A stretch of 64,000 nt of DNA, taken from NCBI RefSeq assembly GCF_003461625.1, contig NZ_QTXL01000007.1, positions 1-64,000 of the forward strand, in the 5' to 3' direction. This document shows, in pieces, positions 1 through 64,000 of this stretch; positions within the stretch are counted from its first letter, which is position 1, and the number at the start of each line of letters is the position of its first letter. This stretch comes from Clostridium sp. AF15-31 (GTDB taxonomy: Bacteria; Bacillota; Clostridia; Lachnospirales; Lachnospiraceae). Made by a program: the position numbers and the translations under genes. The notes beneath the pieces are model-generated. The model was not told the DNA's origin, did no database searches, and worked only from the letters and a program-made list of their open reading frames with translations.

Positions 1-225
1 AGTATAAGGGAAGAGGTGAAGATCATGTGCAATCTGAGTGAAGGCGTAGAAGAGATGGGATATGTAAAGGGCGAAGCCGCGGGCATAGCCAAAGGTGAAA
101 TAATAGGCGAAGCACGAGGAAAATCGGAGATTATCCTGAAAATGCATAAGAAAGGCTATTCCTTAGAGCAGATCATGGATGTAACCGATATGAGCAAAGC
201 GGAAATTAAGGCAATTATAGGATAA
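1..225 (+). CDS. Rpn-family nuclease, C-terminal fragment (cut by window edge)
   Basis: The reading frame is open from base 1 and ends in TAA. The encoded tail (MCNLSEGVEEMGYVKGEAAG, then a Gly/Glu/Lys-rich stretch and KMHKKGYSLEQIMDVTDMSK) matches almost exactly the last part of the complete gene at 1954-3018. It is therefore the 3' end of a paralogue whose start lies upstream of the window. This copy has a much shorter Gly-rich linker than the complete copy. An internal ATG at 16 is not a credible start because the homologous frame continues upstream. Rpn proteins are PD-(D/E)XK nucleases linked to RecA-independent recombination; the catalytic part is not in view here. Confidence 0.8.
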   Translation, partial: SIREEVKIMCNLSEGVEEMGYVKGEAAGIAKGEIIGEARGKSEIILKMHKKGYSLEQIMDVTDMSKAEIKAIIG

Positions 226-263
226 AGACATAAGCAGAACAGATAACATGTATATTTTAGTAG

Positions 264-302
264 AAGTCCGGATATGGCAGAAATGCTGTATCCGGACTTT
301 TA
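264..302 (+). terminator. Rho-independent terminator of first Rpn copy
   Basis: The stem AAGTCCGGATA (264-274) pairs with TATCCGGACTT (289-299), followed by a short T run. The same hairpin recurs after the second Rpn copy at 3057-3095. Confidence 0.75.
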
Positions 303-355
303 AATTTGTAAAATGGTGCAAAATATCTAAAAAATGAAAAATGTTTTGTGGACTA

Positions 356-390
356 TTGACAGCCGTTTTTTTTTTTTAATGTTTATGCTT
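356..390 (+). promoter_or_regulatory. bspA promoter with 12-T tract in the spacer
   Basis: A perfect -35 box TTGACA (356-361) is followed by GCCG, twelve T residues (366-377) and weak -10 candidates (TAATGT at 377, TATGCT at 384). The identical arrangement at 3152-3180 has eleven T residues. The -35/-10 distance therefore depends on tract length. The -10 assignment is uncertain. Confidence 0.5.
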
Positions 391-479
391 TTTTACAGGC
401 ATCGGGGAATTATGCATACAAATGAAGAAAAAGCAACGTAACTTATGGAAATTATAGTGTAAGAGAAAAGGAGAGATGA

Positions 480-1721
480 ATGAAAATGATGCAAAAGAAG
501 ATAAGAAGCCTGATCTATGCGGGCTTGGGATTGATTTTATGTGTGTTGCTGTGTGGCGGGGGCGGTATGACAGCACAGGCGGAAGAGTCAAAGACATATG
601 GTGATTTTACATATGAAGAAGCTAAGGATGGAATTACTATTACCAAGTATAAAGGTGATAAGAAAAAGGTTGTAATCCCGGATAAGATTAATGGGACAGA
701 GGTAATAAGTATAGGAGATTCTGCATTTTGGAATTGTAGCAGTTTAACCAGCATAACAATACCGGAGGGAGTAACAAGTATAGGAGATTTTGCATTTGAT
801 CGTTGCTTAAATCTGACCAGTATAACGTTACCAAATAGTTTAACGTGTATAGGAAGCTATGGATTTGCAACTACTGATCTAACGAGTATCACCATACCTG
901 AAAATGTAAGAAGTATAGGATGCGAGGCTTTTTTTTCATGTGATAAATTAAAAAAAGTAGTATTGCCGGAGGGGATAACAAGAATCTCCAGTAAAACATT
1001 TGCTATGTGCAGCAATTTAACCAGCATAACGATACCGGATAGTGTAACAAGTATCGGTAAGGGAGTTTTTTTTAGCTGTCCGAAATTAAAATCGGTTGTT
1101 ATACCAGATAGTGTTATTGAAATTGACGTATTTAAAAAGGGTGAGAATGAGAGTGGATATTGGTGGACAGTTTTTAACCAAAATACTACAGTTATTTGCA
1201 ATAAAAATTCCGCAGCATATAAATATGCAAAGGAGAATAATATACCAGTTAAATTAATGCCAAAGCCTGCTAAGAAAGGTACAATTCTTACAGTTCCTTC
1301 TAAGAAGATTAAAGTAAAGGTAACTTCATCTTCAAAGAAGAATCCAACTGTTGCTGTTATGAAGATCACAAACAAGAAAGCGAAAAAACTTACCATACCA
1401 TCTACTGTAAAGGTGGGTGGTGTTACCTATAAAGTAACAGCGGTTGCGAGCCAGGCATTCAAGGGTAACAAAAATCTGACAAATATCACGATCGGAAGGG
1501 GTATAACGAAGATAGGCAATGAAGCATTCTCCGGTTGTAAGAATCTGAAAAAGATCACTGTCACAGCAGGAAATCTTACAACCATCCGTAAGAGTGCATT
1601 CAAGGGCATAAATAAGAAAGCAACTATTACAGTGAAGGGCGCAAAGAAAGCAAAGACTACATTAATAAAGAAGTTAAAAAAGAGTTCTATCGGATATGTA
1701 AAGACATGGAAGATAAACTAA
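480..1721 (+). CDS. BspA-like leucine-rich-repeat secreted protein, copy 1
   Basis: A 413-residue exported protein. Residues 1-34 form a signal peptide: basic MKMMQKKIRS, a hydrophobic stretch, cleavage after AQA. Residues about 50-215 hold Treponema-type (LRR_5/BspA) repeats of about 23 residues, with pattern SIGxxAFxxCxxLTSITIPexV. From about residue 258 a Lys-rich domain (PAKKGT...) with two more LRRs runs to a C-terminus ending VKTWKIN. There is no LPXTG sortase motif or membrane anchor, so surface attachment is unexplained. BspA-type proteins in other bacteria bind host or bacterial ligands; the ligand here is unknown. AAAGGAG sits 7 nt before the ATG. It lies between Rpn copies and is followed by a strong terminator. 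Confidence 0.85.
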   Translation: MKMMQKKIRSLIYAGLGLILCVLLCGGGGMTAQAEESKTYGDFTYEEAKDGITITKYKGDKKKVVIPDKINGTEVISIGDSAFWNCSSLTSITIPEGVTSIGDFAFDRCLNLTSITLPNSLTCIGSYGFATTDLTSITIPENVRSIGCEAFFSCDKLKKVVLPEGITRISSKTFAMCSNLTSITIPDSVTSIGKGVFFSCPKLKSVVIPDSVIEIDVFKKGENESGYWWTVFNQNTTVICNKNSAAYKYAKENNIPVKLMPKPAKKGTILTVPSKKIKVKVTSSSKKNPTVAVMKITNKKAKKLTIPSTVKVGGVTYKVTAVASQAFKGNKNLTNITIGRGITKIGNEAFSGCKNLKKITVTAGNLTTIRKSAFKGINKKATITVKGAKKAKTTLIKKLKKSSIGYVKTWKIN

Positions 1722-1738
1722 TAAGAAAATGAAATCAT

Positions 1739-1795
1739 ACCCCTGCCTGCTATAGATATACGACATGTATGAATCTATAGCAGACAGGGGTTTTG
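1739..1795 (+). terminator. Rho-independent terminator after bspA copy 1
   Basis: A long stem: ACCCCTGCCTGCTATAGAT (1739-1757) pairs with ATCTATAGCAGACAGGGGT (1773-1791), then TTTTG. Confidence 0.85.
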
Positions 1796-1810
1796 TTATA
1801 TTTTATAAGA

Positions 1811-1836
1811 TATGAGATACTGTATCCGGATTTTTT
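1811..1836 (+). repeat. Relic of the Rpn terminator 3' arm
   Basis: CTGTATCCGGA followed by a T run (about 1819-1836) matches the descending arm of the Rpn terminator (288-302 and 3081-3095) but has no pairing 5' arm nearby. It looks like a leftover from an earlier round of module duplication, just upstream of the complete Rpn gene. Confidence 0.4.
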
Positions 1837-1953
1837 ATGGTTAAACTTGTTTTCCGTTCGGATATCCATTACAATCAAACTTGGAGAGACGGAGGCAATA
1901 TACAAAGCTAAAATATGCATGTTATTCTGTTCTATCGGGAAAGGAGATGGGAC

Positions 1954-3018
1954 ATGGATAACGAAATGGTATATTCCTCCAAGGCTACTGATCAGAAAGC
2001 ACAGTATGATGCCAGTGCCAAGCGGTTGCTTGGACAGAAGATCATATTGGCGCATATACTGATCAGGGTAGTAGAAGAATTCAAAGATATGGATGCAGAT
2101 ACGGTTGCCTCATTGATCGAAGGGGAACCATATATCAGCCAAGTTCCGGTTGAACCGGGATTAACGAATAAAGATATGTTGGATGCCAGAACCGGTGAAC
2201 GGATTGTCGGACTGAATACAGAAAGTTCCGAAATTGATGAGGGAAAGATATATTTTGATATTATCTTCTATGTACGGATGCGGGATGGACTGGCGAAAAT
2301 GATCATCAATCTGGAAGCACAGAAAAATGAACCGACAAAGTATCATATCTTAAATCGGGCAATCTTCTATACGGCAAGGCTGGTGTCATCCCAGAAAGAG
2401 CGGGAATTTATCGGTTCTGACTATAACGAGATCAAACAGGTATATTCGATCTGGATCTGTATGAATATGGAGAAGAACAGTCTGAGTCATATCCATATGG
2501 TGAAGGATGATCTGGTGGAGGAACAGGACTGGAAAGGAAATCTGGATATTCCTAACATCGTGATGATCGGTCTGGCAAAGGAGATACCGCCAAAGGAAGA
2601 AAGATATGAACTGCATCGCTTACTTGGAACACTATTGTCGCAGACAATGACGGCAGAACAAAAATTGAAGCTGATGAAACAGGAATATGACATACCAGTA
2701 GACAGACACAGTATAAGGGAAGAGGTGAATATCATGTGTAATCTGAGTGAAGGCGTAGAAGAGATGGGATATGTAAAGGGCGAAGCTGCTGGAATGATCG
2801 CTGGCAAAGCTGCTGGCAGGGCAGAAGGCGAAAAAATAGGCGAGGCACGAGGCAAGGCCATTGGAAGGTCTGAAGGAAGATTAGAAGGAAGATTAGAAGG
2901 AAAATCTGAAGAAAGAGCTGAGATTATCCTGAAAATGCATAAGAAAGGCTATTCCTTAGAGCAGATCATGGATGTAACCGATATGAGCAAAGCGCAAATT
3001 AAGGCAATTATAGGATAA
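1954..3018 (+). CDS. Rpn family PD-(D/E)XK nuclease (recombination-promoting nuclease/putative transposase)
   Basis: A 354-residue protein. The start is ATG 1954, because AAAGGAG lies 7-8 nt upstream; the longer frame from 1915 reads through that ribosome site. Residues about 75-165 hold the Rpn nuclease core, with YFDIIFY and, after a loop, IINLEAQ, matching the family D...(I/L)ExQ active site. The C-terminus carries a Gly/Glu/Arg-rich repetitive linker (about residues 270-320) and a conserved tail KGYSLEQIMDVTDMS. DNA in the linker has 12-bp tandem units at about 2872-2904. Rpn proteins promote recA-independent recombination in E. coli; whether this one drives the local duplication is inference. 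It is upstream of, and in tandem with, bspA copies. Confidence 0.82.
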   Translation: MDNEMVYSSKATDQKAQYDASAKRLLGQKIILAHILIRVVEEFKDMDADTVASLIEGEPYISQVPVEPGLTNKDMLDARTGERIVGLNTESSEIDEGKIYFDIIFYVRMRDGLAKMIINLEAQKNEPTKYHILNRAIFYTARLVSSQKEREFIGSDYNEIKQVYSIWICMNMEKNSLSHIHMVKDDLVEEQDWKGNLDIPNIVMIGLAKEIPPKEERYELHRLLGTLLSQTMTAEQKLKLMKQEYDIPVDRHSIREEVNIMCNLSEGVEEMGYVKGEAAGMIAGKAAGRAEGEKIGEARGKAIGRSEGRLEGRLEGKSEERAEIILKMHKKGYSLEQIMDVTDMSKAQIKAIIG

Positions 3019-3056
3019 AGACATAAGCAGAACAGATAACATGTATATTTTAGTAG

Positions 3057-3095
3057 AAGTCCGGATATAGCAGAAATGCTGTATCCGGACTTTTA
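3057..3095 (+). terminator. Rho-independent terminator of complete Rpn gene
   Basis: Second copy of the AAGTCCGGATA / TATCCGGACTTTT hairpin, separating the nuclease gene from the downstream bspA promoter. Confidence 0.75.
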
Positions 3096-3151
3096 AATTT
3101 GCAAAATGGTGCAAAATATCTAAAAAATGAATAATGTTTTGTGGACTATTG

Positions 3152-3180
3152 ACAGCCGTTTTTTTTTTTAATGTTTATGC
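3152..3180 (+). promoter_or_regulatory. bspA copy 2 promoter with 11-T tract
   Basis: TTGACA, GCCG, eleven T residues (3159-3169), then AATGTTTATGCT. It is the duplicate of the 356-390 promoter but one T shorter. Confidence 0.5.
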
Positions 3181-3271
3181 TTTTTTACAGGCATCGGGGA
3201 ATTATGCATACAAATGAAGAAAAAGCAACGTAACTTATGGAAATTATAGTGTAAGAGAAAAGGAGAGATGA

Positions 3272-4486
3272 ATGAAAATGATGCAAAAAAAGATAAGAAG
3301 TCTGATCTATGCAGGTTTGGGATTGATTTTATGTGTATTGCTGTGTGGCGGGATCGGTATGACTGCACAGGCGGCAAAGGAAAAAACATACAATGGTTTT
3401 ACCTATGAAGATAATGGATGGGGAATTACTATTACCGGTTATAAAGGGAGTAAGACGGAGCTAGTGATTCCGGAAAAGATTGCCGGAACAAAAGTAGTAC
3501 AAATAGGATGCAGAGCATTTGAAAATTATGTTGATTTAGTCAGTATAACAATACCGGAGGGTGTAACAACGATAGATATGTATGCGTTTAGTTATTGTAA
3601 AAAACTGAGCAGCATAACATTGCCGGAGAACTTGACAAGTATAGAAACATGTGCATTTGAGGGATGCAAAAGCTTAACCGGTATAACATTACCGGAGAGC
3701 CTGACTAATATAGGTATCTGGGCCTTTGCTTCTTGTGATAGTTTAACAAATATTACCATACCAAAGGATATACAGAGAATAGGTAATAATGCATTTTCGT
3801 CTAGTGGTTTAAAGAGTGTTATATTAGAAGAAGGTATAACAAAAATAGATGATCAGGCATTTGAGGGATGCAAAAATTTAGCCAGTATAACAATACCGGA
3901 TAGTGTAACAAGTATAGGCTACAATAATTTCACTGATTCTGTTGGGAACATAAGTCTGGGAAGTATAATTTGCAACAAAGGTTCTTTTGCATACAAATAT
4001 GCAAAAGAGCGTAATATACCAATCAAATTAATACCTGGACCGGCGAAGAAAGGCACAACATTAACTGTTTCATCTAAGAAGCTTAAAGTAAAAGTAACCT
4101 CATCTTCCAGGAAGAATCCGACCGTTACAGTTAAGAAGTTTACTGATAATAAAGCCAAGAATCTTACAATTCCATCTACTGTAAAGGTGAATAGTGTTAC
4201 TTATAAGGTAACTGCGATTTCAGATAAAGCATTTAAGGGTAATAAGAAGCTGACAACAGTTACGATCGGAAGTAACGTGACGAAGATCGGTAAAGAAGCA
4301 TTCTCCGGCTGCAAGAACCTGAAGAAGATCACAGTTACAGCAGGAAAGCTTAAGACTATCGGCAAGAATGCATTTAAGGGAATTAATAAGAAAGCAACCA
4401 TTACTGTGAAAGGCACAAAGACAGCTTTAAAGAAACAGTTGAAAAAGAAATCCATCGGCTATGTAAAGACATGGAAAATTAAATAA
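3272..4486 (+). CDS. BspA-like leucine-rich-repeat secreted protein, copy 2
   Basis: A 404-residue paralogue with the same signal peptide as copy 1 (cleavage near AQA at residues 32-34) and the same upstream 250 bp, but a distinct N-terminal mature segment (AAKEKTYNGFTYEDNGWG) and a different set of about eight BspA-type LRRs. The Lys-rich C-terminal domain starting near PAKKGT and ending in VKTWKIK is nearly the same in all three copies. No sortase or transmembrane anchor is visible. AAAGGAG precedes the ATG by 7 nt. Copy 3 follows after only 38 bp with no terminator, so the two are probably co-transcribed from the poly-T promoter. Confidence 0.85.
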   Translation: MKMMQKKIRSLIYAGLGLILCVLLCGGIGMTAQAAKEKTYNGFTYEDNGWGITITGYKGSKTELVIPEKIAGTKVVQIGCRAFENYVDLVSITIPEGVTTIDMYAFSYCKKLSSITLPENLTSIETCAFEGCKSLTGITLPESLTNIGIWAFASCDSLTNITIPKDIQRIGNNAFSSSGLKSVILEEGITKIDDQAFEGCKNLASITIPDSVTSIGYNNFTDSVGNISLGSIICNKGSFAYKYAKERNIPIKLIPGPAKKGTTLTVSSKKLKVKVTSSSRKNPTVTVKKFTDNKAKNLTIPSTVKVNSVTYKVTAISDKAFKGNKKLTTVTIGSNVTKIGKEAFSGCKNLKKITVTAGKLKTIGKNAFKGINKKATITVKGTKTALKKQLKKKSIGYVKTWKIK

Positions 4487-4524
4487 AAAATCCTAAAAAG
4501 GACAAGCAGGAGGATGAAGGAGAA

Positions 4525-5871
4525 ATGATACAAAAGAAGATAAGAAGCCTGATTTATACAGGCTTGGGCTTAGTTCTGTGCGTATTGCTGTGCAGTGGAA
4601 TCGGTAAGACTGCACAGGCGGAAGAGTCAAAGACATATGGTGATTTTACATATGAAGAAGCTAAGGATGGAATTACAATTACCGGATATACAGGAGAAGC
4701 TAAAAAGGTTGTAATCCCGGATAAGATTAATGGGACAGAGGTAATAAGTATAGGAAACAAGGCATTTTGGGAATGTACCAGTTTAACTGGTGTAACGATA
4801 CCGGAGGGAGTAACGAGTATAGGTGACAGGGCATTTGAGGATTGTACCAGTTTAACCAGTGTAACGATACCGGAGGGAGTAACAAGTATAGGAAATGATG
4901 CATTTTCGTTATGCAGAAATCTAACCAGTATATCGTTACCCAAGAGTCTAACCAGTATCGGCAGTTACGGATTTTCTGGTACTGATCTGACGAGTATTAC
5001 GATACCTGAAAATGTAAGAAGTATAGGATGCGAGGCTTTTTTTTTATGTGATAAATTAAAAAAAGTAGTATTGCCGGAGGGAATAACAAGAATTTCCAGT
5101 AGAACATTTGCTATGTGCAGCAATTTAACCGATATAACGATACCTGATAGCGTAACAAGTATCGATGAGGGAGCATTTTGTGGCTGCGATAAGTTAGATT
5201 CTATTGTTATACCGGACAGTGTAATTGAAATTGATGTAAGAAAAAAAGGCGAGCCTTTGAACGTAAATCGGTGGTCTGCTTTTAGCAGAGGTGTTACGAT
5301 TATCTGTAGTAAAAATTCTGCAGCATATAAATACGCAAAGGAAAATAATTTACCAATCAAATTATTGTCCGGGAAAGAGAATCCATCAGATGATTCAAAA
5401 CAGAATAATATAACTCCAGCGAAGAAAGGTACAACCCTTACCGTATCTTCCAAGAAGCTTAAAGTAAAGGTAAATTCATCTTCTAAGAAGAATCCAACTG
5501 TTACAGTGACAAAGATCACGGACAAGAAAGCCAAGAAGCTTACCATCCCGGCTACAGTAAAAGTAAAAGGTGTTACTTATAAGGTAACTGCGATATCAGA
5601 TAAAGCATTTAAGGGTAACAAGAAGCTGACAACAGTTACGATCGGAAGCAATGTAACAAAGATCGGTAAAGAAGTATTCTCCGGCTGTAAGAACTTGAAG
5701 AAGATCACAGTTACAGCAGGAAAGCTTAAGACCATCAGTAAGAATGCGTTCAAGGGCATTAATAAGAAAGCAACCATTACTGTGAAAGGCACAAAGAAAG
5801 CAAAGACAGCTTTAAAGAAACAGCTGAAAAAGAAATCCGTCGGATACGTAAAGACGTGGAAGATTAAATAA
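4525..5871 (+). CDS. BspA-like leucine-rich-repeat secreted protein, copy 3
   Basis: A 448-residue paralogue. The signal peptide MIQKKIRSLIYTGLGLVLCV and following residues end at AQA. The mature start (EESKTYGDFTYEEAKDGITI) is the copy 1 type rather than that of its neighbour copy 2. About seven LRRs follow, then a short linker GKENPSDDSKQNN absent from the other two, then the shared Lys-rich C-terminal domain. Its start is ATG 4525, preceded by GGAGG and AAGGAG motifs. It has no poly-T promoter of its own and lies 38 bp after copy 2. Mixed similarity to both neighbours indicates recombination among the paralogues. Confidence 0.85.
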   Translation: MIQKKIRSLIYTGLGLVLCVLLCSGIGKTAQAEESKTYGDFTYEEAKDGITITGYTGEAKKVVIPDKINGTEVISIGNKAFWECTSLTGVTIPEGVTSIGDRAFEDCTSLTSVTIPEGVTSIGNDAFSLCRNLTSISLPKSLTSIGSYGFSGTDLTSITIPENVRSIGCEAFFLCDKLKKVVLPEGITRISSRTFAMCSNLTDITIPDSVTSIDEGAFCGCDKLDSIVIPDSVIEIDVRKKGEPLNVNRWSAFSRGVTIICSKNSAAYKYAKENNLPIKLLSGKENPSDDSKQNNITPAKKGTTLTVSSKKLKVKVNSSSKKNPTVTVTKITDKKAKKLTIPATVKVKGVTYKVTAISDKAFKGNKKLTTVTIGSNVTKIGKEVFSGCKNLKKITVTAGKLKTISKNAFKGINKKATITVKGTKKAKTALKKQLKKKSVGYVKTWKIK

Positions 5872-5893
5872 TAGAAAATAGTTAATGCAGGCA

Positions 5894-5934
5894 GGACCGG
5901 TATTATATGACGTGGTATAATACCGGTTCTTTTT
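5894..5934 (+). terminator. Rho-independent terminator after bspA copy 3
   Basis: ACCGGTATTATA (5896-5907) pairs with TATAATACCGGT (5916-5927), then TCTTTTT. Confidence 0.85.
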
Positions 5935-5946
5935 GCCAGAAAATCA

Positions 5947-5976
5947 TTGACAAAGAACCTTTTCAGGTCCTATAAT
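5947..5976 (+). promoter_or_regulatory. tcdA promoter
   Basis: Perfect consensus boxes TTGACA (5947-5952) and TATAAT (5971-5976) with an 18-bp spacer. A diverged copy lies at 12199-12228 in front of ttcA. Confidence 0.8.
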
Positions 5977-6016
5977 TTTGCCTAGCATTTTAGTAGGTTA
6001 TTTAGGAGAGATAGAC

Positions 6017-6823
6017 ATGTTAACACAGTTTTCCCGGACAGAATTATTGCTTGGTAAAGAAGCAATGGACAAATTGGCAAATTCAAAAGTAGCGGTATTC
6101 GGCGTTGGAGGCGTTGGCGGATATGTATGTGAAGCTCTGGCACGAAGCGGTGTCGGTTCCTTTGATCTGATCGACGATGATAAGGTATGCCTGACAAACC
6201 TGAACCGCCAGATTATTGCAACCAGAAAGTCTGTGGGGAAATATAAAACAGATGTTATGAAAGAACGGATTCTGGACATAAATCCGGATGCTAAGGTCGA
6301 GATGCACAAATGCTTTTTCCTGCCGGAAAATGCAGATGAATTTCCATTTGACTCCTATGATTATGTTGTAGATGCAGTAGATACGGTTACGGCTAAGATT
6401 GAGCTGGTGCTCCAGTCACAGAAAAAAGGAGTGCCGATCATCAGCAGTATGGGTGCAGGAAACAAGCTGGATGGCAGTATGTTTCAGGTAGCAGATATTT
6501 ATAAGACAAAGGTATGTCCGCTTGCAAAGGTTATGCGTCGGGAACTTAAGAAGCGTGGTGTGAAAAAGTTAAAGGTTGTATATTCGGAAGAACAGCCGGT
6601 AAGACCACTTGAGGATATGTCGATCAGCTGCAGAACACAGTGTATCTGCCCTCCGGGAGCACAGCACAAATGTACAGAGCGGAGAGATATTCCGGGCAGT
6701 GTGGCGTTTGTACCATCTGTAGCAGGACTGATCATTGCAGGTGAAGTGGTAAAAGATTTGTGCAAAGAAGAAAGGCAGCGTGCATATGAGCATTACAATA
6801 GCGGAATTAAAGAATCGAGATAA
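6017..6823 (+). CDS. tcdA: tRNA threonylcarbamoyladenosine dehydratase (ThiF/HesA/E1-like)
   Basis: A 268-residue E1-like ATP-dependent enzyme that cyclises t6A at tRNA position 37 to ct6A. The N-terminus LTQFSRTELLLGKEAMDKL and Rossmann loop VFGVGGVGGYVCEALARSG are typical of TcdA/YgdL; ISSMGAGNKLDG and a Cys-rich loop (CRTQCICPPGAQHKC) follow. The start is ATG 6017 because TAGGAGAG lies 7 nt upstream; an upstream TTG lacks such a site. Its 3' end overlaps the start of a truncated rhodanese-ttcA copy by about 38 nt in another frame, suggesting an ancestral tcdA-ttcA operon. It is expressed from a consensus promoter. Confidence 0.88.
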   Translation: MLTQFSRTELLLGKEAMDKLANSKVAVFGVGGVGGYVCEALARSGVGSFDLIDDDKVCLTNLNRQIIATRKSVGKYKTDVMKERILDINPDAKVEMHKCFFLPENADEFPFDSYDYVVDAVDTVTAKIELVLQSQKKGVPIISSMGAGNKLDGSMFQVADIYKTKVCPLAKVMRRELKKRGVKKLKVVYSEEQPVRPLEDMSISCRTQCICPPGAQHKCTERRDIPGSVAFVPSVAGLIIAGEVVKDLCKEERQRAYEHYNSGIKESR

Positions 6824-6955
6824 AGACAGTTACCAGTTGATCGACATCCGGGATGCCATTGAGATCTCTCATGGGGCAGTGCCGGATACGGTTGTGGTTC
6901 CTGCGGAAGAAATAGAGACAAGCAGCGAGGTGGATAAGGACAAGCTGCTTGTTTT
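6768..6955 (+). repeat. Left direct repeat flanking the inserted module
   Basis: About 188 bp (the tcdA 3' end plus the ttcA 5' end) are repeated at 12286-12473 with roughly 93-95% identity by eye. The partner copy belongs to the intact ttcA gene. Confidence 0.8.
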
Positions 6956-6965
6956 TGTTTTATAG
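6786..6965 (+). pseudogene. Truncated rhodanese-TtcA 5' end
   Basis: The frame from ATG 6786 encodes 59 residues, of which the first 56 match the first 56 of the intact protein at 12302 with five differences (D/N, T/A, V/M, P/S, E/D). It then diverges after KDKLLV into FVL and a stop. The catalytic Cys loop of the rhodanese and the whole PP-loop domain are missing, so it is non-functional. It marks the left edge of the inserted module. Confidence 0.8.
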
Positions 6966-7052
6966 TGATATGAATGAAACACAGATTACTATTTAAATAA
7001 AAAGTAAAAAAATATATTTCAAAACAAAAATCGACATTTTAGAACAAAGTGC

Positions 7053-7081
7053 TTGTAATTTAATTCGAGTATTAATATGTT
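7053..7081 (+). promoter_or_regulatory. Candidate promoter of the peptide/ABC module
   Basis: TTGTAA (7053-7058), 17 bp, TATGTT (7076-7081), 51 bp before the ATG of the secreted peptide, in an AT-rich stretch. Four of six matches in each box. Confidence 0.4.
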
Positions 7082-7132
7082 GTAATTATCGTGCGAAATT
7101 ATATGAGGGTTGTACAACTAAAAAGGAGATTT

Positions 7133-7525
7133 ATGAAACAATTTAAGAGATTTATACTTTTAGTATTATGTATTGGCTGTTTTAGCAGTACATTATTAGT
7201 ATCTGCTGGTTCAAATAGCAGGACGATTTATAATTCACAAAAAACAGTAAAAGCATATTCAAAAGCAAGCTATTCAAAAGCAACTATAAAGGATCATTTA
7301 AAGATTTCGGCTGAGATTAATGGAGGATGTGATGCTTCTAAAATAGGAGCGAGTAATCCGGCATATTATAAATATAAGCCGGGTGGTGGCAGTTACTCAG
7401 GTAAATATAAATTTTGGTATGCAAATTCTGCAAATGGTAAATATAAAATCAAGAAAAAGTATGCAAGTGCAACAATTTTTATCAACTTAGATGATGTTGA
7501 AAAGACATATGCTGTTTTTGAATAA
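7133..7525 (+). CDS. Small secreted protein of unknown function
   Basis: A 130-residue protein. The start is ATG 7133, with AAAAGGAG 6 nt upstream; the GTG at 7091 has no ribosome site. Residues 1-25 form a signal peptide (MKQFKRFILLVLCIGCFSST, cleavage near SA). The mature part of about 105 residues is Lys/Tyr/Ser-rich (KAYSKASYSKATIKD, YYKYKPGGGSYSGKYKFWYA) with a single mature Cys and no recognised domain. It heads a module of two FtsX-like permeases, an ABC ATPase and a lipoprotein, so it could be the exported peptide or bacteriocin that the transporter secretes or protects against. I do not recognise the family; it lacks the lactococcin 972 Trp/His pattern. Confidence 0.6.
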   Translation: MKQFKRFILLVLCIGCFSSTLLVSAGSNSRTIYNSQKTVKAYSKASYSKATIKDHLKISAEINGGCDASKIGASNPAYYKYKPGGGSYSGKYKFWYANSANGKYKIKKKYASATIFINLDDVEKTYAVFE

Positions 7526-7587
7526 CATGTATGAGACGTGATAAAATAGGTAGCTGCAGATATTTATTTTATATACGCAAAAATAAG

Positions 7588-7618
7588 CCAAAGTCCGTGC
7601 TTGCACGAGACTTTGGTG
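7588..7618 (+). other. Stable hairpin between peptide gene and permease genes
   Basis: CCAAAGTC and CGTGC pair with GCACG and GACTTTGG around a TT loop, with one bulged A. No T run follows. It may act as a processing or partial-attenuation site that lowers expression of the transporter genes relative to the peptide gene. Confidence 0.45.
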
Positions 7619-7688
7619 ACTGCGGAGTTAACGATTAGAAATGTACGTTATGAGATCCTTATAGTTACAGATTACAGGAGAAGATGAT

Positions 7689-8870
7689 ATGTATAAAATT
7701 ACAAAAGATAAGCTGACATTTATACTTTTTTTAGTAGGTATGAGTCTGTCCTTGAGTACAATTTTGAATGGATATCAGATTATGAGTAATTGGATTCAAA
7801 AATATGAAAGTCAGGATGGTATTTCAAAGTATAACGCTTATATTAATATCTACTCTACCACAGGAGCAACGGAATATAAATTGAATGATATAGAAGAATA
7901 TCGACAAATACAGGAGATGGCGGTTCGGAGTACAAAAGCAATTCTGGAGCGTATAAGCGATGTTAGTTGTGATGCTGTAATCAGAGGAGATGAGTTTTCG
8001 ATTGGCAGTTGTGAGGAAGATGCGGATGAAGTGCAGATTGCAGTGACATATCATGGAAACTGGAACAGATTGCTTGAAAGTGGCAGATATCCAACAATGG
8101 AGGAATGGAATTCGGATAACATTTATCTTGTAGTAGGACATGGATGGAAGGATTCAGTAACAGTTTCAAAAGATGGAACGGAATGCTTGTCATTAGATGG
8201 AATTGATTGTCAGGTGACTGGGTATCTGGAATCATTTGGAAATGATTCAGATAAAATGATTATTGCGTTTGGCTCGTTAGAAAACTGGACATCGGAATCA
8301 GATGTATTTTTGAACCGGATAGCCGATGGAATGACCTATACTTCATCTTCTTATCCGGGAATGACAATCCAACTTATGGATAAGAGTGTTCCGGTTGCAG
8401 AGCAGGCTGATGAATTGATAGAGATATTTGGACAATCAGATAATTATTATGCACAGCTGCTGGATCATTATGAGAGTCAGACAGATGTGTATATCGTTTA
8501 TAAATTAAAAGCAGCTATTCTGATATTACTGTACATAGTGGGTATTATAAATTGCATAATGATTGCAAGAGTATGGTATGCACGACAGAAAAGAGATTTT
8601 GCAATCATGAAAACGGTTGGGATAACAGATAGACGAATCATAGAGTGGCAGTTGGTACGAATCGGGATATTAATGGGAATTTCTATTATTGTTGCAGGAT
8701 GTTTACAGATTTTCTATTGTCATGCAATGGAAAAGAAGATGGTGTTTGTCTGGAATACATATATTTTGTGGTATTTTATATTTATGATTGGTATTTTGTT
8801 GCTGGTATTACTTTTTCCAATCTGTAAGCTGTTAAGACACCTGGTGCCTGCAAAGGAGGTTAGGGATTAA
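7689..8870 (+). CDS. FtsX-like ABC transporter permease
   Basis: A 393-residue membrane protein: one N-terminal transmembrane segment (about residues 9-29), a large extracytoplasmic domain (about 30-265) and three C-terminal segments (about 272-295, 323-345 and 355-380). This is the four-helix MacB/FtsX permease topology. KRDFAIMKTVGITDRRI after the second helix matches the family cytoplasmic loop (RxxExxxxKxxGxxxxxI type). A GGAGAAG-type site precedes the ATG. Three bases separate it from the second permease, implying a heterodimeric transporter with the ATPase at 10153. Substrate unknown. Confidence 0.72.
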   Translation: MYKITKDKLTFILFLVGMSLSLSTILNGYQIMSNWIQKYESQDGISKYNAYINIYSTTGATEYKLNDIEEYRQIQEMAVRSTKAILERISDVSCDAVIRGDEFSIGSCEEDADEVQIAVTYHGNWNRLLESGRYPTMEEWNSDNIYLVVGHGWKDSVTVSKDGTECLSLDGIDCQVTGYLESFGNDSDKMIIAFGSLENWTSESDVFLNRIADGMTYTSSSYPGMTIQLMDKSVPVAEQADELIEIFGQSDNYYAQLLDHYESQTDVYIVYKLKAAILILLYIVGIINCIMIARVWYARQKRDFAIMKTVGITDRRIIEWQLVRIGILMGISIIVAGCLQIFYCHAMEKKMVFVWNTYILWYFIFMIGILLLVLLFPICKLLRHLVPAKEVRD

Positions 8871-8873
8871 GTA

Positions 8874-10150
8874 TGAGAAAACGAAATATAATACGATTAG
8901 CAGCAGATAATGTTATGTCTCATGTTTTGCAACTGGGTGGTAATATTGTGTTGGCAATGGTGTTATTGCTTTTGATTGCTGTGCTGATCAGTGTTTATAG
9001 TATGTCAACAAATATCAGACATTCTTTGCAAGAGTCAGGAATCAGGAATATAGATACCTTGTGTGAAATTCGTTTTTGGGATGAACTGGATAGTGAATTA
9101 CAGTCTGACCCGGCAATGGATATAATAAAATCAGTGGATGGAGTGGAAGCTGTAACCTGTGCGTGGCAAACAGGATATATAAATATCGATCCGGCATTAG
9201 AGAAATTGAAAAATATTCAGACAGGCCATAGCTTTCAGGCAATCGACGATGAAGATGGAAAAGATGGCTTATATTATATTAAAATAGATGCAACCATTCA
9301 GAATATATGGAAGATGAAATTAGACGAAGGAATCCTAATCGAAGAATTAAAACCGATGGAAGATGGCATGTATTTATATCTGGGATCTGCATATAAGGAC
9401 AAGATAGAAGTTGGAACAAAATATATTGGCGAAGTGGGAGATCAGTCATATACATATGTAGTTGCCGGGATATTAGAAAAGGGACAAAGTTTTCCGGTTT
9501 CACAAATGGAAATGCTGGATTTTTCAGATGTTACAGGAACAATTCCGTTGGATTATGAAGTGTTAGCCTGCCCGGGAGAGATATTTTGTAATAATTCGGA
9601 TTTCTATTTTTCTATAAAACAAGGACACTCTTATGTAAAGATAAAGAGAAGTCTTATGCAAAAGCTGGCAAAGGCTGGATATAAAGATATAAAAGTGATT
9701 GATATTGGTAAAGCAATAGAAAATGGAGAAGAAATGAGTCGGAAGATTAATTATAATATTATTCAGATGTTAATTCTGGTGGGACTCACATTTTGTATTG
9801 TACTTTTATGTATACAGATACTTGATTTTTTGCGGAGACGAAGAGAGTATGGAATTATGCTGACGTCGGGATTTTCAATGAAAAATATAACTTGGATGAT
9901 CCTATGGGAGAATATTCTTAAGTTTCTTCTAGCCTATGGCTGTTCATTATTTCTTGTATGGTGGTTGTTTATTCATATAATAGAGCCTGATCAGTTAATG
10001 GTATTTTCTTACAGAAGTATATACTGGAAGCGAGTGGTTCCTATCCTTGGAGAGATAAGCATACTATTTGTTGCATTATCAACAATTTGCCCGGTATTTA
10101 TGATTTATAAGTGTTCACCGATTGATTTGTTAGGAAAAGAAGGAGAATAG
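8874..10150 (+). CDS. FtsX-like ABC transporter permease, second subunit
   Basis: A 425-residue protein with the same topology: a transmembrane segment at about residues 22-44, a large outer domain, then three helices (about 295-317, 345-365 and 385-408). RRRREYGIMLTSGFSMKNI is the FtsX-family loop. The ATG at 8874 follows the upstream gene within 5 nt, with AAGGAGG inside the 3' end of that gene. Together with its neighbour it should form the membrane part of a MacB-like mechanotransmission or export system. It pairs with the ATPase immediately downstream. Confidence 0.72.
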
Positions 10151-10152
10151 TG

Positions 10153-10818
10153 ATGATAAAACTTCGAAATGTTACAAAAATATATGAGCATCGGGAGCTT
10201 CCGGCGCTTAAGGATGTATCACTGGATGTCCAGGATGGGGAATACATATCGATCATGGGACAATCCGGATCAGGGAAAAGTACATTATTAAATATTATTG
10301 GGACTATGGATTATCTGACAAGCGGTGAATACTATTATAATGATATTGCTGTTCATGAGATGAAAGGAGATAAGCTTCACGAATTTCGTCGTAAACATGT
10401 GGGATTTGTATTTCAGAATTATGCCTTAATGAAATCTTATACGGTATTTGAAAATGTAGAACTGCCATTACTGGCAGGCAGATATTCCGGTAGGGAAAGA
10501 AAAAAACTGGTGAATGAAATGTTAGAATTTACAGGAATCAGGGATTTAGCAGACAAAAAGGTAACCAGGATTTCAGGTGGGGAACAGCAGCGTTGTGCGA
10601 TTGCAAGATTGATGGTGGCAGGGGGAGATTTGATCCTTGCAGATGAACCGACAGGCGCATTAGATCATGAAATGGGAATCGCGATTATGGAGTTGTTAGA
10701 AATGTTGAATAAACGAGGAAAGACATTGATTGTGATAACACATGATCAAGAGATAGGAAGTCGGGCGGATCGTGTGATACGTCTTGCAGATGGACAAATA
10801 TTGGAGGAAGCAAAGTGA
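10153..10818 (+). CDS. ABC transporter ATP-binding protein (MacB/LolD class)
   Basis: A 221-residue ATPase. Walker A is GQSGSGKST (about residue 36), the Q-loop VFQNYALM, the signature SGGEQQR, Walker B LILADEPTGALD and the H-loop VITHD. The start is ATG 10153, 8 nt after AAGGAG; the GTG at 10150 overlaps the previous stop. The MacB/LolD subfamily is indicated by the TGALD motif and pairing with FtsX-type permeases. It would power the two permeases upstream. Its stop overlaps the GTG start of the lipoprotein gene, showing translational coupling. Confidence 0.88.
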   Translation: MIKLRNVTKIYEHRELPALKDVSLDVQDGEYISIMGQSGSGKSTLLNIIGTMDYLTSGEYYYNDIAVHEMKGDKLHEFRRKHVGFVFQNYALMKSYTVFENVELPLLAGRYSGRERKKLVNEMLEFTGIRDLADKKVTRISGGEQQRCAIARLMVAGGDLILADEPTGALDHEMGIAIMELLEMLNKRGKTLIVITHDQEIGSRADRVIRLADGQILEEAK

Positions 10819-12218
10819 GAAATAATTTGGGGAAAGTCACGCTTATGATATCTATATTATTGTGCTTTGGGGGATTAACTGCTTGTGAAAGTGCAAAAGA
10901 GAAGAATATATCATATGTAGGGGATGCGGCAAATAGTTTGCATATTCCGGATAGTTATATGGAAGAATGGAAAGTAAATAAGAATACAGTTAAGCTTGCG
11001 GTAGAGGGTGTTGAATATATACCAGATTCTGATTTTAGAATATATGAATATAAGCAGATTCCGAATGCTGCAAAACAAAAACAGGAGATTGTTGAAGCTG
11101 TGTTTGAGGAAGAGAAAGGAATTTTTGAGAACCGTTTGGAAAATGATTATAAGAATCTGTGCAGAGAGGATCTGGAAACCATACATATATATCAGGAGAA
11201 AATTCGAGAATATTATTTGGATCAGGGACAAACATCACAGGCAGTTTCCTGCAATCAAGAAATAGAAAATATTATTGCCTGTGAGGCAGGTGCATCAGAT
11301 AAACGAGCATTGATACAGAATTATGAGGGACAGAAATATGTTGGATATATCGGAGATAATTTATTCCTTTTGACATTTAAAGAAGAAAATGATTGTATTA
11401 CAGGAATTACACTGGAGAATTATCTGGGAACTGCGGGTTTATATACATATTACGGAATGAAGACGGATGATACGATCACATTGGAAAATCATCTGGGAGA
11501 TGTAACAGAATGTATTGTTGACTTAGAGAATACAGTGGAAAACAGATGTGCAAAAGATATGGATTGTGCGCGTGATGAAGCCTTGTTGTTTTTGGAAGCA
11601 TGTGGAATTACGGATGTAGAGATTTTAGAAGAAGGACCGCTTGGTTATAGTACGTTTGAAAGTGCAAGACCAATTGATTTTAATGGCTATTGTTTTCAGT
11701 TTACCAGAGCTGCAGGCAATAGAGGGGCATATATAGCTGAAACGGAGTTGTTTGCGCCATATCCGTTCTGCACATCTGAATTATTTACTGTTTGTGTTGA
11801 CGATAATGGTGTGATGAATGCGGAACTTTATATTGCAGGGGTACAGGCAGGAGAAAAAGCAGTAACATTAATGGATTTTGAAGATATAGAACCGAAATTC
11901 GCAGAACAATATGAGGCATTTTATGCAGCATATCCAGGAATTGATAAACCAGCGGCATTTAATTTTATGGAGCTTGATTATATGCTTGTGGAGGGGGAAA
12001 AATTAGGGACGTTTGAGTACAAACCTGTTTGGCTCGTGGCGTATTATGAGGATTTGGATACCTGTTATACATATGATTATTTTTATCTTCCTGATTCGCT
12101 GCTGGTAATTGACGCTGAAACAGGAGAATATATTGACTATCTAAAACAGAGCTGTTTTCGTTTATATTCTTCAAGAGTAGCTGTTTTCCATAATTGCATT
12201 GACAAAGTAACTTTTTAG
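10815..12218 (+). CDS. Lipoprotein of unknown function with chimeric C-terminus
   Basis: A 467-residue protein starting at GTG 10815, overlapping the ATPase stop (GTGA). The signal peptide ends in a lipobox LTAC with Cys24. The rest is acidic and rich in Tyr, with no motif I can name. As a surface lipoprotein coupled to an FtsX/ABC transporter it could be a substrate-binding, periplasmic-adaptor-like or immunity component. The last residues (CIDKVTF) and the stop codon are encoded by the copied tcdA-type promoter (TTGACAAAGTAACTTTTTAG), so the native C-terminus was probably lost when the module joined ttcA. Confidence 0.65.
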   Translation: MRNNLGKVTLMISILLCFGGLTACESAKEKNISYVGDAANSLHIPDSYMEEWKVNKNTVKLAVEGVEYIPDSDFRIYEYKQIPNAAKQKQEIVEAVFEEEKGIFENRLENDYKNLCREDLETIHIYQEKIREYYLDQGQTSQAVSCNQEIENIIACEAGASDKRALIQNYEGQKYVGYIGDNLFLLTFKEENDCITGITLENYLGTAGLYTYYGMKTDDTITLENHLGDVTECIVDLENTVENRCAKDMDCARDEALLFLEACGITDVEILEEGPLGYSTFESARPIDFNGYCFQFTRAAGNRGAYIAETELFAPYPFCTSELFTVCVDDNGVMNAELYIAGVQAGEKAVTLMDFEDIEPKFAEQYEAFYAAYPGIDKPAAFNFMELDYMLVEGEKLGTFEYKPVWLVAYYEDLDTCYTYDYFYLPDSLLVIDAETGEYIDYLKQSCFRLYSSRVAVFHNCIDKVTF

Positions 12219-12228
12219 GTCATATAAT
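12199..12228 (+). promoter_or_regulatory. ttcA promoter, copy of the tcdA promoter
   Basis: TTGACA (12199-12204), 18-bp spacer, TATAAT (12223-12228). The spacer and downstream sequence resemble those at 5953-6000. Its -35 box lies inside the 3' end of the lipoprotein gene. Confidence 0.75.
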
Positions 12229-12285
12229 TGCTTGGTATTTTAGTGTAGGTTAAATATATATGAAAGATTATTGGTGCACTAGGAA

Positions 12286-12473
12286 GAAAGGCAGCGTGCA
12301 TATGAGCATTACAATAGCGGAATTAAAGAATCGAAATAAAGACAGTTACCAGTTGATTGACATCCGGGATGCCATTGAGATCTCTCATGGAGCAGTGCCG
12401 GATGCGGTCATGGTTTCGGCAGAAGACATAGAGACAAGCAGCGAGGTGGATAAGGACAAGCTGCTTGTTATTT
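12286..12473 (+). repeat. Right direct repeat (ttcA 5' end)
   Basis: Partner of 6768-6955. It keeps the last about 20 bp of tcdA in front of the rhodanese start, then continues into the intact gene. Confidence 0.8.
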
Positions 12474-13459
12474 TCTGTGCGAGAGGCGTAGTCAGCATCG
12501 ATGTAGCGGAGCATTTGAAAGAAAAAGGATATCAGGCGGAGAGTCTGGAAGGCGGTTATGCTGCATGGCTGTTGGATGTTATGAGCAAGCCGGAGGAGCA
12601 GAACAAGGCGAAGGATGTTGAGCTGAGCCTGCGCAAGAAATTCAAGAAAAGCATATGGTCGAAGTTCACCAAGGCGATCAACACATATGAGCTGGTGAAG
12701 CCGGGAGATAAGATCGCGGTCTGCATTTCCGGTGGTAAGGATTCTATGCTGATGGCGAAATGTTTTCAGGAATTGAAGCTGCATAACAAATTTGAATTTG
12801 AAGTTAAGTTTCTGGTTATGGATCCCGGTTACAGTGAGACGAACCGGAAGGTTATAGAAGAAAATGCAAAAAGTCTGAATATCCCGATTACGATATTTGA
12901 ATCGGATATATTTGAATCTGTGTTTACGGTTGAGAAGTCGCCATGTTATCTGTGTGCACGAATGAGACGAGGACATCTGTATCATTTTGCACAGGAGCTT
13001 GGCTGTAATAAGATTGCACTTGGTCATCACTATGATGATGTAATTGAAACCATATTGATGGGTATGCTGTATGGTGCACAGGTACAGACGATGATGCCGA
13101 AGCTTCACAGCACGAATTTTGAAGGGATGGAACTGATCCGACCGTTATATCTGGTGCGTGAGGATGATATCAAGGCATGGAGGGACTATAATGGTCTGCA
13201 TTTTATCCAGTGTGCATGCAAATTCACGGATACCTGTACGACTTGTAATAACGAGAACCGTTCGAAGCGTGTTGAGATCAAGGAGCTGATTCAGACTTTG
13301 AAGCAGGTAAATCCTTATGTGGAAGGGAATATTTTCAAGAGTGTGGAAAATGTAAATCTGGACACGGTTGTTGCATGGAAGCAGCACGGAGAGAAGCATC
13401 ATTTTCTGGATGCGTATGACAGGAAAAATATCTGTACAGAAAATGATTCAAAGGAATAA
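12302..13459 (+). CDS. Rhodanese-TtcA fusion, tRNA thiolation PP-loop ATPase
   Basis: A 385-residue two-domain protein. Residues 1-92 are a rhodanese domain with catalytic Cys59 in CARGVVS. Residues about 108-370 are a TtcA-type PP-loop domain: SGGKDS at 143-148, Cys215-x2-Cys218 (SPCYLCARMRRGH), GHHYDD, and more Cys at 304, 306, 312 and 315. TtcA makes 2-thiocytidine at tRNA C32 using a 4Fe-4S cluster bound by three Cys; here the rhodanese could deliver persulfide sulfur in cis. The start is ATG 12302, shared with the truncated copy; only a weak AAAGG precedes it. It is transcribed from a copied tcdA promoter. A different thiolated tRNA target remains possible. Confidence 0.78.
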   Translation: MSITIAELKNRNKDSYQLIDIRDAIEISHGAVPDAVMVSAEDIETSSEVDKDKLLVIFCARGVVSIDVAEHLKEKGYQAESLEGGYAAWLLDVMSKPEEQNKAKDVELSLRKKFKKSIWSKFTKAINTYELVKPGDKIAVCISGGKDSMLMAKCFQELKLHNKFEFEVKFLVMDPGYSETNRKVIEENAKSLNIPITIFESDIFESVFTVEKSPCYLCARMRRGHLYHFAQELGCNKIALGHHYDDVIETILMGMLYGAQVQTMMPKLHSTNFEGMELIRPLYLVREDDIKAWRDYNGLHFIQCACKFTDTCTTCNNENRSKRVEIKELIQTLKQVNPYVEGNIFKSVENVNLDTVVAWKQHGEKHHFLDAYDRKNICTENDSKE

Positions 13460-13502
13460 TGTAACGATTTGACAATAAACAAGATAGGAAGAGGGAATAC
13501 AA

Positions 13503-14438
13503 ATGAAAAGCAGACAAATCAGAAATTCACTCCTGTTAGTTCTTACGGCATTTATCTGGGGAACCGCCTTTGTAGCACAGAGCAAGGGCGGACAGGCACT
13601 TGGACCATTTTCTTTTAATTGTATACGAAGTCTGGTTGGAAGTGTAGTGTTGCTTCCGGTAATCAGGTTGCTTGATAAAATTAATCCAAATAATAAAAAG
13701 CCAAAGACAGTCGCAGAACGGAGAAAGTTATGGATCGGTGGACTGTGCTGCGGAATGGCATTGTTCTTTGCAAGCTCTGCACAGCAGCTTGGTCTGTATT
13801 ATGGCACTCCGGCAGGCAAGGCCGGTTTTCTGACGGCTTGCTATATTCTGCTGGTTCCGATCCTTGGTTTGTTTTTAAAGAAAAAATGTGGTTGGAATAT
13901 CTGGCTTGGAATGGTGATCACGATTGTAGGACTTTATCTTTTATGTATGACAGCGGGTTCGCTATCATTTCAGAACAGTGATCTCTTTGTATTGCTCTGT
14001 GCATTTTTGTTTGCTATACATATTCTGGTGATCGATCATTTTTCACCATTGGTTGATGGTGTACGGATGTCCTGTATCCAGTTCCTGGTTGCCGGGGTAC
14101 TCAGTGCGTTCCCGATGTTCTTTTCAGAGATGGGACATTCGGCAGCAGGAATAGCAGCATGGCTTCCACAGTTACAGTCATGGGATGCATGGGTTGCAAT
14201 TCTGTATGCCGGTGTGATGTCGAGCGGTGTTGCTTATACCTTGCAGATTATTGCACAGAATGGACTGAATCCGACGCTGGCATCTATGATCATGAGTCTG
14301 GAATCTGTATTTTCAGTACTTGCCGGCTGGGTGATCCTTGGTGAGGTGTTGACCGCCCGCCAGCTCCTTGGCTGCCTGTTGATCTTTATTGCGATTATCT
14401 TCGCACAGATTCCTGTGGGGGAGAAGAAAGAAGCATAA
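13503..14438 (+). CDS. EamA/DMT-family transporter
   Basis: A 311-residue polytopic membrane protein with ten predicted helices in two EamA repeats. The first repeat starts LLLVLTAFIWGTAFVAQ, a signature of drug/metabolite transporters; the second ends with SLESVFSVLAGWVILGE, the matching EamA motif. Substrate cannot be assigned from sequence. It ends 18 bp before structured element A and faces the minus-strand gene at 14641. Confidence 0.85.
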   Translation: MKSRQIRNSLLLVLTAFIWGTAFVAQSKGGQALGPFSFNCIRSLVGSVVLLPVIRLLDKINPNNKKPKTVAERRKLWIGGLCCGMALFFASSAQQLGLYYGTPAGKAGFLTACYILLVPILGLFLKKKCGWNIWLGMVITIVGLYLLCMTAGSLSFQNSDLFVLLCAFLFAIHILVIDHFSPLVDGVRMSCIQFLVAGVLSAFPMFFSEMGHSAAGIAAWLPQLQSWDAWVAILYAGVMSSGVAYTLQIIAQNGLNPTLASMIMSLESVFSVLAGWVILGEVLTARQLLGCLLIFIAIIFAQIPVGEKKEA

Positions 14439-14455
14439 AACAATTTTAGTAGCAT

Positions 14456-14625
14456 TAAAAATATGCGCGCCAACTTATCACTATATTTTATGGAGCAGAC
14501 CTATTTGAACGTCGGTCCTTAACGAGTCACCAATAGGTGACGAGTTTAGTACCGCTACGTGAAAATAGAACGAGAGTGTTCTGCGCAATAAAGATATAGT
14601 GATAAGCCAGCGCGCATATTTTTTA
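14456..14625 (+). repeat. Structured palindromic element A (tandem-GA core)
   Basis: A 170-nt near-perfect hairpin between convergent genes. The outer stem (AAATATGCGCGC...CTTATCACTATAT) pairs with 14592-14625. The core (14486-14598) is shared with element B at 22196-22306, although the outer stems differ completely. The inner part reads CTTAAC-GA-GTCACC (14518-14531), loop AATA, GGTGAC-GA-GTTTAG (14536-14549). U-rich ends on both strands allow bidirectional termination. Conserved core plus paired changes suggests a structured RNA or a palindromic repeat family. Confidence 0.7.
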
Positions 14626-14640
14626 GATAAAATCAATATA

Positions 14641-15393
14641 TTATTTCTTCTTCTTTTCTTTCAGAATCTTCTTAATGGAATATTTCTCTAACGAATCCTC
14701 AAATATCTCACGGAGCGGTCGAGCATTTTTCATAGCAAGGAAGAAATGTGATTTTTCCTTACGGAGCTCGGCTTCTTCCAGCAGATGCTGTTTGAGTTCA
14801 TCGATTTTAACGACGATCTCGTATTCAGTAGCCAACTGACGGATCTTTACGATCAGGTTGAAGGAGTAAACGATATCAATCAGGAACACGCCGTAGAAGA
14901 ATCCGATAAAGAATGAAAATGCAAGATTTCTGGATAACCAGTCAAGTGCTGATAAAACATGTGGATGGATCAGCAGGTAGTAGATCGCGCCGAGAACTGC
15001 CCAGAAGAATGAAAACAGTGGACAGATGATTCCCTGAATATTGCCCCATCGGTCTGTGTAGTCCCAGAGTTTTACATTCATTCCCTTAATGAAGATCAAT
15101 CCGGTGATGTATTCGATCACGGTCATAGCGATCGCCATAAATACAAATAAAACAATCTTCTCAATGATTGGATGTTCATCCAGAAATGACAGGTTAATAG
15201 ATGCTAACATATACAAGACGCATAGTCCTGATCCATATAGCGGAAGGTAAGGACCGACCAGAAAGCCGGGATTTACCCATTTCTTTGTTGTTCGACCATT
15301 TGGAGAACAGAATCTGCGGAAGAACAATTCAATCACCCATCCGATCAGACTTCCGATAAAAAATAAAAACAATAATACAAGAGCTTTATTCAT
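14641..15393 (-). CDS. Membrane protein, putative ABC-transporter type IV (CmpB-like)
   Basis: A 250-residue polytopic protein. LLFLFFIGSLIGWVIELFFR at the start and NPGFLVGPYLPLYGSG are hallmarks of the family labelled putative ABC-transporter type IV (PF06541). Five to six hydrophobic segments precede a cytoplasmic, charged tail (EIVVKIDELKQHLLEEAELR) ending in a Lys-rich stretch. No ATPase gene is adjacent, so a transport role is unproven. AGAAAGG lies upstream of the ATG on the minus strand. It converges on element A. Confidence 0.7.
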   Translation of the reverse strand: MNKALVLLFLFFIGSLIGWVIELFFRRFCSPNGRTTKKWVNPGFLVGPYLPLYGSGLCVLYMLASINLSFLDEHPIIEKIVLFVFMAIAMTVIEYITGLIFIKGMNVKLWDYTDRWGNIQGIICPLFSFFWAVLGAIYYLLIHPHVLSALDWLSRNLAFSFFIGFFYGVFLIDIVYSFNLIVKIRQLATEYEIVVKIDELKQHLLEEAELRKEKSHFFLAMKNARPLREIFEDSLEKYSIKKILKEKKKK

Positions 15394-15622
15394 AATATTT
15401 CAACCTTTCTGATTTATATTTTTCCATAGAATTATGGCTCTTTTTTCATTGATACAAATTGTGACATATCGCGGTCATAAAGTCAATAAATTAAATGCTT
15501 TCTCAAGTTGTTTGTATTGAAAAAGTATGGCAAAATGTGGTACTCTCAGATCAGGTATATGAGGCATTGCAGATAGTGAGAAAGCATATATCTGTATTTT
15601 AGAAAATGAGGGATAGGGAGAT

Positions 15623-16828
15623 ATGTATAAGATCAGAGAAAATGCGGATCGGGAGAAATGTATCCTGTTGATTCCAGCAATGTTAGATGCACATTTTCCA
15701 TTGTTAAAATATGCGTTTTATTCAAAAAATTATCATCCGGTGATTTTAAAAAATGAAAAGGATATAACGGATATTGGATTAAAATATGTCAATAACGATA
15801 TGTGTTATCCGATCATCTTAAATGCAGGACAGATGATAGCAGCTCTTCAATCAGGGAAATATGATCTGAACCGTACAAAATTATTAATGCCGACTGCCGG
15901 AGATGCATGTCGTGGTTCAAATTATCTGCATGTGTTAAAGGCGGCTGTTCGGAAAGCAGGATTTCCGCAAGCTCAGGTATTGTCGTTAAACATTCAGGGA
16001 TTGGAGAAGGGGGAGCAGATGAAGCTGGAACCTGATATGGTCTGGCGTGCGTTATTTGGATTGTTTTATGGTGATATTCTGATGCTTTTACTAAATCAGG
16101 TCAGACCAAATGAAGTGCATAAAGGTGAGGCACAAAGGAAATGGAAGAAATGGGTCAGGATTCTTGCATGTGATCTTCGGGAAGGAAAACATCTGACAAT
16201 TTCAAGAATGAAACAGAATTTTATAAGGATTGCGGCGGATTTTTCAAAAATTGAACTGGTGAAGCCAAGAAAGCAACGAATAGGGATCGTCGGAGAGATT
16301 TATATAAAGTATTGTCATTTGGGAAACTGGGATATGATCCGTTTTCTCGAAAAGAATAATTGCGAATCCCATACAAATGGATTATCCTGGTACGCGATGT
16401 ATTATATAGATTCGCATTTATCGGATGTAAGCAAAATAGAACAGGCGGCTTATCGTATTGGGTTAAAATTGTTCGGAAGTCTTCAGAGATCCATGATTGC
16501 TGCAATGCGGCAGTATGGATTTTATTCGATGGAAGAATTTCAAATAATGAAAAAAGAGGCTGATGGTTATGTAAACTGGACATATAGAACCGGTGATGGC
16601 TGGCTGATCGGTGCAGAGATGGTAGGACATATTCTGCATGACTGCAAAAAGGTATTGGCAGTTCAACCGTTTGGATGTATGCCAAATCATATCTGTGGGA
16701 GGGGATTGTATCCTTCCATTCAGCAAAAGCTTCCGGAAGGGCGTATTGTGAGTGCTGATGTAGATTCCGGTTCTTCAAAGTTGAATGTTTATAACCGTGC
16801 CAGAATGTTGGTGGATATGCATATTTAA
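15623..16828 (+). CDS. 2-hydroxyacyl-CoA dehydratase/activase-related protein (COG3581-like)
   Basis: A 401-residue protein starting at ATG 15623 with AGGGAG upstream. Motifs NDMCYPIILNAGQ, GDACRGSNYLHVLK, IGIVGEIYIKYCHLGNW and QPFGCMPNHICGRG are those of the C-terminal half of large acyl-CoA dehydratase activase proteins. There the Cys residues are thought to bind an iron-sulfur cluster. The N-terminal ATPase (BadF/HgdC-like) domains are absent and no dehydratase gene is nearby, so this is a free-standing version. It precedes nadA by 94 bp; a functional link is not evident. Confidence 0.65.
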   Translation: MYKIRENADREKCILLIPAMLDAHFPLLKYAFYSKNYHPVILKNEKDITDIGLKYVNNDMCYPIILNAGQMIAALQSGKYDLNRTKLLMPTAGDACRGSNYLHVLKAAVRKAGFPQAQVLSLNIQGLEKGEQMKLEPDMVWRALFGLFYGDILMLLLNQVRPNEVHKGEAQRKWKKWVRILACDLREGKHLTISRMKQNFIRIAADFSKIELVKPRKQRIGIVGEIYIKYCHLGNWDMIRFLEKNNCESHTNGLSWYAMYYIDSHLSDVSKIEQAAYRIGLKLFGSLQRSMIAAMRQYGFYSMEEFQIMKKEADGYVNWTYRTGDGWLIGAEMVGHILHDCKKVLAVQPFGCMPNHICGRGLYPSIQQKLPEGRIVSADVDSGSSKLNVYNRARMLVDMHI

Positions 16829-16922
16829 CAGAATAGATGGTAATCTTTCTCAATATGCGGTATACTTACTGTGCATTCTTTAACAAAAAATGAAAACATA
16901 ACAGACAAAGGAGAAAATTGTC

Positions 16923-17837
16923 ATGAATATAAAAGAGATGCAGGATGAAATAATGAGAATAAAGAAGGAAAAGGATATTTGTATTCTTGCACATGCCTAC
17001 CAGAGCCATGATATCTGGGAAGTAGCTGACTATGTAGGAGATTCCTTTGGCCTTGCACAGAGAGCAGCGGAAGCACCTCAAAAGACTATGATCATGTGTG
17101 GTGTGCGTTTTATGGCAGAGACTGTAAAACTGTTATCACCGGAAAAGACCGTATATCTGCCGGAGCCGGATGCCGGATGCCCGATGGCAGACCAGATCGA
17201 CTATGATCTGCTGGCAGCACTTCGAGAGAAGAATCCGGGTTATACAGTTGTAGCATATGTGAATACTACAACGGAAGTAAAGACATTAAGTGATGTCTGT
17301 GTTACTTCTTCTTCCGCAGTAAAGATCGTGAAGAATATGCCGGAAAAGGATATTTTATTTATTCCTGACTGTAATCTCGGTTCATGGGTAAAGAAGCAGG
17401 TACCGGAAAAGAATATTAAGCTGGTATCGGGCGGCTGTCCGACACATGTCAGAGTAACCGTAAAAGATATAGAGAAAGCAAAAGCAGCTCATCCAAATGC
17501 ATTACTTCTGGTACATCCGGAATGTTTAAAGGAAGTAACGGAGCTTGCAGACTATGCCGGAAGTACAACCGGAATTATGGATTATGCAGCAAAGAGTGAT
17601 GCAAAAGAATTCATTATCGGTACGGAGAACAGTATCGTGTCACACCTTCAGCTTGCACACCCGGAGAAGCGTTTCTATGCATTGTCTAAGGATTGTGTAT
17701 GCCACAACATGAAGATGACGACACTTGGTGATGTCTATAACTGCGTGGTAAATGGTGAGGGCGAGAGCATTACCCTTACAGAGGAGACAATGCAGAAAGC
17801 CAGAAAGAGCATCGATGCGATGCTGCGCCTTGGCTAG
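16923..17837 (+). CDS. nadA: Quinolinate synthase
   Basis: A 304-residue iron-sulfur enzyme condensing iminoaspartate with dihydroxyacetone phosphate to quinolinate in NAD synthesis. Cluster-ligand Cys are visible in IMCGVRFMAETVKLL (Cys59), SGGCPTHVRV and CVCHNMKMTTLGD. HAYQSHDIWEVADYVGDS and LPEPDAGCPMADQ are further family motifs. Length is normal. AAAGGAG precedes the ATG. Unlike many genomes, no nadB or nadC follows; instead two long hairpins and the pdxS leader do. Confidence 0.93.
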   Translation: MNIKEMQDEIMRIKKEKDICILAHAYQSHDIWEVADYVGDSFGLAQRAAEAPQKTMIMCGVRFMAETVKLLSPEKTVYLPEPDAGCPMADQIDYDLLAALREKNPGYTVVAYVNTTTEVKTLSDVCVTSSSAVKIVKNMPEKDILFIPDCNLGSWVKKQVPEKNIKLVSGGCPTHVRVTVKDIEKAKAAHPNALLLVHPECLKEVTELADYAGSTTGIMDYAAKSDAKEFIIGTENSIVSHLQLAHPEKRFYALSKDCVCHNMKMTTLGDVYNCVVNGEGESITLTEETMQKARKSIDAMLRLG

Positions 17838-17845
17838 GACTGACG

Positions 17846-18045
17846 AATAATATATAACTGAAAGCACGACCGTATCGTATGTAAAACACACGGAGCTACC
17901 CTTGTTTCGATTGGTTTTTATATGCACGGGATTTCGGACACGATAAAATCGTTGTGTCCTCCATCCCGGCATAAAAACATCGAAACTCGGTCGCTTCCGT
18001 TATGGTTTTATCATACGATACGGTCGTGCTTTATTATATATTATT
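17846..18045 (+). other. Long inverted repeat C downstream of nadA
   Basis: A 200-nt sequence folding almost end to end. AATAATATATAA and AAAGCACGACCGTATCGTATG (17861-17881) pair with their complements at 18012-18045. TAAAAC pairs with GTTTTA. The central part GGACACGAT-AAA-ATCGTTGTGTCC is nested in GGGAT/ATCCC and TTTCGAT/ATCGAAA. It shows no coding potential. It lies directly after the nadA stop, so it is probably transcribed as the nadA 3' UTR. Confidence 0.7.
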
Positions 18046-18069
18046 CTGGTGGTTGGAGGAGCTAAAGAT

Positions 18070-18128
18070 AAATAGCAGGAAAAATGCGAAACGCAGGCAT
18101 TTTCGCAACATTTTCCTGCTATTTTGTT
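18070..18128 (+). terminator. Terminator-like hairpin between nadA and pdxS
   Basis: AAATAGCAGGAAAA (18070-18083) pairs with TTTTCCTGCTATTT (18111-18124), with an inner GCGAAA/TTTCGC pair. The 3' end is U-rich. Confidence 0.75.
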
Positions 18129-18156
18129 TATTATATAATACGGTGATCTGTCCGAG

Positions 18157-18276
18157 AGGTCAGTTTACATAATCTGATATCTGGTATTTGCATATGTGAC
18201 ATATTGATATGGTCAGTTTGGATACAAGAAAAAGTTTAAAATTGAATATTTCAATATGGTCAGATAATTTTATAAT
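18157..18276 (+). promoter_or_regulatory. pdxS promoter with GGTCAG repeats (likely PdxR sites)
   Basis: ATATGGTCAG occurs at 18207-18216 and 18254-18263, and AGGTCAG at 18157-18163, all in direct orientation. A -10 box TATAAT (18271-18276) lies 7 bp after the last repeat, where a good -35 box is missing. This fits activator-dependent transcription. MocR-type PdxR regulators are known to bind direct repeats with a TGGTC-like core upstream of pdxST; the adjacent pdxR-like gene supports the assignment. Confidence 0.55.
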
Positions 18277-18386
18277 AAATCCTAGCAGGTTTGTAGTGAA
18301 TCTGTTCGTGATTTTGAGTAGTGATATTCAAGGATGAATATGTTACAGATAAATACACACATCAAATGAAAAAAGGAGTTACGATT

Positions 18387-19262
18387 ATGGCAAACAGACA
18401 GTATGAATTAAACAAAGAATTGGCACAGATGTTAAAGGGTGGCGTTATCATGGATGTAACAACACCGGAGCAGGCAAAGATCGCCGAGGCAGCAGGTGCT
18501 TGTGCAGTTATGGCACTGGAGCGTATTCCTGCTGACATCAGAGCAGCAGGTGGTGTATCAAGAATGAGTGATCCTAAGATGATCAAAGGTATTCAGGATG
18601 CAGTATCTATCCCTGTTATGGCAAAGTGCCGTATCGGACATTTTGTAGAAGCTCAGCTTCTTGAAGCAATCGAGATCGATTACATTGATGAGAGTGAAGT
18701 TCTTTCACCTGCTGATGATGTATATCACATCGACAAGACAAAGTTCAAAGTACCATTTGTATGTGGTGCTAAGGATCTCGGCGAGGCACTTCGTAGAATC
18801 AATGAAGGTGCATCCATGATCCGTACAAAGGGTGAACCCGGTACAGGTGATGTTGTCCAGGCTGTAAGACATATGAGAATGATGAACAGCGAGATAGCAC
18901 GTATTTCTTCTATGCGTGAAGATGAATTATATGATGCAGCAAAGGTTCTTCAGGTTCCATATGACCTTGTATTATATGTACATGAGCACAAGCGCCTTCC
19001 GGTTGTAAACTTCGCAGCAGGCGGTGTTGCTACACCGGCAGACGCAGCTCTTATGATGCAGCTTGGTGCTGAAGGCGTATTCGTTGGATCCGGTATCTTC
19101 AAGTCAGGAAATCCGGAGAAGCGTGCAAATGCCATCGTTAAGGCTGTTACAAACTTCACAGATGCAAAACTGATCGCTGAATTATCAGAGGATCTTGGTG
19201 AAGCTATGGTTGGTATCAATGAGAGCGAGATCGAACTCCTTATGGCTGAGCGTGGTAAGTAA
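18387..19262 (+). CDS. pdxS: Pyridoxal 5'-phosphate synthase, synthase subunit
   Basis: A 291-residue (beta/alpha)8 protein that makes PLP from ribose 5-phosphate, glyceraldehyde 3-phosphate and ammonia. [50 protein letters not shown] (active Lys) and [19 protein letters not shown] are diagnostic. The start is ATG 18387 with AAAGGAG; the longer frame from 18321 has no ribosome site. pdxT follows after 75 bp. Confidence 0.96.
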
Positions 19263-19337
19263 AATATCAGACAGACAAATAGATGCGGATATCGTAATGA
19301 TGGATGATCGACATAAGCGAAAGGATGAACAGACACG

Positions 19338-19901
19338 ATGAAGATAGCAGTATTAGCGGTTCAGGGCGCATTTATCGAACACGAGAAAATGTTAGAGAGC
19401 CTTGGAGCAGAAACAATAGAACTCAGACAGAAAAGTGATCTGGAACAGGATTTTGCCGGTATCGTTTTGCCGGGTGGCGAAAGCACTGTTCAGGGTAAGC
19501 TGTTAAAAGAGCTTGATATGTATGATGCATTAAAAGAAAAGATCGAACAGGGCATGCCGGTTCTTGCAACCTGTGCGGGACTGATCCTTCTTGCAGAAGA
19601 ACTGTCCAATGATGATAAACGTCATTTTGCGACCCTTCCGGTCTGCGTAAAGAGAAATGCATATGGCAGACAGCTTGGAAGCTTTCATTATGATGGCGAG
19701 ATCAAAGGTCTTGGAGTATATCCGATGGAATTTATCCGTGCACCATATATCGAGAGTGTAAAGCCGGGTGTTGAGGTATTAGCCGAGGTAGATGGTCACA
19801 TTGTAGCGGTAAAATATCAGAACCAGATCGCACTGGCATTCCATCCGGAGCTTTCCGATGATACCCGTATCCATCAGATGTTCTTAGACATGATCAAATA
19901 A
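19338..19901 (+). CDS. pdxT: Pyridoxal 5'-phosphate synthase, glutaminase subunit
   Basis: A 187-residue class I glutamine amidotransferase supplying ammonia to PdxS. Nucleophile Cys79 lies in LATCAGLILLAEE; LPGGESTVQGKLL and FHPELSDDTRIHQMF (His-x-Glu) complete the active site, and VQGAFIEHEKMLESLG is the PdxT N-terminal signature. It is followed by a strong terminator. Confidence 0.96.
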   Translation: MKIAVLAVQGAFIEHEKMLESLGAETIELRQKSDLEQDFAGIVLPGGESTVQGKLLKELDMYDALKEKIEQGMPVLATCAGLILLAEELSNDDKRHFATLPVCVKRNAYGRQLGSFHYDGEIKGLGVYPMEFIRAPYIESVKPGVEVLAEVDGHIVAVKYQNQIALAFHPELSDDTRIHQMFLDMIK

Positions 19902-19926
19902 AGACTGTAAAAGCAAACAATAAGAT

Positions 19927-19980
19927 AACGGTATTTATTATTGAGCAGGTTGACTGTACGATAATAAATACCGTTTTTTA
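19927..19980 (+). terminator. Rho-independent terminator of pdxST
   Basis: AACGGTATTTATTAT (19927-19941) pairs with ATAATAAATACCGTT (19961-19975), followed by a T run. Confidence 0.88.
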
Positions 19981-19997
19981 TTGTTCATATATAAGAA

Positions 19998-20210
19998 CTA
20001 TGTGATATCCCGCCCTGCGCCTGTCCTTATAGAAATGCCATTGCGAGGATTTCGTTATGAACTGCACATTGTTAGTAAATACGGGTGCTTGTTTGAGCCG
20101 AAGGCGAGTTAGCACAGGAGTATTTACGAATTTAACATGTGCAGTGAGTAGAAAACGCAGCACGGCATTTCTATAAGGACAGGCACAGGGCGGGATGCCA
20201 TAGAGTTTTT
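19998..20210 (+). other. Long inverted repeat D between pdxT and pdxR
   Basis: A 206-nt hairpin. ATCCCGCCCTG...CCTGTCCTTATAGAAATGCC (20007-20039) pairs with 20163-20196. An inner arm ACTGCACAT...GTTA-GTAAATAC pairs with GTATTTAC...TTTAAC-ATGTGCAGT. At the tip CTTGTTT-GA-GCC-GAA-GGC-GA-GTTAG resembles the GA core of elements A and B. AGTTTTT follows the stem. It sits after an already complete pdxT terminator. Confidence 0.68.
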
Positions 20211-20331
20211 GTCTATCTATAGAGTGTAAAAAACTTGCATAATGCTTTCTTCCCACATATAATATTTTATAACTATGGTATCGCAAGGTGGGTTGGGATG
20301 CCGGCAGGAATAATGTGAAGGGCGGCTTACT

Positions 20332-21732
20332 ATGCTGACATATGCACTGGAAAATCGAGGAACAGATACGTTATATGAATATCTGTACAAGCAGATCAAA
20401 ACAGATATTTTGTCTAAGAAGCTTGTAGCAGGGGAACGTTTGCCATCGAAGCGTCTGCTTGCAAAAAATCTGAATGTCAGCACGATCACCGTGGAAAATG
20501 CATACAGTCAGTTGGTTGCCGAAGGATATATATATTCGATTCCGAAAAGCGGTTATTATGTTACGGACATTTCGGCAGATCTGATGAAGCCGTTGCCGGA
20601 GCGACCGGCGAAGCAATTTGAAAAGCCGAAAGAAAAGAAAACATATTTTGCGGATTTTGCCAGTAACTCAACGGTAGAGGATGCGTTTCCATTCAGCATC
20701 TGGTCAAAGCTTTTAAAAGAAGTGATGGCGGAAAACAGCAAAGAGCTGATGTCCCGATCACCGTCCAAGGGTGTCTATGAGCTGCGAAGCGCCGTAGCAG
20801 GCTATCTGTATCAGTTCCGTGGTATGGATGTGAAGCCGGAGCAGGTCATCATAGGAGCCGGAACAGAATATCTCTATGGTCTTATCATTCAGCTGCTTGG
20901 CTATGACAAATGTTATGCGGTCGAAGATCCGGGGTATCAGAAGATATCAAGGATCTATCAGGCGCAGAATGTATGCTGCAAATTTGTGGCAATGGATGGA
21001 AATGGGATCAATATGGAGGCTCTGGAAGAATCTGGCGCAGATGTACTTCATATTTCGCCGGCGCATCATTTTCCGACCGGACTGGTAACACCTGTCAGCA
21101 GGAGATATGAATTGTTATCTTGGGCATCAAGAAAGGACAACCGCTATATCATCGAAGATGAATATGACAGTGAATTTCGACTGGTTGGCAAGCCGGTACC
21201 TACACTTGAAAGTATCGATGTGGGCGAAAAGGTCATCTATATCAACACATTTTCCAAGAGCCTTTCCTCTACGATCCGTATCAGTTATATGGTTCTCCCG
21301 GAGAGTTTGATGCGGCGATATGATGAGATGCTCAGCTTTTATGCATGTACGGTGTCAAATATCGAGCAATATACACTTGCAAGATTTATCACCGATGGTT
21401 GTCTGGAAAAACACATCAACCGCATGCGTAATTATTACAGAGAACAGCGGGATCTGGTGCTTGCCTGCATTAAAAAATATATGAATCCGGACAAGATTCG
21501 TATTCGCGAAGAGAATTCAGGGCTGCATTTTCTGTTGGAGATTGATACGAATTACAGTGACGATCGGCTGCGGAATAATGCCGAAGCAAGAGACGTTCAC
21601 ATTTCATTTCTCAGCCAGTATTATAGAAATACCGAAAATGCCAGATATCATACACTGGTCATTAATTATTCCGGTATCATGCCGGAGCATATAGAAGAAG
21701 CAGTCAGAAGATTGATTGAAAGTATCGAATAA
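20332..21732 (+). CDS. pdxR: MocR-family PLP-dependent transcriptional regulator (PdxR-like)
   Basis: A 466-residue GntR/aminotransferase chimera. Residues about 12-80 form a GntR winged helix (LYEYLYKQIKTDILSKKLVAG, LPSKRLLAKNLNVSTITVENAY). The rest is a class I aminotransferase fold with EDEYDSEFR and the PLP-Lys motif INTFSKSLSSTIRISYMVLP. Such proteins sense PLP and regulate pdxST. Here it lies downstream of and co-directional with pdxST, whereas divergent arrangements are usual. The PdxR assignment rests on context. Confidence 0.82.
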   Translation: MLTYALENRGTDTLYEYLYKQIKTDILSKKLVAGERLPSKRLLAKNLNVSTITVENAYSQLVAEGYIYSIPKSGYYVTDISADLMKPLPERPAKQFEKPKEKKTYFADFASNSTVEDAFPFSIWSKLLKEVMAENSKELMSRSPSKGVYELRSAVAGYLYQFRGMDVKPEQVIIGAGTEYLYGLIIQLLGYDKCYAVEDPGYQKISRIYQAQNVCCKFVAMDGNGINMEALEESGADVLHISPAHHFPTGLVTPVSRRYELLSWASRKDNRYIIEDEYDSEFRLVGKPVPTLESIDVGEKVIYINTFSKSLSSTIRISYMVLPESLMRRYDEMLSFYACTVSNIEQYTLARFITDGCLEKHINRMRNYYREQRDLVLACIKKYMNPDKIRIREENSGLHFLLEIDTNYSDDRLRNNAEARDVHISFLSQYYRNTENARYHTLVINYSGIMPEHIEEAVRRLIESIE

Positions 21733-21778
21733 AGAGTGTGCGGATGTTAATATAAGGAACCATATAAGGAGGAATCAT

Positions 21779-22114
21779 ATGAAGATATCGTTTGATACAA
21801 TCGCAGAATCAGCGATCGAGAATTTTAAAGGGGGAGAAGGAACATTCCATGTGCATATGTTTCAGGATATGAATAACAAGATCATGAAGGGCAGACTTGT
21901 GCCTGGTTCATCGATCGGAACACATACACATGAGACAAACAGTGAAATTATTTATGTACTTTCCGGTGTCGGAACGATGGAGTATGAGGACACCAAAGAG
22001 AAGCTGTATCCGGGCGACTGCCATTATTGTCCGCAGGGAGCAACCCACAGCCTGTCAAATGAAGGCACCGAAGACCTCATATTCTTCGCCGTTGTACCTG
22101 AACACGAGCACTGA
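21779..22114 (+). CDS. Cupin-domain protein
   Basis: A 111-residue single-domain cupin. Motif 1 is GTHTHETNSEIIYVLSG with metal-binding His/His/Glu; motif 2 is YPGDCHYCPQGATHSLSN. The start is ATG 21779 with AAGGAGG upstream; the earlier in-frame start at 21716 lies within pdxR. Small cupins act as isomerases, dioxygenases or sugar sensors; function here is not assignable. It may be co-transcribed with pdxR (46 bp apart). Confidence 0.8.
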   Translation: MKISFDTIAESAIENFKGGEGTFHVHMFQDMNNKIMKGRLVPGSSIGTHTHETNSEIIYVLSGVGTMEYEDTKEKLYPGDCHYCPQGATHSLSNEGTEDLIFFAVVPEHEH

Positions 22115-22168
22115 GCGTCAAACATACTCCTAAGGTTTATATGATTGCTAATGTTAGTATATAAACAG

Positions 22169-22327
22169 ATAAGAGACAGGGGCAGAGGATATATATTTTA
22201 TGAAGCAGACCTGTTCGAACGTCGGCCCTTGGTGAACTGCATAAGCAGTGAGCCTAGTACCGCTACGTGAGAATAGAACGAAAGTGTTCTGCGGAATAAA
22301 GATATATCCTCTGCCCCTGTCTCTTAT
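22169..22327 (+). repeat. Structured palindromic element B (tandem-GA core)
   Basis: A second member of the element A family, again between convergent genes. The outer stem AAGAGACAGGGGCAGAGGAT (22171-22190) pairs perfectly with 22307-22326 and is unrelated in sequence to that of A. The core 22196-22306 is conserved. Inner hairpin: CTTGGT-GA-ACTGC, loop ATAA, GCAGT-GA-GCCTAG (22228-22257). Compared with A, AAC:GTT has become GGT:GCC and the tip stem has changed on both sides, i.e. compensatory change. Confidence 0.72.
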
Positions 22328-22337
22328 CGTTCGGGTA

Positions 22338-23009
22338 TCATACAGCCACCACCTCACACACTGTGAGGACGTTGCCGTTGATGTAGAAGCGCACGTCGAA
22401 GCCTGCGAAGGCGACGCCATATCTACGATAGGGATCGTGCTGGTAGCCGGGACGCGGATCTTCTGCAAGAATGCCAATCAGGGCAGGACGCTTGGCTTCC
22501 GGGATCATTGCCAGAAGCTCCGGCGGAAAGATGACATCCAGTTTTTCCGTATGAATGTGTTCGGTAAAACCGCCGGTGGCATCCGGGTGGCAGTCTGTAT
22601 ATGGAATATAAGGTTTGATATCATATACAGGAGTACCGTTTAACAGATCGACACCGGAGATATGCAGGATCGGACCATAGTCATCGGTATATTCAATTCC
22701 TGTCAATTTTACAGAAGACAGACCTATATTATTTGGGCGGAACGGCGATCTGGTCGCGAATACGCCCATTCTTTTATTGCCGCCAAGTTTTGGCGGCTTT
22801 ACTGTTGCACTCCAGTTCTCCCGTTTGGCTTTATGGAATTCCCACAGGATCCAGATGTGGGAGAAATCCTCCAGCCCCCGGAAGGCTTCCGGCTGCCTGT
22901 ATTCCGGCAGAAAAACGACCGTTCCGGTCAGTTCATCCACCAGACCGCTCTGTCTGGGAATTCCAAATTTTTCCTGAAAATCTGTATATACATGTCCGAT
23001 GATATTCAT
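22338..23009 (-). CDS. trmO: tRNA (adenine(37)-N6)-methyltransferase TrmO
   Basis: A 223-residue SAM-dependent methyltransferase (UPF0066/YaeB) that methylates t6A37 to m6t6A. IGHVYTDFQEKFGIPRQSGL, RQPEAFRGLEDFSHIWILWEF, FATRSPFRPNNIGLSSVKL, DLLNGTPVYDIKPYIPY and the C-terminal DPRPGYQ are diagnostic. Start chosen at 23009 because the family begins there; an in-frame ATG at 23060 has no ribosome site, although the site for 23009 is also weak. It converges on element B. Together with TcdA at 6017, two alternative t6A37-modifying enzymes lie in the same window. Confidence 0.9.
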   Translation of the reverse strand: MNIIGHVYTDFQEKFGIPRQSGLVDELTGTVVFLPEYRQPEAFRGLEDFSHIWILWEFHKAKRENWSATVKPPKLGGNKRMGVFATRSPFRPNNIGLSSVKLTGIEYTDDYGPILHISGVDLLNGTPVYDIKPYIPYTDCHPDATGGFTEHIHTEKLDVIFPPELLAMIPEAKRPALIGILAEDPRPGYQHDPYRRYGVAFAGFDVRFYINGNVLTVCEVVAV

Positions 23010-23118
23010 ATCGTTCTTTTCTTTATCCTTTCGTAAAACGAAATTGTATCTGCTGTTCATAGTAACATGAATATTTTTTATTTTCCATAGAAACTCATAA
23101 AGTGCGTTTCTTCATAAT

Positions 23119-23204
23119 TTTACATTTCTCCCGTTTACACAAAGTTTTTACTTTCACTTTACTTTGAGATGGTGATGTATTTTACATAGATGCCGTATGA
23201 TAAT
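23119..23204 (+). promoter_or_regulatory. pst promoter with Pho-box-like repeats
   Basis: Hexamers TTTACA (23134), TTTTTA (23145) and ACTTTA (23156) recur every 11 bp, as in Firmicute PhoP boxes; another TTTACA lies at 23119. TATGATAAT (23196-23204) is the probable -10 region with no good -35, fitting PhoP activation. Confidence 0.65.
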
Positions 23205-23315
23205 TCTGCGATCCGGAAAAGGGCGCGCGATCCGGTTTCGCAATTTACATAATTTTGAATGGATCAGAAAGATGAACGATTCTGAGTCCAAAGAGTCAAT
23301 TGGAGGAAAATTAAA

Positions 23316-24212
23316 ATGAAAAAAGGAAATAAGATTTTAGCGTTAACATTAAGTGCAGCACTTGCGGCAGGATGCCTTGCAGGATGTGGAAGTAAAGGTG
23401 GTTCAGATTCCAAGAGCGGAAGTTTTGATACATCACAGGAGATCTCAGTTGTATCCAGAGAGGAAGGCTCAGGTACAAGAGGAGCATTTGTGGAACTGAC
23501 CGGTGTAGAAGAAAAGGACGCAGATGGAAATAAAGTTGATAAGACAACTACGAGCGCGATTACAGCAAACAGTACAGAAGTAGTTCTCACAACAGTTGCA
23601 GGAGACGATTATTCGATTGGTTATATCTCACTTGGAGCATTAAATGATACCGTAAAGGCAGTTAAGATCGGCGGCGTTGAAGCAACAGCAGATAATATCA
23701 ACAACGGTACATACACATTATCAAGACCATTCAACATTGTAACAAAGGGTCAGGTAAGTGATGTAGCACAGGATTTTATCAACTATATTATGAGTGAAGA
23801 TGGACAGAAGATCGTATCAAGCAATGGTTACATCGAGATTGCAAATTCAGGAGCATTTAAGTCTTCAGGAGCAACCGGTAAAATCGTAATTGCCGGATCA
23901 TCATCTGTAACTCCTGTTATGGAGAAATTAACAGAGGCATATAAGGCAGTGAACAGTGGTGCGGATATCGAGCTTCAGGAATCTGATTCAACAACAGGTA
24001 TTACAGCAGCGGCAGATGGTACATGTGATATCGGTATGGCATCCAGAGAACTGAAGGATAGCGAGACAGGTGAAGGCCTTACAGCTACTGTAATCGCAAT
24101 GGATGGTATCGCAGTTATTGTAAATAAGAATAACCCTGCGACTGATTTAACTACCGATCAGGTAAAATCAATCTTTACAGGAGAAGCAGCAACCTGGGCA
24201 GATGTCAAATAG
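23316..24212 (+). CDS. pstS: Phosphate ABC transporter substrate-binding lipoprotein, circularly permuted
   Basis: A 298-residue phosphate-binding lipoprotein. The signal peptide ends in lipobox LAGC (residues about 22-25), followed by a Gly/Ser linker. The two halves are in reversed order. First comes EISVVSREEGSGTRGAFVEL...IGYISLGAL...NGTYTLSRPFN...GQKIVSSNGYIEI, normally the C-terminal part. Then comes GKIVIAGSSSVTPVMEKL...QESDSTTGI...IGMASREL...DGIAVIVNKNNP...IFTGEAATWADVK, normally the N-terminal part. All phosphate-contacting segments are present, so binding is probably retained. AAAAGGAGG-like GGAGG precedes the ATG. It leads the pst operon behind a Pho-box promoter. Confidence 0.88.
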   Translation: MKKGNKILALTLSAALAAGCLAGCGSKGGSDSKSGSFDTSQEISVVSREEGSGTRGAFVELTGVEEKDADGNKVDKTTTSAITANSTEVVLTTVAGDDYSIGYISLGALNDTVKAVKIGGVEATADNINNGTYTLSRPFNIVTKGQVSDVAQDFINYIMSEDGQKIVSSNGYIEIANSGAFKSSGATGKIVIAGSSSVTPVMEKLTEAYKAVNSGADIELQESDSTTGITAAADGTCDIGMASRELKDSETGEGLTATVIAMDGIAVIVNKNNPATDLTTDQVKSIFTGEAATWADVK

Positions 24213-24227
24213 TAAGGAGTGTCCTCT

Positions 24228-25079
24228 ATGCAAAAGTTTAAAGAAATATTCATGCATATCGTATTCCTGTTAGCGGCATTTGTATCGATAGCAGCGGTTT
24301 TATTGATCTGTGTGTTCTTATTTGCAAGTGGTATTCCTGCCATGAAGGAAATCGGTCTGACAGATTTCCTCTTTGGCAAAGTCTGGAGACCGACCAATGA
24401 TTATTTTGGAATCCTTCCGTTTATTCTTGGTAGTATCTACGTTACGGCCGGGGCAATCGTGATCGGCGTTCCGATCGGACTTCTGACAGCGATATTTTTA
24501 TCAAAGTTCTGCCCACCAAAAGCATATAAGGTCATTAAACCATTTATCAATCTGATGGCAGGAATCCCATCGGTTGTATACGGATTTTTTGGAATGTGTG
24601 TACTTGTTCCGGCAGTCAGACAGATTTTCGGAGTGAACGGAAATACAATGCTTACCGCATCTGTACTGCTTGGCATCATGATACTTCCGACGATCATCAG
24701 TGTATCTGAAACTTCGATCAGTGCAGTCCCGGATAAATATTATCAGGGTGCATTAGCACTTGGAGCGACACATGAAAGAAGTGTATTTCTTACTGTAGTA
24801 CCGGCTGCAAGATCCGGTATCATGGCAGCGATCATCTTGGGCGTTGGTCGTGCGATCGGTGAGACAATGGCTGTTATCATGGTGGCGGGAAATCAGGTCC
24901 ATATGCCGAAAGGATTGATGAAGGGTGTTAGAACCATGACTGCAAATATCGTAATGGAAATGGGTTATGCCCAGGATCTTCACAGAGAGGCTCTGATCGC
25001 AACAGGTGTTGTATTGTTTGTATTCATTCTGATCATTAACCTGCTGTTTTCAATTTTAAAAAGAAAGACGGTGAACTAA
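24228..25079 (+). CDS. pstC: Phosphate ABC transporter permease PstC
   Basis: A 283-residue membrane protein with six helices; KPFINLMAGIPSVVYGFFGM and GATHERSVFLTVVPAARSGIM...GRAIGETMAV are the PstC/PstA coupling-loop signatures. The start is ATG 24228, 9 nt after AAGGAG. The pstA ATG overlaps or abuts its stop. Confidence 0.93.
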   Translation: MQKFKEIFMHIVFLLAAFVSIAAVLLICVFLFASGIPAMKEIGLTDFLFGKVWRPTNDYFGILPFILGSIYVTAGAIVIGVPIGLLTAIFLSKFCPPKAYKVIKPFINLMAGIPSVVYGFFGMCVLVPAVRQIFGVNGNTMLTASVLLGIMILPTIISVSETSISAVPDKYYQGALALGATHERSVFLTVVPAARSGIMAAIILGVGRAIGETMAVIMVAGNQVHMPKGLMKGVRTMTANIVMEMGYAQDLHREALIATGVVLFVFILIINLLFSILKRKTVN

Positions 25080-25943
25080 ATGGGAAAAAGAAATTTACTT
25101 GCGGAATATAAAAGACGTCCCGGCTCACTGATCCTTCGGATACTTGTTTATCTGGCAGCAGCTTTGACGTTGGTTTGTATTGCTTTTATTTTGATCTATA
25201 TTCTTGCAAAAGGAATTCCGAATCTGACACCGGATCTGTTCAAGCTGGAATATACATCGGATAATTGCTCGATGCTTCCGGCATTGGTTAATACGTTGTT
25301 TATGACATTACTGTCACTGCTGATTGCGGGACCGATCGGTATCTTCGCAGCTATTTATCTGGTGGAGTATGCAAAATCAGGAAATAAGCTGGTTGGAATT
25401 GTACGTATCACTGCAGAGACACTGACAGGTATTCCATCTATTGTATATGGTTTGTTCGGAATGATCTTATTTATGACAAAGCTTGGATGGGGATTGTCCC
25501 TGCTGTCCGGTGCGTTTACACTGGCGATCATGGTGCTTCCGGTTATCATGAGAACAACAGAAGAAGCCTTGCTGGCTGTTCCAAAGTCATACAGAGAAGG
25601 AAGCTTTGGACTTGGTGCAGGAAAACTTCGTACAGTATTTAAGGTTGTTTTACCGAGTGCTGTTCCGGGTATTTTATCCGGTGTTATCCTTGCAACCGGG
25701 CGAATTGTCGGGGAGACAGCAGCGTTGATCTATACGGCAGGCAGTGTGCCGAGAATAGCGAAGAATTTATTTTCTTCCACACGAACCTTGTCCGTACATA
25801 TGTATCTTCTTTCCAAAGAGGGACTTCATACGGATCAGGCATATGCAACAGCCGTTGTTCTTCTTGTATTCGTAGTATTGATTAATTTCGCATCCGATGC
25901 AATTGCAAAGAAAATGTCGGCGAAAACAGAAAAAGACAGATAA
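25080..25943 (+). CDS. pstA: Phosphate ABC transporter permease PstA
   Basis: A 287-residue membrane protein with six helices. ETLTGIPSIVYGLFGMILF and GAGKLRTVFKVVLPSAVPGI...GRIVGETAALIYTAG mark PstA. It starts immediately after the pstC stop, which implies translational coupling. Confidence 0.93.
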   Translation: MGKRNLLAEYKRRPGSLILRILVYLAAALTLVCIAFILIYILAKGIPNLTPDLFKLEYTSDNCSMLPALVNTLFMTLLSLLIAGPIGIFAAIYLVEYAKSGNKLVGIVRITAETLTGIPSIVYGLFGMILFMTKLGWGLSLLSGAFTLAIMVLPVIMRTTEEALLAVPKSYREGSFGLGAGKLRTVFKVVLPSAVPGILSGVILATGRIVGETAALIYTAGSVPRIAKNLFSSTRTLSVHMYLLSKEGLHTDQAYATAVVLLVFVVLINFASDAIAKKMSAKTEKDR

Positions 25944-25970
25944 CAGATAGATATAAACGGAGATAAATCG

Positions 25971-26726
25971 ATGAGCAATATAAAATTTGATGTAAAAAAT
26001 CTGAATCTTCACTATGGTAAATTTCATGCGTTGAAAGATGTAAATATGGAAATACCGGAAAAACAGATTACAGCATTTATCGGACCTTCCGGATGCGGTA
26101 AATCAACATTTTTAAAATGTTTAAACCGTATGAATGATCTGGTGGAAGGTTGTAACATCACGGGTGATGTGAAGTTAGATGGTGAAGATATATTTGACGG
26201 AATGGATGTAAATCTGTTAAGAAAACGGGTTGGAATGGTGTTTCAGAATCCGAATCCTTTCCCAATGAGTGTATATGACAATATAGCATATGGTCCAAGG
26301 ACACATGGTATTCATAGTAAAGAAAAACTGGATGAGATCGTAGAACGATCTCTCAAACAGGCGGCAATATGGGATGAATTAAAAGACAGACTGAAGAAAT
26401 CGGCACTGGGTCTTTCCGGCGGACAGCAGCAGAGACTTTGTATCGCCAGAGCACTTGCGGTTGAACCGGAGGTCTTACTGATGGATGAACCGACATCAGC
26501 GCTTGATCCGATTTCTACGTCAAAGATCGAAGATCTTGCTATGGAGCTGAAACATGATTATACGATTATCATGGTTACACATAATATGCAGCAGGCAACC
26601 CGTATTGCAGACAAGACAGCATTCTTCTTACTGGGTCAGGTGATCGAATTTGATGATACCGAGAAGATGTTCTCGAAACCACAGGATAAGAGAACTGAGG
26701 ATTATATCACAGGAAGATTTGGTTAA
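25971..26726 (+). CDS. pstB: Phosphate ABC transporter ATP-binding protein
   Basis: A 251-residue ATPase. Walker [21 protein letters not shown] (PstB-specific), [20 protein letters not shown], signature LSGGQQQR, Walker [16 protein letters not shown] and the H-loop MVTHNMQQA. It energises PstCA. GGAG lies upstream of the ATG; phoU follows after 14 bp. Confidence 0.95.
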
Positions 26727-26740
26727 AAGGAGTAAAGATA

Positions 26741-27391
26741 ATGAGGACAAATTATGACAGACAGTTGAAAAAACTCAATGATGAAATGGTTGAGATGGGA
26801 TCCATGATCGAGGGTGTGATCGAAAAGGCGATCAAAGCACTTGTAAATCAGGATGTTGATCTGGCACAGGAGGTTATCCACAGGGATGATCAGATCGATC
26901 AGCAGGAAAAGGATATTGAGAGTCTGTGTTTTAAACTTCTTTTAATGGAGCAGCCGGTTGCAACAGATCTTCGTCAGGTTTCATCTGCGCTCAAAATGGT
27001 AACGGATATGGAACGTATCGGTGATCATGCAGCAGATATTTCTGAACTGACGATCCAGATGGCAGGCAAACCTTATGTAAAAGAATTGGAACATATTAAG
27101 GCAATGGCAAAAGAAAGCATGGTCATGTTGGTTGACAGTATAGAAGCATATGTGAATCTTGATCTTACAAAAGCAAGAAAAGTTATTGCCCAGGATGATG
27201 TGGTAGATGATCTGTTTATAAAAGTGAAGAGTGAATTGATCAATCTGATCCACAGGAATGCAGATGCAGGGGAACAGGAAACCGATCTTTTGATGGTTGC
27301 AAAATATCTGGAGCGGATTGGCGATCATGCAACGAATATTTCAGAATGGGTCATATATTATATAACAGGAGAACATATTTCCGGAAATTAA
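26741..27391 (+). CDS. phoU: Phosphate-signalling protein PhoU
   Basis: A 216-residue all-helical protein with the two PhoU repeats, each carrying an E/DRIGDHA motif (MERIGDHAADISE and LERIGDHATNISEWVIYY). PhoU links Pst transport status to the PhoR kinase, keeping the regulon off in phosphate excess. Confidence 0.94.
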   Translation: MRTNYDRQLKKLNDEMVEMGSMIEGVIEKAIKALVNQDVDLAQEVIHRDDQIDQQEKDIESLCFKLLLMEQPVATDLRQVSSALKMVTDMERIGDHAADISELTIQMAGKPYVKELEHIKAMAKESMVMLVDSIEAYVNLDLTKARKVIAQDDVVDDLFIKVKSELINLIHRNADAGEQETDLLMVAKYLERIGDHATNISEWVIYYITGEHISGN

Positions 27392-27427
27392 GAGTCTTAT
27401 AGGATACAGGATCAGGAGGTGATTGTC

Positions 27428-27718
27428 ATGAGACGTATATGGAATATGACAGCAGATGCCGGTAAAGGAAAAAGTAAACAGCACCTGATAAAAATGTTTT
27501 TGTTATTGAACAGTATCGTCTGGGGCGTGATCGCTGTGGTTGTAGCTGTCACGTTGAAAGGAATCGGGCTTATGTCATCATGGAGTATGGCAGAGAGCAT
27601 TTTGGTATCGGCAGGATATGGTATTTGTCTGGTAGGACTGATTGGCGGTACCGTATGTATTTTACAAAACGACGGTCCTGACAGAACGTATCTTGAACAG
27701 CGACAGGAAGAATATTAA
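27428..27718 (+). CDS. Small membrane protein in the pst-phoU locus
   Basis: A 96-residue protein with two hydrophobic helices (about residues 22-45 and 58-80) and charged ends (N-terminal GKGKSKQ, C-terminal DRTYLEQRQEEY). The start is ATG 27428, 9 nt after AGGAGG. It is placed between phoU and the Na/Pi symporter, so it may belong to the phosphate operon. I do not recognise the family. Confidence 0.65.
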   Translation: MRRIWNMTADAGKGKSKQHLIKMFLLLNSIVWGVIAVVVAVTLKGIGLMSSWSMAESILVSAGYGICLVGLIGGTVCILQNDGPDRTYLEQRQEEY

Positions 27719-27755
27719 ACGCATTCAGCGTGAAATGTAAAACAAATTTTAAAAT

Positions 27756-27794
27756 TTTACACAGACTTTACGTAGGAATCCTTTCCTTTTTACA
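27756..27794 (+). promoter_or_regulatory. Pho-box-like repeats before the Na/Pi symporter gene
   Basis: TTTACA (27756), TTTACG (27767) and TTTACA (27789) fall on an 11-bp grid with one degenerate position (27778). This is the same spacing as upstream of pstS and implies a second PhoP-controlled transcript. Confidence 0.6.
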
Positions 27795-27861
27795 TACCTG
27801 TTATACGATGATGTGCGAAGGTACAAATGTCTAATTTATGTAAAAAGGAAGGAATTTTTTT

Positions 27862-29628
27862 ATGAGTATTTTTGATGTACTTGCACTGTTTGGCGGACTT
27901 GCATTGTTTTTATTTGGTATGAACGTAATGGGAGACGGCCTGACCCGTGCGGCGGGCGGTAAGATGGAACGTATCCTTGAAAAGCTGACTTCAACGCCGA
28001 TCAAAGGGGTGCTGCTTGGAGCGGCTGTAACAGCGGTTATTCAGTCATCATCGGCTACAACCGTTATGGTTGTTGGTTTTGTAAATTCCGGGATTATGAA
28101 ACTGCGTCAGGCGGTCGGCATTATCATGGGTGCCAATATCGGTACGACAGTTACTTCCTGGATCTTAAGTTTGTCAGGAATTCAGGGAGACAGTATCTGG
28201 ATCCAGATGTTAAAGCCATCCTCATTTTCTCCGATCCTAGCGGTTATCGGTATTGCATTTCTGATGTTTTCCAAGAATGAGAAAAAACATGATATTGGCA
28301 TGATCTTTTTGGGATTTACGATCCTTATGTACGGAATGGATGCAATGAGCGGTGCGGTTGCTCCTCTTGCAGATGTTCCTGAATTTGCAAATGTGCTTTT
28401 AATGTTCTCAAATCCTGTACTCGGAATGATCGTAGGAACATTATTTACAGCAATCATCCAGAGCTCATCGGCATCGGTTGGTATCTTACAGGCACTTTGC
28501 ATGACAGGAGCAGTTACATATGGAACGGCACTTCCTATTATAATGGGACAGAATATCGGTACTTGTGTAACGGCATTATTATCCAGTATCGGAGCAAAGA
28601 AAAATGCGAAACGTGCAGCTTTTGTACATCTTTACTTTAATCTGATCGGAACCATTCTCTTTATGATCGTATTCTATTCGATCAATGCATTTGTAAATTT
28701 CGGTGTATTACAGGATATGGCAACCCCGGCTGGCATTGCAGTGATCCACAGTATATTTAATATTCTGACAACAATTGTATTACTTCCGTTTGGAAAGGGT
28801 CTTGAGAAGTTGGCAACTCTTACGATCCGTGAGAAAGAAGAACCTGTTGAGGAGATTGCGGAGCTTGTACCGTTAAAGCATCTGGATGCCAGATTCCTGG
28901 AGCAACCGGCGTTTGCCGTTACACAGAGCATGGATGTTATGAATCAGATGGCAGGGTATTCAGCTGAAGCGTTATACGATTCATTAGAGTTGATGAAGGA
29001 TTATTCGGAAGAGAAGTGGCAACGTGTTGAGGCTTTGGAAGATATCGTAGACAAATACGAAGATGAACTCGGAACGTATCTGGCGAAGGTCAGCGGAAAA
29101 GAACTGGCAGAGGAAGACAGCAAACGTGTATCCAATGGGCTTCATTGTATCGGAGATCTGGAGCGTATCTCCGACCATGCATTAGCGATTGCAGAAATTT
29201 ATGCTAAGATGCACAAGGAAGAAATGGTATTCTCAGATAAAGCAATGGCAGAATTAAATCTGTATTCAAATGCAGTTTATGAGATCATGAGCATGACCTG
29301 TAAAGCACTGAATGAAGATGATATGAAAATAGCAAAGAGGATTGAACCATTGGAGGAAGTAATTAATGGGCTGAATGCTACGATCAAAAAGCAGCATATC
29401 AAACGTCTGCAGAAGGGAAAATGTACGATCGAGCTTGGTATCGCTCTTGAAAATCTTCTGAATAATTATGAACGTGTGGCAGATCACTGTTCAAATGTGG
29501 CTGCATCACTGCTTCAGGTTAAGACAGACAGCTTTGATACGCATGAGTATCTGAACCGGGTCAAACAGGAATCAAATGTAGAGTTTCAGGCGATGTACAG
29601 CATGTATAAGGAAAAGTACAGTTTATAG
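27862..29628 (+). CDS. Na+/phosphate symporter with C-terminal PhoU-like domain
   Basis: A 588-residue protein. Residues about 1-310 hold the two inverted Na/Pi-cotransporter repeats, each with a QSSSA motif (TAVIQSSSATTVMVVGF and TAIIQSSSASVGILQAL). Residues about 340-580 are helical and PhoU-like (LERISDHALAIAE, YERVADHCSNVAA). It is a low-affinity phosphate transporter or exporter of the NptA/YjbB class. Pho-box repeats upstream tie it to phosphate control. Confidence 0.87.
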   Translation: MSIFDVLALFGGLALFLFGMNVMGDGLTRAAGGKMERILEKLTSTPIKGVLLGAAVTAVIQSSSATTVMVVGFVNSGIMKLRQAVGIIMGANIGTTVTSWILSLSGIQGDSIWIQMLKPSSFSPILAVIGIAFLMFSKNEKKHDIGMIFLGFTILMYGMDAMSGAVAPLADVPEFANVLLMFSNPVLGMIVGTLFTAIIQSSSASVGILQALCMTGAVTYGTALPIIMGQNIGTCVTALLSSIGAKKNAKRAAFVHLYFNLIGTILFMIVFYSINAFVNFGVLQDMATPAGIAVIHSIFNILTTIVLLPFGKGLEKLATLTIREKEEPVEEIAELVPLKHLDARFLEQPAFAVTQSMDVMNQMAGYSAEALYDSLELMKDYSEEKWQRVEALEDIVDKYEDELGTYLAKVSGKELAEEDSKRVSNGLHCIGDLERISDHALAIAEIYAKMHKEEMVFSDKAMAELNLYSNAVYEIMSMTCKALNEDDMKIAKRIEPLEEVINGLNATIKKQHIKRLQKGKCTIELGIALENLLNNYERVADHCSNVAASLLQVKTDSFDTHEYLNRVKQESNVEFQAMYSMYKEKYSL

Positions 29629-29661
29629 TAAAGTATACGATATCATAAAGTGTAAATTACT

Positions 29662-29690
29662 TTGACCATATATTAGAAATATATTATTAT
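29662..29690 (+). promoter_or_regulatory. Promoter of the phoP-phoR pair
   Basis: TTGACC (29662-29667), 17 bp, TATTAT (29685-29690), 35 bp before the response regulator ATG. Confidence 0.5.
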
Positions 29691-29724
29691 AGATAAGAAA
29701 GAACAGAGACAGGAGGAACGGCAG

Positions 29725-30399
29725 ATGCAGGCATTGATTTATATTGTAGAAGATGATATGAACATTCAGGAAATAGAAATGTTTGCCTTAAAGAACACGG
29801 GATATGTAACAGAAGGATTTGCAAATGCAAAGAGCTTCTTTTCCAGAATGACAGAGAAGATTCCGGATCTGATCCTACTGGATATCATGTTACCGGATCA
29901 GGATGGACTGGAGATTGTCAGAAAATTAAGAGAACGTCCGGAGACTGTGCGTGTGCCGATCATTCTTGTGACGGCAAAGACAACAGAACTTGATAAGGTA
30001 AAGGGGCTGGATATCGGAGCAGATGATTATCTGACAAAGCCATTCGGCGTAATGGAGCTTATATCCAGAGTTAAAGCATTGCTTCGCAGAAGCAAGAGTA
30101 TTCAGGAGGATCAGATTCTTCGACTGAAGAACGTAACCCTTGATTCCGAGAAGCGTATCGTGCATGTGAATGATATTCCGTGTGAGTTGACCTTTAAGGA
30201 ATTTGAATTGTTAAAGCTGTTAATGATCAACGCCGGAATTGTACTTCGGAGAGAAGTGATCATGATGGATGTGTGGGGAACGGATTACGAAGGTGAATCC
30301 AGGACTCTTGATATGCACATCAAGACTCTGCGCCAGAAACTGGGAGATGCAGGGAATATGATCAAGACAGTTCGTAATGTCGGATATAAGATGGAATAA
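29725..30399 (+). CDS. phoP: Response regulator, OmpR/PhoB family
   Basis: A 224-residue protein: receiver domain (YIVEDDMNIQEIEMF; phospho-Asp in LILLDIMLPDQDG; Thr in LVTAKTTELDK; Lys in DDYLTKPFGVMEL) and a C-terminal winged helix (ELTFKEFELLKLL, SRTLDMHIKTLRQKLGD, VRNVGYKME). The adjacent histidine kinase and phosphate genes point to a PhoP/PhoB role. AGGAGG-type sequence precedes the ATG. Confidence 0.88.
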   Translation: MQALIYIVEDDMNIQEIEMFALKNTGYVTEGFANAKSFFSRMTEKIPDLILLDIMLPDQDGLEIVRKLRERPETVRVPIILVTAKTTELDKVKGLDIGADDYLTKPFGVMELISRVKALLRRSKSIQEDQILRLKNVTLDSEKRIVHVNDIPCELTFKEFELLKLLMINAGIVLRREVIMMDVWGTDYEGESRTLDMHIKTLRQKLGDAGNMIKTVRNVGYKME

Positions 30400-30453
30400 G
30401 AAGCAGGAAAATTTTGTAACAGAAGAATCTTATAACAGAAAGAACAGGTTTTT

Positions 30454-31836
30454 ATGAAAGAACAGAAAGATAAAAAGGATAAGAAGGTCAGAAAAGACAA
30501 ACGATTATCCAGCAAGATCAACAGTCGCTTTATAGCATTGACGCTGATTGCGATATTGTGTACGATGATACTTTCGACAACGGTTTATTATGATCTGTTT
30601 AAAAAGGAGATCATGCGCGATCTGGAAAATTACACACAGACCTTAAAGAGTGCAGGATTATTTGATGATATCAGTGAACTCCGCAATGTAAGGATTAAGA
30701 ATACAGAATTGCGTATTACATTAGTTGCACCGGATGGAACGGTTAAGTATGATAACATGGCAGATCCGGAGACCATGGGAAAACACAACGACAGACCGGA
30801 GATTGAGGAGGCATTTGAGAAAGGAGAAGGCGAGGATACCCGTCTTTCCCAGACGCTCAATATGAGTACATTCTACTATGCGATCCGGCTTTCAAATGGT
30901 TGTGTACTTCGTGTATCAAAGGAGACAAGCAGCATTGTCAGTGTTTTTTTGAAGGGACTTCCAAGTATGACGGTTATTATGCTGGTGCTTGTAACTATCG
31001 TGGTTCTGATATCCCGATATCTGACAAAGAGTATCGTCTGTCCGATCGGACAGATGGCAAAGGATCTGGATCATGTTGACGATATTAACGCCTATAAGGA
31101 GATTCGTCCATTGATCGATACAATCCGGGAACAGCATAATGATATTATGGAGAATGCACAGATGCGACAGGAATTTACGGCAAATGTATCTCATGAGTTA
31201 AAGACACCTCTGACAGCAATCTCCGGTTATTCTGAGCTGATTGAAAACGGAATGGCGTCAGATGGTGATGTCAGACGATTTGCTACAGAGATCCATCGTA
31301 ATTCAAATCGGTTGCTTACCCTCATCAATGACATCATTCGTCTGTCAGAGCTAGATGTGACAGAGAATGCACCATCTATGGAACGAATCGATCTGTGTGC
31401 GGTTGCAAGATCGAATGTGGATATGCTGATGCTATCGGCAGAAAAACATAATGTTACATTGAAGTTCTCCGGTCAGCCAAGCTATATTATGGGTAATAAG
31501 ATGATGATGGAAGAACTGGTATATAATCTGACCGATAATGCGATCCGATATAATAAACCGGATGGAACTGTAGAAGTAACTGTGTATTCTTATGAGAAAG
31601 ATCATTCAGTTGTCATGAAGGTGAAGGATACCGGTATCGGAATACCTGAGGAGCATCTGGGACTGGTGTTCCAGAGATTCTACCGGGTCGATAAGAGTCG
31701 GTCGAAGTCAACCGGAGGAACCGGTCTTGGACTTGCGATCGTAAAACACATCGTAGCGCAGCATGATGCGAAGCTTGATATAACAAGTGAACCGAATGTG
31801 GGAACAGAGATAACGATTACCTTTCAGAGCAGATAA
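30454..31836 (+). CDS. phoR: Sensor histidine kinase, PhoR-like
   Basis: A 460-residue kinase. It has a Lys-rich N-terminus, TM1 (about residues 23-42), an extracytoplasmic sensor segment, TM2 (about 165-185), a HAMP-like stretch, a HisKA domain with FTANVSHELKTPLTAI, and a HATPase domain (N box DNAIRYN, G1 KDTGIGIP, G2 TGGTGLGLAIVKHI). It lies 54 bp after the response regulator and should phosphorylate it under phosphate limitation. The ribosome site is weak. Confidence 0.86.
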   Translation: MKEQKDKKDKKVRKDKRLSSKINSRFIALTLIAILCTMILSTTVYYDLFKKEIMRDLENYTQTLKSAGLFDDISELRNVRIKNTELRITLVAPDGTVKYDNMADPETMGKHNDRPEIEEAFEKGEGEDTRLSQTLNMSTFYYAIRLSNGCVLRVSKETSSIVSVFLKGLPSMTVIMLVLVTIVVLISRYLTKSIVCPIGQMAKDLDHVDDINAYKEIRPLIDTIREQHNDIMENAQMRQEFTANVSHELKTPLTAISGYSELIENGMASDGDVRRFATEIHRNSNRLLTLINDIIRLSELDVTENAPSMERIDLCAVARSNVDMLMLSAEKHNVTLKFSGQPSYIMGNKMMMEELVYNLTDNAIRYNKPDGTVEVTVYSYEKDHSVVMKVKDTGIGIPEEHLGLVFQRFYRVDKSRSKSTGGTGLGLAIVKHIVAQHDAKLDITSEPNVGTEITITFQSR

Positions 31837-31846
31837 AAAGACAAGG

Positions 31847-31884
31847 AAAAGGAGCCTGTAAGAAGTTAGGAAACAGGCTCCTTT
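31847..31884 (+). terminator. Terminator-like hairpin after phoR
   Basis: AAAGGAGCCTGT (31848-31859) pairs with ACAGGCTCCTTT (31873-31884); the U run is short. Confidence 0.65.
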
Positions 31885-32185
31885 GATTTATAAGTATTCA
31901 CACACACCGATTTAAAATTCAAGATTGTATGTTATTTACTATTCTGATATTATATTAACACACGCTATTTTAAATTTCAAGGTAAAAATGTAAGAAATGC
32001 ACAATTCATTTTATTAAAAATATACAAAACTTTACCGGCATAAGAAATTTTAAGGCGTGAAAAAGATGAAAATACGATTTACCACTGGTAATTTTCGGTT
32101 TTTGTTGTATATATATAGTGAACGGAAAAATGATGGGACAATGAGTTAAACAGGTTGATTTAGACACAGATAGGAGGTTTTTAAC
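31885..32185 (+). other. AT-rich intergenic region upstream of the ParB/BMP gene
   Basis: 300 bp with no credible ORF. It holds a short palindrome TTACCACTGGTAA (about 32079-32091) and an alternating TATATATATA stretch (about 32108-32117) that may be part of the promoter. AGGAGG lies at 32172. Confidence 0.4.
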
Positions 32186-34132
32186 ATGTCATTAAATGAT
32201 TATGTAAAAGCGCAGAAGCTTGGTGAAAAGAGATATCAGGCTGCACTTTCTAAAAATGAATATCCATATCTGCCGGTACTGGATGAACTGATCACGAATT
32301 CCGATATTGCAGGCGAAGTAAATCTTGGTTTACAGCATATTTCTCTCGATCGGGTTGTAGGTACAGCGACAAAAGGCCGTACTACAGCATTTGCAAGTAA
32401 CTTCATGCCTATATTAGATGCGAATTCTGAATTCGGAAATAAATGGTCATCTCTCTGTGACTCTCATATAGAAGAAGGAATCCATGACCCGATCAAAGTA
32501 TATGAATATATGAATAAATTCTATGTCATAGAGGGAAATAAGCGTGTCAGCGTACTGAAATATTTCGGTGCGGATTCTGTCCCTGCGATGGTAATCAGAA
32601 AGCTGCCGAAGCGGACAGATGAGCTGGAAAACAAGATTTATTATGAATTTGTAGATTTCCATAAGCAGACAGGAATCAACTATATATGGTTCACACAGCT
32701 TGGCGGATATGACAAATTAAGAGAATATATAGGATTGACACCGGATGGTGGATTTACGGATGATGATCGTATGAACCTGAATTCGGCACATCTGGCATTT
32801 GATACAGCATACAGGCAGAAAAACGGCAGTGACAGTCTTCCGATCACGGTAGATGATGCTATGCTTGTATTTTTAAATGTATATGGATACAAGGCATTAC
32901 AGGATATGTCTTATGATGAGGTAAAGGAAAATCTGGAAAAGGTCTGGGATGAGATCGTATTAAGTGCACAGAAGAAGAACATGACGATCGTTCCGAAGCT
33001 GGAACCGGTAGAGTCAAAGAAGAAGCTGTTCAGTATCACGCCGGTACCGAAGAAGCTTAAGATTGCATTTGTTTATGATAAAGAGCCTGAGAATTCTGTA
33101 TGGATTTACAGCCATGATCTTGGAAGAATGGGCGTAGAAGGTAAATTCAAGGATCGGGTTGAGACACATACTTTTTCGAATATGGATGATAATACGAAGC
33201 TTGCAGAATGCCTGGAGCAGATCGCACAGGACAAATTCGATGTTGTATTTACAACCGGCCCGGAGATGCTTCCGGAGTCATTAAAGGCTGCGATCAAATA
33301 TCCGGAATTGAAGATATTAAACTGCTCGTTAAATGTATCGACCAGCCATGTCAGAACGTATTATGCGAGAATGTATGAGGCGAAGTTTATAACCGGTATT
33401 ATCGCAGGTTCACTCTGTGAGGATGGCAGGATCGGCTATGTAGCTGATTATCCGATCTATGGAACGACGGCGAACATCAACGCATTTGCGATGGGAGCAA
33501 AGTTTGTGAATCCAAGAGCGAAAATCTATCTGGAGTGGTCAAAGGTCAAAGGCTCCGATCCGAAGAAACGGTTTAAGGAACTGGGCATCTCCTATGTATC
33601 CGATAAGGATATGATCACACCGCTTACGGCCTCCCGTGAATTCGGTCTGTATTCCTGCGATGGGAACGAGATATCGAATCTTGCGATGCCATTTTACAAC
33701 TGGCGCGTATTCTATGAGAAGATCGTTCAGTTGATTCTGGATGGTAACTGGAAGCTGGAAGAAAAGAACGAGAAAGTAAAGGTTCTGAATTACTGGTGGG
33801 GCATGTCTGCCGGAGTGATCGATGTGATCTGTTCGAACCATCTTCCGGTTGGAACGGCGAGACTGGTAAATCTGATGAAGCGATTGATTAAGGATGGTAC
33901 GGTAAGTCCATTCTACGGCAAGCTCTATTCACAGAATGGAGTGGTTCGTGATGATGAAGATGGTGAAATGAGCCCTGAGGAGATCATGAAGATGGATTGG
34001 TTGGCAGATATTGTTGTTGGTTCGATCCCGACTCTGGATGAGCTGGTAGAAGATGCCAGAGATGTTGTTGCTTTCCAGGGAGTTAATACGCCGGAAAATC
34101 TGGAATTGAAAAAAACTACAGACATAGTATAA
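32186..34132 (+). CDS. ParB-like/BMP-family fusion, cytoplasmic substrate-binding protein
   Basis: A 648-residue protein without signal peptide or transmembrane segment. Residues about 64-145 resemble a ParB/sulfiredoxin-like domain (DPIKVYEYMNKFYVIEGNKR, VSVLKYFGADSVPAMVI). Residues about 292-600 resemble a BMP/PnrA-type (Med) nucleoside-binding domain (KLKIAFVYDKEPENSVW, ARMYEAKFITGIIAGSLCED, GRIGYVADYPIYGTTANINA). BMP proteins normally are extracytoplasmic lipoproteins of ABC importers; this one appears cytoplasmic and has no permease genes nearby, so a sensing or regulatory role is more likely. AGGAGG precedes the ATG. Confidence 0.7.
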   Translation: MSLNDYVKAQKLGEKRYQAALSKNEYPYLPVLDELITNSDIAGEVNLGLQHISLDRVVGTATKGRTTAFASNFMPILDANSEFGNKWSSLCDSHIEEGIHDPIKVYEYMNKFYVIEGNKRVSVLKYFGADSVPAMVIRKLPKRTDELENKIYYEFVDFHKQTGINYIWFTQLGGYDKLREYIGLTPDGGFTDDDRMNLNSAHLAFDTAYRQKNGSDSLPITVDDAMLVFLNVYGYKALQDMSYDEVKENLEKVWDEIVLSAQKKNMTIVPKLEPVESKKKLFSITPVPKKLKIAFVYDKEPENSVWIYSHDLGRMGVEGKFKDRVETHTFSNMDDNTKLAECLEQIAQDKFDVVFTTGPEMLPESLKAAIKYPELKILNCSLNVSTSHVRTYYARMYEAKFITGIIAGSLCEDGRIGYVADYPIYGTTANINAFAMGAKFVNPRAKIYLEWSKVKGSDPKKRFKELGISYVSDKDMITPLTASREFGLYSCDGNEISNLAMPFYNWRVFYEKIVQLILDGNWKLEEKNEKVKVLNYWWGMSAGVIDVICSNHLPVGTARLVNLMKRLIKDGTVSPFYGKLYSQNGVVRDDEDGEMSPEEIMKMDWLADIVVGSIPTLDELVEDARDVVAFQGVNTPENLELKKTTDIV

Positions 34133-34247
34133 TAAGGCTATGCGGGTCTTGTGATCCAGAGTACGAATGTAGATGAGCGGGTTTTCTTTATGGAAACAGG
34201 CGGGGTACAGTTTCGTAGAAAAGAAAAGAAAACACGGAGATACGGAT

Positions 34248-34871
34248 ATGAAGATTCTTGTTCTGGCGGATGCAGAATCAAAATACTTATGGGATTATTT
34301 TGATAAGAAAAAATTAGAAGGAATTGACCTGATCATTTCCTGCGGCGACCTGGCACCGCAGTATCTGTCGTTCCTTGCGACATTTACACATGCCCCGGTT
34401 CTGTATGTATATGGAAACCACGATACCTGTTACGCAGACACACCACCGGATGGCTGTATCTGCATTGACGATCGAATCTATGTATATAAAGGAATACGGA
34501 TCTTGGGTCTTGGAGGCTGTATGGAGTATCAGTACAATGGTGCACCGCATCAGTATACCGAGAAAGCAATGGAGAAGCGCGTTCGTAAGCTGGGTCGGCA
34601 GATAAGAAAAAATCGTGGATTTGATATTATGATCACGCATGCCCCTGCGTATCGGATCAATGACTCCGAGGATCTTTGTCATACCGGTTTCAAGTGCTTC
34701 CGGACAATGATCGAAGACTATCATCCGCAGTATCTGGTACATGGTCATGTGCATAGTAATTATGGCAGGGATTTTGTACGGGAATCCAGATACCTGGATA
34801 CCACGATCATAAATGCATTTGAAAAATATATTATAGAAATAGATGAGACTGCCTTACAGGCAGCGAAATAG
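34248..34871 (+). CDS. Metallophosphoesterase
   Basis: A 207-residue calcineurin-like phosphoesterase. Metal-binding motifs in order: VLADAES (a D-x-H position where His is replaced by Glu), IISCGDLAPQYL (GD), VYGNHDT (GNHD), MITHAPAYR (H) and VHGHVHSNY (GHxH). The start is ATG 34248 with GGAG upstream; the longer frame from 34173 lacks a site. The first motif is atypical. Substrate unknown. Confidence 0.83.
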   Translation: MKILVLADAESKYLWDYFDKKKLEGIDLIISCGDLAPQYLSFLATFTHAPVLYVYGNHDTCYADTPPDGCICIDDRIYVYKGIRILGLGGCMEYQYNGAPHQYTEKAMEKRVRKLGRQIRKNRGFDIMITHAPAYRINDSEDLCHTGFKCFRTMIEDYHPQYLVHGHVHSNYGRDFVRESRYLDTTIINAFEKYIIEIDETALQAAK

Positions 34872-34875
34872 TCTT

Positions 34876-34914
34876 GCAAGCCAGGCGAAAGTTTGATAAA
34901 CTTAAGCTTGGCTT
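34876..34914 (+). other. Hairpin upstream of citrate synthase
   Basis: AAGCCAGGC pairs with GCTTGGCTT and an inner AAGTTT with AAACTT (34876-34914). No T run; position suggests a leader or 3' UTR structure. Confidence 0.45.
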
Positions 34915-34943
34915 AAATACTATATTCGAAAGGAGATAGAGGT

Positions 34944-36302
34944 TTGGAAAAGGGAAGTGCAGAGTACGAGAAAATTTTAGATGAACTGGTTGGTTATTGC
35001 AATGATTCAGGTACGATCGATCAGAACCTCTATGTTACATATGATGTTAAGAGAGGCCTTCGTGATTCAAATGGAAAAGGTGTCTTAACAGGTCTGACAG
35101 AGATTTCAGATGTATCCGGTTTTGCGGTTCAGGATGGTGAACTGGTTCCTTCAGACGGAAGACTCTATATTCAGGGATATAATATCGAAGATCTGGAACG
35201 TGGATTCCACGGAAGCAAGTTCGGCTTTGAGGAGACAATCTACCTGCTTTTATTCGGTGAACTGCCGACCAGAACTCAGTTTAATAAATTTAAGGAATTG
35301 ATGGAGACGTTCCGGGAGCTCCCAAGAAAGTTTGCTCGTGATGTGATTTTAAAAGCACCAAGTAAGAATATGATGAATGTCTTACAGCGATGTGTGCTTA
35401 CTTTATATTCATATGATGACTGCCCGGATGACATCAGCATTCGAAATGTCCTTCGTCAAAGTATGGAACTGATTGCACAGTTTCCGCTGATCGCTGCATA
35501 TGGCTATCAGGGCTATAAGCATTATTATCAGGATAAGAGTCTTATCATTCACAATCCGAAGCCGGGCCTTTCGACAGCAGAGAATTTCCTCCGCCTGATC
35601 CGTGCGGATAAGAAGTATACTGAGCTTGAAGCGCAGGTATTGGATATCTGTCTGGTGCTTCATTCAGAGCATGGTGGTGGTAACAACTCCACATTTACAA
35701 CACATGTTATATCATCAACCGGAACTGATACCTATTCAACCGTTGCCGGTTCTCTCGGTTCTTTAAAAGGACCGAAGCATGGTGGTGCGAACCTGAAGGT
35801 TCAGCAGATGATGGATGACTTGAAGGCTCATGTAAAAGACTGGAGCGATGAAGCGGCGATCCGTGAATATCTTCAGGGACTGCTTGATAAGAAGGGCTTT
35901 GATCATAGCGGTCTGATCTATGGTATGGGACATGCTGTTTATACGGTGTCCGATCCAAGAGCCAAGATTCTGAAGCGTTATGCCGGAAGACTTGCAGAAG
36001 AAAAGGGTATGCAGGAGGAGTTCAAGCTGTACACGGATATTGAACGGATCTCTATGGAGCTTCTTGCAAAGAAGCGAAACTCCGTTATCTCTGCAAATGT
36101 CGATTTCTACAGTGGATTTGTATATCGTATGCTTGATATACCGATCGAACTGTTTACTCCGATCTTCGCGATCGCAAGAATCGCAGGCTGGAGCGCACAT
36201 AGAATAGAAGAGCTGGTAAATGCCGGTAAGATCATCCGTCCGGCTTACAAATATGTCGGAACGCATAAGACATATCTGGATATGGACGAGAGAAACTGGT
36301 AG
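34944..36302 (+). CDS. Citrate synthase family protein
   Basis: A 452-residue citrate/2-methylcitrate synthase. Catalytic His regions SEHGGGNNSTFTTHVISST, GSLKGPKHGGANLKV and GMGHAVYTVSDPR are present, and the catalytic Asp in SANVDFYSGFVY. It starts at TTG 34944, 8 nt after AAGGAG; no closer ATG exists. It condenses acetyl-CoA with oxaloacetate, feeding glutamate synthesis in fermentative Clostridia. An extended N-terminal region (about 90 residues) is typical of the Lachnospiraceae form. Confidence 0.88.
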   Translation: MEKGSAEYEKILDELVGYCNDSGTIDQNLYVTYDVKRGLRDSNGKGVLTGLTEISDVSGFAVQDGELVPSDGRLYIQGYNIEDLERGFHGSKFGFEETIYLLLFGELPTRTQFNKFKELMETFRELPRKFARDVILKAPSKNMMNVLQRCVLTLYSYDDCPDDISIRNVLRQSMELIAQFPLIAAYGYQGYKHYYQDKSLIIHNPKPGLSTAENFLRLIRADKKYTELEAQVLDICLVLHSEHGGGNNSTFTTHVISSTGTDTYSTVAGSLGSLKGPKHGGANLKVQQMMDDLKAHVKDWSDEAAIREYLQGLLDKKGFDHSGLIYGMGHAVYTVSDPRAKILKRYAGRLAEEKGMQEEFKLYTDIERISMELLAKKRNSVISANVDFYSGFVYRMLDIPIELFTPIFAIARIAGWSAHRIEELVNAGKIIRPAYKYVGTHKTYLDMDERNW

Positions 36303-36311
36303 GACTATATA

Positions 36312-36372
36312 AAATAAATACGGGACAATTATTAGGTTTGCTTCACAAAGATAATAATTGTCCCGTATTTGT
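36312..36372. terminator. Bidirectional terminator between convergent genes
   Basis: AATACGGGACAATTATTA (36317-36334) pairs with TAATAATTGTCCCGTATT (36352-36369). A-rich and T-rich flanks suit both directions; it reaches the stop codon of the minus-strand gene. Confidence 0.8.
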
Positions 36373-37236
36373 TTATTTACTCCATCTTCCGGCAGCGCCG
36401 CATGGCAGTACCAGACCGGAGCCTGTAACCGGAAGTCCTACTTCGTCGGAGATAACATGACCGCCGAATTTAGACTGTACCTCGGTTGCTATCATATAGG
36501 TAAGAACGGCTGGTGCAAGTCCGGTCGTATAGGAATTGACCAGGAAGAAAAGCGGATCATCGCAGAGCAGCTCGCTGCACAGCTTGATAAACGGATGTAT
36601 CTTTTCTTCGATCTTCCAGATCTCGCCCTTTGGTCCTCGGCCGTAGGATGGTGGGTCCATAATGATCGCATCATAGTGATTGCCACGGCGGATCTCACGT
36701 TCTACGAATTTTACACAGTCATCAACGATCCAGCGGATCGGAGCATCTTCGAGTCCGGATGAGACTGCATTTTCCTTTGCCCATGTAACCATGCCCTTAG
36801 AAGCATCAACATGAGTAACTGCCGCACCTGCTTTTGCTGCCGCACAGGTTGCACCGCCGGTATAAGCGAAAAGGTTTAATACCTTGATCTCTTTCTTTTT
36901 CGATGAGCGGATCAGGTCAGAGAACCAGTCCCAGTTGGCTGCCTGTTCCGGAAACAGACCGGTGTGTTTGAAGCTGAATGGTTTTAGGTTAAAGGTCAGA
37001 TCTTTATAATGAATCGACCATTGCTGCGGAAGGTTAAAGAACTCCCATTCACCGCCGCCCTTATTGCTGCGGTGGTAGTGACCATTTAGCTGCTTCCAGC
37101 GTTTATCTGTTTTTGGAGTTGACCACAGAACCTGTGGATCGGGACGAAGGAGAATGTATTTGCCCCATCGTTCCAGTTTTTCTCCATCTGAACAATCTAT
37201 TACTTCATAATCCTGCCAGTGATCAGCTGTCCACAT
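36373..37236 (-). CDS. Class I SAM-dependent methyltransferase (RlmI/RlmK-like)
   Basis: A 287-residue protein. VLNLFAYTGGATCAAAKAGA is the SAM-binding motif I; VTHVDASKGMVTWAKENA is motif II; DAIIMDPPSYGRGPKGE is the DPPxY catalytic motif. GLFPEQAANWDWF precedes it. Similar to 23S rRNA m5C/m2G methyltransferases, but without an N-terminal PUA domain. The exact target is unknown. Confidence 0.8.
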   Translation of the reverse strand: MWTADHWQDYEVIDCSDGEKLERWGKYILLRPDPQVLWSTPKTDKRWKQLNGHYHRSNKGGGEWEFFNLPQQWSIHYKDLTFNLKPFSFKHTGLFPEQAANWDWFSDLIRSSKKKEIKVLNLFAYTGGATCAAAKAGAAVTHVDASKGMVTWAKENAVSSGLEDAPIRWIVDDCVKFVEREIRRGNHYDAIIMDPPSYGRGPKGEIWKIEEKIHPFIKLCSELLCDDPLFFLVNSYTTGLAPAVLTYMIATEVQSKFGGHVISDEVGLPVTGSGLVLPCGAAGRWSK

Positions 37237-37506
37237 AATCGATATCCTCGTTTCGTTTGAAATATTTATATAAAACTACTATATTATAAGGTGCAGTCAT
37301 TTTCAAGTCAACGATGAAATCTGCATAGAAAGAAAATGAAATCGGCATATAAGGAAAACAAATTGACCGATATCTGCCGGGGTGATAAAATCACAGCAGT
37401 AGAGCAAAACGAAAATATATAATTGCAATAGATAATTTTGGATATAATGAATGCCAAATTATTTGCTCGTGAGAATGTTAATTATGTGAAGGACATTTCA
37501 TGAGCT

Positions 37507-38706
37507 GTGTTTCACAAAATGATGAGCAGATACAAGACAGAAAACATGGAGAAATATATGGATATTATAAAAGAGATCGTGGAGACACATCCACATAAGG
37601 TCGTACTGAGCAATGGAAAGGGAGAATACAAGAAGATCATATTTGCCCGGAAGGTATTAAAGGGCAGAAATGCATACCAGCTTGAGAAATATACACAGAC
37701 GCAGGTCTTTCATGAGAATATCGAAGAAGGAAGGCTGGCAGAGCATATTGCGATGCATTTTCCGGCAGAGTTTAAGCAGATGAATGCATTTTCTCTGACA
37801 ACAGATTATGATGTAAAAGCAGGCAAAAAAGGAAATCTGGCAGTCAGCCGCAGACAGGCGGAGAATAAGACGATATTGGTCGGCGGTAATAATCGCAAGA
37901 AGAAATATATTCTGGATGAGGGAATGGATATTCCTGCATTCCGGGAGCTTGGAATATTTACCAAAGAGGGAAAAGTAGTTTCCTCCATGTATGATAAGTT
38001 CCGTCAGATCAACCGCTTTATCGAGATGGTCGATGATGTGTTAAAGACTTATAAAGGCGATGAGATCAACATTATTGATTTTGGATGCGGCAAATCCTAT
38101 CTGACTTTCTTCTTATATTATTATATAGTAGAGATCCGTCATATGACAGCACATATCACAGGGCTTGATCTGAAAGAACAGGTAATAAAGAACTGTAATA
38201 AGCTGGCAGAAAAATGCGGATATACAGATCTGAAGTTTAAAATCGGTGATATTAATGGATACCGGACAGACCGTAAGGTGGATATGGTAGTGACCTTGCA
38301 TGCCTGTGATACGGCAACTGACTATGCGCTCTATAATGCGATCTGCTGGAACACGACATACATCTTATCTGTTCCGTGCTGCCAGCATGAGTTAAATAAA
38401 CAGATCCGGTCGGAGGAGTTGTCGGCACTGACCAAGTACGGAATCATCAAGGAACGGACAGCGGCATTGATGACTGATGCGATCCGTGGATGTATGCTGG
38501 AATATTGTGGATATAAGACAGATCTGTTGGAATTTATTGATATTGAACATTCACCTAAAAATATTCTGATCCGGGCAGTGAAGAAACCGGTATCAGAGGA
38601 GAAACGGGAGCGGGCAAAAGCAGAAGCGGAACGGTTGTGCCGGACCTTTGGCATTCACCAGACTCTGATGCAGCTTGTGCTGACGGAAGAAAGGAGCCAT
38701 TCATGA
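37507..38706 (+). CDS. SAM-dependent methyltransferase (Methyltransf_32-like)
   Basis: A 399-residue protein. Residues about 20-150 form an N-terminal domain with KKIIFARKVLKGRNAYQLEK, TQTQVFHENI. Motif I is NIIDFGCGKSYLTFFLYYY, followed by ITGLDLKEQVI, LHACDTATDYAL and SVPCCQHELNKQI, typical of the methyltransferase domain family PF13679. The start is uncertain: GTG 37507 gives the full frame, ATG 37519/37522 are alternatives; the best ribosome site (GAAGGA) lies at 37488. The next gene overlaps by 4 bp. Confidence 0.75.
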   Translation: MFHKMMSRYKTENMEKYMDIIKEIVETHPHKVVLSNGKGEYKKIIFARKVLKGRNAYQLEKYTQTQVFHENIEEGRLAEHIAMHFPAEFKQMNAFSLTTDYDVKAGKKGNLAVSRRQAENKTILVGGNNRKKKYILDEGMDIPAFRELGIFTKEGKVVSSMYDKFRQINRFIEMVDDVLKTYKGDEINIIDFGCGKSYLTFFLYYYIVEIRHMTAHITGLDLKEQVIKNCNKLAEKCGYTDLKFKIGDINGYRTDRKVDMVVTLHACDTATDYALYNAICWNTTYILSVPCCQHELNKQIRSEELSALTKYGIIKERTAALMTDAIRGCMLEYCGYKTDLLEFIDIEHSPKNILIRAVKKPVSEEKRERAKAEAERLCRTFGIHQTLMQLVLTEERSHS

Positions 38707-39578
38707 AGCGGATTTTAATATATGATTGTAATACAGTGGATACCGTTTATGCACCGCTTGTATGCAGAGAGATCATGATTCAGGATGATCTGATCGACCG
38801 TCTGGCATGCGGCTATGTTTCAAAAGCTTCGAAAGAAGAACTGCAGAAGCAGGGATTTCGCGTGATGGGAGCAGAAGAAAGGGGAAATCATGCCGGCTGC
38901 ACTTTTATAACAGAATTGGTTGCCCATGCATTTGACCGGCAGGTCGGAGGAATCGATATTGTGACCGATGATGATACGATCCTGGCGGCAGTTGTAAAGG
39001 CACAGGAGCAGGGCAAGAATATTCGGGTATTTGGCAGTAACGCACACAGCGAATCGTTTATCCGCAGATGTAATCGCTTCTGTTATATAGATATTTTGCA
39101 GGGCTATGAACCGGAACAGTGTCTGACACCATTATCAGAGATTGTATCTGATGTCTACCGCATTATAATAGAAGAAAGAGCTTCGGGTATCTGTACAGAA
39201 CTGGCAGGATTGATATATAAGCTCACAAAGCTGCACACAGAATTCGATACCAGAAACTATGGATATACCAGCATGGAAGAACTAATTCTGAAAAATGGAA
39301 AAGATATTCAATTCTATAAAGCTGGAGAGCAGTATTATCTCGAGATGATCGATGACCGGGAAAACGTAGAACACTTTATCACATCGTATCTGTCAGAACG
39401 GAATAACAAGATAGATGATATGCAGGAGCTGTTTGATGCATTATCAGAAGAATTCGAACGATTTGATACCAGAAATTATGGTTACGCATCGGATATCGCT
39501 TTTCTTTTAAGTTTCCCGAAACTGGAAATATATAATAACAGGGGCGTGAAGCTGAAGCAGAGCTTTAAGCTGAAATAA
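38703..39578 (+). CDS. NYN-domain protein with two LOTUS/OST-HTH-like domains
   Basis: A 291-residue protein starting at ATG 38703, overlapping the upstream stop (ATGA). Residues 1-135 resemble an NYN (PIN-like) domain: ILIYDCNTVD in place of the usual I-D-x-x-N, and GGIDIVTDDDTILAAVVKAQ then GKNIRVFG in place of SGDSDF. Two LOTUS-like repeats follow, each with FDTRNYGYxS (about residues 180-235 and 250-291). Such pairs occur in RNA-binding or RNA-cleaving proteins. Coupling to a methyltransferase suggests RNA metabolism, but this is inference. Confidence 0.68.
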   Translation: MKRILIYDCNTVDTVYAPLVCREIMIQDDLIDRLACGYVSKASKEELQKQGFRVMGAEERGNHAGCTFITELVAHAFDRQVGGIDIVTDDDTILAAVVKAQEQGKNIRVFGSNAHSESFIRRCNRFCYIDILQGYEPEQCLTPLSEIVSDVYRIIIEERASGICTELAGLIYKLTKLHTEFDTRNYGYTSMEELILKNGKDIQFYKAGEQYYLEMIDDRENVEHFITSYLSERNNKIDDMQELFDALSEEFERFDTRNYGYASDIAFLLSFPKLEIYNNRGVKLKQSFKLK

Positions 39579-39698
39579 GCGATAACGTTTCTATTGTGCA
39601 TTATATATAGAAGAAACAGATAAAATATAACAGTATGACGGATGAAAAAGTGCAGGGAAATATAATAAAAAATTTCTTAAAAAATATAGAAAAAATGC

Positions 39699-39727
39699 TT
39701 GCATTCCGCAAAAACGTGTTATATAAT
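39699..39727 (+). promoter_or_regulatory. Promoter of the S10-spc-alpha ribosomal superoperon
   Basis: TTGCAT (39699-39704), 17-bp spacer, TATAAT (39722-39727), with an A-tract-rich UP-like region upstream (39656-39695). About 240 nt of leader precede rpsJ. Confidence 0.8.
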
Positions 39728-39966
39728 CAAACGTGCTGTGACATGATAGCGTTGAAACGGAGGTTGCTGTATCGCATAGATACAGGTTTTTCGTGGAGCG
39801 AATGTCAATAAAGAATTACTGACGACAAGTCACTGTACCAATAACTGTCTATCAAAAGGATAGAAACGACGTGTTGATTCTGATTTAATTCAGGATACAC
39901 ACGGGAGAGTGTACAGTCACCACTTGTTGTACTATTAAAAAGTGCGAAAAGGAGGCGGCTTTTTTT
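39728..39966 (+). promoter_or_regulatory. S10 operon leader with attenuator-like hairpins
   Basis: CTGTATC-GCATA-GATACAG then GTTTTT (39767-39791) is a compact intrinsic-terminator-like hairpin only about 35 nt after the start of transcription. Further downstream, CTATCAAAAGGATAG and AGTGTACA...TTGTACTATT can pair. This suggests attenuation or autogenous control of the operon. Confidence 0.55.
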
Positions 39967-40278
39967 ATGGCAAAACAGATTATGAGAATCACATTGAAGG
40001 CGTACGACCACAAACTTATCGATCAGGCTGCTGGACAGATCATCGATACTGTTAAAAAGACAGGAGCTAAAGTCAGCGGACCGGTTCCAATGCCTACAAA
40101 GGTTGAGAAGATTACAATCCTCAGAGCTGTTCATAAGTACAAAGATTCAAGAGAACAGTTCGAGCAGAGAACTCATAAGAGATTAATCGACGTGATTGCA
40201 CCAACACAGAAGACAATTGATGCATTACAGAAGATCGATTTATCAGCTGGCGTATACATCGACGTAAAGATGAAATAA
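39967..40278 (+). CDS. rpsJ: Ribosomal protein S10
   Basis: 103 residues; [36 protein letters not shown] and [15 protein letters not shown] are S10 signatures. First gene of the superoperon; 156 bp of structured sequence separate it from rplC, wider than other gaps in the operon. Confidence 0.98.
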
Positions 40279-40329
40279 TCAGCCACAAAAATTAGAAGTG
40301 AACTAATCAAATCACAAAAAAACAAACAT

Positions 40330-40425
40330 AGCACGAAACAGTGCACAAGCAGTAACCTAATGCATCCGAAGGATGTAATTTAGTATGATTGTCAAGACAA
40401 TCCGCTGTGAATTAAATTAGGAGGA
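40330..40425 (+). other. Structured spacer rpsJ-rplC
   Basis: CTAATGCATCC-GAA-GGATGTAATTTAG (about 40360-40385) and GATTGTC-AA-GACAATC (about 40388-40403) form two stable hairpins in an otherwise compact operon. No T run. Possible regulatory or processing structure. Confidence 0.5.
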
Positions 40426-40434
40426 AAACTTAAA

Positions 40435-41118
40435 ATGAAGAAAGCTATTTTAGCAACAAAAGTCGGAATGACTCAGATCTTCGACGAAAACGGCGTTTTA
40501 GTGCCGGTAACAGTTTTACAGGCTGGTCCATGTGTTGTAACCCAGGTAAAAACAGTTGAGAATGACGGTTATGATGCAATTCAGGTAGGATTCGGCGAAA
40601 AGAAAGAAAGAATCACAACAAAAGATGTATCAGGAAAGAAAGTAATCAGAAACCCACATGGTGCTGGTAAGGCAGAAGTTGGACATGCAAAGAAAGCAAA
40701 CACAACACCTAAGACTTTCTACAGAGAGTTCAGACTTGATGACTGTGCTCAGTACGAACTTGGTGCAGAGATCAAAGCCGATGTATTTGCTGAAGGAGAC
40801 AAGATTGACGTCACAGCAAAGACAAAAGGTAAGGGATATGCAGGCGGTCTTAAGAGACACGGCTTAAAGTCAGGTCCTTCAGGACATGGTTCCAAGTATC
40901 ACAGACATGCAGGTTCAAACGGTTCAGCTACTACACCAGGTAGAGTATTCAAAGGTAAGAAGATGCCTGGACATATGGGTAGCGTAAGAGTTACAATCCA
41001 GAACCTTGAGGTAGTTAAGATAGATGTAGAAAATGATGTTATTTTGGTAAAGGGCGCAGTTCCGGGACCAAAGAAATCATTAGTAATGATTAAGGATACA
41101 GTAAAGACTGGCAAGTAG
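40435..41118 (+). CDS. rplC: Ribosomal protein L3
   Basis: 227 residues; [35 protein letters not shown] and [20 protein letters not shown] mark L3. Slightly longer than the usual 205-215 residues, with an acidic insertion around [20 protein letters not shown] precedes the ATG. Confidence 0.98.
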
Positions 41119-41140
41119 TCTTTAGGAAGGAGGAACGAAA

Positions 41141-41761
41141 ATGGCATCAGTTAAGGTTTATGACATCGAAGGAAAAGAAGTTGAGACATTAGAACTCAAT
41201 GATTCTATATTCGGTGTAGAGATAAATGAACATTTAATGCATCTGGCTGTAGTTGGCCAGCTGGCAAATAGCCGTCAGGGTACACAGAGCGCAAAGACTC
41301 GTTCTGAAGTATCAGGTGGTGGAAGAAAGCCATGGAGACAGAAAGGAACAGGTCATGCAAGACAGGGTTCAACAAGATCTCCACAGTGGACAGGTGGCGG
41401 AGTTGTATTTGCACCAAAGCCAAGAGATTATTCAGTTAAGATGAATAAGAAAGAAAAGCAGCTTGCTATGAAGTCAGCACTTTCAGCAAAGCTTGCAGAA
41501 GATAAACTTGTTGTAGTTGACAAGATTGAATTAGAAGAGGTTAAGACAAGTGTATTCGCAAAGATCCTTGCAAATCTTAAAGCTCCTAAGTCATTAGTAG
41601 TAACAAAGGACAAGAACGACAAGGTTGTTCTTTCAGCAAACAACATTCCAACAGTTAAGACAACAGCTACAAACTCACTGAGTGTATATGACATTCTTAA
41701 GTATGATAAGCTTGTTCTTACAAAGGATGCTGTAGCAGCAATTGAGGAGGTGTACGCATAA
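41141..41761 (+). CDS. rplD: Ribosomal protein L4
   Basis: 206 residues; [22 protein letters not shown] region with [19 protein letters not shown] is the L4 loop that lines the exit tunnel. Its stop overlaps the rplW ATG by one base. Confidence 0.98.
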
Positions 41762-42060
41762 TGGCAGACATCAAATATTATGACGTTATACTTAAGCCTG
41801 TAATCACAGAGAAAAGTATGAATGCAATGGCAGAGAAGAAGTACACATTTCTTGTACACCCGGAAGCAACAAAGTCTCAGATCAAAGAAGCTGTAGAGAA
41901 GATGTTCGAAGGAACAGAAGTTGCTAAGGTTAACACCATGAACAATGACGGTAAGGTTAAGAGACGTGGCGTAACACTTGGAAGAACAGACAAGTACAAG
42001 AAAGCAATCGTTAAACTTACAGAAGCAAGCAAAGAGATCGAAATTTTCGAAGGACTGTAA
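41761..42060 (+). CDS. rplW: Ribosomal protein L23
   Basis: 99 residues; [20 protein letters not shown] at the start and [19 protein letters not shown] later are L23 motifs. It overlaps rplD by one base. Confidence 0.98.
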
Positions 42061-42124
42061 AATAACGAAACAGATTTATACGCAAAAAAGCGTGACAATA
42101 AATTGAACCGAAAGGAGAACAAAA

Positions 42125-42970
42125 ATGGGAATTAAGACATATAACCCATATACACCTTCCAGAAGAAATATGACTGGCCTTGATTTTTCAGAGATCACAA
42201 AATCAACACCTGAGAAATCACTCGTTGTATCAATGAGCAAGACAGCTGGTCGTAATAATCAGGGAAAGATCACAGTTAGACATCACGGTGGTGGTGAGAA
42301 ACGTAAATACAGAATTATAGATTTCAAGAGAAACGATAAGGATGGAATTCCAGCAACAGTTAATGCAATCGAATATGATCCAAACAGATCAGCAAACATT
42401 GCACTTCTGTTCTACGCTGATGGCGAGAAGAGATACATCCTTGCTCCTTATAAGTTAGCAGTAGGAGATGTTCTTATGAGTGGTGCTGAAGCAGAGATCA
42501 AAGTTGGTAACTGCCTCCCACTTCAGAATATTCCAGTTGGTACATTAGTACACAACATCGAGTTATACCCAGGTAAGGGCGGACAGCTTGTTCGTTCAGC
42601 AGGTAACTCAGCACAGCTTATGGCTAAGGAAGGAAAGTATGCAACATTAAGACTTCCTTCAGGCGAAATGAGAATGGTTCCAATCATCTGCCGTGCAACA
42701 ATCGGTCAGGTAGGAAACATTGAGTATGGCCTTGTTAACATTGGTAAAGCCGGACGTAAACGTCACATGGGTATTAGACCAACAGTTCGTGGTTCTGTTA
42801 TGAACCCTAATGACCATCCACATGGTGGTGGTGAAGGTAGAGCACCAATCGGTCGTTCAGGCCCTTCAACTCCATGGGGTAAGCCAGCAATGGGATTAAA
42901 GACAAGAAAGAAGAACAAGCAGTCTAATAAGATGATCGTAAGAAGAAGAGACGGCAAGAGCATTAAATAG
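42125..42970 (+). CDS. rplB: Ribosomal protein L2
   Basis: 281 residues; [40 protein letters not shown] and [19 protein letters not shown] (catalytic-centre His region) are diagnostic. AAAGGAG precedes the ATG. Confidence 0.98.
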
Positions 42971-42989
42971 TTAATAAGGAGGTATGACA

Positions 42990-43268
42990 ATGGCTCGTTC
43001 ATTAAAAAAAGGACCATTCGCAGATGAGCATTTACTCAAGAAGATAGATGCTATGAATGCAAGCAATAGCAAAGAAGTTGTTAAGACCTGGTCAAGACGT
43101 TCAACAATTTTCCCATCATTCGTAGGTCATACAATCGCAGTTCATGATGGAAGAAAGCATGTACCTGTATATGTTACAGAAGACATGGTTGGACATAAGC
43201 TTGGTGAGTTCGTAGTTACCAGAACCTACAGAGGTCATGGTAAAGACGAAAAGAAGGGTAGAAGATAA
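42990..43268 (+). CDS. rpsS: Ribosomal protein S19
   Basis: 92 residues from ATG 42990 ([10 protein letters not shown]), 7 nt after AGGAGG; the ATG at 42984 abuts the ribosome site and is unlikely. [20 protein letters not shown] and [12 protein letters not shown] are S19 motifs. Confidence 0.98.
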
Positions 43269-43299
43269 TATTTGGAATATTTGAAAGGAGGACTAAATC

Positions 43300-43686
43300 A
43301 TGGCTAAAGGACATAGATCCCATGATAAGAGACTCAGAAATGAGAATAAAGATACCAGACCATCAGCTAAGGTATCATATGCAAGAGTGTCAGTAACAAA
43401 GGCTTGTTTCGTATTAGATGCCATCAGAGGTAAGGATGTTCAGACTGCACTTGGTATTCTGACATACAACCCAAGATATGGTTCAAGTGTTATAGAGAAG
43501 CTGTTAAAGTCAGCAATCGCAAATGCTGAAAACAACAATGGACTTAAGGCAGAGGACCTTTATGTAGCAGAGTGCTACGCTAACAAGGGACCTACAATGA
43601 AGAGAGTTCATCCAAGAGCCCAGGGTAGAGCATATAGAATCGAGAAGAGAACAAGTCACATCACAATCGTGCTTGACGAGAGATAG
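43300..43686 (+). CDS. rplV: Ribosomal protein L22
   Basis: 128 residues; KVSYARVSVTKACFVLDAIR, AIANAENNNGLKAEDLYV and HPRAQGRAYRIEKRTSHITI identify L22. Confidence 0.98.
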   Translation: MAKGHRSHDKRLRNENKDTRPSAKVSYARVSVTKACFVLDAIRGKDVQTALGILTYNPRYGSSVIEKLLKSAIANAENNNGLKAEDLYVAECYANKGPTMKRVHPRAQGRAYRIEKRTSHITIVLDER

Positions 43687-43696
43687 GAGGTAAATA

Positions 43697-44362
43697 ATGG
43701 GACAGAAAGTTAATCCTCATGGTTTAAGAGTCGGCGTTATCAAAGATTGGGATTCAAGATGGTATGCTGACACAAAGAATGATGAATTTTCTAACAACCT
43801 TGTAGAAGATCATAAAATCAGAACTTATTTAAAGAAGACACTTTACAATGCAAATATCTCAAAGATCGAGATCGAGAGAGCTGCAGACAGAGTAAAGGTT
43901 GCATTATATACAGCTAAGCCTGGTGTTATCATCGGTAAGGGCGGAGCTGGAATCGAAAAGATCAAAGCAGATGCACAGAAGCTTACAGATAAGAAGCTGT
44001 TCATCGATGTAAAAGAAATCAAGAAGCCGGATGCAGACGCACAGTTAGTAGCTGAGAACATTGCAGCACAGCTTGAGAATCGTATCTCATTCAGAAAAGC
44101 AATGAAGTCATGCATGAGCAGAACAATGAAAGCCGGAGCGCTTGGTATCAAGGCTTCATGTTCAGGACGTCTTGGTGGTGCTGATATGGCTAGAACAGAG
44201 TTCTACAGCCAGGGAACAATTCCTCTTCAGACACTTCGTGCTGACATTGATTATGGTTTTGCTGAAGCAGACACAACATTTGGTAAAGTTGGTGTTAAGA
44301 CATGGGTTTACCATGGTGAAGTACTTCCTGTAAAAGGAAAGAAGGAAGGAGCGGATAAATAA
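43697..44362 (+). CDS. rpsC: Ribosomal protein S3
   Basis: 221 residues; [20 protein letters not shown], the KH motif [15 protein letters not shown] and [17 protein letters not shown] are S3 signatures. Its stop overlaps the rplP ATG. Confidence 0.98.
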
Positions 44363-44799
44363 TGTTAATGCCTAAGAGAGTAAAGCGTCGTAAGCAGTTC
44401 AGAGGAACTATGGCTGGTAAGGCACTTAGAGGCAATAAGATTACAAACGGTCAGTATGGTTTAGTAGCACTTGAGCCTGCATGGATCAAGTCAAACCAGA
44501 TCGAAGCAGCCCGTATTGCGATGACAAGATATATGAAGCGTAGTGGTAAAGTATTTATCAAGATCTTCCCTGATAAGCCAGTTACAGCTAAGCCGGCTGA
44601 AACTCGTATGGGTTCAGGTAAGGGAGCACTTGAGTACTGGGTAGCAGTTGTTAAGCCAGGCAGAGTTATGTTTGAGATTGCAGACGTACCTGAAGAAGTA
44701 GCAAAAGAAGCTTTAAGACTTGCTATGCACAAGCTTCCACTTAAGTGTAAGATCGTTTCAAAAGAAGAATTAGAGGAGGTAGCAGGCAGTGAAAACTAA
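44362..44799 (+). CDS. rplP: Ribosomal protein L16
   Basis: 145 residues; [15 protein letters not shown] at the start, [16 protein letters not shown] and [19 protein letters not shown] confirm L16. Overlaps rpsC by one base and rpmC by 11 bases. Confidence 0.98.
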
Positions 44800-44992
44800 G
44801 GACTATATGAACGAATTAAATGCTAAATCTGTTGATGAGCTTCAGAACGAATTAGTAGCTGCAAAGAAGGAATTATTTAACTTAAGATTCCAGAATGCTA
44901 CAAATCAGTTAGAGAACACAAGCAGAATCAAAGATGTAAGAAAGAATATTGCAAGAATACAGACAGTTATAGCCCAGAAGGCTAATGCTTAA
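44789..44992 (+). CDS. rpmC: Ribosomal protein L29
   Basis: 67 residues from GTG 44789, inside the rplP 3' end, with GAGGT upstream. [20 protein letters not shown] and [15 protein letters not shown] are L29 features. Confidence 0.96.
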
Positions 44993-45016
44993 TTATCTTA
45001 GAAGGAGGAATATATT

Positions 45017-45271
45017 GTGGAAAGAAATCTGAGAAAAACACGTGTAGGTATCGTTACAAGTGACAAGATGGACAAGACAATCGTTGTTTCTATCGTAGAT
45101 AATGTTAAGCATCCTCTTTATGGAAAGATCGTAAAGAGAACTTACAAGTTAAAGGCTCATGATGAGAAGAATGAGTGCAATATTGGCGATAGAGTAAGAG
45201 TTATGGAGACAAGACCTTTATCAAAGGATAAGAGATGGAGACTTGTTGAGATTATAGAGAAGGCTAAATAA
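45017..45271 (+). CDS. rpsQ: Ribosomal protein S17
   Basis: 84 residues from GTG 45017 with AGGAGG upstream. [39 protein letters not shown] and [18 protein letters not shown] identify S17. Confidence 0.97.
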
Positions 45272-45284
45272 GGAGGCAAATAAA

Positions 45285-45653
45285 ATGGTTCAGCAGGAAA
45301 CAAGACTTAAAGTTGCTGATAATACTGGTGCCAAAGAGCTCCTTTGCATCAGAGTTTTAGGCGGCTCAGTAAGAAGATATGCAAATATCGGCGATGTCAT
45401 CGTTGCCTCAGTTAAAGACGCAACACCAGGCGGAGTTGTTAAAAAAGGTGATGTTGTTAAGGCCGTAGTAGTAAGATCAAAGAAGGGCGCTCGTCGTAAG
45501 GATGGTTCATACATCAAGTTTGATGAGAACGCAGCAGTTATTATAAAAGACGATTTAAATCCAAGAGGAACACGTATCTTTGGACCAGTTGCAAGAGAGT
45601 TAAGAGACAAGAAGTTCATGAAGATTGTCTCACTTGCACCTGAAGTATTATAA
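45285..45653 (+). CDS. rplN: Ribosomal protein L14
   Basis: 122 residues; [20 protein letters not shown] and [20 protein letters not shown] are L14 signatures. AAGGAGG precedes the ATG. Confidence 0.98.
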
Positions 45654-45666
45654 GGAGGTGTAGACC

Positions 45667-45984
45667 ATGGCAACATTAAAGATTAAGAAAGATGATATGG
45701 TACAGGTTATTGCCGGCAAGGATAAAGGCAAAGAAGGCAAGGTCCTTCATGTTGACAAGAAGAACGGTACTGTAGTCGTTGAAGGCGTAAATAAAGTATT
45801 TAAGCACAGCAAGCCAAGCATGGCTAACCAGGCAGGCGGAATTATCGAAATGGAAGCTCCAATGGACATCTCCAATGTAATGTATCTTTACAAAGGCAAG
45901 CCGGTAAGAGTTGGTTTTGAAGGAACAGGTAAAGATAAAGTCCGTGTTGCTAAAGTAGATGGCAAAACAGAGAAGATAGATTAA
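45667..45984 (+). CDS. rplX: Ribosomal protein L24
   Basis: 105 residues; a KOW motif (KKDDMVQVIAGKDKGKEGKV) and EGVNKVFKHSKPS, GGIIEMEAPMDISNVM are L24 features. Confidence 0.97.
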   Translation: MATLKIKKDDMVQVIAGKDKGKEGKVLHVDKKNGTVVVEGVNKVFKHSKPSMANQAGGIIEMEAPMDISNVMYLYKGKPVRVGFEGTGKDKVRVAKVDGKTEKID

Positions 45985-46004
45985 TTGGAAGGAGGTCGTC
46001 TTAG

Positions 46005-46544
46005 TTGAGTAGACTTAGAGAAAAGTATGACGCTGAAATTAAAAGCGCCATGACTGAAAAATTTGGATATAAAAATGTAATGCAGATCCCAAAGCTTGAT
46101 AAGATCGTTATTAACATGGGCGTTGGTGAAGCAAGAGAAAATGCTAAAGTTTTAGACGCAGCTATCAAGGATCTTGAAACAATCGCCGGTCAGAAGGCAG
46201 TTGTTACACGTGCGAGAAAGTCAGTTGCTAACTTCAAGTTAAGAGAAGGAATGCCTATCGGATGTAAAGTAACACTTCGTGGCGAGAAGATGTATGAGTT
46301 CTTAGATCGTCTTGTAAACCTTGCACTTCCTCGTGTACGTGACTTTAGAGGTGTTAACCCTAACGGTTTCGATGGCAGAGGTAACTATGCTTTAGGAATC
46401 AAGGAACAGCTCATTTTCCCAGAAATCGAGTACGATAAGATTGATAAAGTCAGAGGTATGGATATCATCTTTGTTACAACAGCAGAGACAGACGAAGAAG
46501 GTCGCGAACTGTTAACATTATTTGGTATGCCTTACAGCAAATAA
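46005..46544 (+). CDS. rplE: Ribosomal protein L5
   Basis: 179 residues from TTG 46005 ([15 protein letters not shown]) with GGAGG upstream. [40 protein letters not shown] and [20 protein letters not shown] are diagnostic. Confidence 0.98.
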
Positions 46545-46564
46545 TTAAAGGAGGAAGATTCGTT

Positions 46565-46750
46565 ATGGCTAAGACAGCAATGAAAGTTAAACAGCAGCGT
46601 AAACAGAAGTTCTCATCAAGAGAATATACACGTTGCAAGATTTGTGGACGTCCACACTCAGTATTAAAGAAATACGGAATCTGTAGAATCTGCTTCCGTG
46701 AATTAGCATACAAGGGACAGATCCCTGGCGTTAAGAAATCAAGCTGGTAA
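46565..46750 (+). CDS. rpsZ: Ribosomal protein S14, zinc-binding type
   Basis: 61 residues, the short zinc form: [20 protein letters not shown] gives two CxxC pairs. Product name sometimes rpsN type Z. AGGAGG precedes the ATG. Confidence 0.97.
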
Positions 46751-46774
46751 GAGATAGAAGGAGGAAGAAACATT

Positions 46775-47176
46775 ATGTCAATGAGCGATCCAATAGCAGA
46801 TATGCTTACAAGAATTCGTAATGCTAACACAGCAAAACATGATACAGTAGAAATCCCTGCTTCAAAGATGAAAAAGGCTATTGCTGACATCCTTTTATCA
46901 GAAGGATATGTTCAGGCAGTAGACATTATCGAAGATGGTAAGTTTGAGACAATCAAAATTACATTGAAGTATGGTGCAGATAAGAACGAGAAGATCATCA
47001 CAGGCCTTAAGAGAATCTCTAAGCCAGGTCTTCGTGTATATGCAAGCAAGGATGAGCTTCCAAGAGTACTTGGTGGACTCGGAACTGCAATTATTTCAAC
47101 AAACAAAGGTGTACTTACTGACAAGGAAGCAAGAAAGCAGAATGTTGGTGGCGAAGTATTAGCATTTGTTTGGTAG
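46775..47176 (+). CDS. rpsH: Ribosomal protein S8
   Basis: 133 residues; [40 protein letters not shown] and [20 protein letters not shown] mark S8. It is followed by an unusually long 292-bp spacer carrying repeats. Confidence 0.98.
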
Positions 47177-47178
47177 GC

Positions 47179-47352
47179 ATTGAGCACTTAGTGAGCACAA
47201 GCTGAAAGCGCCGTGCGAAGTTAGTGCGAAAGCCCATCCCGAGACTTAACGAATACGAGTCGAAGACGATGGATGAGTTTAGTTCGAGTGGATGTCATTA
47301 GAGCACTTAGTGAGCACAAGCTGAAAGCACCGTGCGAAGTTAGTGCGAAAGC
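47179..47352 (+). repeat. Element E: two 55-nt direct repeats flanking a third GA hairpin
   Basis: Repeat R1 (47179-47233) and R2 (47297-47352) are nearly identical; between them lies hairpin M (47235-47294) closed by CATCC/GGATG. All three carry the tandem-GA motif: R1 CTTAGT-GA-GCAC...GTGC-GA-AGTTAG, M CTTAAC-GA...GA-GTTTAG, R2 as R1. The motif is that of elements A and B. Its place inside the ribosomal operon, between rpsH and rplF, means it is highly transcribed. Confidence 0.75.
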
Positions 47353-47365
47353 TGATAAAACAATC

Positions 47366-47428
47366 CCTCCGGCATCATTTCCTGAAAAATACCGGAGGTT
47401 AAAGCCTGCATGGATACACTCCATGCAG
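47366..47428 (+). other. Two hairpins before rplF
   Basis: CCTCCGG (47366-47372) pairs with CCGGAGG (47392-47398); CTGCATGGA (47406-47414) pairs with TCCATGCAG (47420-47428). Neither is followed by a T run, so read-through into rplF is expected. Confidence 0.6.
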
Positions 47429-47468
47429 CACAAATACAAATAATATAAATTTTAAGGAGGAAGGCGAA

Positions 47469-48008
47469 ATGTCACGTATCGGAAGAATGCCTATCGCTGT
47501 ACCTGCAGGAGTGACTGTAGATATCGCAGAAAATAATAAAGTGACTGTTAAAGGACCAAAGGGAACACTTGAGAGAGTTCTCCCAGCAGAAATGGATATT
47601 AAGTTAGAAGCTGATGTAATCACAGTTTCAAGACCTAATGATTTAAAGAAGATGAAGTCTTTACACGGACTTACCAGAACACTTATCCACAACATGATCA
47701 TTGGTGTTACAGAGGGTTATGTTAAGGATCTGGAAGTAAACGGTGTAGGTTATAGAGCTCAGAAGCAGGGCAATAAATTAGTTCTTGCTCTTGGTTATTC
47801 ACATCCAGTTGAGATGGTTGACCCAGAAGGTATCGAAGTAAAGGTTGATGGTAACAAGATTTCAGTTGTTGGTATTGACAAGGAAAAAGTTGGTCAGTAT
47901 GCAGCAGAGATCAGAGAAAAGAGAGCACCGGAACCTTACAAGGGCAAAGGTATCAAGTATGTTGACGAGACTATCAGACGTAAAGTTGGTAAGACTGGTA
48001 AGAAATAA
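47469..48008 (+). CDS. rplF: Ribosomal protein L6
   Basis: 179 residues; [40 protein letters not shown] and [20 protein letters not shown] are L6 motifs. AAGGAGG precedes the ATG. Confidence 0.98.
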
Positions 48009-48025
48009 TAAAGGAGTGAGATAAG

Positions 48026-48394
48026 ATGGTTAATAAAGAATCAAGAAGCGAAGTTCGTATTAAGAAGCATATGCGTGTTCGTAATCATTTAGCTGGAACA
48101 GCAGATAGACCACGTTTAGCAGTTTTCAGAAGTAATAATCATATGTACGCTCAGATTATTGATGATTCAGTTGGAAACACAATTGTAGCAGCATCAACAG
48201 TAGAGAAGTCAATCAAGGAAGCACTTGAGCAGACAGATAATGTAGATGCAGCAGCATACGTTGGTAAAGTTGTTGCTGAAAGAGCACTGGAAAAGGGAAT
48301 CAAGACTGTTGTATTTGACAGAGGAGGATTCATCTACCAGGGTAAGGTTCAGGCATTAGCAGATGCAGCAAGAGAAGCTGGTCTAGAATTCTAA
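48026..48394 (+). CDS. rplR: Ribosomal protein L18
   Basis: 122 residues; [31 protein letters not shown] and [20 protein letters not shown] are L18 features. Confidence 0.98.
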
Positions 48395-48413
48395 GAAGGA
48401 GGAAGAACAACAT

Positions 48414-48923
48414 ATGAAGCGTGAAATAATTGATGCTAGTAAATTAGAATTAGAAGATAAAGTAGTAGATATCAAACGTGTAACTAAGGTTGTTAAGGGC
48501 GGACGTAATTCTAGATTTGCATGTCTTGTAGTTGTTGGTGACAAAAACGGTCATGTAGGCGTAGGCGTTGGTAAGGCTGTAGAAATTCCTGAAGCTATCC
48601 GTAAGGGTAAGGAAGATGCAGCTAAGCACCTTGTTACAGTTCCTGTAAATGAAAACGGAAGTATCCCATATGATTGGAACGGAGAATTTGGTAGTGCAAC
48701 AGTATTGCTTAAGTCAGCTCCAGAAGGTACTGGTATTATCGCCGGTGGTCCTGCTCGTAACGTACTTGAGCTTGCTGGATACAAGAATATCCGTACAAAA
48801 TCCTTAGGATCAAACAACAAACAGAACGTAGTTCTTGCAACAATCAAAGGTCTTTCAGAGATCAAGACTCCGGAAGAGATCGCAAGACTTCGTGGAAAAT
48901 CTGTTGATGAGATACTTAACTAA
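48414..48923 (+). CDS. rpsE: Ribosomal protein S5
   Basis: 169 residues; [40 protein letters not shown] and [18 protein letters not shown] identify S5. Confidence 0.98.
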
Positions 48924-48937
48924 GGAGGTATTATAAG

Positions 48938-49120
48938 ATGGCAGATAAGTTAAAAGTTACTTTAGTAAAATCACCAATCGGATGCGTACCAAAGCATAAG
49001 AGAACTGTAGAAGCATTAGGTCTTAAGAAGGTAAACAAGTCAGTTGAACTTCCTAACAATGCTGCAACTCTTGGTATGGTTAAGCAGGTTAGTTATTTAG
49101 TAAAGGTAGAAGAGATTTAA
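48938..49120 (+). CDS. rpmD: Ribosomal protein L30
   Basis: 60 residues; KVTLVKSPIGCVPKHKRTVE and LGLKKVNKSVELPNN mark L30. AAGGAGG precedes the ATG. Confidence 0.97.
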   Translation: MADKLKVTLVKSPIGCVPKHKRTVEALGLKKVNKSVELPNNAATLGMVKQVSYLVKVEEI

Positions 49121-49144
49121 TTATATTTGAAGGAGGTGCAGGTC

Positions 49145-49585
49145 GTGAATTTATCAACATTAAAGCCAGCAGAAGGTTCTAAGCATAGTACTAATTTCAG
49201 AGTAGGCCGTGGTCATGGTTCAGGAAATGGTAAGACTGCAGGTAAGGGCCATAAGGGTCAGAAGGCACGTTCAGGATCACCTAGACCAGGATTTGAAGGC
49301 GGACAGATGCCTTTATATAGAAGAATCCCTAAGAGAGGATTTACATGTATCAATCACAAAGATATCGTTGCAATCAATGTTTCAGTTCTTGATCGTTTCG
49401 AGGATGGAGCAGAGGTTACAGTAGATACACTTGTTGAATGCGGTATCGTAAAGAACCCACGTGATGGAGTTAAGATTCTTGGAAATGGAGAGTTAACAAA
49501 GAAGCTTACAGTTAAGGCAAATGCTTTTTCAAAGTCAGCAGTCGAGAAGATTGAAGCTCTTGGCGGAAAAGCAGAGGTGATCTAA
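49145..49585 (+). CDS. rplO: Ribosomal protein L15
   Basis: 146 residues from GTG 49145 ([14 protein letters not shown]), 8 nt after AGGAGG; the frame upstream of it contains that ribosome site. [20 protein letters not shown] and [17 protein letters not shown] are L15 motifs. Confidence 0.97.
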
Positions 49586-49587
49586 TA

Positions 49588-50901
49588 ATGTTTAAAACCT
49601 TTATCAATGCATTCAAAGTAAAGGAATTAAGACAGAAATTATTATACACATTCTTTGTTCTCATAGTAGTCAGGCTGGGAAGCCTGATTACTGTACCGGG
49701 AATCCGAGCAGCAGCGATTAAAGAATATCTAAGTAACGCACTTGGAGATTCCTTCAATCTGTTCAGCTCATTCACCGGAGGATCGTTCGATCAGATGTCA
49801 ATATTTGCATTGAACGTAACACCATATATTACATCTTCCATTATCATCCAGCTTCTTACCATAGCAATTCCAGCTCTGGAAGAAATGCAGAAAGATGGTG
49901 AAGACGGAAGAAAGAAAATTACAGCAATTACCCGTTTTTTAACGATCGGTCTCGCAATTCTGGAAAGTGCTGGTCTTGCGATCAATTTCGGAAGAAAAGG
50001 ATTCATGGACAGCTACAATTTCTGGACAGTGCTTTCAATGATCGTTATCCTTACAGGTGGTAGTGCATTTGTAATGTGGCTTGGCGAACGTGTAACAGAT
50101 CGTGGTGTGGGAAATGGTATTTCCATTATCCTGTTGATTAACATCGTATCAACCATGCCAAATGATTTCAAGAATATTTACACACAGTTCATCAAAGGCA
50201 AAGATGCAGTCAGAATGTGTCTGATCGCACTTCTGGTTGTTGCAATTGTTGTAGGTGTAACCATTCTTGTATGTATGCTTCAGGGAGCTGAAAGAAAGAT
50301 TCCTGTACAGTATGCAAAGAAAGTTCAGGGTAGAAAGCAGATGGGAGGTCAGTCCTCCAACATTCCGCTTAAGGTAAATACAGCAGGCGTTATTCCTGTA
50401 ATCTTTGCTTCTTCACTGATGGCGATTCCTTCTATTATAACGAGTTTATTTGGAAAGAGTCCATCCGGTGTCGGTGCTAAGATCCTTCAGGGAATGAGCC
50501 AGTCATACTGGTTTAATCCGAACTATCCTTGGGGATTCCTTGGATTGGCAGTATATATCTTACTGGTATTCTTCTTCGCGTATTTCTATACAGCAATTAC
50601 CTTCAATCCAATGGAGATTGCAAATAACATGAAGAAGAGCGGTGGTTTTGTACCGGGTATTCGACCAGGTAAGCCAACCCAGGACTATTTAAATAAAATA
50701 CTGAACTATATTATATTTATCGGAGCAGTTGGTCTTTTGATCGTTGCGATGATTCCTATGTTCTTCAACGGATTTTTCAGTGTAAATGTTTCATTTGGTG
50801 GAACATCCATCATCATCGTAGTTGGTGTTGTAATTGAAACCATGAAGAGTCTGGAATCACAGATGTTAGTAAGACATTATCAGGGATTCTTATTAGATTA
50901 A
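49588..50901 (+). CDS. secY: Preprotein translocase subunit SecY
   Basis: A 437-residue, ten-helix core of the Sec translocon. Family motifs: [73 protein letters not shown] and [20 protein letters not shown]. It is the standard last gene of the spc operon, exporting proteins such as the BspA paralogues. Confidence 0.98.
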
Positions 50902-50921
50902 TTGTAAGATACAGATATAAA

Positions 50922-50968
50922 AAACACGAAAAATGGGAGTGTACACTTGTGCACTTCCTATTCGTGTA
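50922..50968 (+). other. Hairpin between secY and adk
   Basis: ACACGAA...GGGAGTG pairs with CACTTCC...TTCGTGT (about 50923-50966), with a central GTACACTTGTGC. It lacks a long T run. Could be a weak terminator, processing site or adk regulator. Confidence 0.5.
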
Positions 50969-51071
50969 TTATAGTATAAGTATCTATGGCTTGTTCATTT
51001 GGAGGACGGCTGATAACAGGAGGGATTGCAATGAACGTATCCCGCAGGAAAATAAAAAATGGAGGTTATAT

Positions 51072-51716
51072 ATGAAGATAATTATGTTAGGTGCGCCAGG
51101 CGCAGGCAAAGGTACACAGGCTAAAATGATCGCTGAGAAGTACGGAGTACCACATATCTCAACAGGAGATATTTTCAGAGCAAACATCAAGAACGGAACA
51201 GAACTCGGAGCAAAGGCAAAGGAATATATGGATAAGGGACTTCTTGTTCCGGATGAATTAGTTGTAGATCTGGTAATTGACAGATTCAAAGCAGACGACT
51301 GCGCAAAGGGATATATCCTTGATGGATTTCCAAGAACTATTCCACAGGCAGAGGCACTTGACAAAGCATTATCAGCAATCGGTGATTCTGTAGACTATGC
51401 GATCAACGTAGAAGTACCGGATGAGAATATCGTTCGCAGAATGTCCGGAAGACGTGCATGCGTTGGCTGTGGTGCAACATATCATATTGTATATAACCCT
51501 ACAAAAGTGGAAGGCAAATGTGATGTATGTTCATCCGATCTTATCTTAAGAGATGACGATCAGCCGGAAACAGTATTAAACAGACTGAAAGTATATCATG
51601 AGCAGACACAGCCATTGATCGATTTCTATGCTAAGAAAGGAATCCTGAAAGAAGTTGATGGAACAATGGATATGAATGATGTATTTGCAGCAATCGTTAA
51701 GATTTTAGGTGAATAA
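51072..51716 (+). CDS. adk: Adenylate kinase
   Basis: A 214-residue kinase (ATP + AMP to 2 ADP). P-loop [13 protein letters not shown]-binding [29 protein letters not shown] and a zinc-type LID with CVGCGATYH...CDVCSSDL (two CxxC pairs). The start is ATG 51072 with GGAGG upstream; the long upstream extension of the frame is not conserved. Confidence 0.97.
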
Positions 51717-51717
51717 A

Positions 51718-52485
51718 ATGGCAATATCTATAAAATCTGAGAGAGAAATTGAATTGATGAAAGAAGCCGGCAGAATTCTGGCTCTCACACATGAGGAGCT
51801 GAAGAAGGCGATCAAACCGGGAATCACAACCTATGAGATCGATAAACTTGGTGAAGAAGTGATCAGAAGCTATGGCTGTATTCCTTCCTTCCTGAATTAT
51901 AACGGTTATCCGGCATCTATCTGTGTATCCGTGAATGAGGAAGTTGTTCATGGTATACCATCAAAGACAAGATTTCTGAAAGAGGGCGACATAGTAAGTC
52001 TTGATGCAGGCGTTATCTATGAAGGATATCACTCCGATGCAGCAAGAACTTATGGAGTAGGAAAGATTTCACCGGAAAATGAGCATCTGATTGCAGTTAC
52101 AAAGCAGAGCTTTTTCGAAGCAATGAAGGTTGCTGTTCCGGGAAATCATATTCGAGATATCGGAAGGGCTGTAGAGCAGTATGTTTTGAAATTTGGATAT
52201 GGAATCGTAGAAGATCTGGTTGGACATGGTGTTGGAGCAAATCTTCATGAGGATCCGGAAATACCGAATTTTGAAACGATCAAAAAAGGACCAAAGCTGA
52301 AACCGGGAATGACGATCGCAATCGAACCGATGATAACAGCAGGTGATTATGAAGTAGACTGGCTGGATGATGACTGGACTGTCGTAACCGTGGATGGTTC
52401 CAATGCAGCACACTATGAGAACACGATCCTTATTACAGAGGACAAACCGATCATCTTGTCGCAGGCAGAAGGATTGGAATTATAG
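51718..52485 (+). CDS. map: Methionine aminopeptidase, type I
   Basis: A 255-residue dinuclear metalloenzyme removing N-terminal Met. Metal ligands in DIVSLDAGVIYEGYHSDAAR (two Asp), GHGVGANLHEDPEIPNF (His), IAIEPMITAG (Glu) and the last Glu in YENTILITED. The start is ATG 51718, one base after the adk stop. Confidence 0.96.
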   Translation: MAISIKSEREIELMKEAGRILALTHEELKKAIKPGITTYEIDKLGEEVIRSYGCIPSFLNYNGYPASICVSVNEEVVHGIPSKTRFLKEGDIVSLDAGVIYEGYHSDAARTYGVGKISPENEHLIAVTKQSFFEAMKVAVPGNHIRDIGRAVEQYVLKFGYGIVEDLVGHGVGANLHEDPEIPNFETIKKGPKLKPGMTIAIEPMITAGDYEVDWLDDDWTVVTVDGSNAAHYENTILITEDKPIILSQAEGLEL

Positions 52486-52534
52486 AAAATAAAAAATGAA
52501 TTCAAAATCTCAAGGATTTTAAGGAGGATTAAAA

Positions 52535-52753
52535 ATGTCAAAGGCAGACGTAATTGAAGTAGAAGGAACAGTAATCGAGAAGTTACCAAATGCAATGTTT
52601 CAGGTAGAGATCGAGAATGGTCATAAGGTTTTAGCACACATTAGTGGTAAGCTCAGAATGAATTATATCAAGATCCTTCCGGGTGATAAGGTAACAATTG
52701 AATTATCACCATACGACCTGACAAAGGGAAGAATTGTTTGGAGAGATAAATAA
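52535..52753 (+). CDS. infA: Translation initiation factor IF-1
   Basis: 72 residues; [40 protein letters not shown] and [14 protein letters not shown] are IF-1 motifs (OB fold). AGGAGG precedes the ATG. Confidence 0.98.
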
Positions 52754-52862
52754 ATTCTTCTATATAAAGAGGTATGTAATGAACATCCTGTAAAGATATT
52801 CCCTTTATAGGATGTGATTTATCATAATAATCCCATTAATATGAAAAAAATAGAAAATGGGA

Positions 52863-52891
52863 CTTGCATTCTATTGTGAAAAATGATAGAA
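52863..52891 (+). promoter_or_regulatory. Internal promoter before rpmJ
   Basis: TTGCAT (about 52863-52868), 17 bp, TAGAAT (about 52886-52891), about 42 bp before rpmJ. It would allow separate transcription of the rpmJ-rpsM-rpsK-rpsD-rpoA-rplQ part. Confidence 0.6.
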
Positions 52892-52932
52892 TGCTTATTC
52901 GTAGCGGACTTTTTTTGAAAGGAGATTTTCTA

Positions 52933-53046
52933 ATGAAGGTTAGAGCATCAGTAAAACCTATATGCGATAAGTGCAAAGTTATCAAGAGAAAGGGTATCGT
53001 TAGAGTTATTTGCGAGAATCCAAAGCACAAACAGCGTCAGGGTTAA
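52933..53046 (+). CDS. rpmJ: Ribosomal protein L36
   Basis: 37 residues from ATG 52933 ([20 protein letters not shown]), after AAAGGAG. Cys-x2-Cys, Cys and His ligands make it the zinc form. The upstream frame from 52864 overlaps the promoter and is rejected. Confidence 0.97.
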
Positions 53047-53291
53047 TCAAAAAAAGAAACTGGGTATCCGGATGATAGCCCATCCATATGATATCTTGTT
53101 TTTTAAGTATCAACACACACGGATGTGTTGTAAATTTTAAAAGCGGCTGTAGCATAATCATTATATGCTAGTAAAAATAAAAAAACAGGCAGCGAGATGG
53201 AAACATATGCATTTCACCTCAGCATTTTTATGTTGAGATATGTCGAGATCCGATATGCCGGACAGAAGAATTTTTACGGAGGTTAATTAGA

Positions 53292-53660
53292 ATGGCTCGT
53301 ATTTCAGGTGTTGATTTACCAAGAGACAAGCGTGTTGAGATTGGTCTTACTTATGTATATGGTATAGGTTTGACATCTTCACAGCGTATCCTTAAGGAAG
53401 CAAATGTTAATCCTGACACACGTTGTAATGATTTAACTGATGATGAAGTAAGAAGAATCAGCGAAGTAATCAATGCAACACAGACTGTTGAAGGAGATTT
53501 ACGTAGAGAAGTAGCGCTTAACATCAAGCGTTTACAGGAAATTGCATGCTACCGTGGTAAGCGTCATAGACAGGGACTTCCTGTTCGTGGACAGAAGACA
53601 AAGACAAACGCAAGAACACGTAAGGGACCTAAGAAGACAGTAGCAAACAAGAAGAAATAA
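53292..53660 (+). CDS. rpsM: Ribosomal protein S13
   Basis: 122 residues; [20 protein letters not shown] and [20 protein letters not shown] are S13 motifs. A 245-bp spacer with the hairpin CAACACA/TGTGTTG (about 53111-53130) precedes it. Confidence 0.98.
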
Positions 53661-53772
53661 TACTGTTTTCATTTGTTCTTATATATAGTAGAAGATAAGA
53701 GATCTTCTGCACCGGGCAGAAGATAAAGTACATTTGTATAAATTTGGAAAACCATAGGAGGTTTAAGAGTTA

Positions 53773-54168
53773 ATGGCTAAGCAAGTTACTAAAAAAGTGG
53801 CTAAGAAGCGTGTCAGAAAGAGTGTTCAGCACGGACAGGCTCATATTCAGTCATCTTTCAATAATACAATCGTTACATTAACAGACGCTGAAGGTAATGC
53901 ACTTTCATGGGCAAGTGCTGGCGGTTTAGGATTCAAGGGTTCTAAGAAGTCAACACCATATGCTGCTCAGATGGCTGCTGAGACAGCTGCAAAGGCTGCT
54001 GCTCCTTACGGATTAAAGACTGTTGATGTTATGGTAAAAGGCCCAGGCTCAGGTAGAGAAGCAGCTATCCGTGCTCTCGCAGCTTGCGGTATCGATGTTG
54101 TAAGTATCAAAGACGTTACACCAGTTCCACATAATGGTTGTCGTCCACCAAAGAGAAGAAGAGTCTAA
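53773..54168 (+). CDS. rpsK: Ribosomal protein S11
   Basis: 131 residues; [38 protein letters not shown] and [15 protein letters not shown] are S11 signatures. Confidence 0.98.
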
Positions 54169-54187
54169 TTAGGAGGTACAGAGTAAG

Positions 54188-54781
54188 ATGGCAGTAGATA
54201 GAACCCCAGTTCTTAAGAGATGCAGATCTTTAGGCATGGAGCCAATGTATCTCGGAATTGACAAGAAATCAAATAGAAAATCAACAAGAGCAAACAGAAA
54301 AGTAAGTGAGTATGGTTTACAGCTTCGTGAAAAGCAGAAGGCTAAGTTCATTTACGGTGTATTAGAGAAGCCTTTCCGTAACCTTTACGCTAAGGCAGAG
54401 CAGCAGAAGGGCTTAACAGGTCCTAACCTTATGACATTACTTGAGTTAAGACTTGATAATGTTATCTTCAGATTAGGTTTTGCAAGAACAAGAAGAGAAG
54501 CAAGACAGATTGTAGATCACAAGCATGTACTTGTTAATGGAAAGAGTGTTAACATTCCTTCATACCAGGTAAAGGCCGGAGACAAGATCGAGATCAGAGA
54601 GAAGAGCAAATCCTTACAGAGATATAAGGATATCATTGCTGCAACAGAAGGACATTTAGTTCCAGGTTGGTTAACCGCTGACAGAGAAAACCTTTGTGGA
54701 GAAGTAGTTGAGAAGCCAAACAGAGAGCAGATCGATGTTCCTGTAAACGAGACCCTTATTGTCGAGTTATATTCCAAGTAA
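54188..54781 (+). CDS. rpsD: Ribosomal protein S4
   Basis: 197 residues; [35 protein letters not shown] and the S4 domain [20 protein letters not shown] identify S4. The N-terminus lacks the four-Cys zinc site of some S4 proteins. Confidence 0.98.
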
Positions 54782-54910
54782 TAAGAATAAATATGATCAT
54801 CCGTACATCCATCCGGGATTTACCCGTGTGGATGTCTGGATGCAGAATATATTTATGATATTTGCAAAGTTGGAGTATACCAGTTAATTACCCATAAAGG
54901 AGGGGCTTAA

Positions 54911-55867
54911 ATGTTTGAGTTTGAGAAACCAAAAATTGAGATAGTTGAGATTTCAGATGATAACAAGTATGGTAAGTTTGTAGTAGAGCCTTTAGAGAGA
55001 GGCTATGGTACAACCCTTGGTAATTCATTAAGAAGAATTATGCTTTCTTCATTACCTGGTACAGCAGTAACACACGTTAAGATTAAAGGTGTTTTACATG
55101 AGTTCAGTTCTATTCCCGGAGTAAAGGAAGATGTAACTGAGATCGTTATGAATATCAAGTCTTTAGTAATAAAGAACAATTCATTAACAAATGAGCCGAA
55201 GCAGGCTTATATCGATGTAGCTGGTGACTGTGTTGTCAGAGCATCCGATATTCATGTAGACGGCGATATCGAGATCATCAATCCTGATCTTGTAATTGCA
55301 AATCTTAGTGGCCCGGATGCAAGACTTGAGATGGAACTCACCATCGGCAACGGCAGAGGCTACGTTGGTTCTGATAAGAATAAAGAAGCAGATGCACCGA
55401 TTGATGTCATCGCTATTGATTCTATATATACACCGGTTGAGAGAGTTAATCTTACAGTTCAGAATACTCGTGTTGGTCAGGTTACAGATTATGATAAGCT
55501 GACACTTGATGTATTTACAAATGGTGCTATCGCACCGGATGAGGCTGTCAGCCTCGCTGCAAGAGTCCTTGTAGAACATTTGAACCTGTTCGTTGATCTG
55601 TCTGAGAACGCAAAATCCGTTGATGTAATGGTTGAGAGCGTAACAGATGAGAAGGAAAAGGTTCTGGAAATGAATATTGATGAGCTTGAATTATCAGTTC
55701 GTTCATACAACTGCTTAAAGAGAGCCGGTATCAATACAGTTGAAGAATTGATCAATAAGACTCCGGAGGATATGATGAAAGTTCGTAACCTCGGTCGTAA
55801 GTCATTAGATGAAGTATTAGCTAAGCTGAAAGAATTAGGCTTATCACTGAATGACAGTGAGGAATAA
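54911..55867 (+). CDS. rpoA: RNA polymerase alpha subunit
   Basis: A 318-residue subunit: N-terminal assembly domain ([40 protein letters not shown]) and C-terminal DNA-binding domain ([38 protein letters not shown]). An imperfect hairpin lies in the gap before it (about 54803-54843). Confidence 0.98.
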
Positions 55868-55939
55868 TACTTTTTACCACTCAAGCCGAATAATAGTAAG
55901 CACAGTGAAGACCCGCAAGGGTAAGGAGGATAAATAAAA

Positions 55940-56476
55940 ATGGCAATGTATAGAAAACTTGGAAAAGCAAGCGCACAGAGAAATGCATTACTTCGTAACC
56001 AGGTAACACAGTTATTATACCATGGTAAGATCAGAACAACAGAAGCTAGAGCTAAGGAAGTTGTTAAGATTGCAGAGAAGCTTATCACATTAGCAGTTAA
56101 GGAAAAGGATAACTATGATGAAGTTACCGTTACCGCTAAGGTTGCTAAGAAAGATAAAGATGGTAAGAGAGTGAAGGAAGTTGTTGATGGTAAGAAAGTT
56201 ACTGTATATGATGAAGTAGAAAAGACCATCAAGAAGGATCAGCCTTCAAGACTTCATGCAAGAAGAGAAATGCTTAAGGTATTATATCCGGTTGTTGAAG
56301 TTCCTACAGATGCTGCCGGAAAGAAAGCCGGTACAAAGAAAGTTGATTTAACAAGCAAGTTATTCGATGAGTACGGTACAAAGTACGCAGGACGTAAGGG
56401 TGGTTACACAAGAATCATCAAGATCGGTCAGCGTAAGGGCGATGCTGCAATGGAAGTTATTCTTGAGTTAGTATAA
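55940..56476 (+). CDS. rplQ: Ribosomal protein L17, extended form
   Basis: 178 residues against roughly 115-130 in most bacteria. The core YRKLGKASAQRNALLRNQVT, RTTEARAKEVVKIAEKLIT, and C-terminal YAGRKGGYTRIIKIGQRKGD are present. Extra Lys-rich stretches lie at about residues 68-100 (KDKDGKRVKEVVDGKKVTVY) and 120-137 (VPTDAAGKKAGTKKV). Last gene of the alpha operon. Confidence 0.96.
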   Translation: MAMYRKLGKASAQRNALLRNQVTQLLYHGKIRTTEARAKEVVKIAEKLITLAVKEKDNYDEVTVTAKVAKKDKDGKRVKEVVDGKKVTVYDEVEKTIKKDQPSRLHARREMLKVLYPVVEVPTDAAGKKAGTKKVDLTSKLFDEYGTKYAGRKGGYTRIIKIGQRKGDAAMEVILELV

Positions 56477-56487
56477 TTATAAACATA

Positions 56488-56529
56488 AGGGCTGTCAGGT
56501 ACATGTATGTGTATTTGGCAGCTTTTTTA
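56488..56529 (+). terminator. Terminator after rplQ
   Basis: GGCTGTCA (56490-56497) pairs with TGGCAGC (56516-56522), followed by TTTTTT. The next gene's ribosome site lies just beyond. Confidence 0.65.
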
Positions 56530-56546
56530 TTTCTAGGAGCGTGTAC

Positions 56547-58475
56547 ATGAGTTTTATTCAGGTGAGAAAGCTTGGACATAAATTTAATATCAAGGACAAG
56601 GATGGAAATGTTACAGGTGAAAAATGGGCTGTGAAGGATATGGATTTTGATGCCCATAAGGGACAGATCATTGCCGTTCTTGGACGCAACGGTTCGGGAA
56701 AGTCAACATTTGCCAGACACCTGAATGGCTTATATGCACCAAATCAGGGAACGGTATGGATACAGGGAGATTCTGATGTATTAGATACGAGCCGGGAAGG
56801 TGATCTGCTGGACATCCGTCGTGCAGTCGGGATGATCTTTCAGAATCCGGACAACCAAATGGTAGGAAATACGGTTGCGGAAGATGTAGGATTTGGTTTG
56901 GAAAATCTGGGCTTCCAGGCAGAGAAGATATGGGAGCGAATCAACGAAGTACTTCGATTGACAGGGATGGAGGCATATCTGGAACGAAATGTATCACATC
57001 TAAGCGGTGGACAGAAGCAAAGACTGGCAATCGCATCTGTGATGGCCATGTCACCGGAATGTATCGTTATGGATGAAGCAACTGCCATGCTCGATCCTGT
57101 GGGAAGCAGACAGATACTTGATACCTTATATCATTTGAACCGGGAGTTTGGCATCACGGTCATTATGATCACACATCGAATGGAGGAAACGGTTCGGGCA
57201 GATCAGATCTATGTAATGGATGATGGAAATGTAGAGTTGATTGGCGCACCATATGAGATTTATCCACAGGTAGAGAAGTTAGAGCAGCTTGGTCTTGACA
57301 GTTTATTGCCATATAAGCTGTTGCATGAGTTGAAAGTAGATTATTCCGATGATAAGAAATTTGTCAAAGATTTGGATGAAGACGTAAAAAGTGCGTTGGT
57401 TGATAGAAAAGAGGGGCTCTTGTCGGTACAGGATGCTGCGGACAGGATAAAGGCATGTTTGCGTGATGGAAAATCTTTTGTAAACAGACAAGAAGCAGCA
57501 GAACATTTTAATTCGGCGCAGAAAGATATACCATCAAGTAAAAATGAGGATGGAATACATGAGGATATCCTTGATAATAGAAATAACATGGATAGAGAAG
57601 AACACAATGGTATGTTATTGGATGTCGGGATAAAAAAAGATATCTTGGTCGAGGCTGATAATCTGGAGTATTCTTATAAGGATGGTGCGGTACTGGTTCC
57701 TGCGGTAGAGCAGGTGTCATTTCAGATCAGAAAAGGAGAGATCCTTGCGGTGGCAGGACAGACCGGTTCCGGGAAAAGTACGCTGTTATATATGTTAAAT
57801 GGTATTTACCGTCCGATGGGGGGAACACTTAAGGTTGATGGAATTGATGTAGGAAAGACGAAGAATCTGAAAGAATTGCGGAAGAAGATTGGATTTGTGT
57901 TTCAGTATCCGGAGTATCAGTTATTTGAAAGTACGGTGTTAGCGGATGTAATGTATGGCGCATTGAACTTCGGGATGTCGAAAGCAGAAGCAGAACAGGC
58001 GGCAAGGGAAGCATTGGCACTTGTGAATATATCAGAGGAATATTTTGAATATTCTCCGTTTGACCTTTCAGGCGGACAGAAGAAGCGTGTAGCACTTGCA
58101 GGAATCCTTGCATATAAGCCGGAGATTCTTATTCTCGATGAGCCGGTTGCCGGCATGGATCCGAAATCCAAACGGGAATTATTTGCACTGATCCGCAGAT
58201 TACATGAAGAACGGAATATAACTGTAATCTTTGTATCACACGACATGAAGGATGTGTATGAGATAGCAAATCGTATTCTTGTTATGGGACAGGGAAAGCT
58301 GGTCTATGATGGAGCTGTAGAGCAGGCATTCGGAACGCCGGAGATGGTAGAAAAACTGGGCTTAGAGATGCCGGAAATGGCGATATTCCGGGAGACACTG
58401 CTGCCGGAGATCAAACTTACAGCAAGAAGCGTGGCGGGCGTGATTGAGGAACTTAGTTGGCTAAAGAATATATAA
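56547..58475 (+). CDS. Energy-coupling factor transporter ATPase, EcfA1-EcfA2 fusion
   Basis: A 642-residue protein with two complete ABC ATPases. Domain 1 (about residues 1-270): GRNGSGKST, FQNPDNQMVGN, LSGGQKQR, CIVMDEATAMLD, MITHRM. Domain 2 (about 375-625): GQTGSGKST, FQYPEYQLFEST, LSGGQKKR, ILILDEPVAGMD, FVSHDM. Between them is an acidic linker of about 100 residues. In most Firmicutes ecfA1 and ecfA2 are separate genes at this locus. The start is ATG 56547, 7 nt after AGGAG. It works with EcfT downstream; S-components must be encoded elsewhere. Confidence 0.92.
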   Translation: MSFIQVRKLGHKFNIKDKDGNVTGEKWAVKDMDFDAHKGQIIAVLGRNGSGKSTFARHLNGLYAPNQGTVWIQGDSDVLDTSREGDLLDIRRAVGMIFQNPDNQMVGNTVAEDVGFGLENLGFQAEKIWERINEVLRLTGMEAYLERNVSHLSGGQKQRLAIASVMAMSPECIVMDEATAMLDPVGSRQILDTLYHLNREFGITVIMITHRMEETVRADQIYVMDDGNVELIGAPYEIYPQVEKLEQLGLDSLLPYKLLHELKVDYSDDKKFVKDLDEDVKSALVDRKEGLLSVQDAADRIKACLRDGKSFVNRQEAAEHFNSAQKDIPSSKNEDGIHEDILDNRNNMDREEHNGMLLDVGIKKDILVEADNLEYSYKDGAVLVPAVEQVSFQIRKGEILAVAGQTGSGKSTLLYMLNGIYRPMGGTLKVDGIDVGKTKNLKELRKKIGFVFQYPEYQLFESTVLADVMYGALNFGMSKAEAEQAAREALALVNISEEYFEYSPFDLSGGQKKRVALAGILAYKPEILILDEPVAGMDPKSKRELFALIRRLHEERNITVIFVSHDMKDVYEIANRILVMGQGKLVYDGAVEQAFGTPEMVEKLGLEMPEMAIFRETLLPEIKLTARSVAGVIEELSWLKNI

Positions 58476-58583
58476 GAAGAGATATAAAATTAATGAAGTT
58501 ATAGAGATTGATGGTGACATTTCAAAAACATGAACACAGCATGAGAAAGTGGATAGTTATCAGATAATATAGAGGAAAGAAGC

Positions 58584-59384
58584 ATGGTAAGAGACATTAC
58601 GATCGGACAATATTATAATACCAGATCACCGATTCACGAGTTGGATGCCAGAACAAAACTGGTGCTCACGATCGTATATGCGGTTACGATCTTCTGGTGC
58701 AGGGATTTGTGGACTTTTCTTGCTGCAACAGCATTTCTTATTGTGTATGTGGCATTAAGTCGTGTTCCACTTTCTTTTATCTGCCGGGGACTTAAGGTTG
58801 TTTGGGCGTTTATATTATTTACAGCATTTTTCAGTCTGTTTAACGGTGATGGAAGGGTTCTGGTCAGTATCTGGAGATTTCATATCACGACCGGCAGCTT
58901 AAAGACAACAGGAATTGTAGTATTTCGTTTCGTATATCTGATCATTGGTTCATCGATCATGACATATACAACGCTTCCATTGGCACTTACGGCAGGGTTG
59001 GAGAAGTTGTTTGGATTTCTGAAGATCTTTCGTGTTCCGGTATCGGATATGGCATTGATGCTTTCAATCACGCTTCGATTTATTCCGATTCTGATGGAAG
59101 AACTGGACAAAATTATGAAAGCGCAGCTTTCGCGTGGAGCAGATTTTGAAAACGGAAATATTTTCAAACGGATACGAAGTTATACCCAGATATTTATTCC
59201 GTTATTTGCATCTGCGGTCCGACGTGCAACCGATCTGGCATATGCGATGGATGCCAGATGTTATCACGGAAGTGAATGCCGTACCAGCATGAAACCATTG
59301 AGATATAGCAAAAAAGATGTATTTGCATATGGTCTGCTGGTGGTATATGTGGTAGGATTGATCTTGATGAAGATATTTTTATAA
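58584..59384 (+). CDS. ecfT: Energy-coupling factor transporter transmembrane protein
   Basis: A 266-residue membrane protein with about five helices. ITIGQYYNTRSPIHELDART at the start and LSRGADFENGN with RRATDLAYAMDARCYHG supply the coupling helices that contact the ATPases (the A-R-G and A-x-R motifs). It lies 108 bp after the ATPase gene. Confidence 0.93.
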   Translation: MVRDITIGQYYNTRSPIHELDARTKLVLTIVYAVTIFWCRDLWTFLAATAFLIVYVALSRVPLSFICRGLKVVWAFILFTAFFSLFNGDGRVLVSIWRFHITTGSLKTTGIVVFRFVYLIIGSSIMTYTTLPLALTAGLEKLFGFLKIFRVPVSDMALMLSITLRFIPILMEELDKIMKAQLSRGADFENGNIFKRIRSYTQIFIPLFASAVRRATDLAYAMDARCYHGSECRTSMKPLRYSKKDVFAYGLLVVYVVGLILMKIFL

Positions 59385-59399
59385 CAGGAAACCGGGAAA

Positions 59400-60137
59400 A
59401 TGAAACGAGTAAAATTAGTAGTAGCCTATGATGGTACGAACTATCATGGCTGGCAGGTACAGGACAACGGAATAACGATAGAGGAAGTGCTGAATCGGAC
59501 GATCAGCGAGCTGGTGCAGGAAGATATCAAGGTGATCGGAGCCAGCAGGACAGATGCTGGTGTACATGCCTGTGGAAATGTGGCAGTATTTGACACTGAA
59601 TCCCGGATACCGGGGGATAAGTTTTCATTTGCGTTAAATCAGCGGCTTCCGGAGGATATACGGATTCAGGAATCCTGCGAGGTGGATGCAGACTTTCATC
59701 CAAGGTATGCAGATACAGTAAAAACCTATGAATATAATATATTGAACCGGCGGTTTGAACTGCCGACAAAACGGTTATATGCGGCATTTTGCTACTATCC
59801 GATGGATATAGAGCGGATGAATCAGGCGGCGGCGTATCTGGTTGGTGAACATGATTTTAAGAGCTTCTGTTCTGCAGGTGCACAGGTGCAGACGACGGTT
59901 CGGACGATCTATGCGGTAAATGTGACGAAAGAGGATGACATGGTTCATATCAGGATCACGGGAAATGGCTTCTTATATAACATGGTAAGGATCATTGCAG
60001 GAACTTTGATGCAGGTCGGAACCGGGCTGATGGAGCCGGAGCAGGTGAAGGAGATCCTGGAAGCGAGAGACCGGAGCAAGGCAGGACCGACAGCAGTAGC
60101 GAAAGGCTTGACACTGGTGGAGATCCGATATGAATAA
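59400..60137 (+). CDS. truA: tRNA pseudouridine(38-40) synthase
   Basis: A 245-residue enzyme; catalytic Asp in GASRTDAGVHACGNV, start KLVVAYDGTNYHGWQVQ, HDFKSFCSAGAQVQTTVRTI and GNGFLYNMVRIIAGTLMQVG are TruA motifs. Its stop overlaps the next gene's ATG by 8 bp. Confidence 0.96.
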   Translation: MKRVKLVVAYDGTNYHGWQVQDNGITIEEVLNRTISELVQEDIKVIGASRTDAGVHACGNVAVFDTESRIPGDKFSFALNQRLPEDIRIQESCEVDADFHPRYADTVKTYEYNILNRRFELPTKRLYAAFCYYPMDIERMNQAAAYLVGEHDFKSFCSAGAQVQTTVRTIYAVNVTKEDDMVHIRITGNGFLYNMVRIIAGTLMQVGTGLMEPEQVKEILEARDRSKAGPTAVAKGLTLVEIRYE

Positions 60138-61275
60138 AAGAATCGTTTGTATATGTATGAGTGTGCTTTTATGTCTGACTGTTATATGTATGGACACAGG
60201 CACAGATGTACATGCCGGATATTATGAAGATAATGACAAATATATAAAACAACGTGTAGCTGACAGGATGAAGGAAATGAGCTGGGAGGAGAAAATAGCC
60301 CAGATGATCCTGGTGAAGGCTCCTGCTAAAAATGCTGCAAATATCCAGAAACAATATCAGTTTGGCGGATATGTTTTGTTTGGGGAAGATTTTGAAAACA
60401 GTACACCGGAGAAACTTAGAAATCGGATCTATGGAATTCAGAAAGCGTCAAAGATTCCGATGTTGATCGCAGTGGATGAAGAAGGCGGAGCTGTAGTAAG
60501 AGCATCCAGATACCGTCAGTTCCGATCCACACCATATGCTTTGCCGAGGACAGTATTTTCTGCAGGCGGATGGAATGGTATAGTAAAGGATACGAAGGAT
60601 AAAGCGAAGTTTCTGAAAAAGCTTGGAATCAATACGAATCTTGCACCGGTTGCCGATGTTGCATATGATTCGAGTAACTTTATTTACAATAGAAGCTTTT
60701 CTACAAATGCAGCGGATACTTCCAGATATATCAATCTTGTGGTGAATAACATGAAACAGGAGGATATGATCAGCTCATTAAAACATTTTCCGGGCTATGG
60801 AAATAATGGGGATACGCATACAAACCTGATCCATGATTATCGGAGCTATAGTAGCTTCAAGAACCGGGATCTGAAGCCATTTCAGGCGGGAATCCGGTCG
60901 GGATGTGATATGATCATGGTAAGCCATAATATTGTACATTGTTTTGATTCTAAAAATCCGGCATCTATATCACCAAAGGTAAACAAATACATTAGAAATA
61001 CAATGGGATTTAAAGGTGTGATCGTTACGGATTCGTTGTCGATGGCAGGAGTACGGAGCTTTACCGGAAGTGAGGGTGAGAGTGCTGTCAGAGCAGTTCA
61101 GGCAGGAGACGATCTTCTCTGCACGGAGCATTATAAAGAAACATATCAGGCATTGCTTCGGGCTTACAAGACAAAGCGGATATCGAAAAAACGGATCAAT
61201 GCATCTGTCAAAAGAATTCTCATGATGAAATACCGCCGTGGTCTGAACGGAAGATTTGCGGTCAGACGTAGATAG
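60130..61275 (+). CDS. Secreted glycoside hydrolase family 3 protein (NagZ-like)
   Basis: A 381-residue exported protein: signal peptide residues 1-27 (RIVCICMSVLLCLTVICMDT), then a GH3 N-terminal barrel. EEKIAQMILV, IAVDEEGGAVVRASRYRQF, LKHFPGYGNNGDTHTNL (catalytic His dyad motif) and FKGVIVTDSLSMAGV (nucleophile Asp) fit beta-N-acetylhexosaminidases. A role in cell-wall muropeptide recycling or glycan cleavage is likely. It overlaps truA and sits before rplM, where many Firmicutes have no extra gene. The C-terminus is Arg/Lys-rich. Confidence 0.85.
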   Translation: MNKRIVCICMSVLLCLTVICMDTGTDVHAGYYEDNDKYIKQRVADRMKEMSWEEKIAQMILVKAPAKNAANIQKQYQFGGYVLFGEDFENSTPEKLRNRIYGIQKASKIPMLIAVDEEGGAVVRASRYRQFRSTPYALPRTVFSAGGWNGIVKDTKDKAKFLKKLGINTNLAPVADVAYDSSNFIYNRSFSTNAADTSRYINLVVNNMKQEDMISSLKHFPGYGNNGDTHTNLIHDYRSYSSFKNRDLKPFQAGIRSGCDMIMVSHNIVHCFDSKNPASISPKVNKYIRNTMGFKGVIVTDSLSMAGVRSFTGSEGESAVRAVQAGDDLLCTEHYKETYQALLRAYKTKRISKKRINASVKRILMMKYRRGLNGRFAVRRR

Positions 61276-61348
61276 CATATTTGAATGCGAAATGGCAGAT
61301 GAATGCTGAAAAATAAAGAAAAACGCCTGAAAAAATAAAGAAAGTTTA

Positions 61349-61377
61349 TTGACACACACGGATGAGTATTGTATAAT
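61349..61377 (+). promoter_or_regulatory. rplM-rpsI promoter
   Basis: TTGACA (61349-61354), 17 bp, TATAAT (61372-61377): consensus boxes. A 105-nt leader precedes rplM. Confidence 0.85.
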
Positions 61378-61487
61378 GTCCAAATGTGTGAAGTTTAAAG
61401 ATACGGTGTGAACCAATGCCCCGGTAAACAACGTATTTGAGGATATACCATATTAATATTTTAGAAAATAATTTAGGAGGTACCACG

Positions 61488-61922
61488 ATGAAGAGCTTTA
61501 TGGCAAGCCCATCAACAATAGAAAGAAAGTGGTATGTAGTTGACGCTACAGGACATACTTTAGGACGCTTATCATCAGAGATAGCAAGCATTTTAAGAGG
61601 AAAGAACAAGCCAACATTTACACCACATATCGATACAGGTGATTATGTAATAGTAGTAAACGCAGACAAGATCAAGGTTACCGGTAAGAAGATGGATCAG
61701 AAGATCTACTACAACCACTCAGATTATGTAGGCGGAATGAAAGAGACTACATTAAAAGAGAAGATGGCTAAGAAGCCAGAGGATGTTATCCGTTTAGCAG
61801 TTAAGGGAATGCTTCCAAAGGGACCACTTGGAAGAGATATGATTACAAAGCTTTATGTATACGCTGGACCTGATCATAAGCAGCAGGCTCAGAAGCCAGA
61901 AGTTTTAGAGATTAAGTACTAA
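61488..61922 (+). CDS. rplM: Ribosomal protein L13
   Basis: 144 residues from ATG 61488 ([20 protein letters not shown]), after AGGAGG; the upstream frame start at 61437 is in the leader. [20 protein letters not shown] and [20 protein letters not shown] mark L13. Confidence 0.97.
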
Positions 61923-61939
61923 GAAGGAGGATATCATCA

Positions 61940-62338
61940 ATGGCTAAAACAACTAAGTTCTATGGAACAGGAAGAAGAAAAAGCAGTATCGCCAGAGTTT
62001 ATATCGCTCCAGGTACTGGTAAGATCACAATCAACAAGAAAGATATGGACGAGTACTTCGGACTTGATACACTGAAAGTTATCGTTAAGCAGCCATTAGT
62101 TGCTACAGGTACAGATGGTAAGTTCGACGTTATGGTTAACGTAAAGGGCGGCGGCTTCACAGGTCAGGCCGGTGCTATCAGACATGGTATTTCAAGAGCA
62201 TTACTTGAGGCTGATTCAGAAGAATACAGACCAATCCTCAAGAAGGCCGGATACCTTACAAGAGATCCTCGTATGAAGGAAAGAAAGAAGTACGGCTTAA
62301 AGGCAGCTCGTCGTGCTCCACAGTTCTCAAAACGATAA
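61940..62338 (+). CDS. rpsI: Ribosomal protein S9
   Basis: 132 residues; [38 protein letters not shown] and [19 protein letters not shown] (tail reaching the P site) are diagnostic. Confidence 0.98.
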
Positions 62339-62364
62339 GGAACAATTATATTCAATATTTCAAG

Positions 62365-62400
62365 AACCCGCAGGAATCAAGTATTTCTGCGGGTTTTCTT
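62365..62400 (+). terminator. Terminator of rplM-rpsI
   Basis: AACCCGCAG (62365-62373) pairs with CTGCGGGTT (62387-62395), then TTCTTT. Confidence 0.85.
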
Positions 62401-62449
62401 TATTTTGTATAGGAGCAGAAACACCCCTGAAACACATCAGAAATTAATT

Positions 62450-62480
62450 ACTAGTAACGTACTAGTAACACACTAGTAAC
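62450..62480 (+). repeat. Three ACTAGTAAC repeats at 11-bp period
   Basis: ACTAGTAAC occurs at 62450, 62461 and 62472 exactly; each contains the palindrome ACTAGT. Regular helical-turn spacing suggests a protein-binding array. Confidence 0.55.
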
Positions 62481-62488
62481 ACTCTACA

Positions 62489-62515
62489 AGGTGTCTTGTG
62501 CAAGACGCTTTTTTA
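62489..62515 (+). terminator. Terminator-like hairpin
   Basis: GTCTTG-TG-CAAGAC (62493-62506) followed by GCTTTTTT. No gene directly upstream apart from rpsI, which already has its own terminator. Confidence 0.55.
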
Positions 62516-62793
62516 TATTCTTTCGTAATTCCGGCTTGGACTTTGACCAGAAGACTTACAATTCAAAGCAGAATATGACACTTTAGAAAAGTATATTACA
62601 CACTTTGGAATTTGTGTTCTGGAGTGTTTTTTTGTGTGAACTATGATAGAATAGATATCATAATAGCTTATAGTGTGTTTTGCATATTAACTGGTATGGA
62701 AGGATTGTTTATAAAAAATGGTAAAAGTGAATTACTATTGAACAGGTAGTCTGTAGGCAATTAGATATCTTTAATGGCATAGGGTGATGAATA
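62516..62793 (+). other. Intergenic region before the toxin-antitoxin pair
   Basis: About 280 bp without a credible ORF. It holds a hairpin ACACT/AGTGT with inner GAA/TTC and a run of seven T (62600-62634), and AT-rich sequence that should carry the promoter for 62794; no convincing pair of boxes was found. Confidence 0.4.
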
Positions 62794-63216
62794 ATGGAAT
62801 TTTTTGAATTGAAATTAATAGAAAAGATTGGTCAGGTATTTTCGATTGCAATGCATGATAGAAAATATAATCGTTATCAGTTTATAAAGAAATGGTGCTT
62901 TTCAAATACCTGCCAGGCGGTATTTGATTTTGACGAGACATTATGTTCGCAGGCGAAATCTTATATTTTAAGAACATTTGAAAAAGAATACCAGGATAAT
63001 TTACCGGCGAAAGATGCAGATAGTCCATTATATGAAGATGATGCGTATTGGTTTGGATATCTAATAACTTACTGGCATTTTTTGTATGGCATTTCTGGTA
63101 AAGAAATCATGCAAAAGTATGATGTCTGTAAGATACTAGATGAGTTTGATCCATTGCATACACTAAGTATTAAAGCAGCGATCGACAAGATCCGGGAGGA
63201 TGATAGAAATGAGTGA
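62794..63216 (+). CDS. Hypothetical protein, probable antitoxin
   Basis: A 140-residue acidic protein (KIGQVFSIAMHDRKYNRYQF, YEDDAYWFGYLITYWHFLYG, GKEIMQKYDVCKILDEFDPL). I do not recognise a named family. Its 3' end overlaps the DUF3990-like gene by 8 bp, which is typical of toxin-antitoxin operons, and it precedes the putative toxin as antitoxins usually do. The start is ATG 62794; upstream GGGTGATG gives only a weak ribosome site. Confidence 0.6.
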   Translation: MEFFELKLIEKIGQVFSIAMHDRKYNRYQFIKKWCFSNTCQAVFDFDETLCSQAKSYILRTFEKEYQDNLPAKDADSPLYEDDAYWFGYLITYWHFLYGISGKEIMQKYDVCKILDEFDPLHTLSIKAAIDKIREDDRNE

Positions 63217-63781
63217 GATAAAAGTATACCATGGATCATATTGTGAAGTGAAGCAGCCGTCCTTGGATAATGGAAGATTGGATGCAGACTTTGGGCTTGG
63301 ATTTTATGTAACGCCGGACATAGAAATGGCAGAGAAATGGGCGAGTAGAAAAAGGAGAGCTATTATAAATGAATATATTTTGGAAACAGAAAATTTGCAA
63401 AAATACTCATTTGCTTTAAATAAAGAATGGCTGGACTATGTAATAAAAAATAGAAATGAATATGGAAAAAAGGTAATAATCGATGCATACGATTTAGTGA
63501 TTGGAGCAACAGCAGATGATAAATTATATGCAACTATAGAACAATATGAAAGCGGATTTATAAATGCAGATGTAGCTGTAGAGGTACTGAATTGTATGAA
63601 AATTGGTCAGCAAATATGTATAAAATCTCAGAGCGGATTGGAGAAGCTGCATTTTATCAGAAGTATAGAATTATCACCTGAACGAGTTGCTGAATTACGA
63701 GAGCATAATCGGGTTGATAGGAAAATAGCAAATCAGATAGCCAGTGAAATAATACGAAAGCACAATAGGCGAATACGATGA
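63209..63781 (+). CDS. DUF3990-like ADP-ribosyltransferase-fold protein, probable toxin
   Basis: A 190-residue protein starting at ATG 63209, 9 nt after GGGAGG. The N-terminal motifs VYHGSYCEVKQPSLDNGR, LDADFGLGFYVTPDIEMAEK and WASRK match the DUF3990 pattern (YHGS, then DFGxGFYxT and A-x-x-WA) that resembles ADP-ribosyltransferases. Such proteins are encoded with small upstream partners in toxin-antitoxin-like pairs. The C-terminal part (ELSPERVAELREHNRVDRKI) is basic and less typical. Activity is inferred from family, not shown. Confidence 0.72.
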   Translation: MSEIKVYHGSYCEVKQPSLDNGRLDADFGLGFYVTPDIEMAEKWASRKRRAIINEYILETENLQKYSFALNKEWLDYVIKNRNEYGKKVIIDAYDLVIGATADDKLYATIEQYESGFINADVAVEVLNCMKIGQQICIKSQSGLEKLHFIRSIELSPERVAELREHNRVDRKIANQIASEIIRKHNRRIR

Positions 63782-63821
63782 GCATATATGCAAATAGAAA
63801 AGCCGGAAAGGAGAGCAAATA

Positions 63822-64000
63822 ATGGTAACTTTAAAATTTGTGTTCAATCAGGAAAAACTGAAACAGGCAGGAAAGACAGAAGAAGAACTGTTGCAGCCGA
63901 TGCGGGAACATGCAAAAAAGTATGATATAGCAGAGCCGGAACATGGATTCTTTGCCAAGGATGGAGAAGATGCTATGTGTGTCATTGGTATGTTTATTCC
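63822..64000 (+). CDS. Hypothetical protein, N-terminal fragment (cut by window edge)
   Basis: An open frame from ATG 63822 runs to the window end (59 codons, no stop): MVTLKFVFNQEKLKQAGKTE then EELLQPMREHAKKYDIAEPE. AAAGGAG lies 8-9 nt upstream and it starts 40 bp after the toxin gene, so it may be a third gene of that operon. Family unknown. Confidence 0.6.
   Translation, partial: MVTLKFVFNQEKLKQAGKTEEELLQPMREHAKKYDIAEPEHGFFAKDGEDAMCVIGMFI

What the first reader, a model, noticed from the sequence alone, without database searches (positions are those of the whole stretch)
14456..14625. Element A and B: a structured repeat with conserved core and fully different outer stems
14486-14598 and 22196-22306 share their core (GAACGTCGG, AGTACCGCTACGTGA, AATAGAACGA, GTGTTCTGCG) while the flanking 20-30 bp stems are different in sequence yet each self-complementary. 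Inner helices show compensatory changes (AAC:GTT versus GGT:GCC; GTCACC:GGTGAC versus ACTGC:GCAGT) around invariant GA/GA. This pattern is expected for a selected RNA structure. Both copies lie between convergent genes in the same orientation.
Basis: seen in the sequence. Interest (0 to 1): 0.8.

Follow-up and report, generated by a model that had tools for sequence, protein, structure and literature searches.

The report
Flipping structured RNA-like repeat in Lachnospiraceae
Many gut and rumen bacteria of one family carry up to dozens of copies of an uncatalogued folded element between their genes; each copy sits inside its own mirror-image arms, and in related genomes the element is found flipped at the same place, so it lets us separate selection on a folded RNA from rewriting by DNA hairpins.

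Summary
In detail: 14457-14623 and 22164-22331 share a structured core with different, self-complementary outer stems. They belong to a large uncatalogued family: 92 places in the nearest held genome (G001), 48 of 120 sampled genomes of its family (taken as Lachnospiraceae from named hits), no Rfam match. The core keeps a three-way junction with strong covariation, a GNRA tetraloop in 166 of 176 rows, and more G-U than A-C mispairs; this supports selection on one folded strand, best read as RNA.

The outer stems are poor evidence for RNA selection. In genome G099 five copies with identical 87-nt cores have largely different arms; arms compared between sister genomes decay almost neutrally; half copies and rewritten arms show hairpin-templated change. 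At 6 of 14 loci shared by sister genomes the core is inverted in place.

Best reading: a non-autonomous repeat with an RNA-like core inside palindromic arms that DNA template switching rewrites and flips. In one genome it rides IS66-type inverted repeats with 8-bp target duplications. G001 shows no IS66, Y1 or RVT_1 gene, so its mover is unknown. What the core does is untested.

The parts
14457..14623 (+). Element A, whole hairpin: variable arms plus conserved core
   Evidence: fold (z -10.3); R1 core match 123 bits
14482..14597 (+). Core of A as modelled by R1: basal helix, P2-P3-P4 arm with GA/GA loop, GNRA hairpin
14457..14481 (+). Left variable arm of A (AAAAATATGCGCGCCAACTTATCAC)
   Evidence: its last 34 nt have no match in G001
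14598..14623 (+). Right variable arm of A, followed by a T run
22164..22331 (+). Element B, whole hairpin
   Evidence: fold (z -12.4); R1 core match 118 bits
22192..22305 (+). Core of B as modelled by R1
22168..22191 (+). Left variable arm of B, preceded by ACA (22165-22167), the left side of the recurring boundary motif
22306..22328 (+). Right variable arm of B, followed by GTTCGG, a form of the right boundary motif GTCCG
13503..14438 (+). Gene left of A, EamA transporter
   Evidence: PF00892, 4.1e-36
14641..15393 (-). Gene right of A, ABC_trans_CmpB
   Evidence: PF06541, 3.1e-39
21716..22114 (+). Gene left of B, cupin (the ORF's first in-frame start was taken)
   Evidence: PF07883, 1.7e-16
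22338..23060 (-). Gene right of B, TrmO
   Evidence: PF01980, 2.6e-47

Best explanation
A family of dispersed, non-autonomous intergenic repeats of Lachnospiraceae. The 90-115 nt core is conserved as a folded single strand (three-way junction, GNRA hairpin, P4 with CGGU-N-CUUA / UAGUACCG), most likely RNA. It sits in the middle of a long palindrome whose arms differ from copy to copy. The palindrome can form hairpins in DNA; polymerase template switching then copies one side onto the other (arm rewriting, half copies, an internal domain carried to the other strand) and inverts the core in place, while slippage deletes it. The element spreads as a passenger: in one genome between IS66-type inverted repeats with 8-bp target duplications, elsewhere with other ends. 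Shown: family, structure, covariation, inversion between genomes, locus-specific arms, IS66-type ends in one genome. Inferred: template switching as the cause, RNA rather than single-stranded DNA as the folded form, mobility in the window's own lineage. Guessed: that the folded core is bound by a factor that helps the element persist or makes insertions tolerable.
For: Covariation; G-U over A-C 132:49 and 128:56 (p 5e-10 and 1e-7); GNRA 87 of 94 and 79 of 82 rows. Five identical 87-nt cores with arms 25-79% (left) and 39-64% (right) alike. Core inverted at 6 of 14 shared loci, flanks on the minus strand over 1.8-2.9 kb, cores on the plus strand. Half copies: 35 and 33 of 38 nt identical to the reverse complement of the other end, two ordinary copies 19 and 23. 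Internal domain on either side as reverse complement, 47 of 55 identical. Both arms of one shared copy rewritten together (by eye). G064: end repeats 58+55 hits, reversed control 0; 4 exact and 2 one-mismatch 8-bp duplications in 19 units read by eye; an IS66 transposase between the same ends.
Against: G001 has no PF03050, PF01797 or PF00078 hit, no excess of 8-bp direct repeats (20 of 92 against 19.8 in controls) and no shared inverted ends, so no mover is known for the copies nearest the window. Arms shared between sister genomes mostly change one side at a time, so rewriting is rare there. Strict arm counts still lean to G-U, and the nine outer model pairs do so clearly in G001 (44 against 6), so RNA selection reaches some way into the arms. 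P2 is weakly paired (75-87% of cells). Orientation was read from draft assemblies. Identical cores may partly reflect gene conversion: one P3 variant is in 6 of 12 G135 copies but 1 of 16 G099 copies.
Confidence: 0.55

Rival explanations
1. Host-functional RNA: a 3'-UTR, bidirectional terminator or small RNA kept by the bacteria at many loci.
For: RNA-like core; in G001 33 of 44 convergent gaps but 7 of 45 divergent gaps of the fetched stretches hold an element; A ends in a T run; 11 of 16 G099 copies are shared with a sister genome.
Against: Window and G001 share neither element at A or B although flanks are 95-99% identical. T-rich outer end in only 10 and 11 of 92 G001 copies. In other genomes 15 of 79 copies lie in convergent gaps against 36 of 233 background gaps. 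Core inverted at 6 of 14 shared loci. Copy number 0-94 among relatives.
Confidence: 0.2
2. An IS66-derived MITE family throughout; copies without visible ends are decayed.
For: G064 ends, 8-bp duplications and IS66 gene; similar outer ends GTTACTGTTCACGG and GTAACAGTTCAGCC in several other genomes.
Against: R1 finds no core in the 2.3-kb IS66 copy; coreless units also have the ends and one has an exact duplication (L332); G001, G005, G007 and G012 have R1 copies but no PF03050 hit; G050 copies end in another repeat, AAACTGTAG (by eye).
Confidence: 0.15
3. Arms are made new at each insertion, by inverted copying of target DNA or by insertion into a ready palindrome.
For: Identical cores with different, well-paired arms; near-neutral decay afterwards; arms of 38 copies have no other source in G099 or G001; a few outer stems recur in unrelated genomes, such as GGGGCTGTCGCATTAA.
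Against: At two loci where G137 lacks the element, neither arm is present, though loss there is not excluded. Many arms of the G099 group look related to one another (by eye), and one G001 pair shares whole arms.
Confidence: 0.3
4. No RNA at all: the covariation is only a by-product of DNA template switching.
For: Template switching gives multi-base compensatory changes (abstract of PMC8794818); half copies and rewritten arms occur here.
Against: Core G-U excess, GNRA with both A and G at position 3, and internal loops and mismatches kept across genera, which arm correction would erase.
Confidence: 0.08

Closest known systems
MRSC motifs, 'mobile/repeat sequence candidates' (PMC11109978; found passages and section 13 read)
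   Same: Structured, covarying, dozens of copies per genome, no fixed orientation to genes, some near transposases
   Different: The one described there, MRSC-65-2, is a single long stem with UYCCGG repeats in diverse phyla; this is a three-way junction with locus-specific arms. The paper's supplement could not be read, so other MRSC motifs were not compared
MITEs (bacterial miniature inverted-repeat elements; recalled)
   Same: In G064 inverted ends, target duplications and a matching transposase copy
   Different: In G001 no shared ends or duplications; the conserved part is the middle, not the ends
REP/BIME/REPIN repeats with RAYT (recalled)
   Same: Many short palindromic intergenic copies, often in inverted pairs; 12 (-,+) against 0 (+,-) close pairs in G001
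   Different: Longer complex core; no Y1_Tnp hit in G001
Template-switch hairpins (PMC8794818, PMC8604942; abstracts read)
   Same: Arm homogenization, spacer inversion, stems made perfect in one step
   Different: Here acting on a dispersed bacterial repeat whose spacer is itself a conserved fold
IStrons (PMC4227781; start of abstract seen in a listing)
   Same: An RNA domain joined to a DNA transposon
   Different: No Rfam ribozyme match; splicing not tested

Membership tests
Any Rfam 15 family | Score at or above the family's gathering cut-off | tested here: not met
   No match at A or B or in 10 loci with other subtypes; best weak match at A is mir-203, 17.1 bits against a cut-off of 65
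Selected RNA secondary structure | Covariation above column shuffles and slid controls | tested here: met
   P2 is the weakest helix
Selected RNA secondary structure | A transcript of the core strand | not testable with these tools
   No RNA-seq is held
MITE | Shared terminal inverted repeats | tested here: inconclusive
   Met in G064; no shared inverted ends in G001
MITE | Target-site duplication | tested here: inconclusive
   G064: 4 exact of 19 units, 5 of 11 flank pairs with an 8-bp repeat against 1.5 in controls; G001: 20 of 92 against 19.8
IS66-derived element | Matching IS66 transposase in the same genome | tested here: inconclusive
   Present in G064, absent in G001
REP/RAYT | Y1 transposase of the RAYT type in the genome | tested here: not met
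   No PF01797 hit in G001 at E 1e-5
Group II intron or other retroelement | Reverse transcriptase in the genome | tested here: not met
   No PF00078 hit in G001 at E 1e-5
Invertible element | Both orientations at the same locus | tested here: met
   Between sister genomes at 6 of 14 loci; within one strain not tested
Invertible element | Dedicated site-specific recombinase | not tested
   No recombinase family was searched for
Intrinsic terminator | Stem followed by a T run | tested here: not met
   Met by A but by only 10 of 92 G001 copies; not a property of the family

The most novel reading that the evidence does not exclude
A selfish element of a new design: a conserved RNA three-way junction carried inside palindromic arms that are rewritten or made new, so that its persistence depends on the folded core strand and on DNA hairpins rather than on conserved ends; it keeps flipping strand in place, and unrelated transposons have captured the same core as cargo.
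Probability: 0.25. Interest if true: 0.87.

Novelty: new variant of a known kind. Interest (0 to 1): 0.7.

Why it matters
It adds a widespread structured repeat (48 of 120 sampled genomes; up to 92 places in one) to bacteria that are common in gut and rumen. It also gives a natural system in which two causes of paired changes in stems, RNA selection and DNA template switching, can be counted in the same molecule: the core shows mainly the first, the arms mainly the second. Compensatory change is widely taken as proof of RNA function, so such a test case is useful. If inversion also happens within strains, the element is a recurrent DNA switch between genes.

Tried and rejected
REP/RAYT and reverse-transcriptase mobility: rejected for G001, no such genes found. 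IS66 as general mover: kept only for G064. Insertion of a bare core into ready-made hairpins: not seen at the two sites where G137 lacks the element; recurring outer stems keep it possible for some copies. Arms as guides or copies of other DNA: best hit outside own or related arms E 0.046. Target duplications in G001: none above control. Promoter-like sites at A and B: 2 and 0 found against 1.1 and 0.7 in shuffles; terminator-like sites 0 and 0, but that scan allows loops of 3-8 only and cannot see these hairpins. Virus, phage and plasmid carriage: 0 exact pattern matches in viral contigs, no BLAST match of the A core in phages or plasmids. A first exact pattern in genome contigs gave 0, too strict. 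Literature: nine listings showed no paper on this element; only found passages were seen of PMC8632094 and PMC8040213. Preprints and most subscription papers are not held, and supplements could not be read.

Against my reading: arms lean to G-U by the strict count (p 0.048), clearly so in the nine outer model pairs of G001 (44:6) but less in other genomes (24:17). The convergent-gene preference of G001 is weak elsewhere. A recurrent P3 variant in 6 of 12 G135 copies, which leaves the partner strand unchanged, suggests exchange among copies, so identical cores need not mean recent insertion. The table has 16 rows; I dropped four with flank identity of 0.62 or less, which proved to be loci where the core is inverted; two of the 12 kept rows use nearly identical partners. 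The 94 G001 matches include two places matched on both strands.

Full report
What is there. Elements A (14457-14623) and B (22164-22331) fold into long hairpins far more stable than shuffled sequence (z -10.3 and -12.4, 0 of 200 shuffles each). Their cores align closely while the outer arms do not. Each lies between convergent genes: EamA and ABC_trans_CmpB for A, cupin and TrmO for B.

They are members of a large family. The window's own assembly is not held. In the nearest genome, G001, a pattern search gave 39 hits, most of them real copies. A covariance model, R1, built from 20 copies on a hand-drawn structure gives 94 matches in G001; two places match on both strands, which leaves 92. Of 20 relatives six have matches: G001 94, G004 19, G005 9, G007 8, G003 6, G012 1; 0 in the eight genomes of other families of the order. 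R1 matches 80 of these 80, although its other helices were not in the pattern. In 120 genomes of G001's family, all of different genera, 48 match, six of them with 30 or 31 matches, the scoring limit. The family is unnamed in that tool; I take it as Lachnospiraceae. Viral contigs hold no exact pattern match; phages and plasmids hold no BLAST match to the A core. Rfam has no match for A, B or 10 loci with other subtypes.

Structure. The core is a three-way junction: a basal helix (GCAGA:TCTGC in the window), a long arm P2-P3-P4 with a GA/GA internal loop and a variable tip, and a short hairpin closed by a GNRA tetraloop. In 20 copies 28 of 41 pairs have changes on both sides against 17.0 in shuffles; in 89 distinct sequences from other genomes 37 of 41 against 31.5, covariation score 0.585 against 0.141 in shuffles and 0.05-0.09 in slid controls. 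P2 is the weakest helix (75-87% of cells paired). The most conserved letters lie in P4 (CGGTNCTTA ... TAGTACCG). Two measures point to folding of this one strand. In core helices G-U pairs outnumber A-C mispairs 132 to 49 in 94 rows (G001 and window) and 128 to 56 in 82 rows from other genomes (p 5e-10 and 1e-7); without strand-specific folding they should be about equal. GNRA is kept in 87 of 94 and 79 of 82 rows, with both A and G at position 3. This is RNA-like; a folded DNA strand is not excluded. Some copies have an extra domain of about 55 nt between P2 and P3, on the 5' side or, as reverse complement, on the 3' side (47 of 55 identical in one comparison).

Arms. Beyond the core the stems are specific to each locus. 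In other genomes 56 of 79 copies have a strong outer stem against 0 of 79 with shuffled flanks; in G001, 80 of 92 reach a stem score of 8 or more (no shuffled control). In G001 cores up to 93% alike have unrelated arms; one pair, 2486802 and 2488809, shares whole arms, and 22 of 4186 pairs of places score above the best shuffled control of 25. A recurring boundary, ACA|G on the left and C|GTCCG on the right, is seen by eye at the outer end of the variable stem in G001 and other genera; on the right it is enriched (TCGTCCGT in 6 copies against 0.2 expected). B shows a form of it. In genome G099 five copies have identical 87-nt cores and arms that are 25-79% (left) and 39-64% (right) alike. Thirty-eight arms of G099 and G001 have no match outside their own partner or related copies better than E 0.046, so no origin or extended antisense target was found in these genomes.

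Turnover and empty sites. Over about 56 kb the window and G001 are 95-99% identical, yet at A G001 has a different palindromic element, which R1 does not match, and at B two R1 elements with other arms. In the G099 group there is more stability: 11 of 16 G099 copies are also found in G135 or G137 at 86-98% flank identity. At two of the four loci checked in G137, core and both arms are missing as one block of about 175 and 181 bp; at the other two G137 has lost the core between short direct repeats and keeps one arm (R1 finds no core at these four).

Inversion. Orienting each copy by its core and comparing flanks showed that at 6 of 14 loci shared by at least two of the three genomes the core points the other way. 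The check is clear-cut: flanks align only on the minus strand over 1.8-2.9 kb, while cores align on the plus strand with scores 88-116 against 6-26. The arms are the inverted repeats round the flipped segment. Close copies in G001 also show an orientation rule: 12 pairs (-,+), 0 (+,-), 3 (-,-), 1 (+,+) within 300 bp, pairs with the two palindromic copies left out. I have no explanation for it.

Why template switching. Four kinds of change follow from one process, a polymerase changing template in a hairpin: copying one half of an element onto the other (391187 and 2756453: 35 and 33 of 38 nt identical to the reverse complement of the opposite end; two ordinary copies 19 and 23), carrying the internal domain to the other strand, rewriting both arms of one shared copy together with an indel (by eye), and inverting the spacer. 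The abstract of PMC8604942 names arm homogenization and spacer inversion as results of template switching; that of PMC8794818 says that it can create and maintain RNA hairpins. In ordinary shared arms, however, change is slow and near neutral: of 382 pairs 352 unchanged, 12 single changes that keep and 15 that break the pair, 2 compensated and 1 uncompensated double change (12 of 16 rows). So rewriting is occasional, and arms may also be made new at insertion. Identical cores may owe something to gene conversion: a P3 variant is in 6 of 12 G135 copies but 1 of 16 in G099.

Mobility. In genome G064 units of about 258 bp with the core end in GTTACTTTTCATGGGGTGGGGAAA repeats (58 and 55 hits with up to 3 mismatches, reversed control 0). 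Of 19 units read by eye, 4 have exact and 2 one-mismatch 8-bp duplications. Coreless derivatives of 54-120 bp occur. A 2.3-kb copy with the same ends encodes a 581-aa protein with the IS66 transposase domain and has no R1 match. So the core is cargo there. G001 has no hit for PF03050, PF01797 or PF00078, no excess of direct repeats (20 of 92 against 19.8) and no shared inverted ends. Its mover, if any, is unknown.

Host use. In G001 33 of 44 convergent gaps but 7 of 45 divergent gaps in the fetched stretches hold an element (the stretches were chosen round elements, so only the contrast counts). In other genomes 15 of 79 copies lie in convergent gaps against 36 of 233 background gaps, so the preference is not general. 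A ends in a T run and could end transcription both ways, but only 10 of 92 G001 copies have such a 3' end and 11 of 92 at the other end.

Verdict. The most likely account is a non-autonomous, RNA-cored repeat living inside palindromic DNA that template switching rewrites and flips. The function of the core and the mover in the window's lineage remain open.

Noticed in passing
G001 263994-264218 (L148), opposite window 14430-14636; window 17941-17956: A second palindromic repeat family with the motif CGATAAAATCGTTGTG occupies G001's counterpart of site A; a relative lies in the window. R1 does not match it.
   Followed up: partly
window 20074-20100: A third structured repeat (motif GTGCTTGTTTGAGCCG); G001 has a longer, different loop in the same hairpin, 123 bp against 22 bp. 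A similar stretch lies beside G001 391506.
   Followed up: no
window 15533-16832: A 1.3-kb segment with a 401-aa ORF (15623-16828, no Pfam match) is absent from G001, while flanks are 95-96% identical.
   Followed up: no
window 6957-12269: About 5.3 kb with no counterpart in G001 between syntenic flanks.
   Followed up: no
window 39744-39825: S10-Clostridia ribosomal protein leader (RF03136, 69 bits), the only Rfam match in the window.
   Followed up: no
G001, close pairs: Twelve (-,+) pairs against no (+,-) pair within 300 bp: the 5' ends of neighbouring elements face each other.
   Followed up: partly
L329 / L352 in G064: One unit carries an extra 37-nt hairpin where other genomes have the optional domain.
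   Followed up: no
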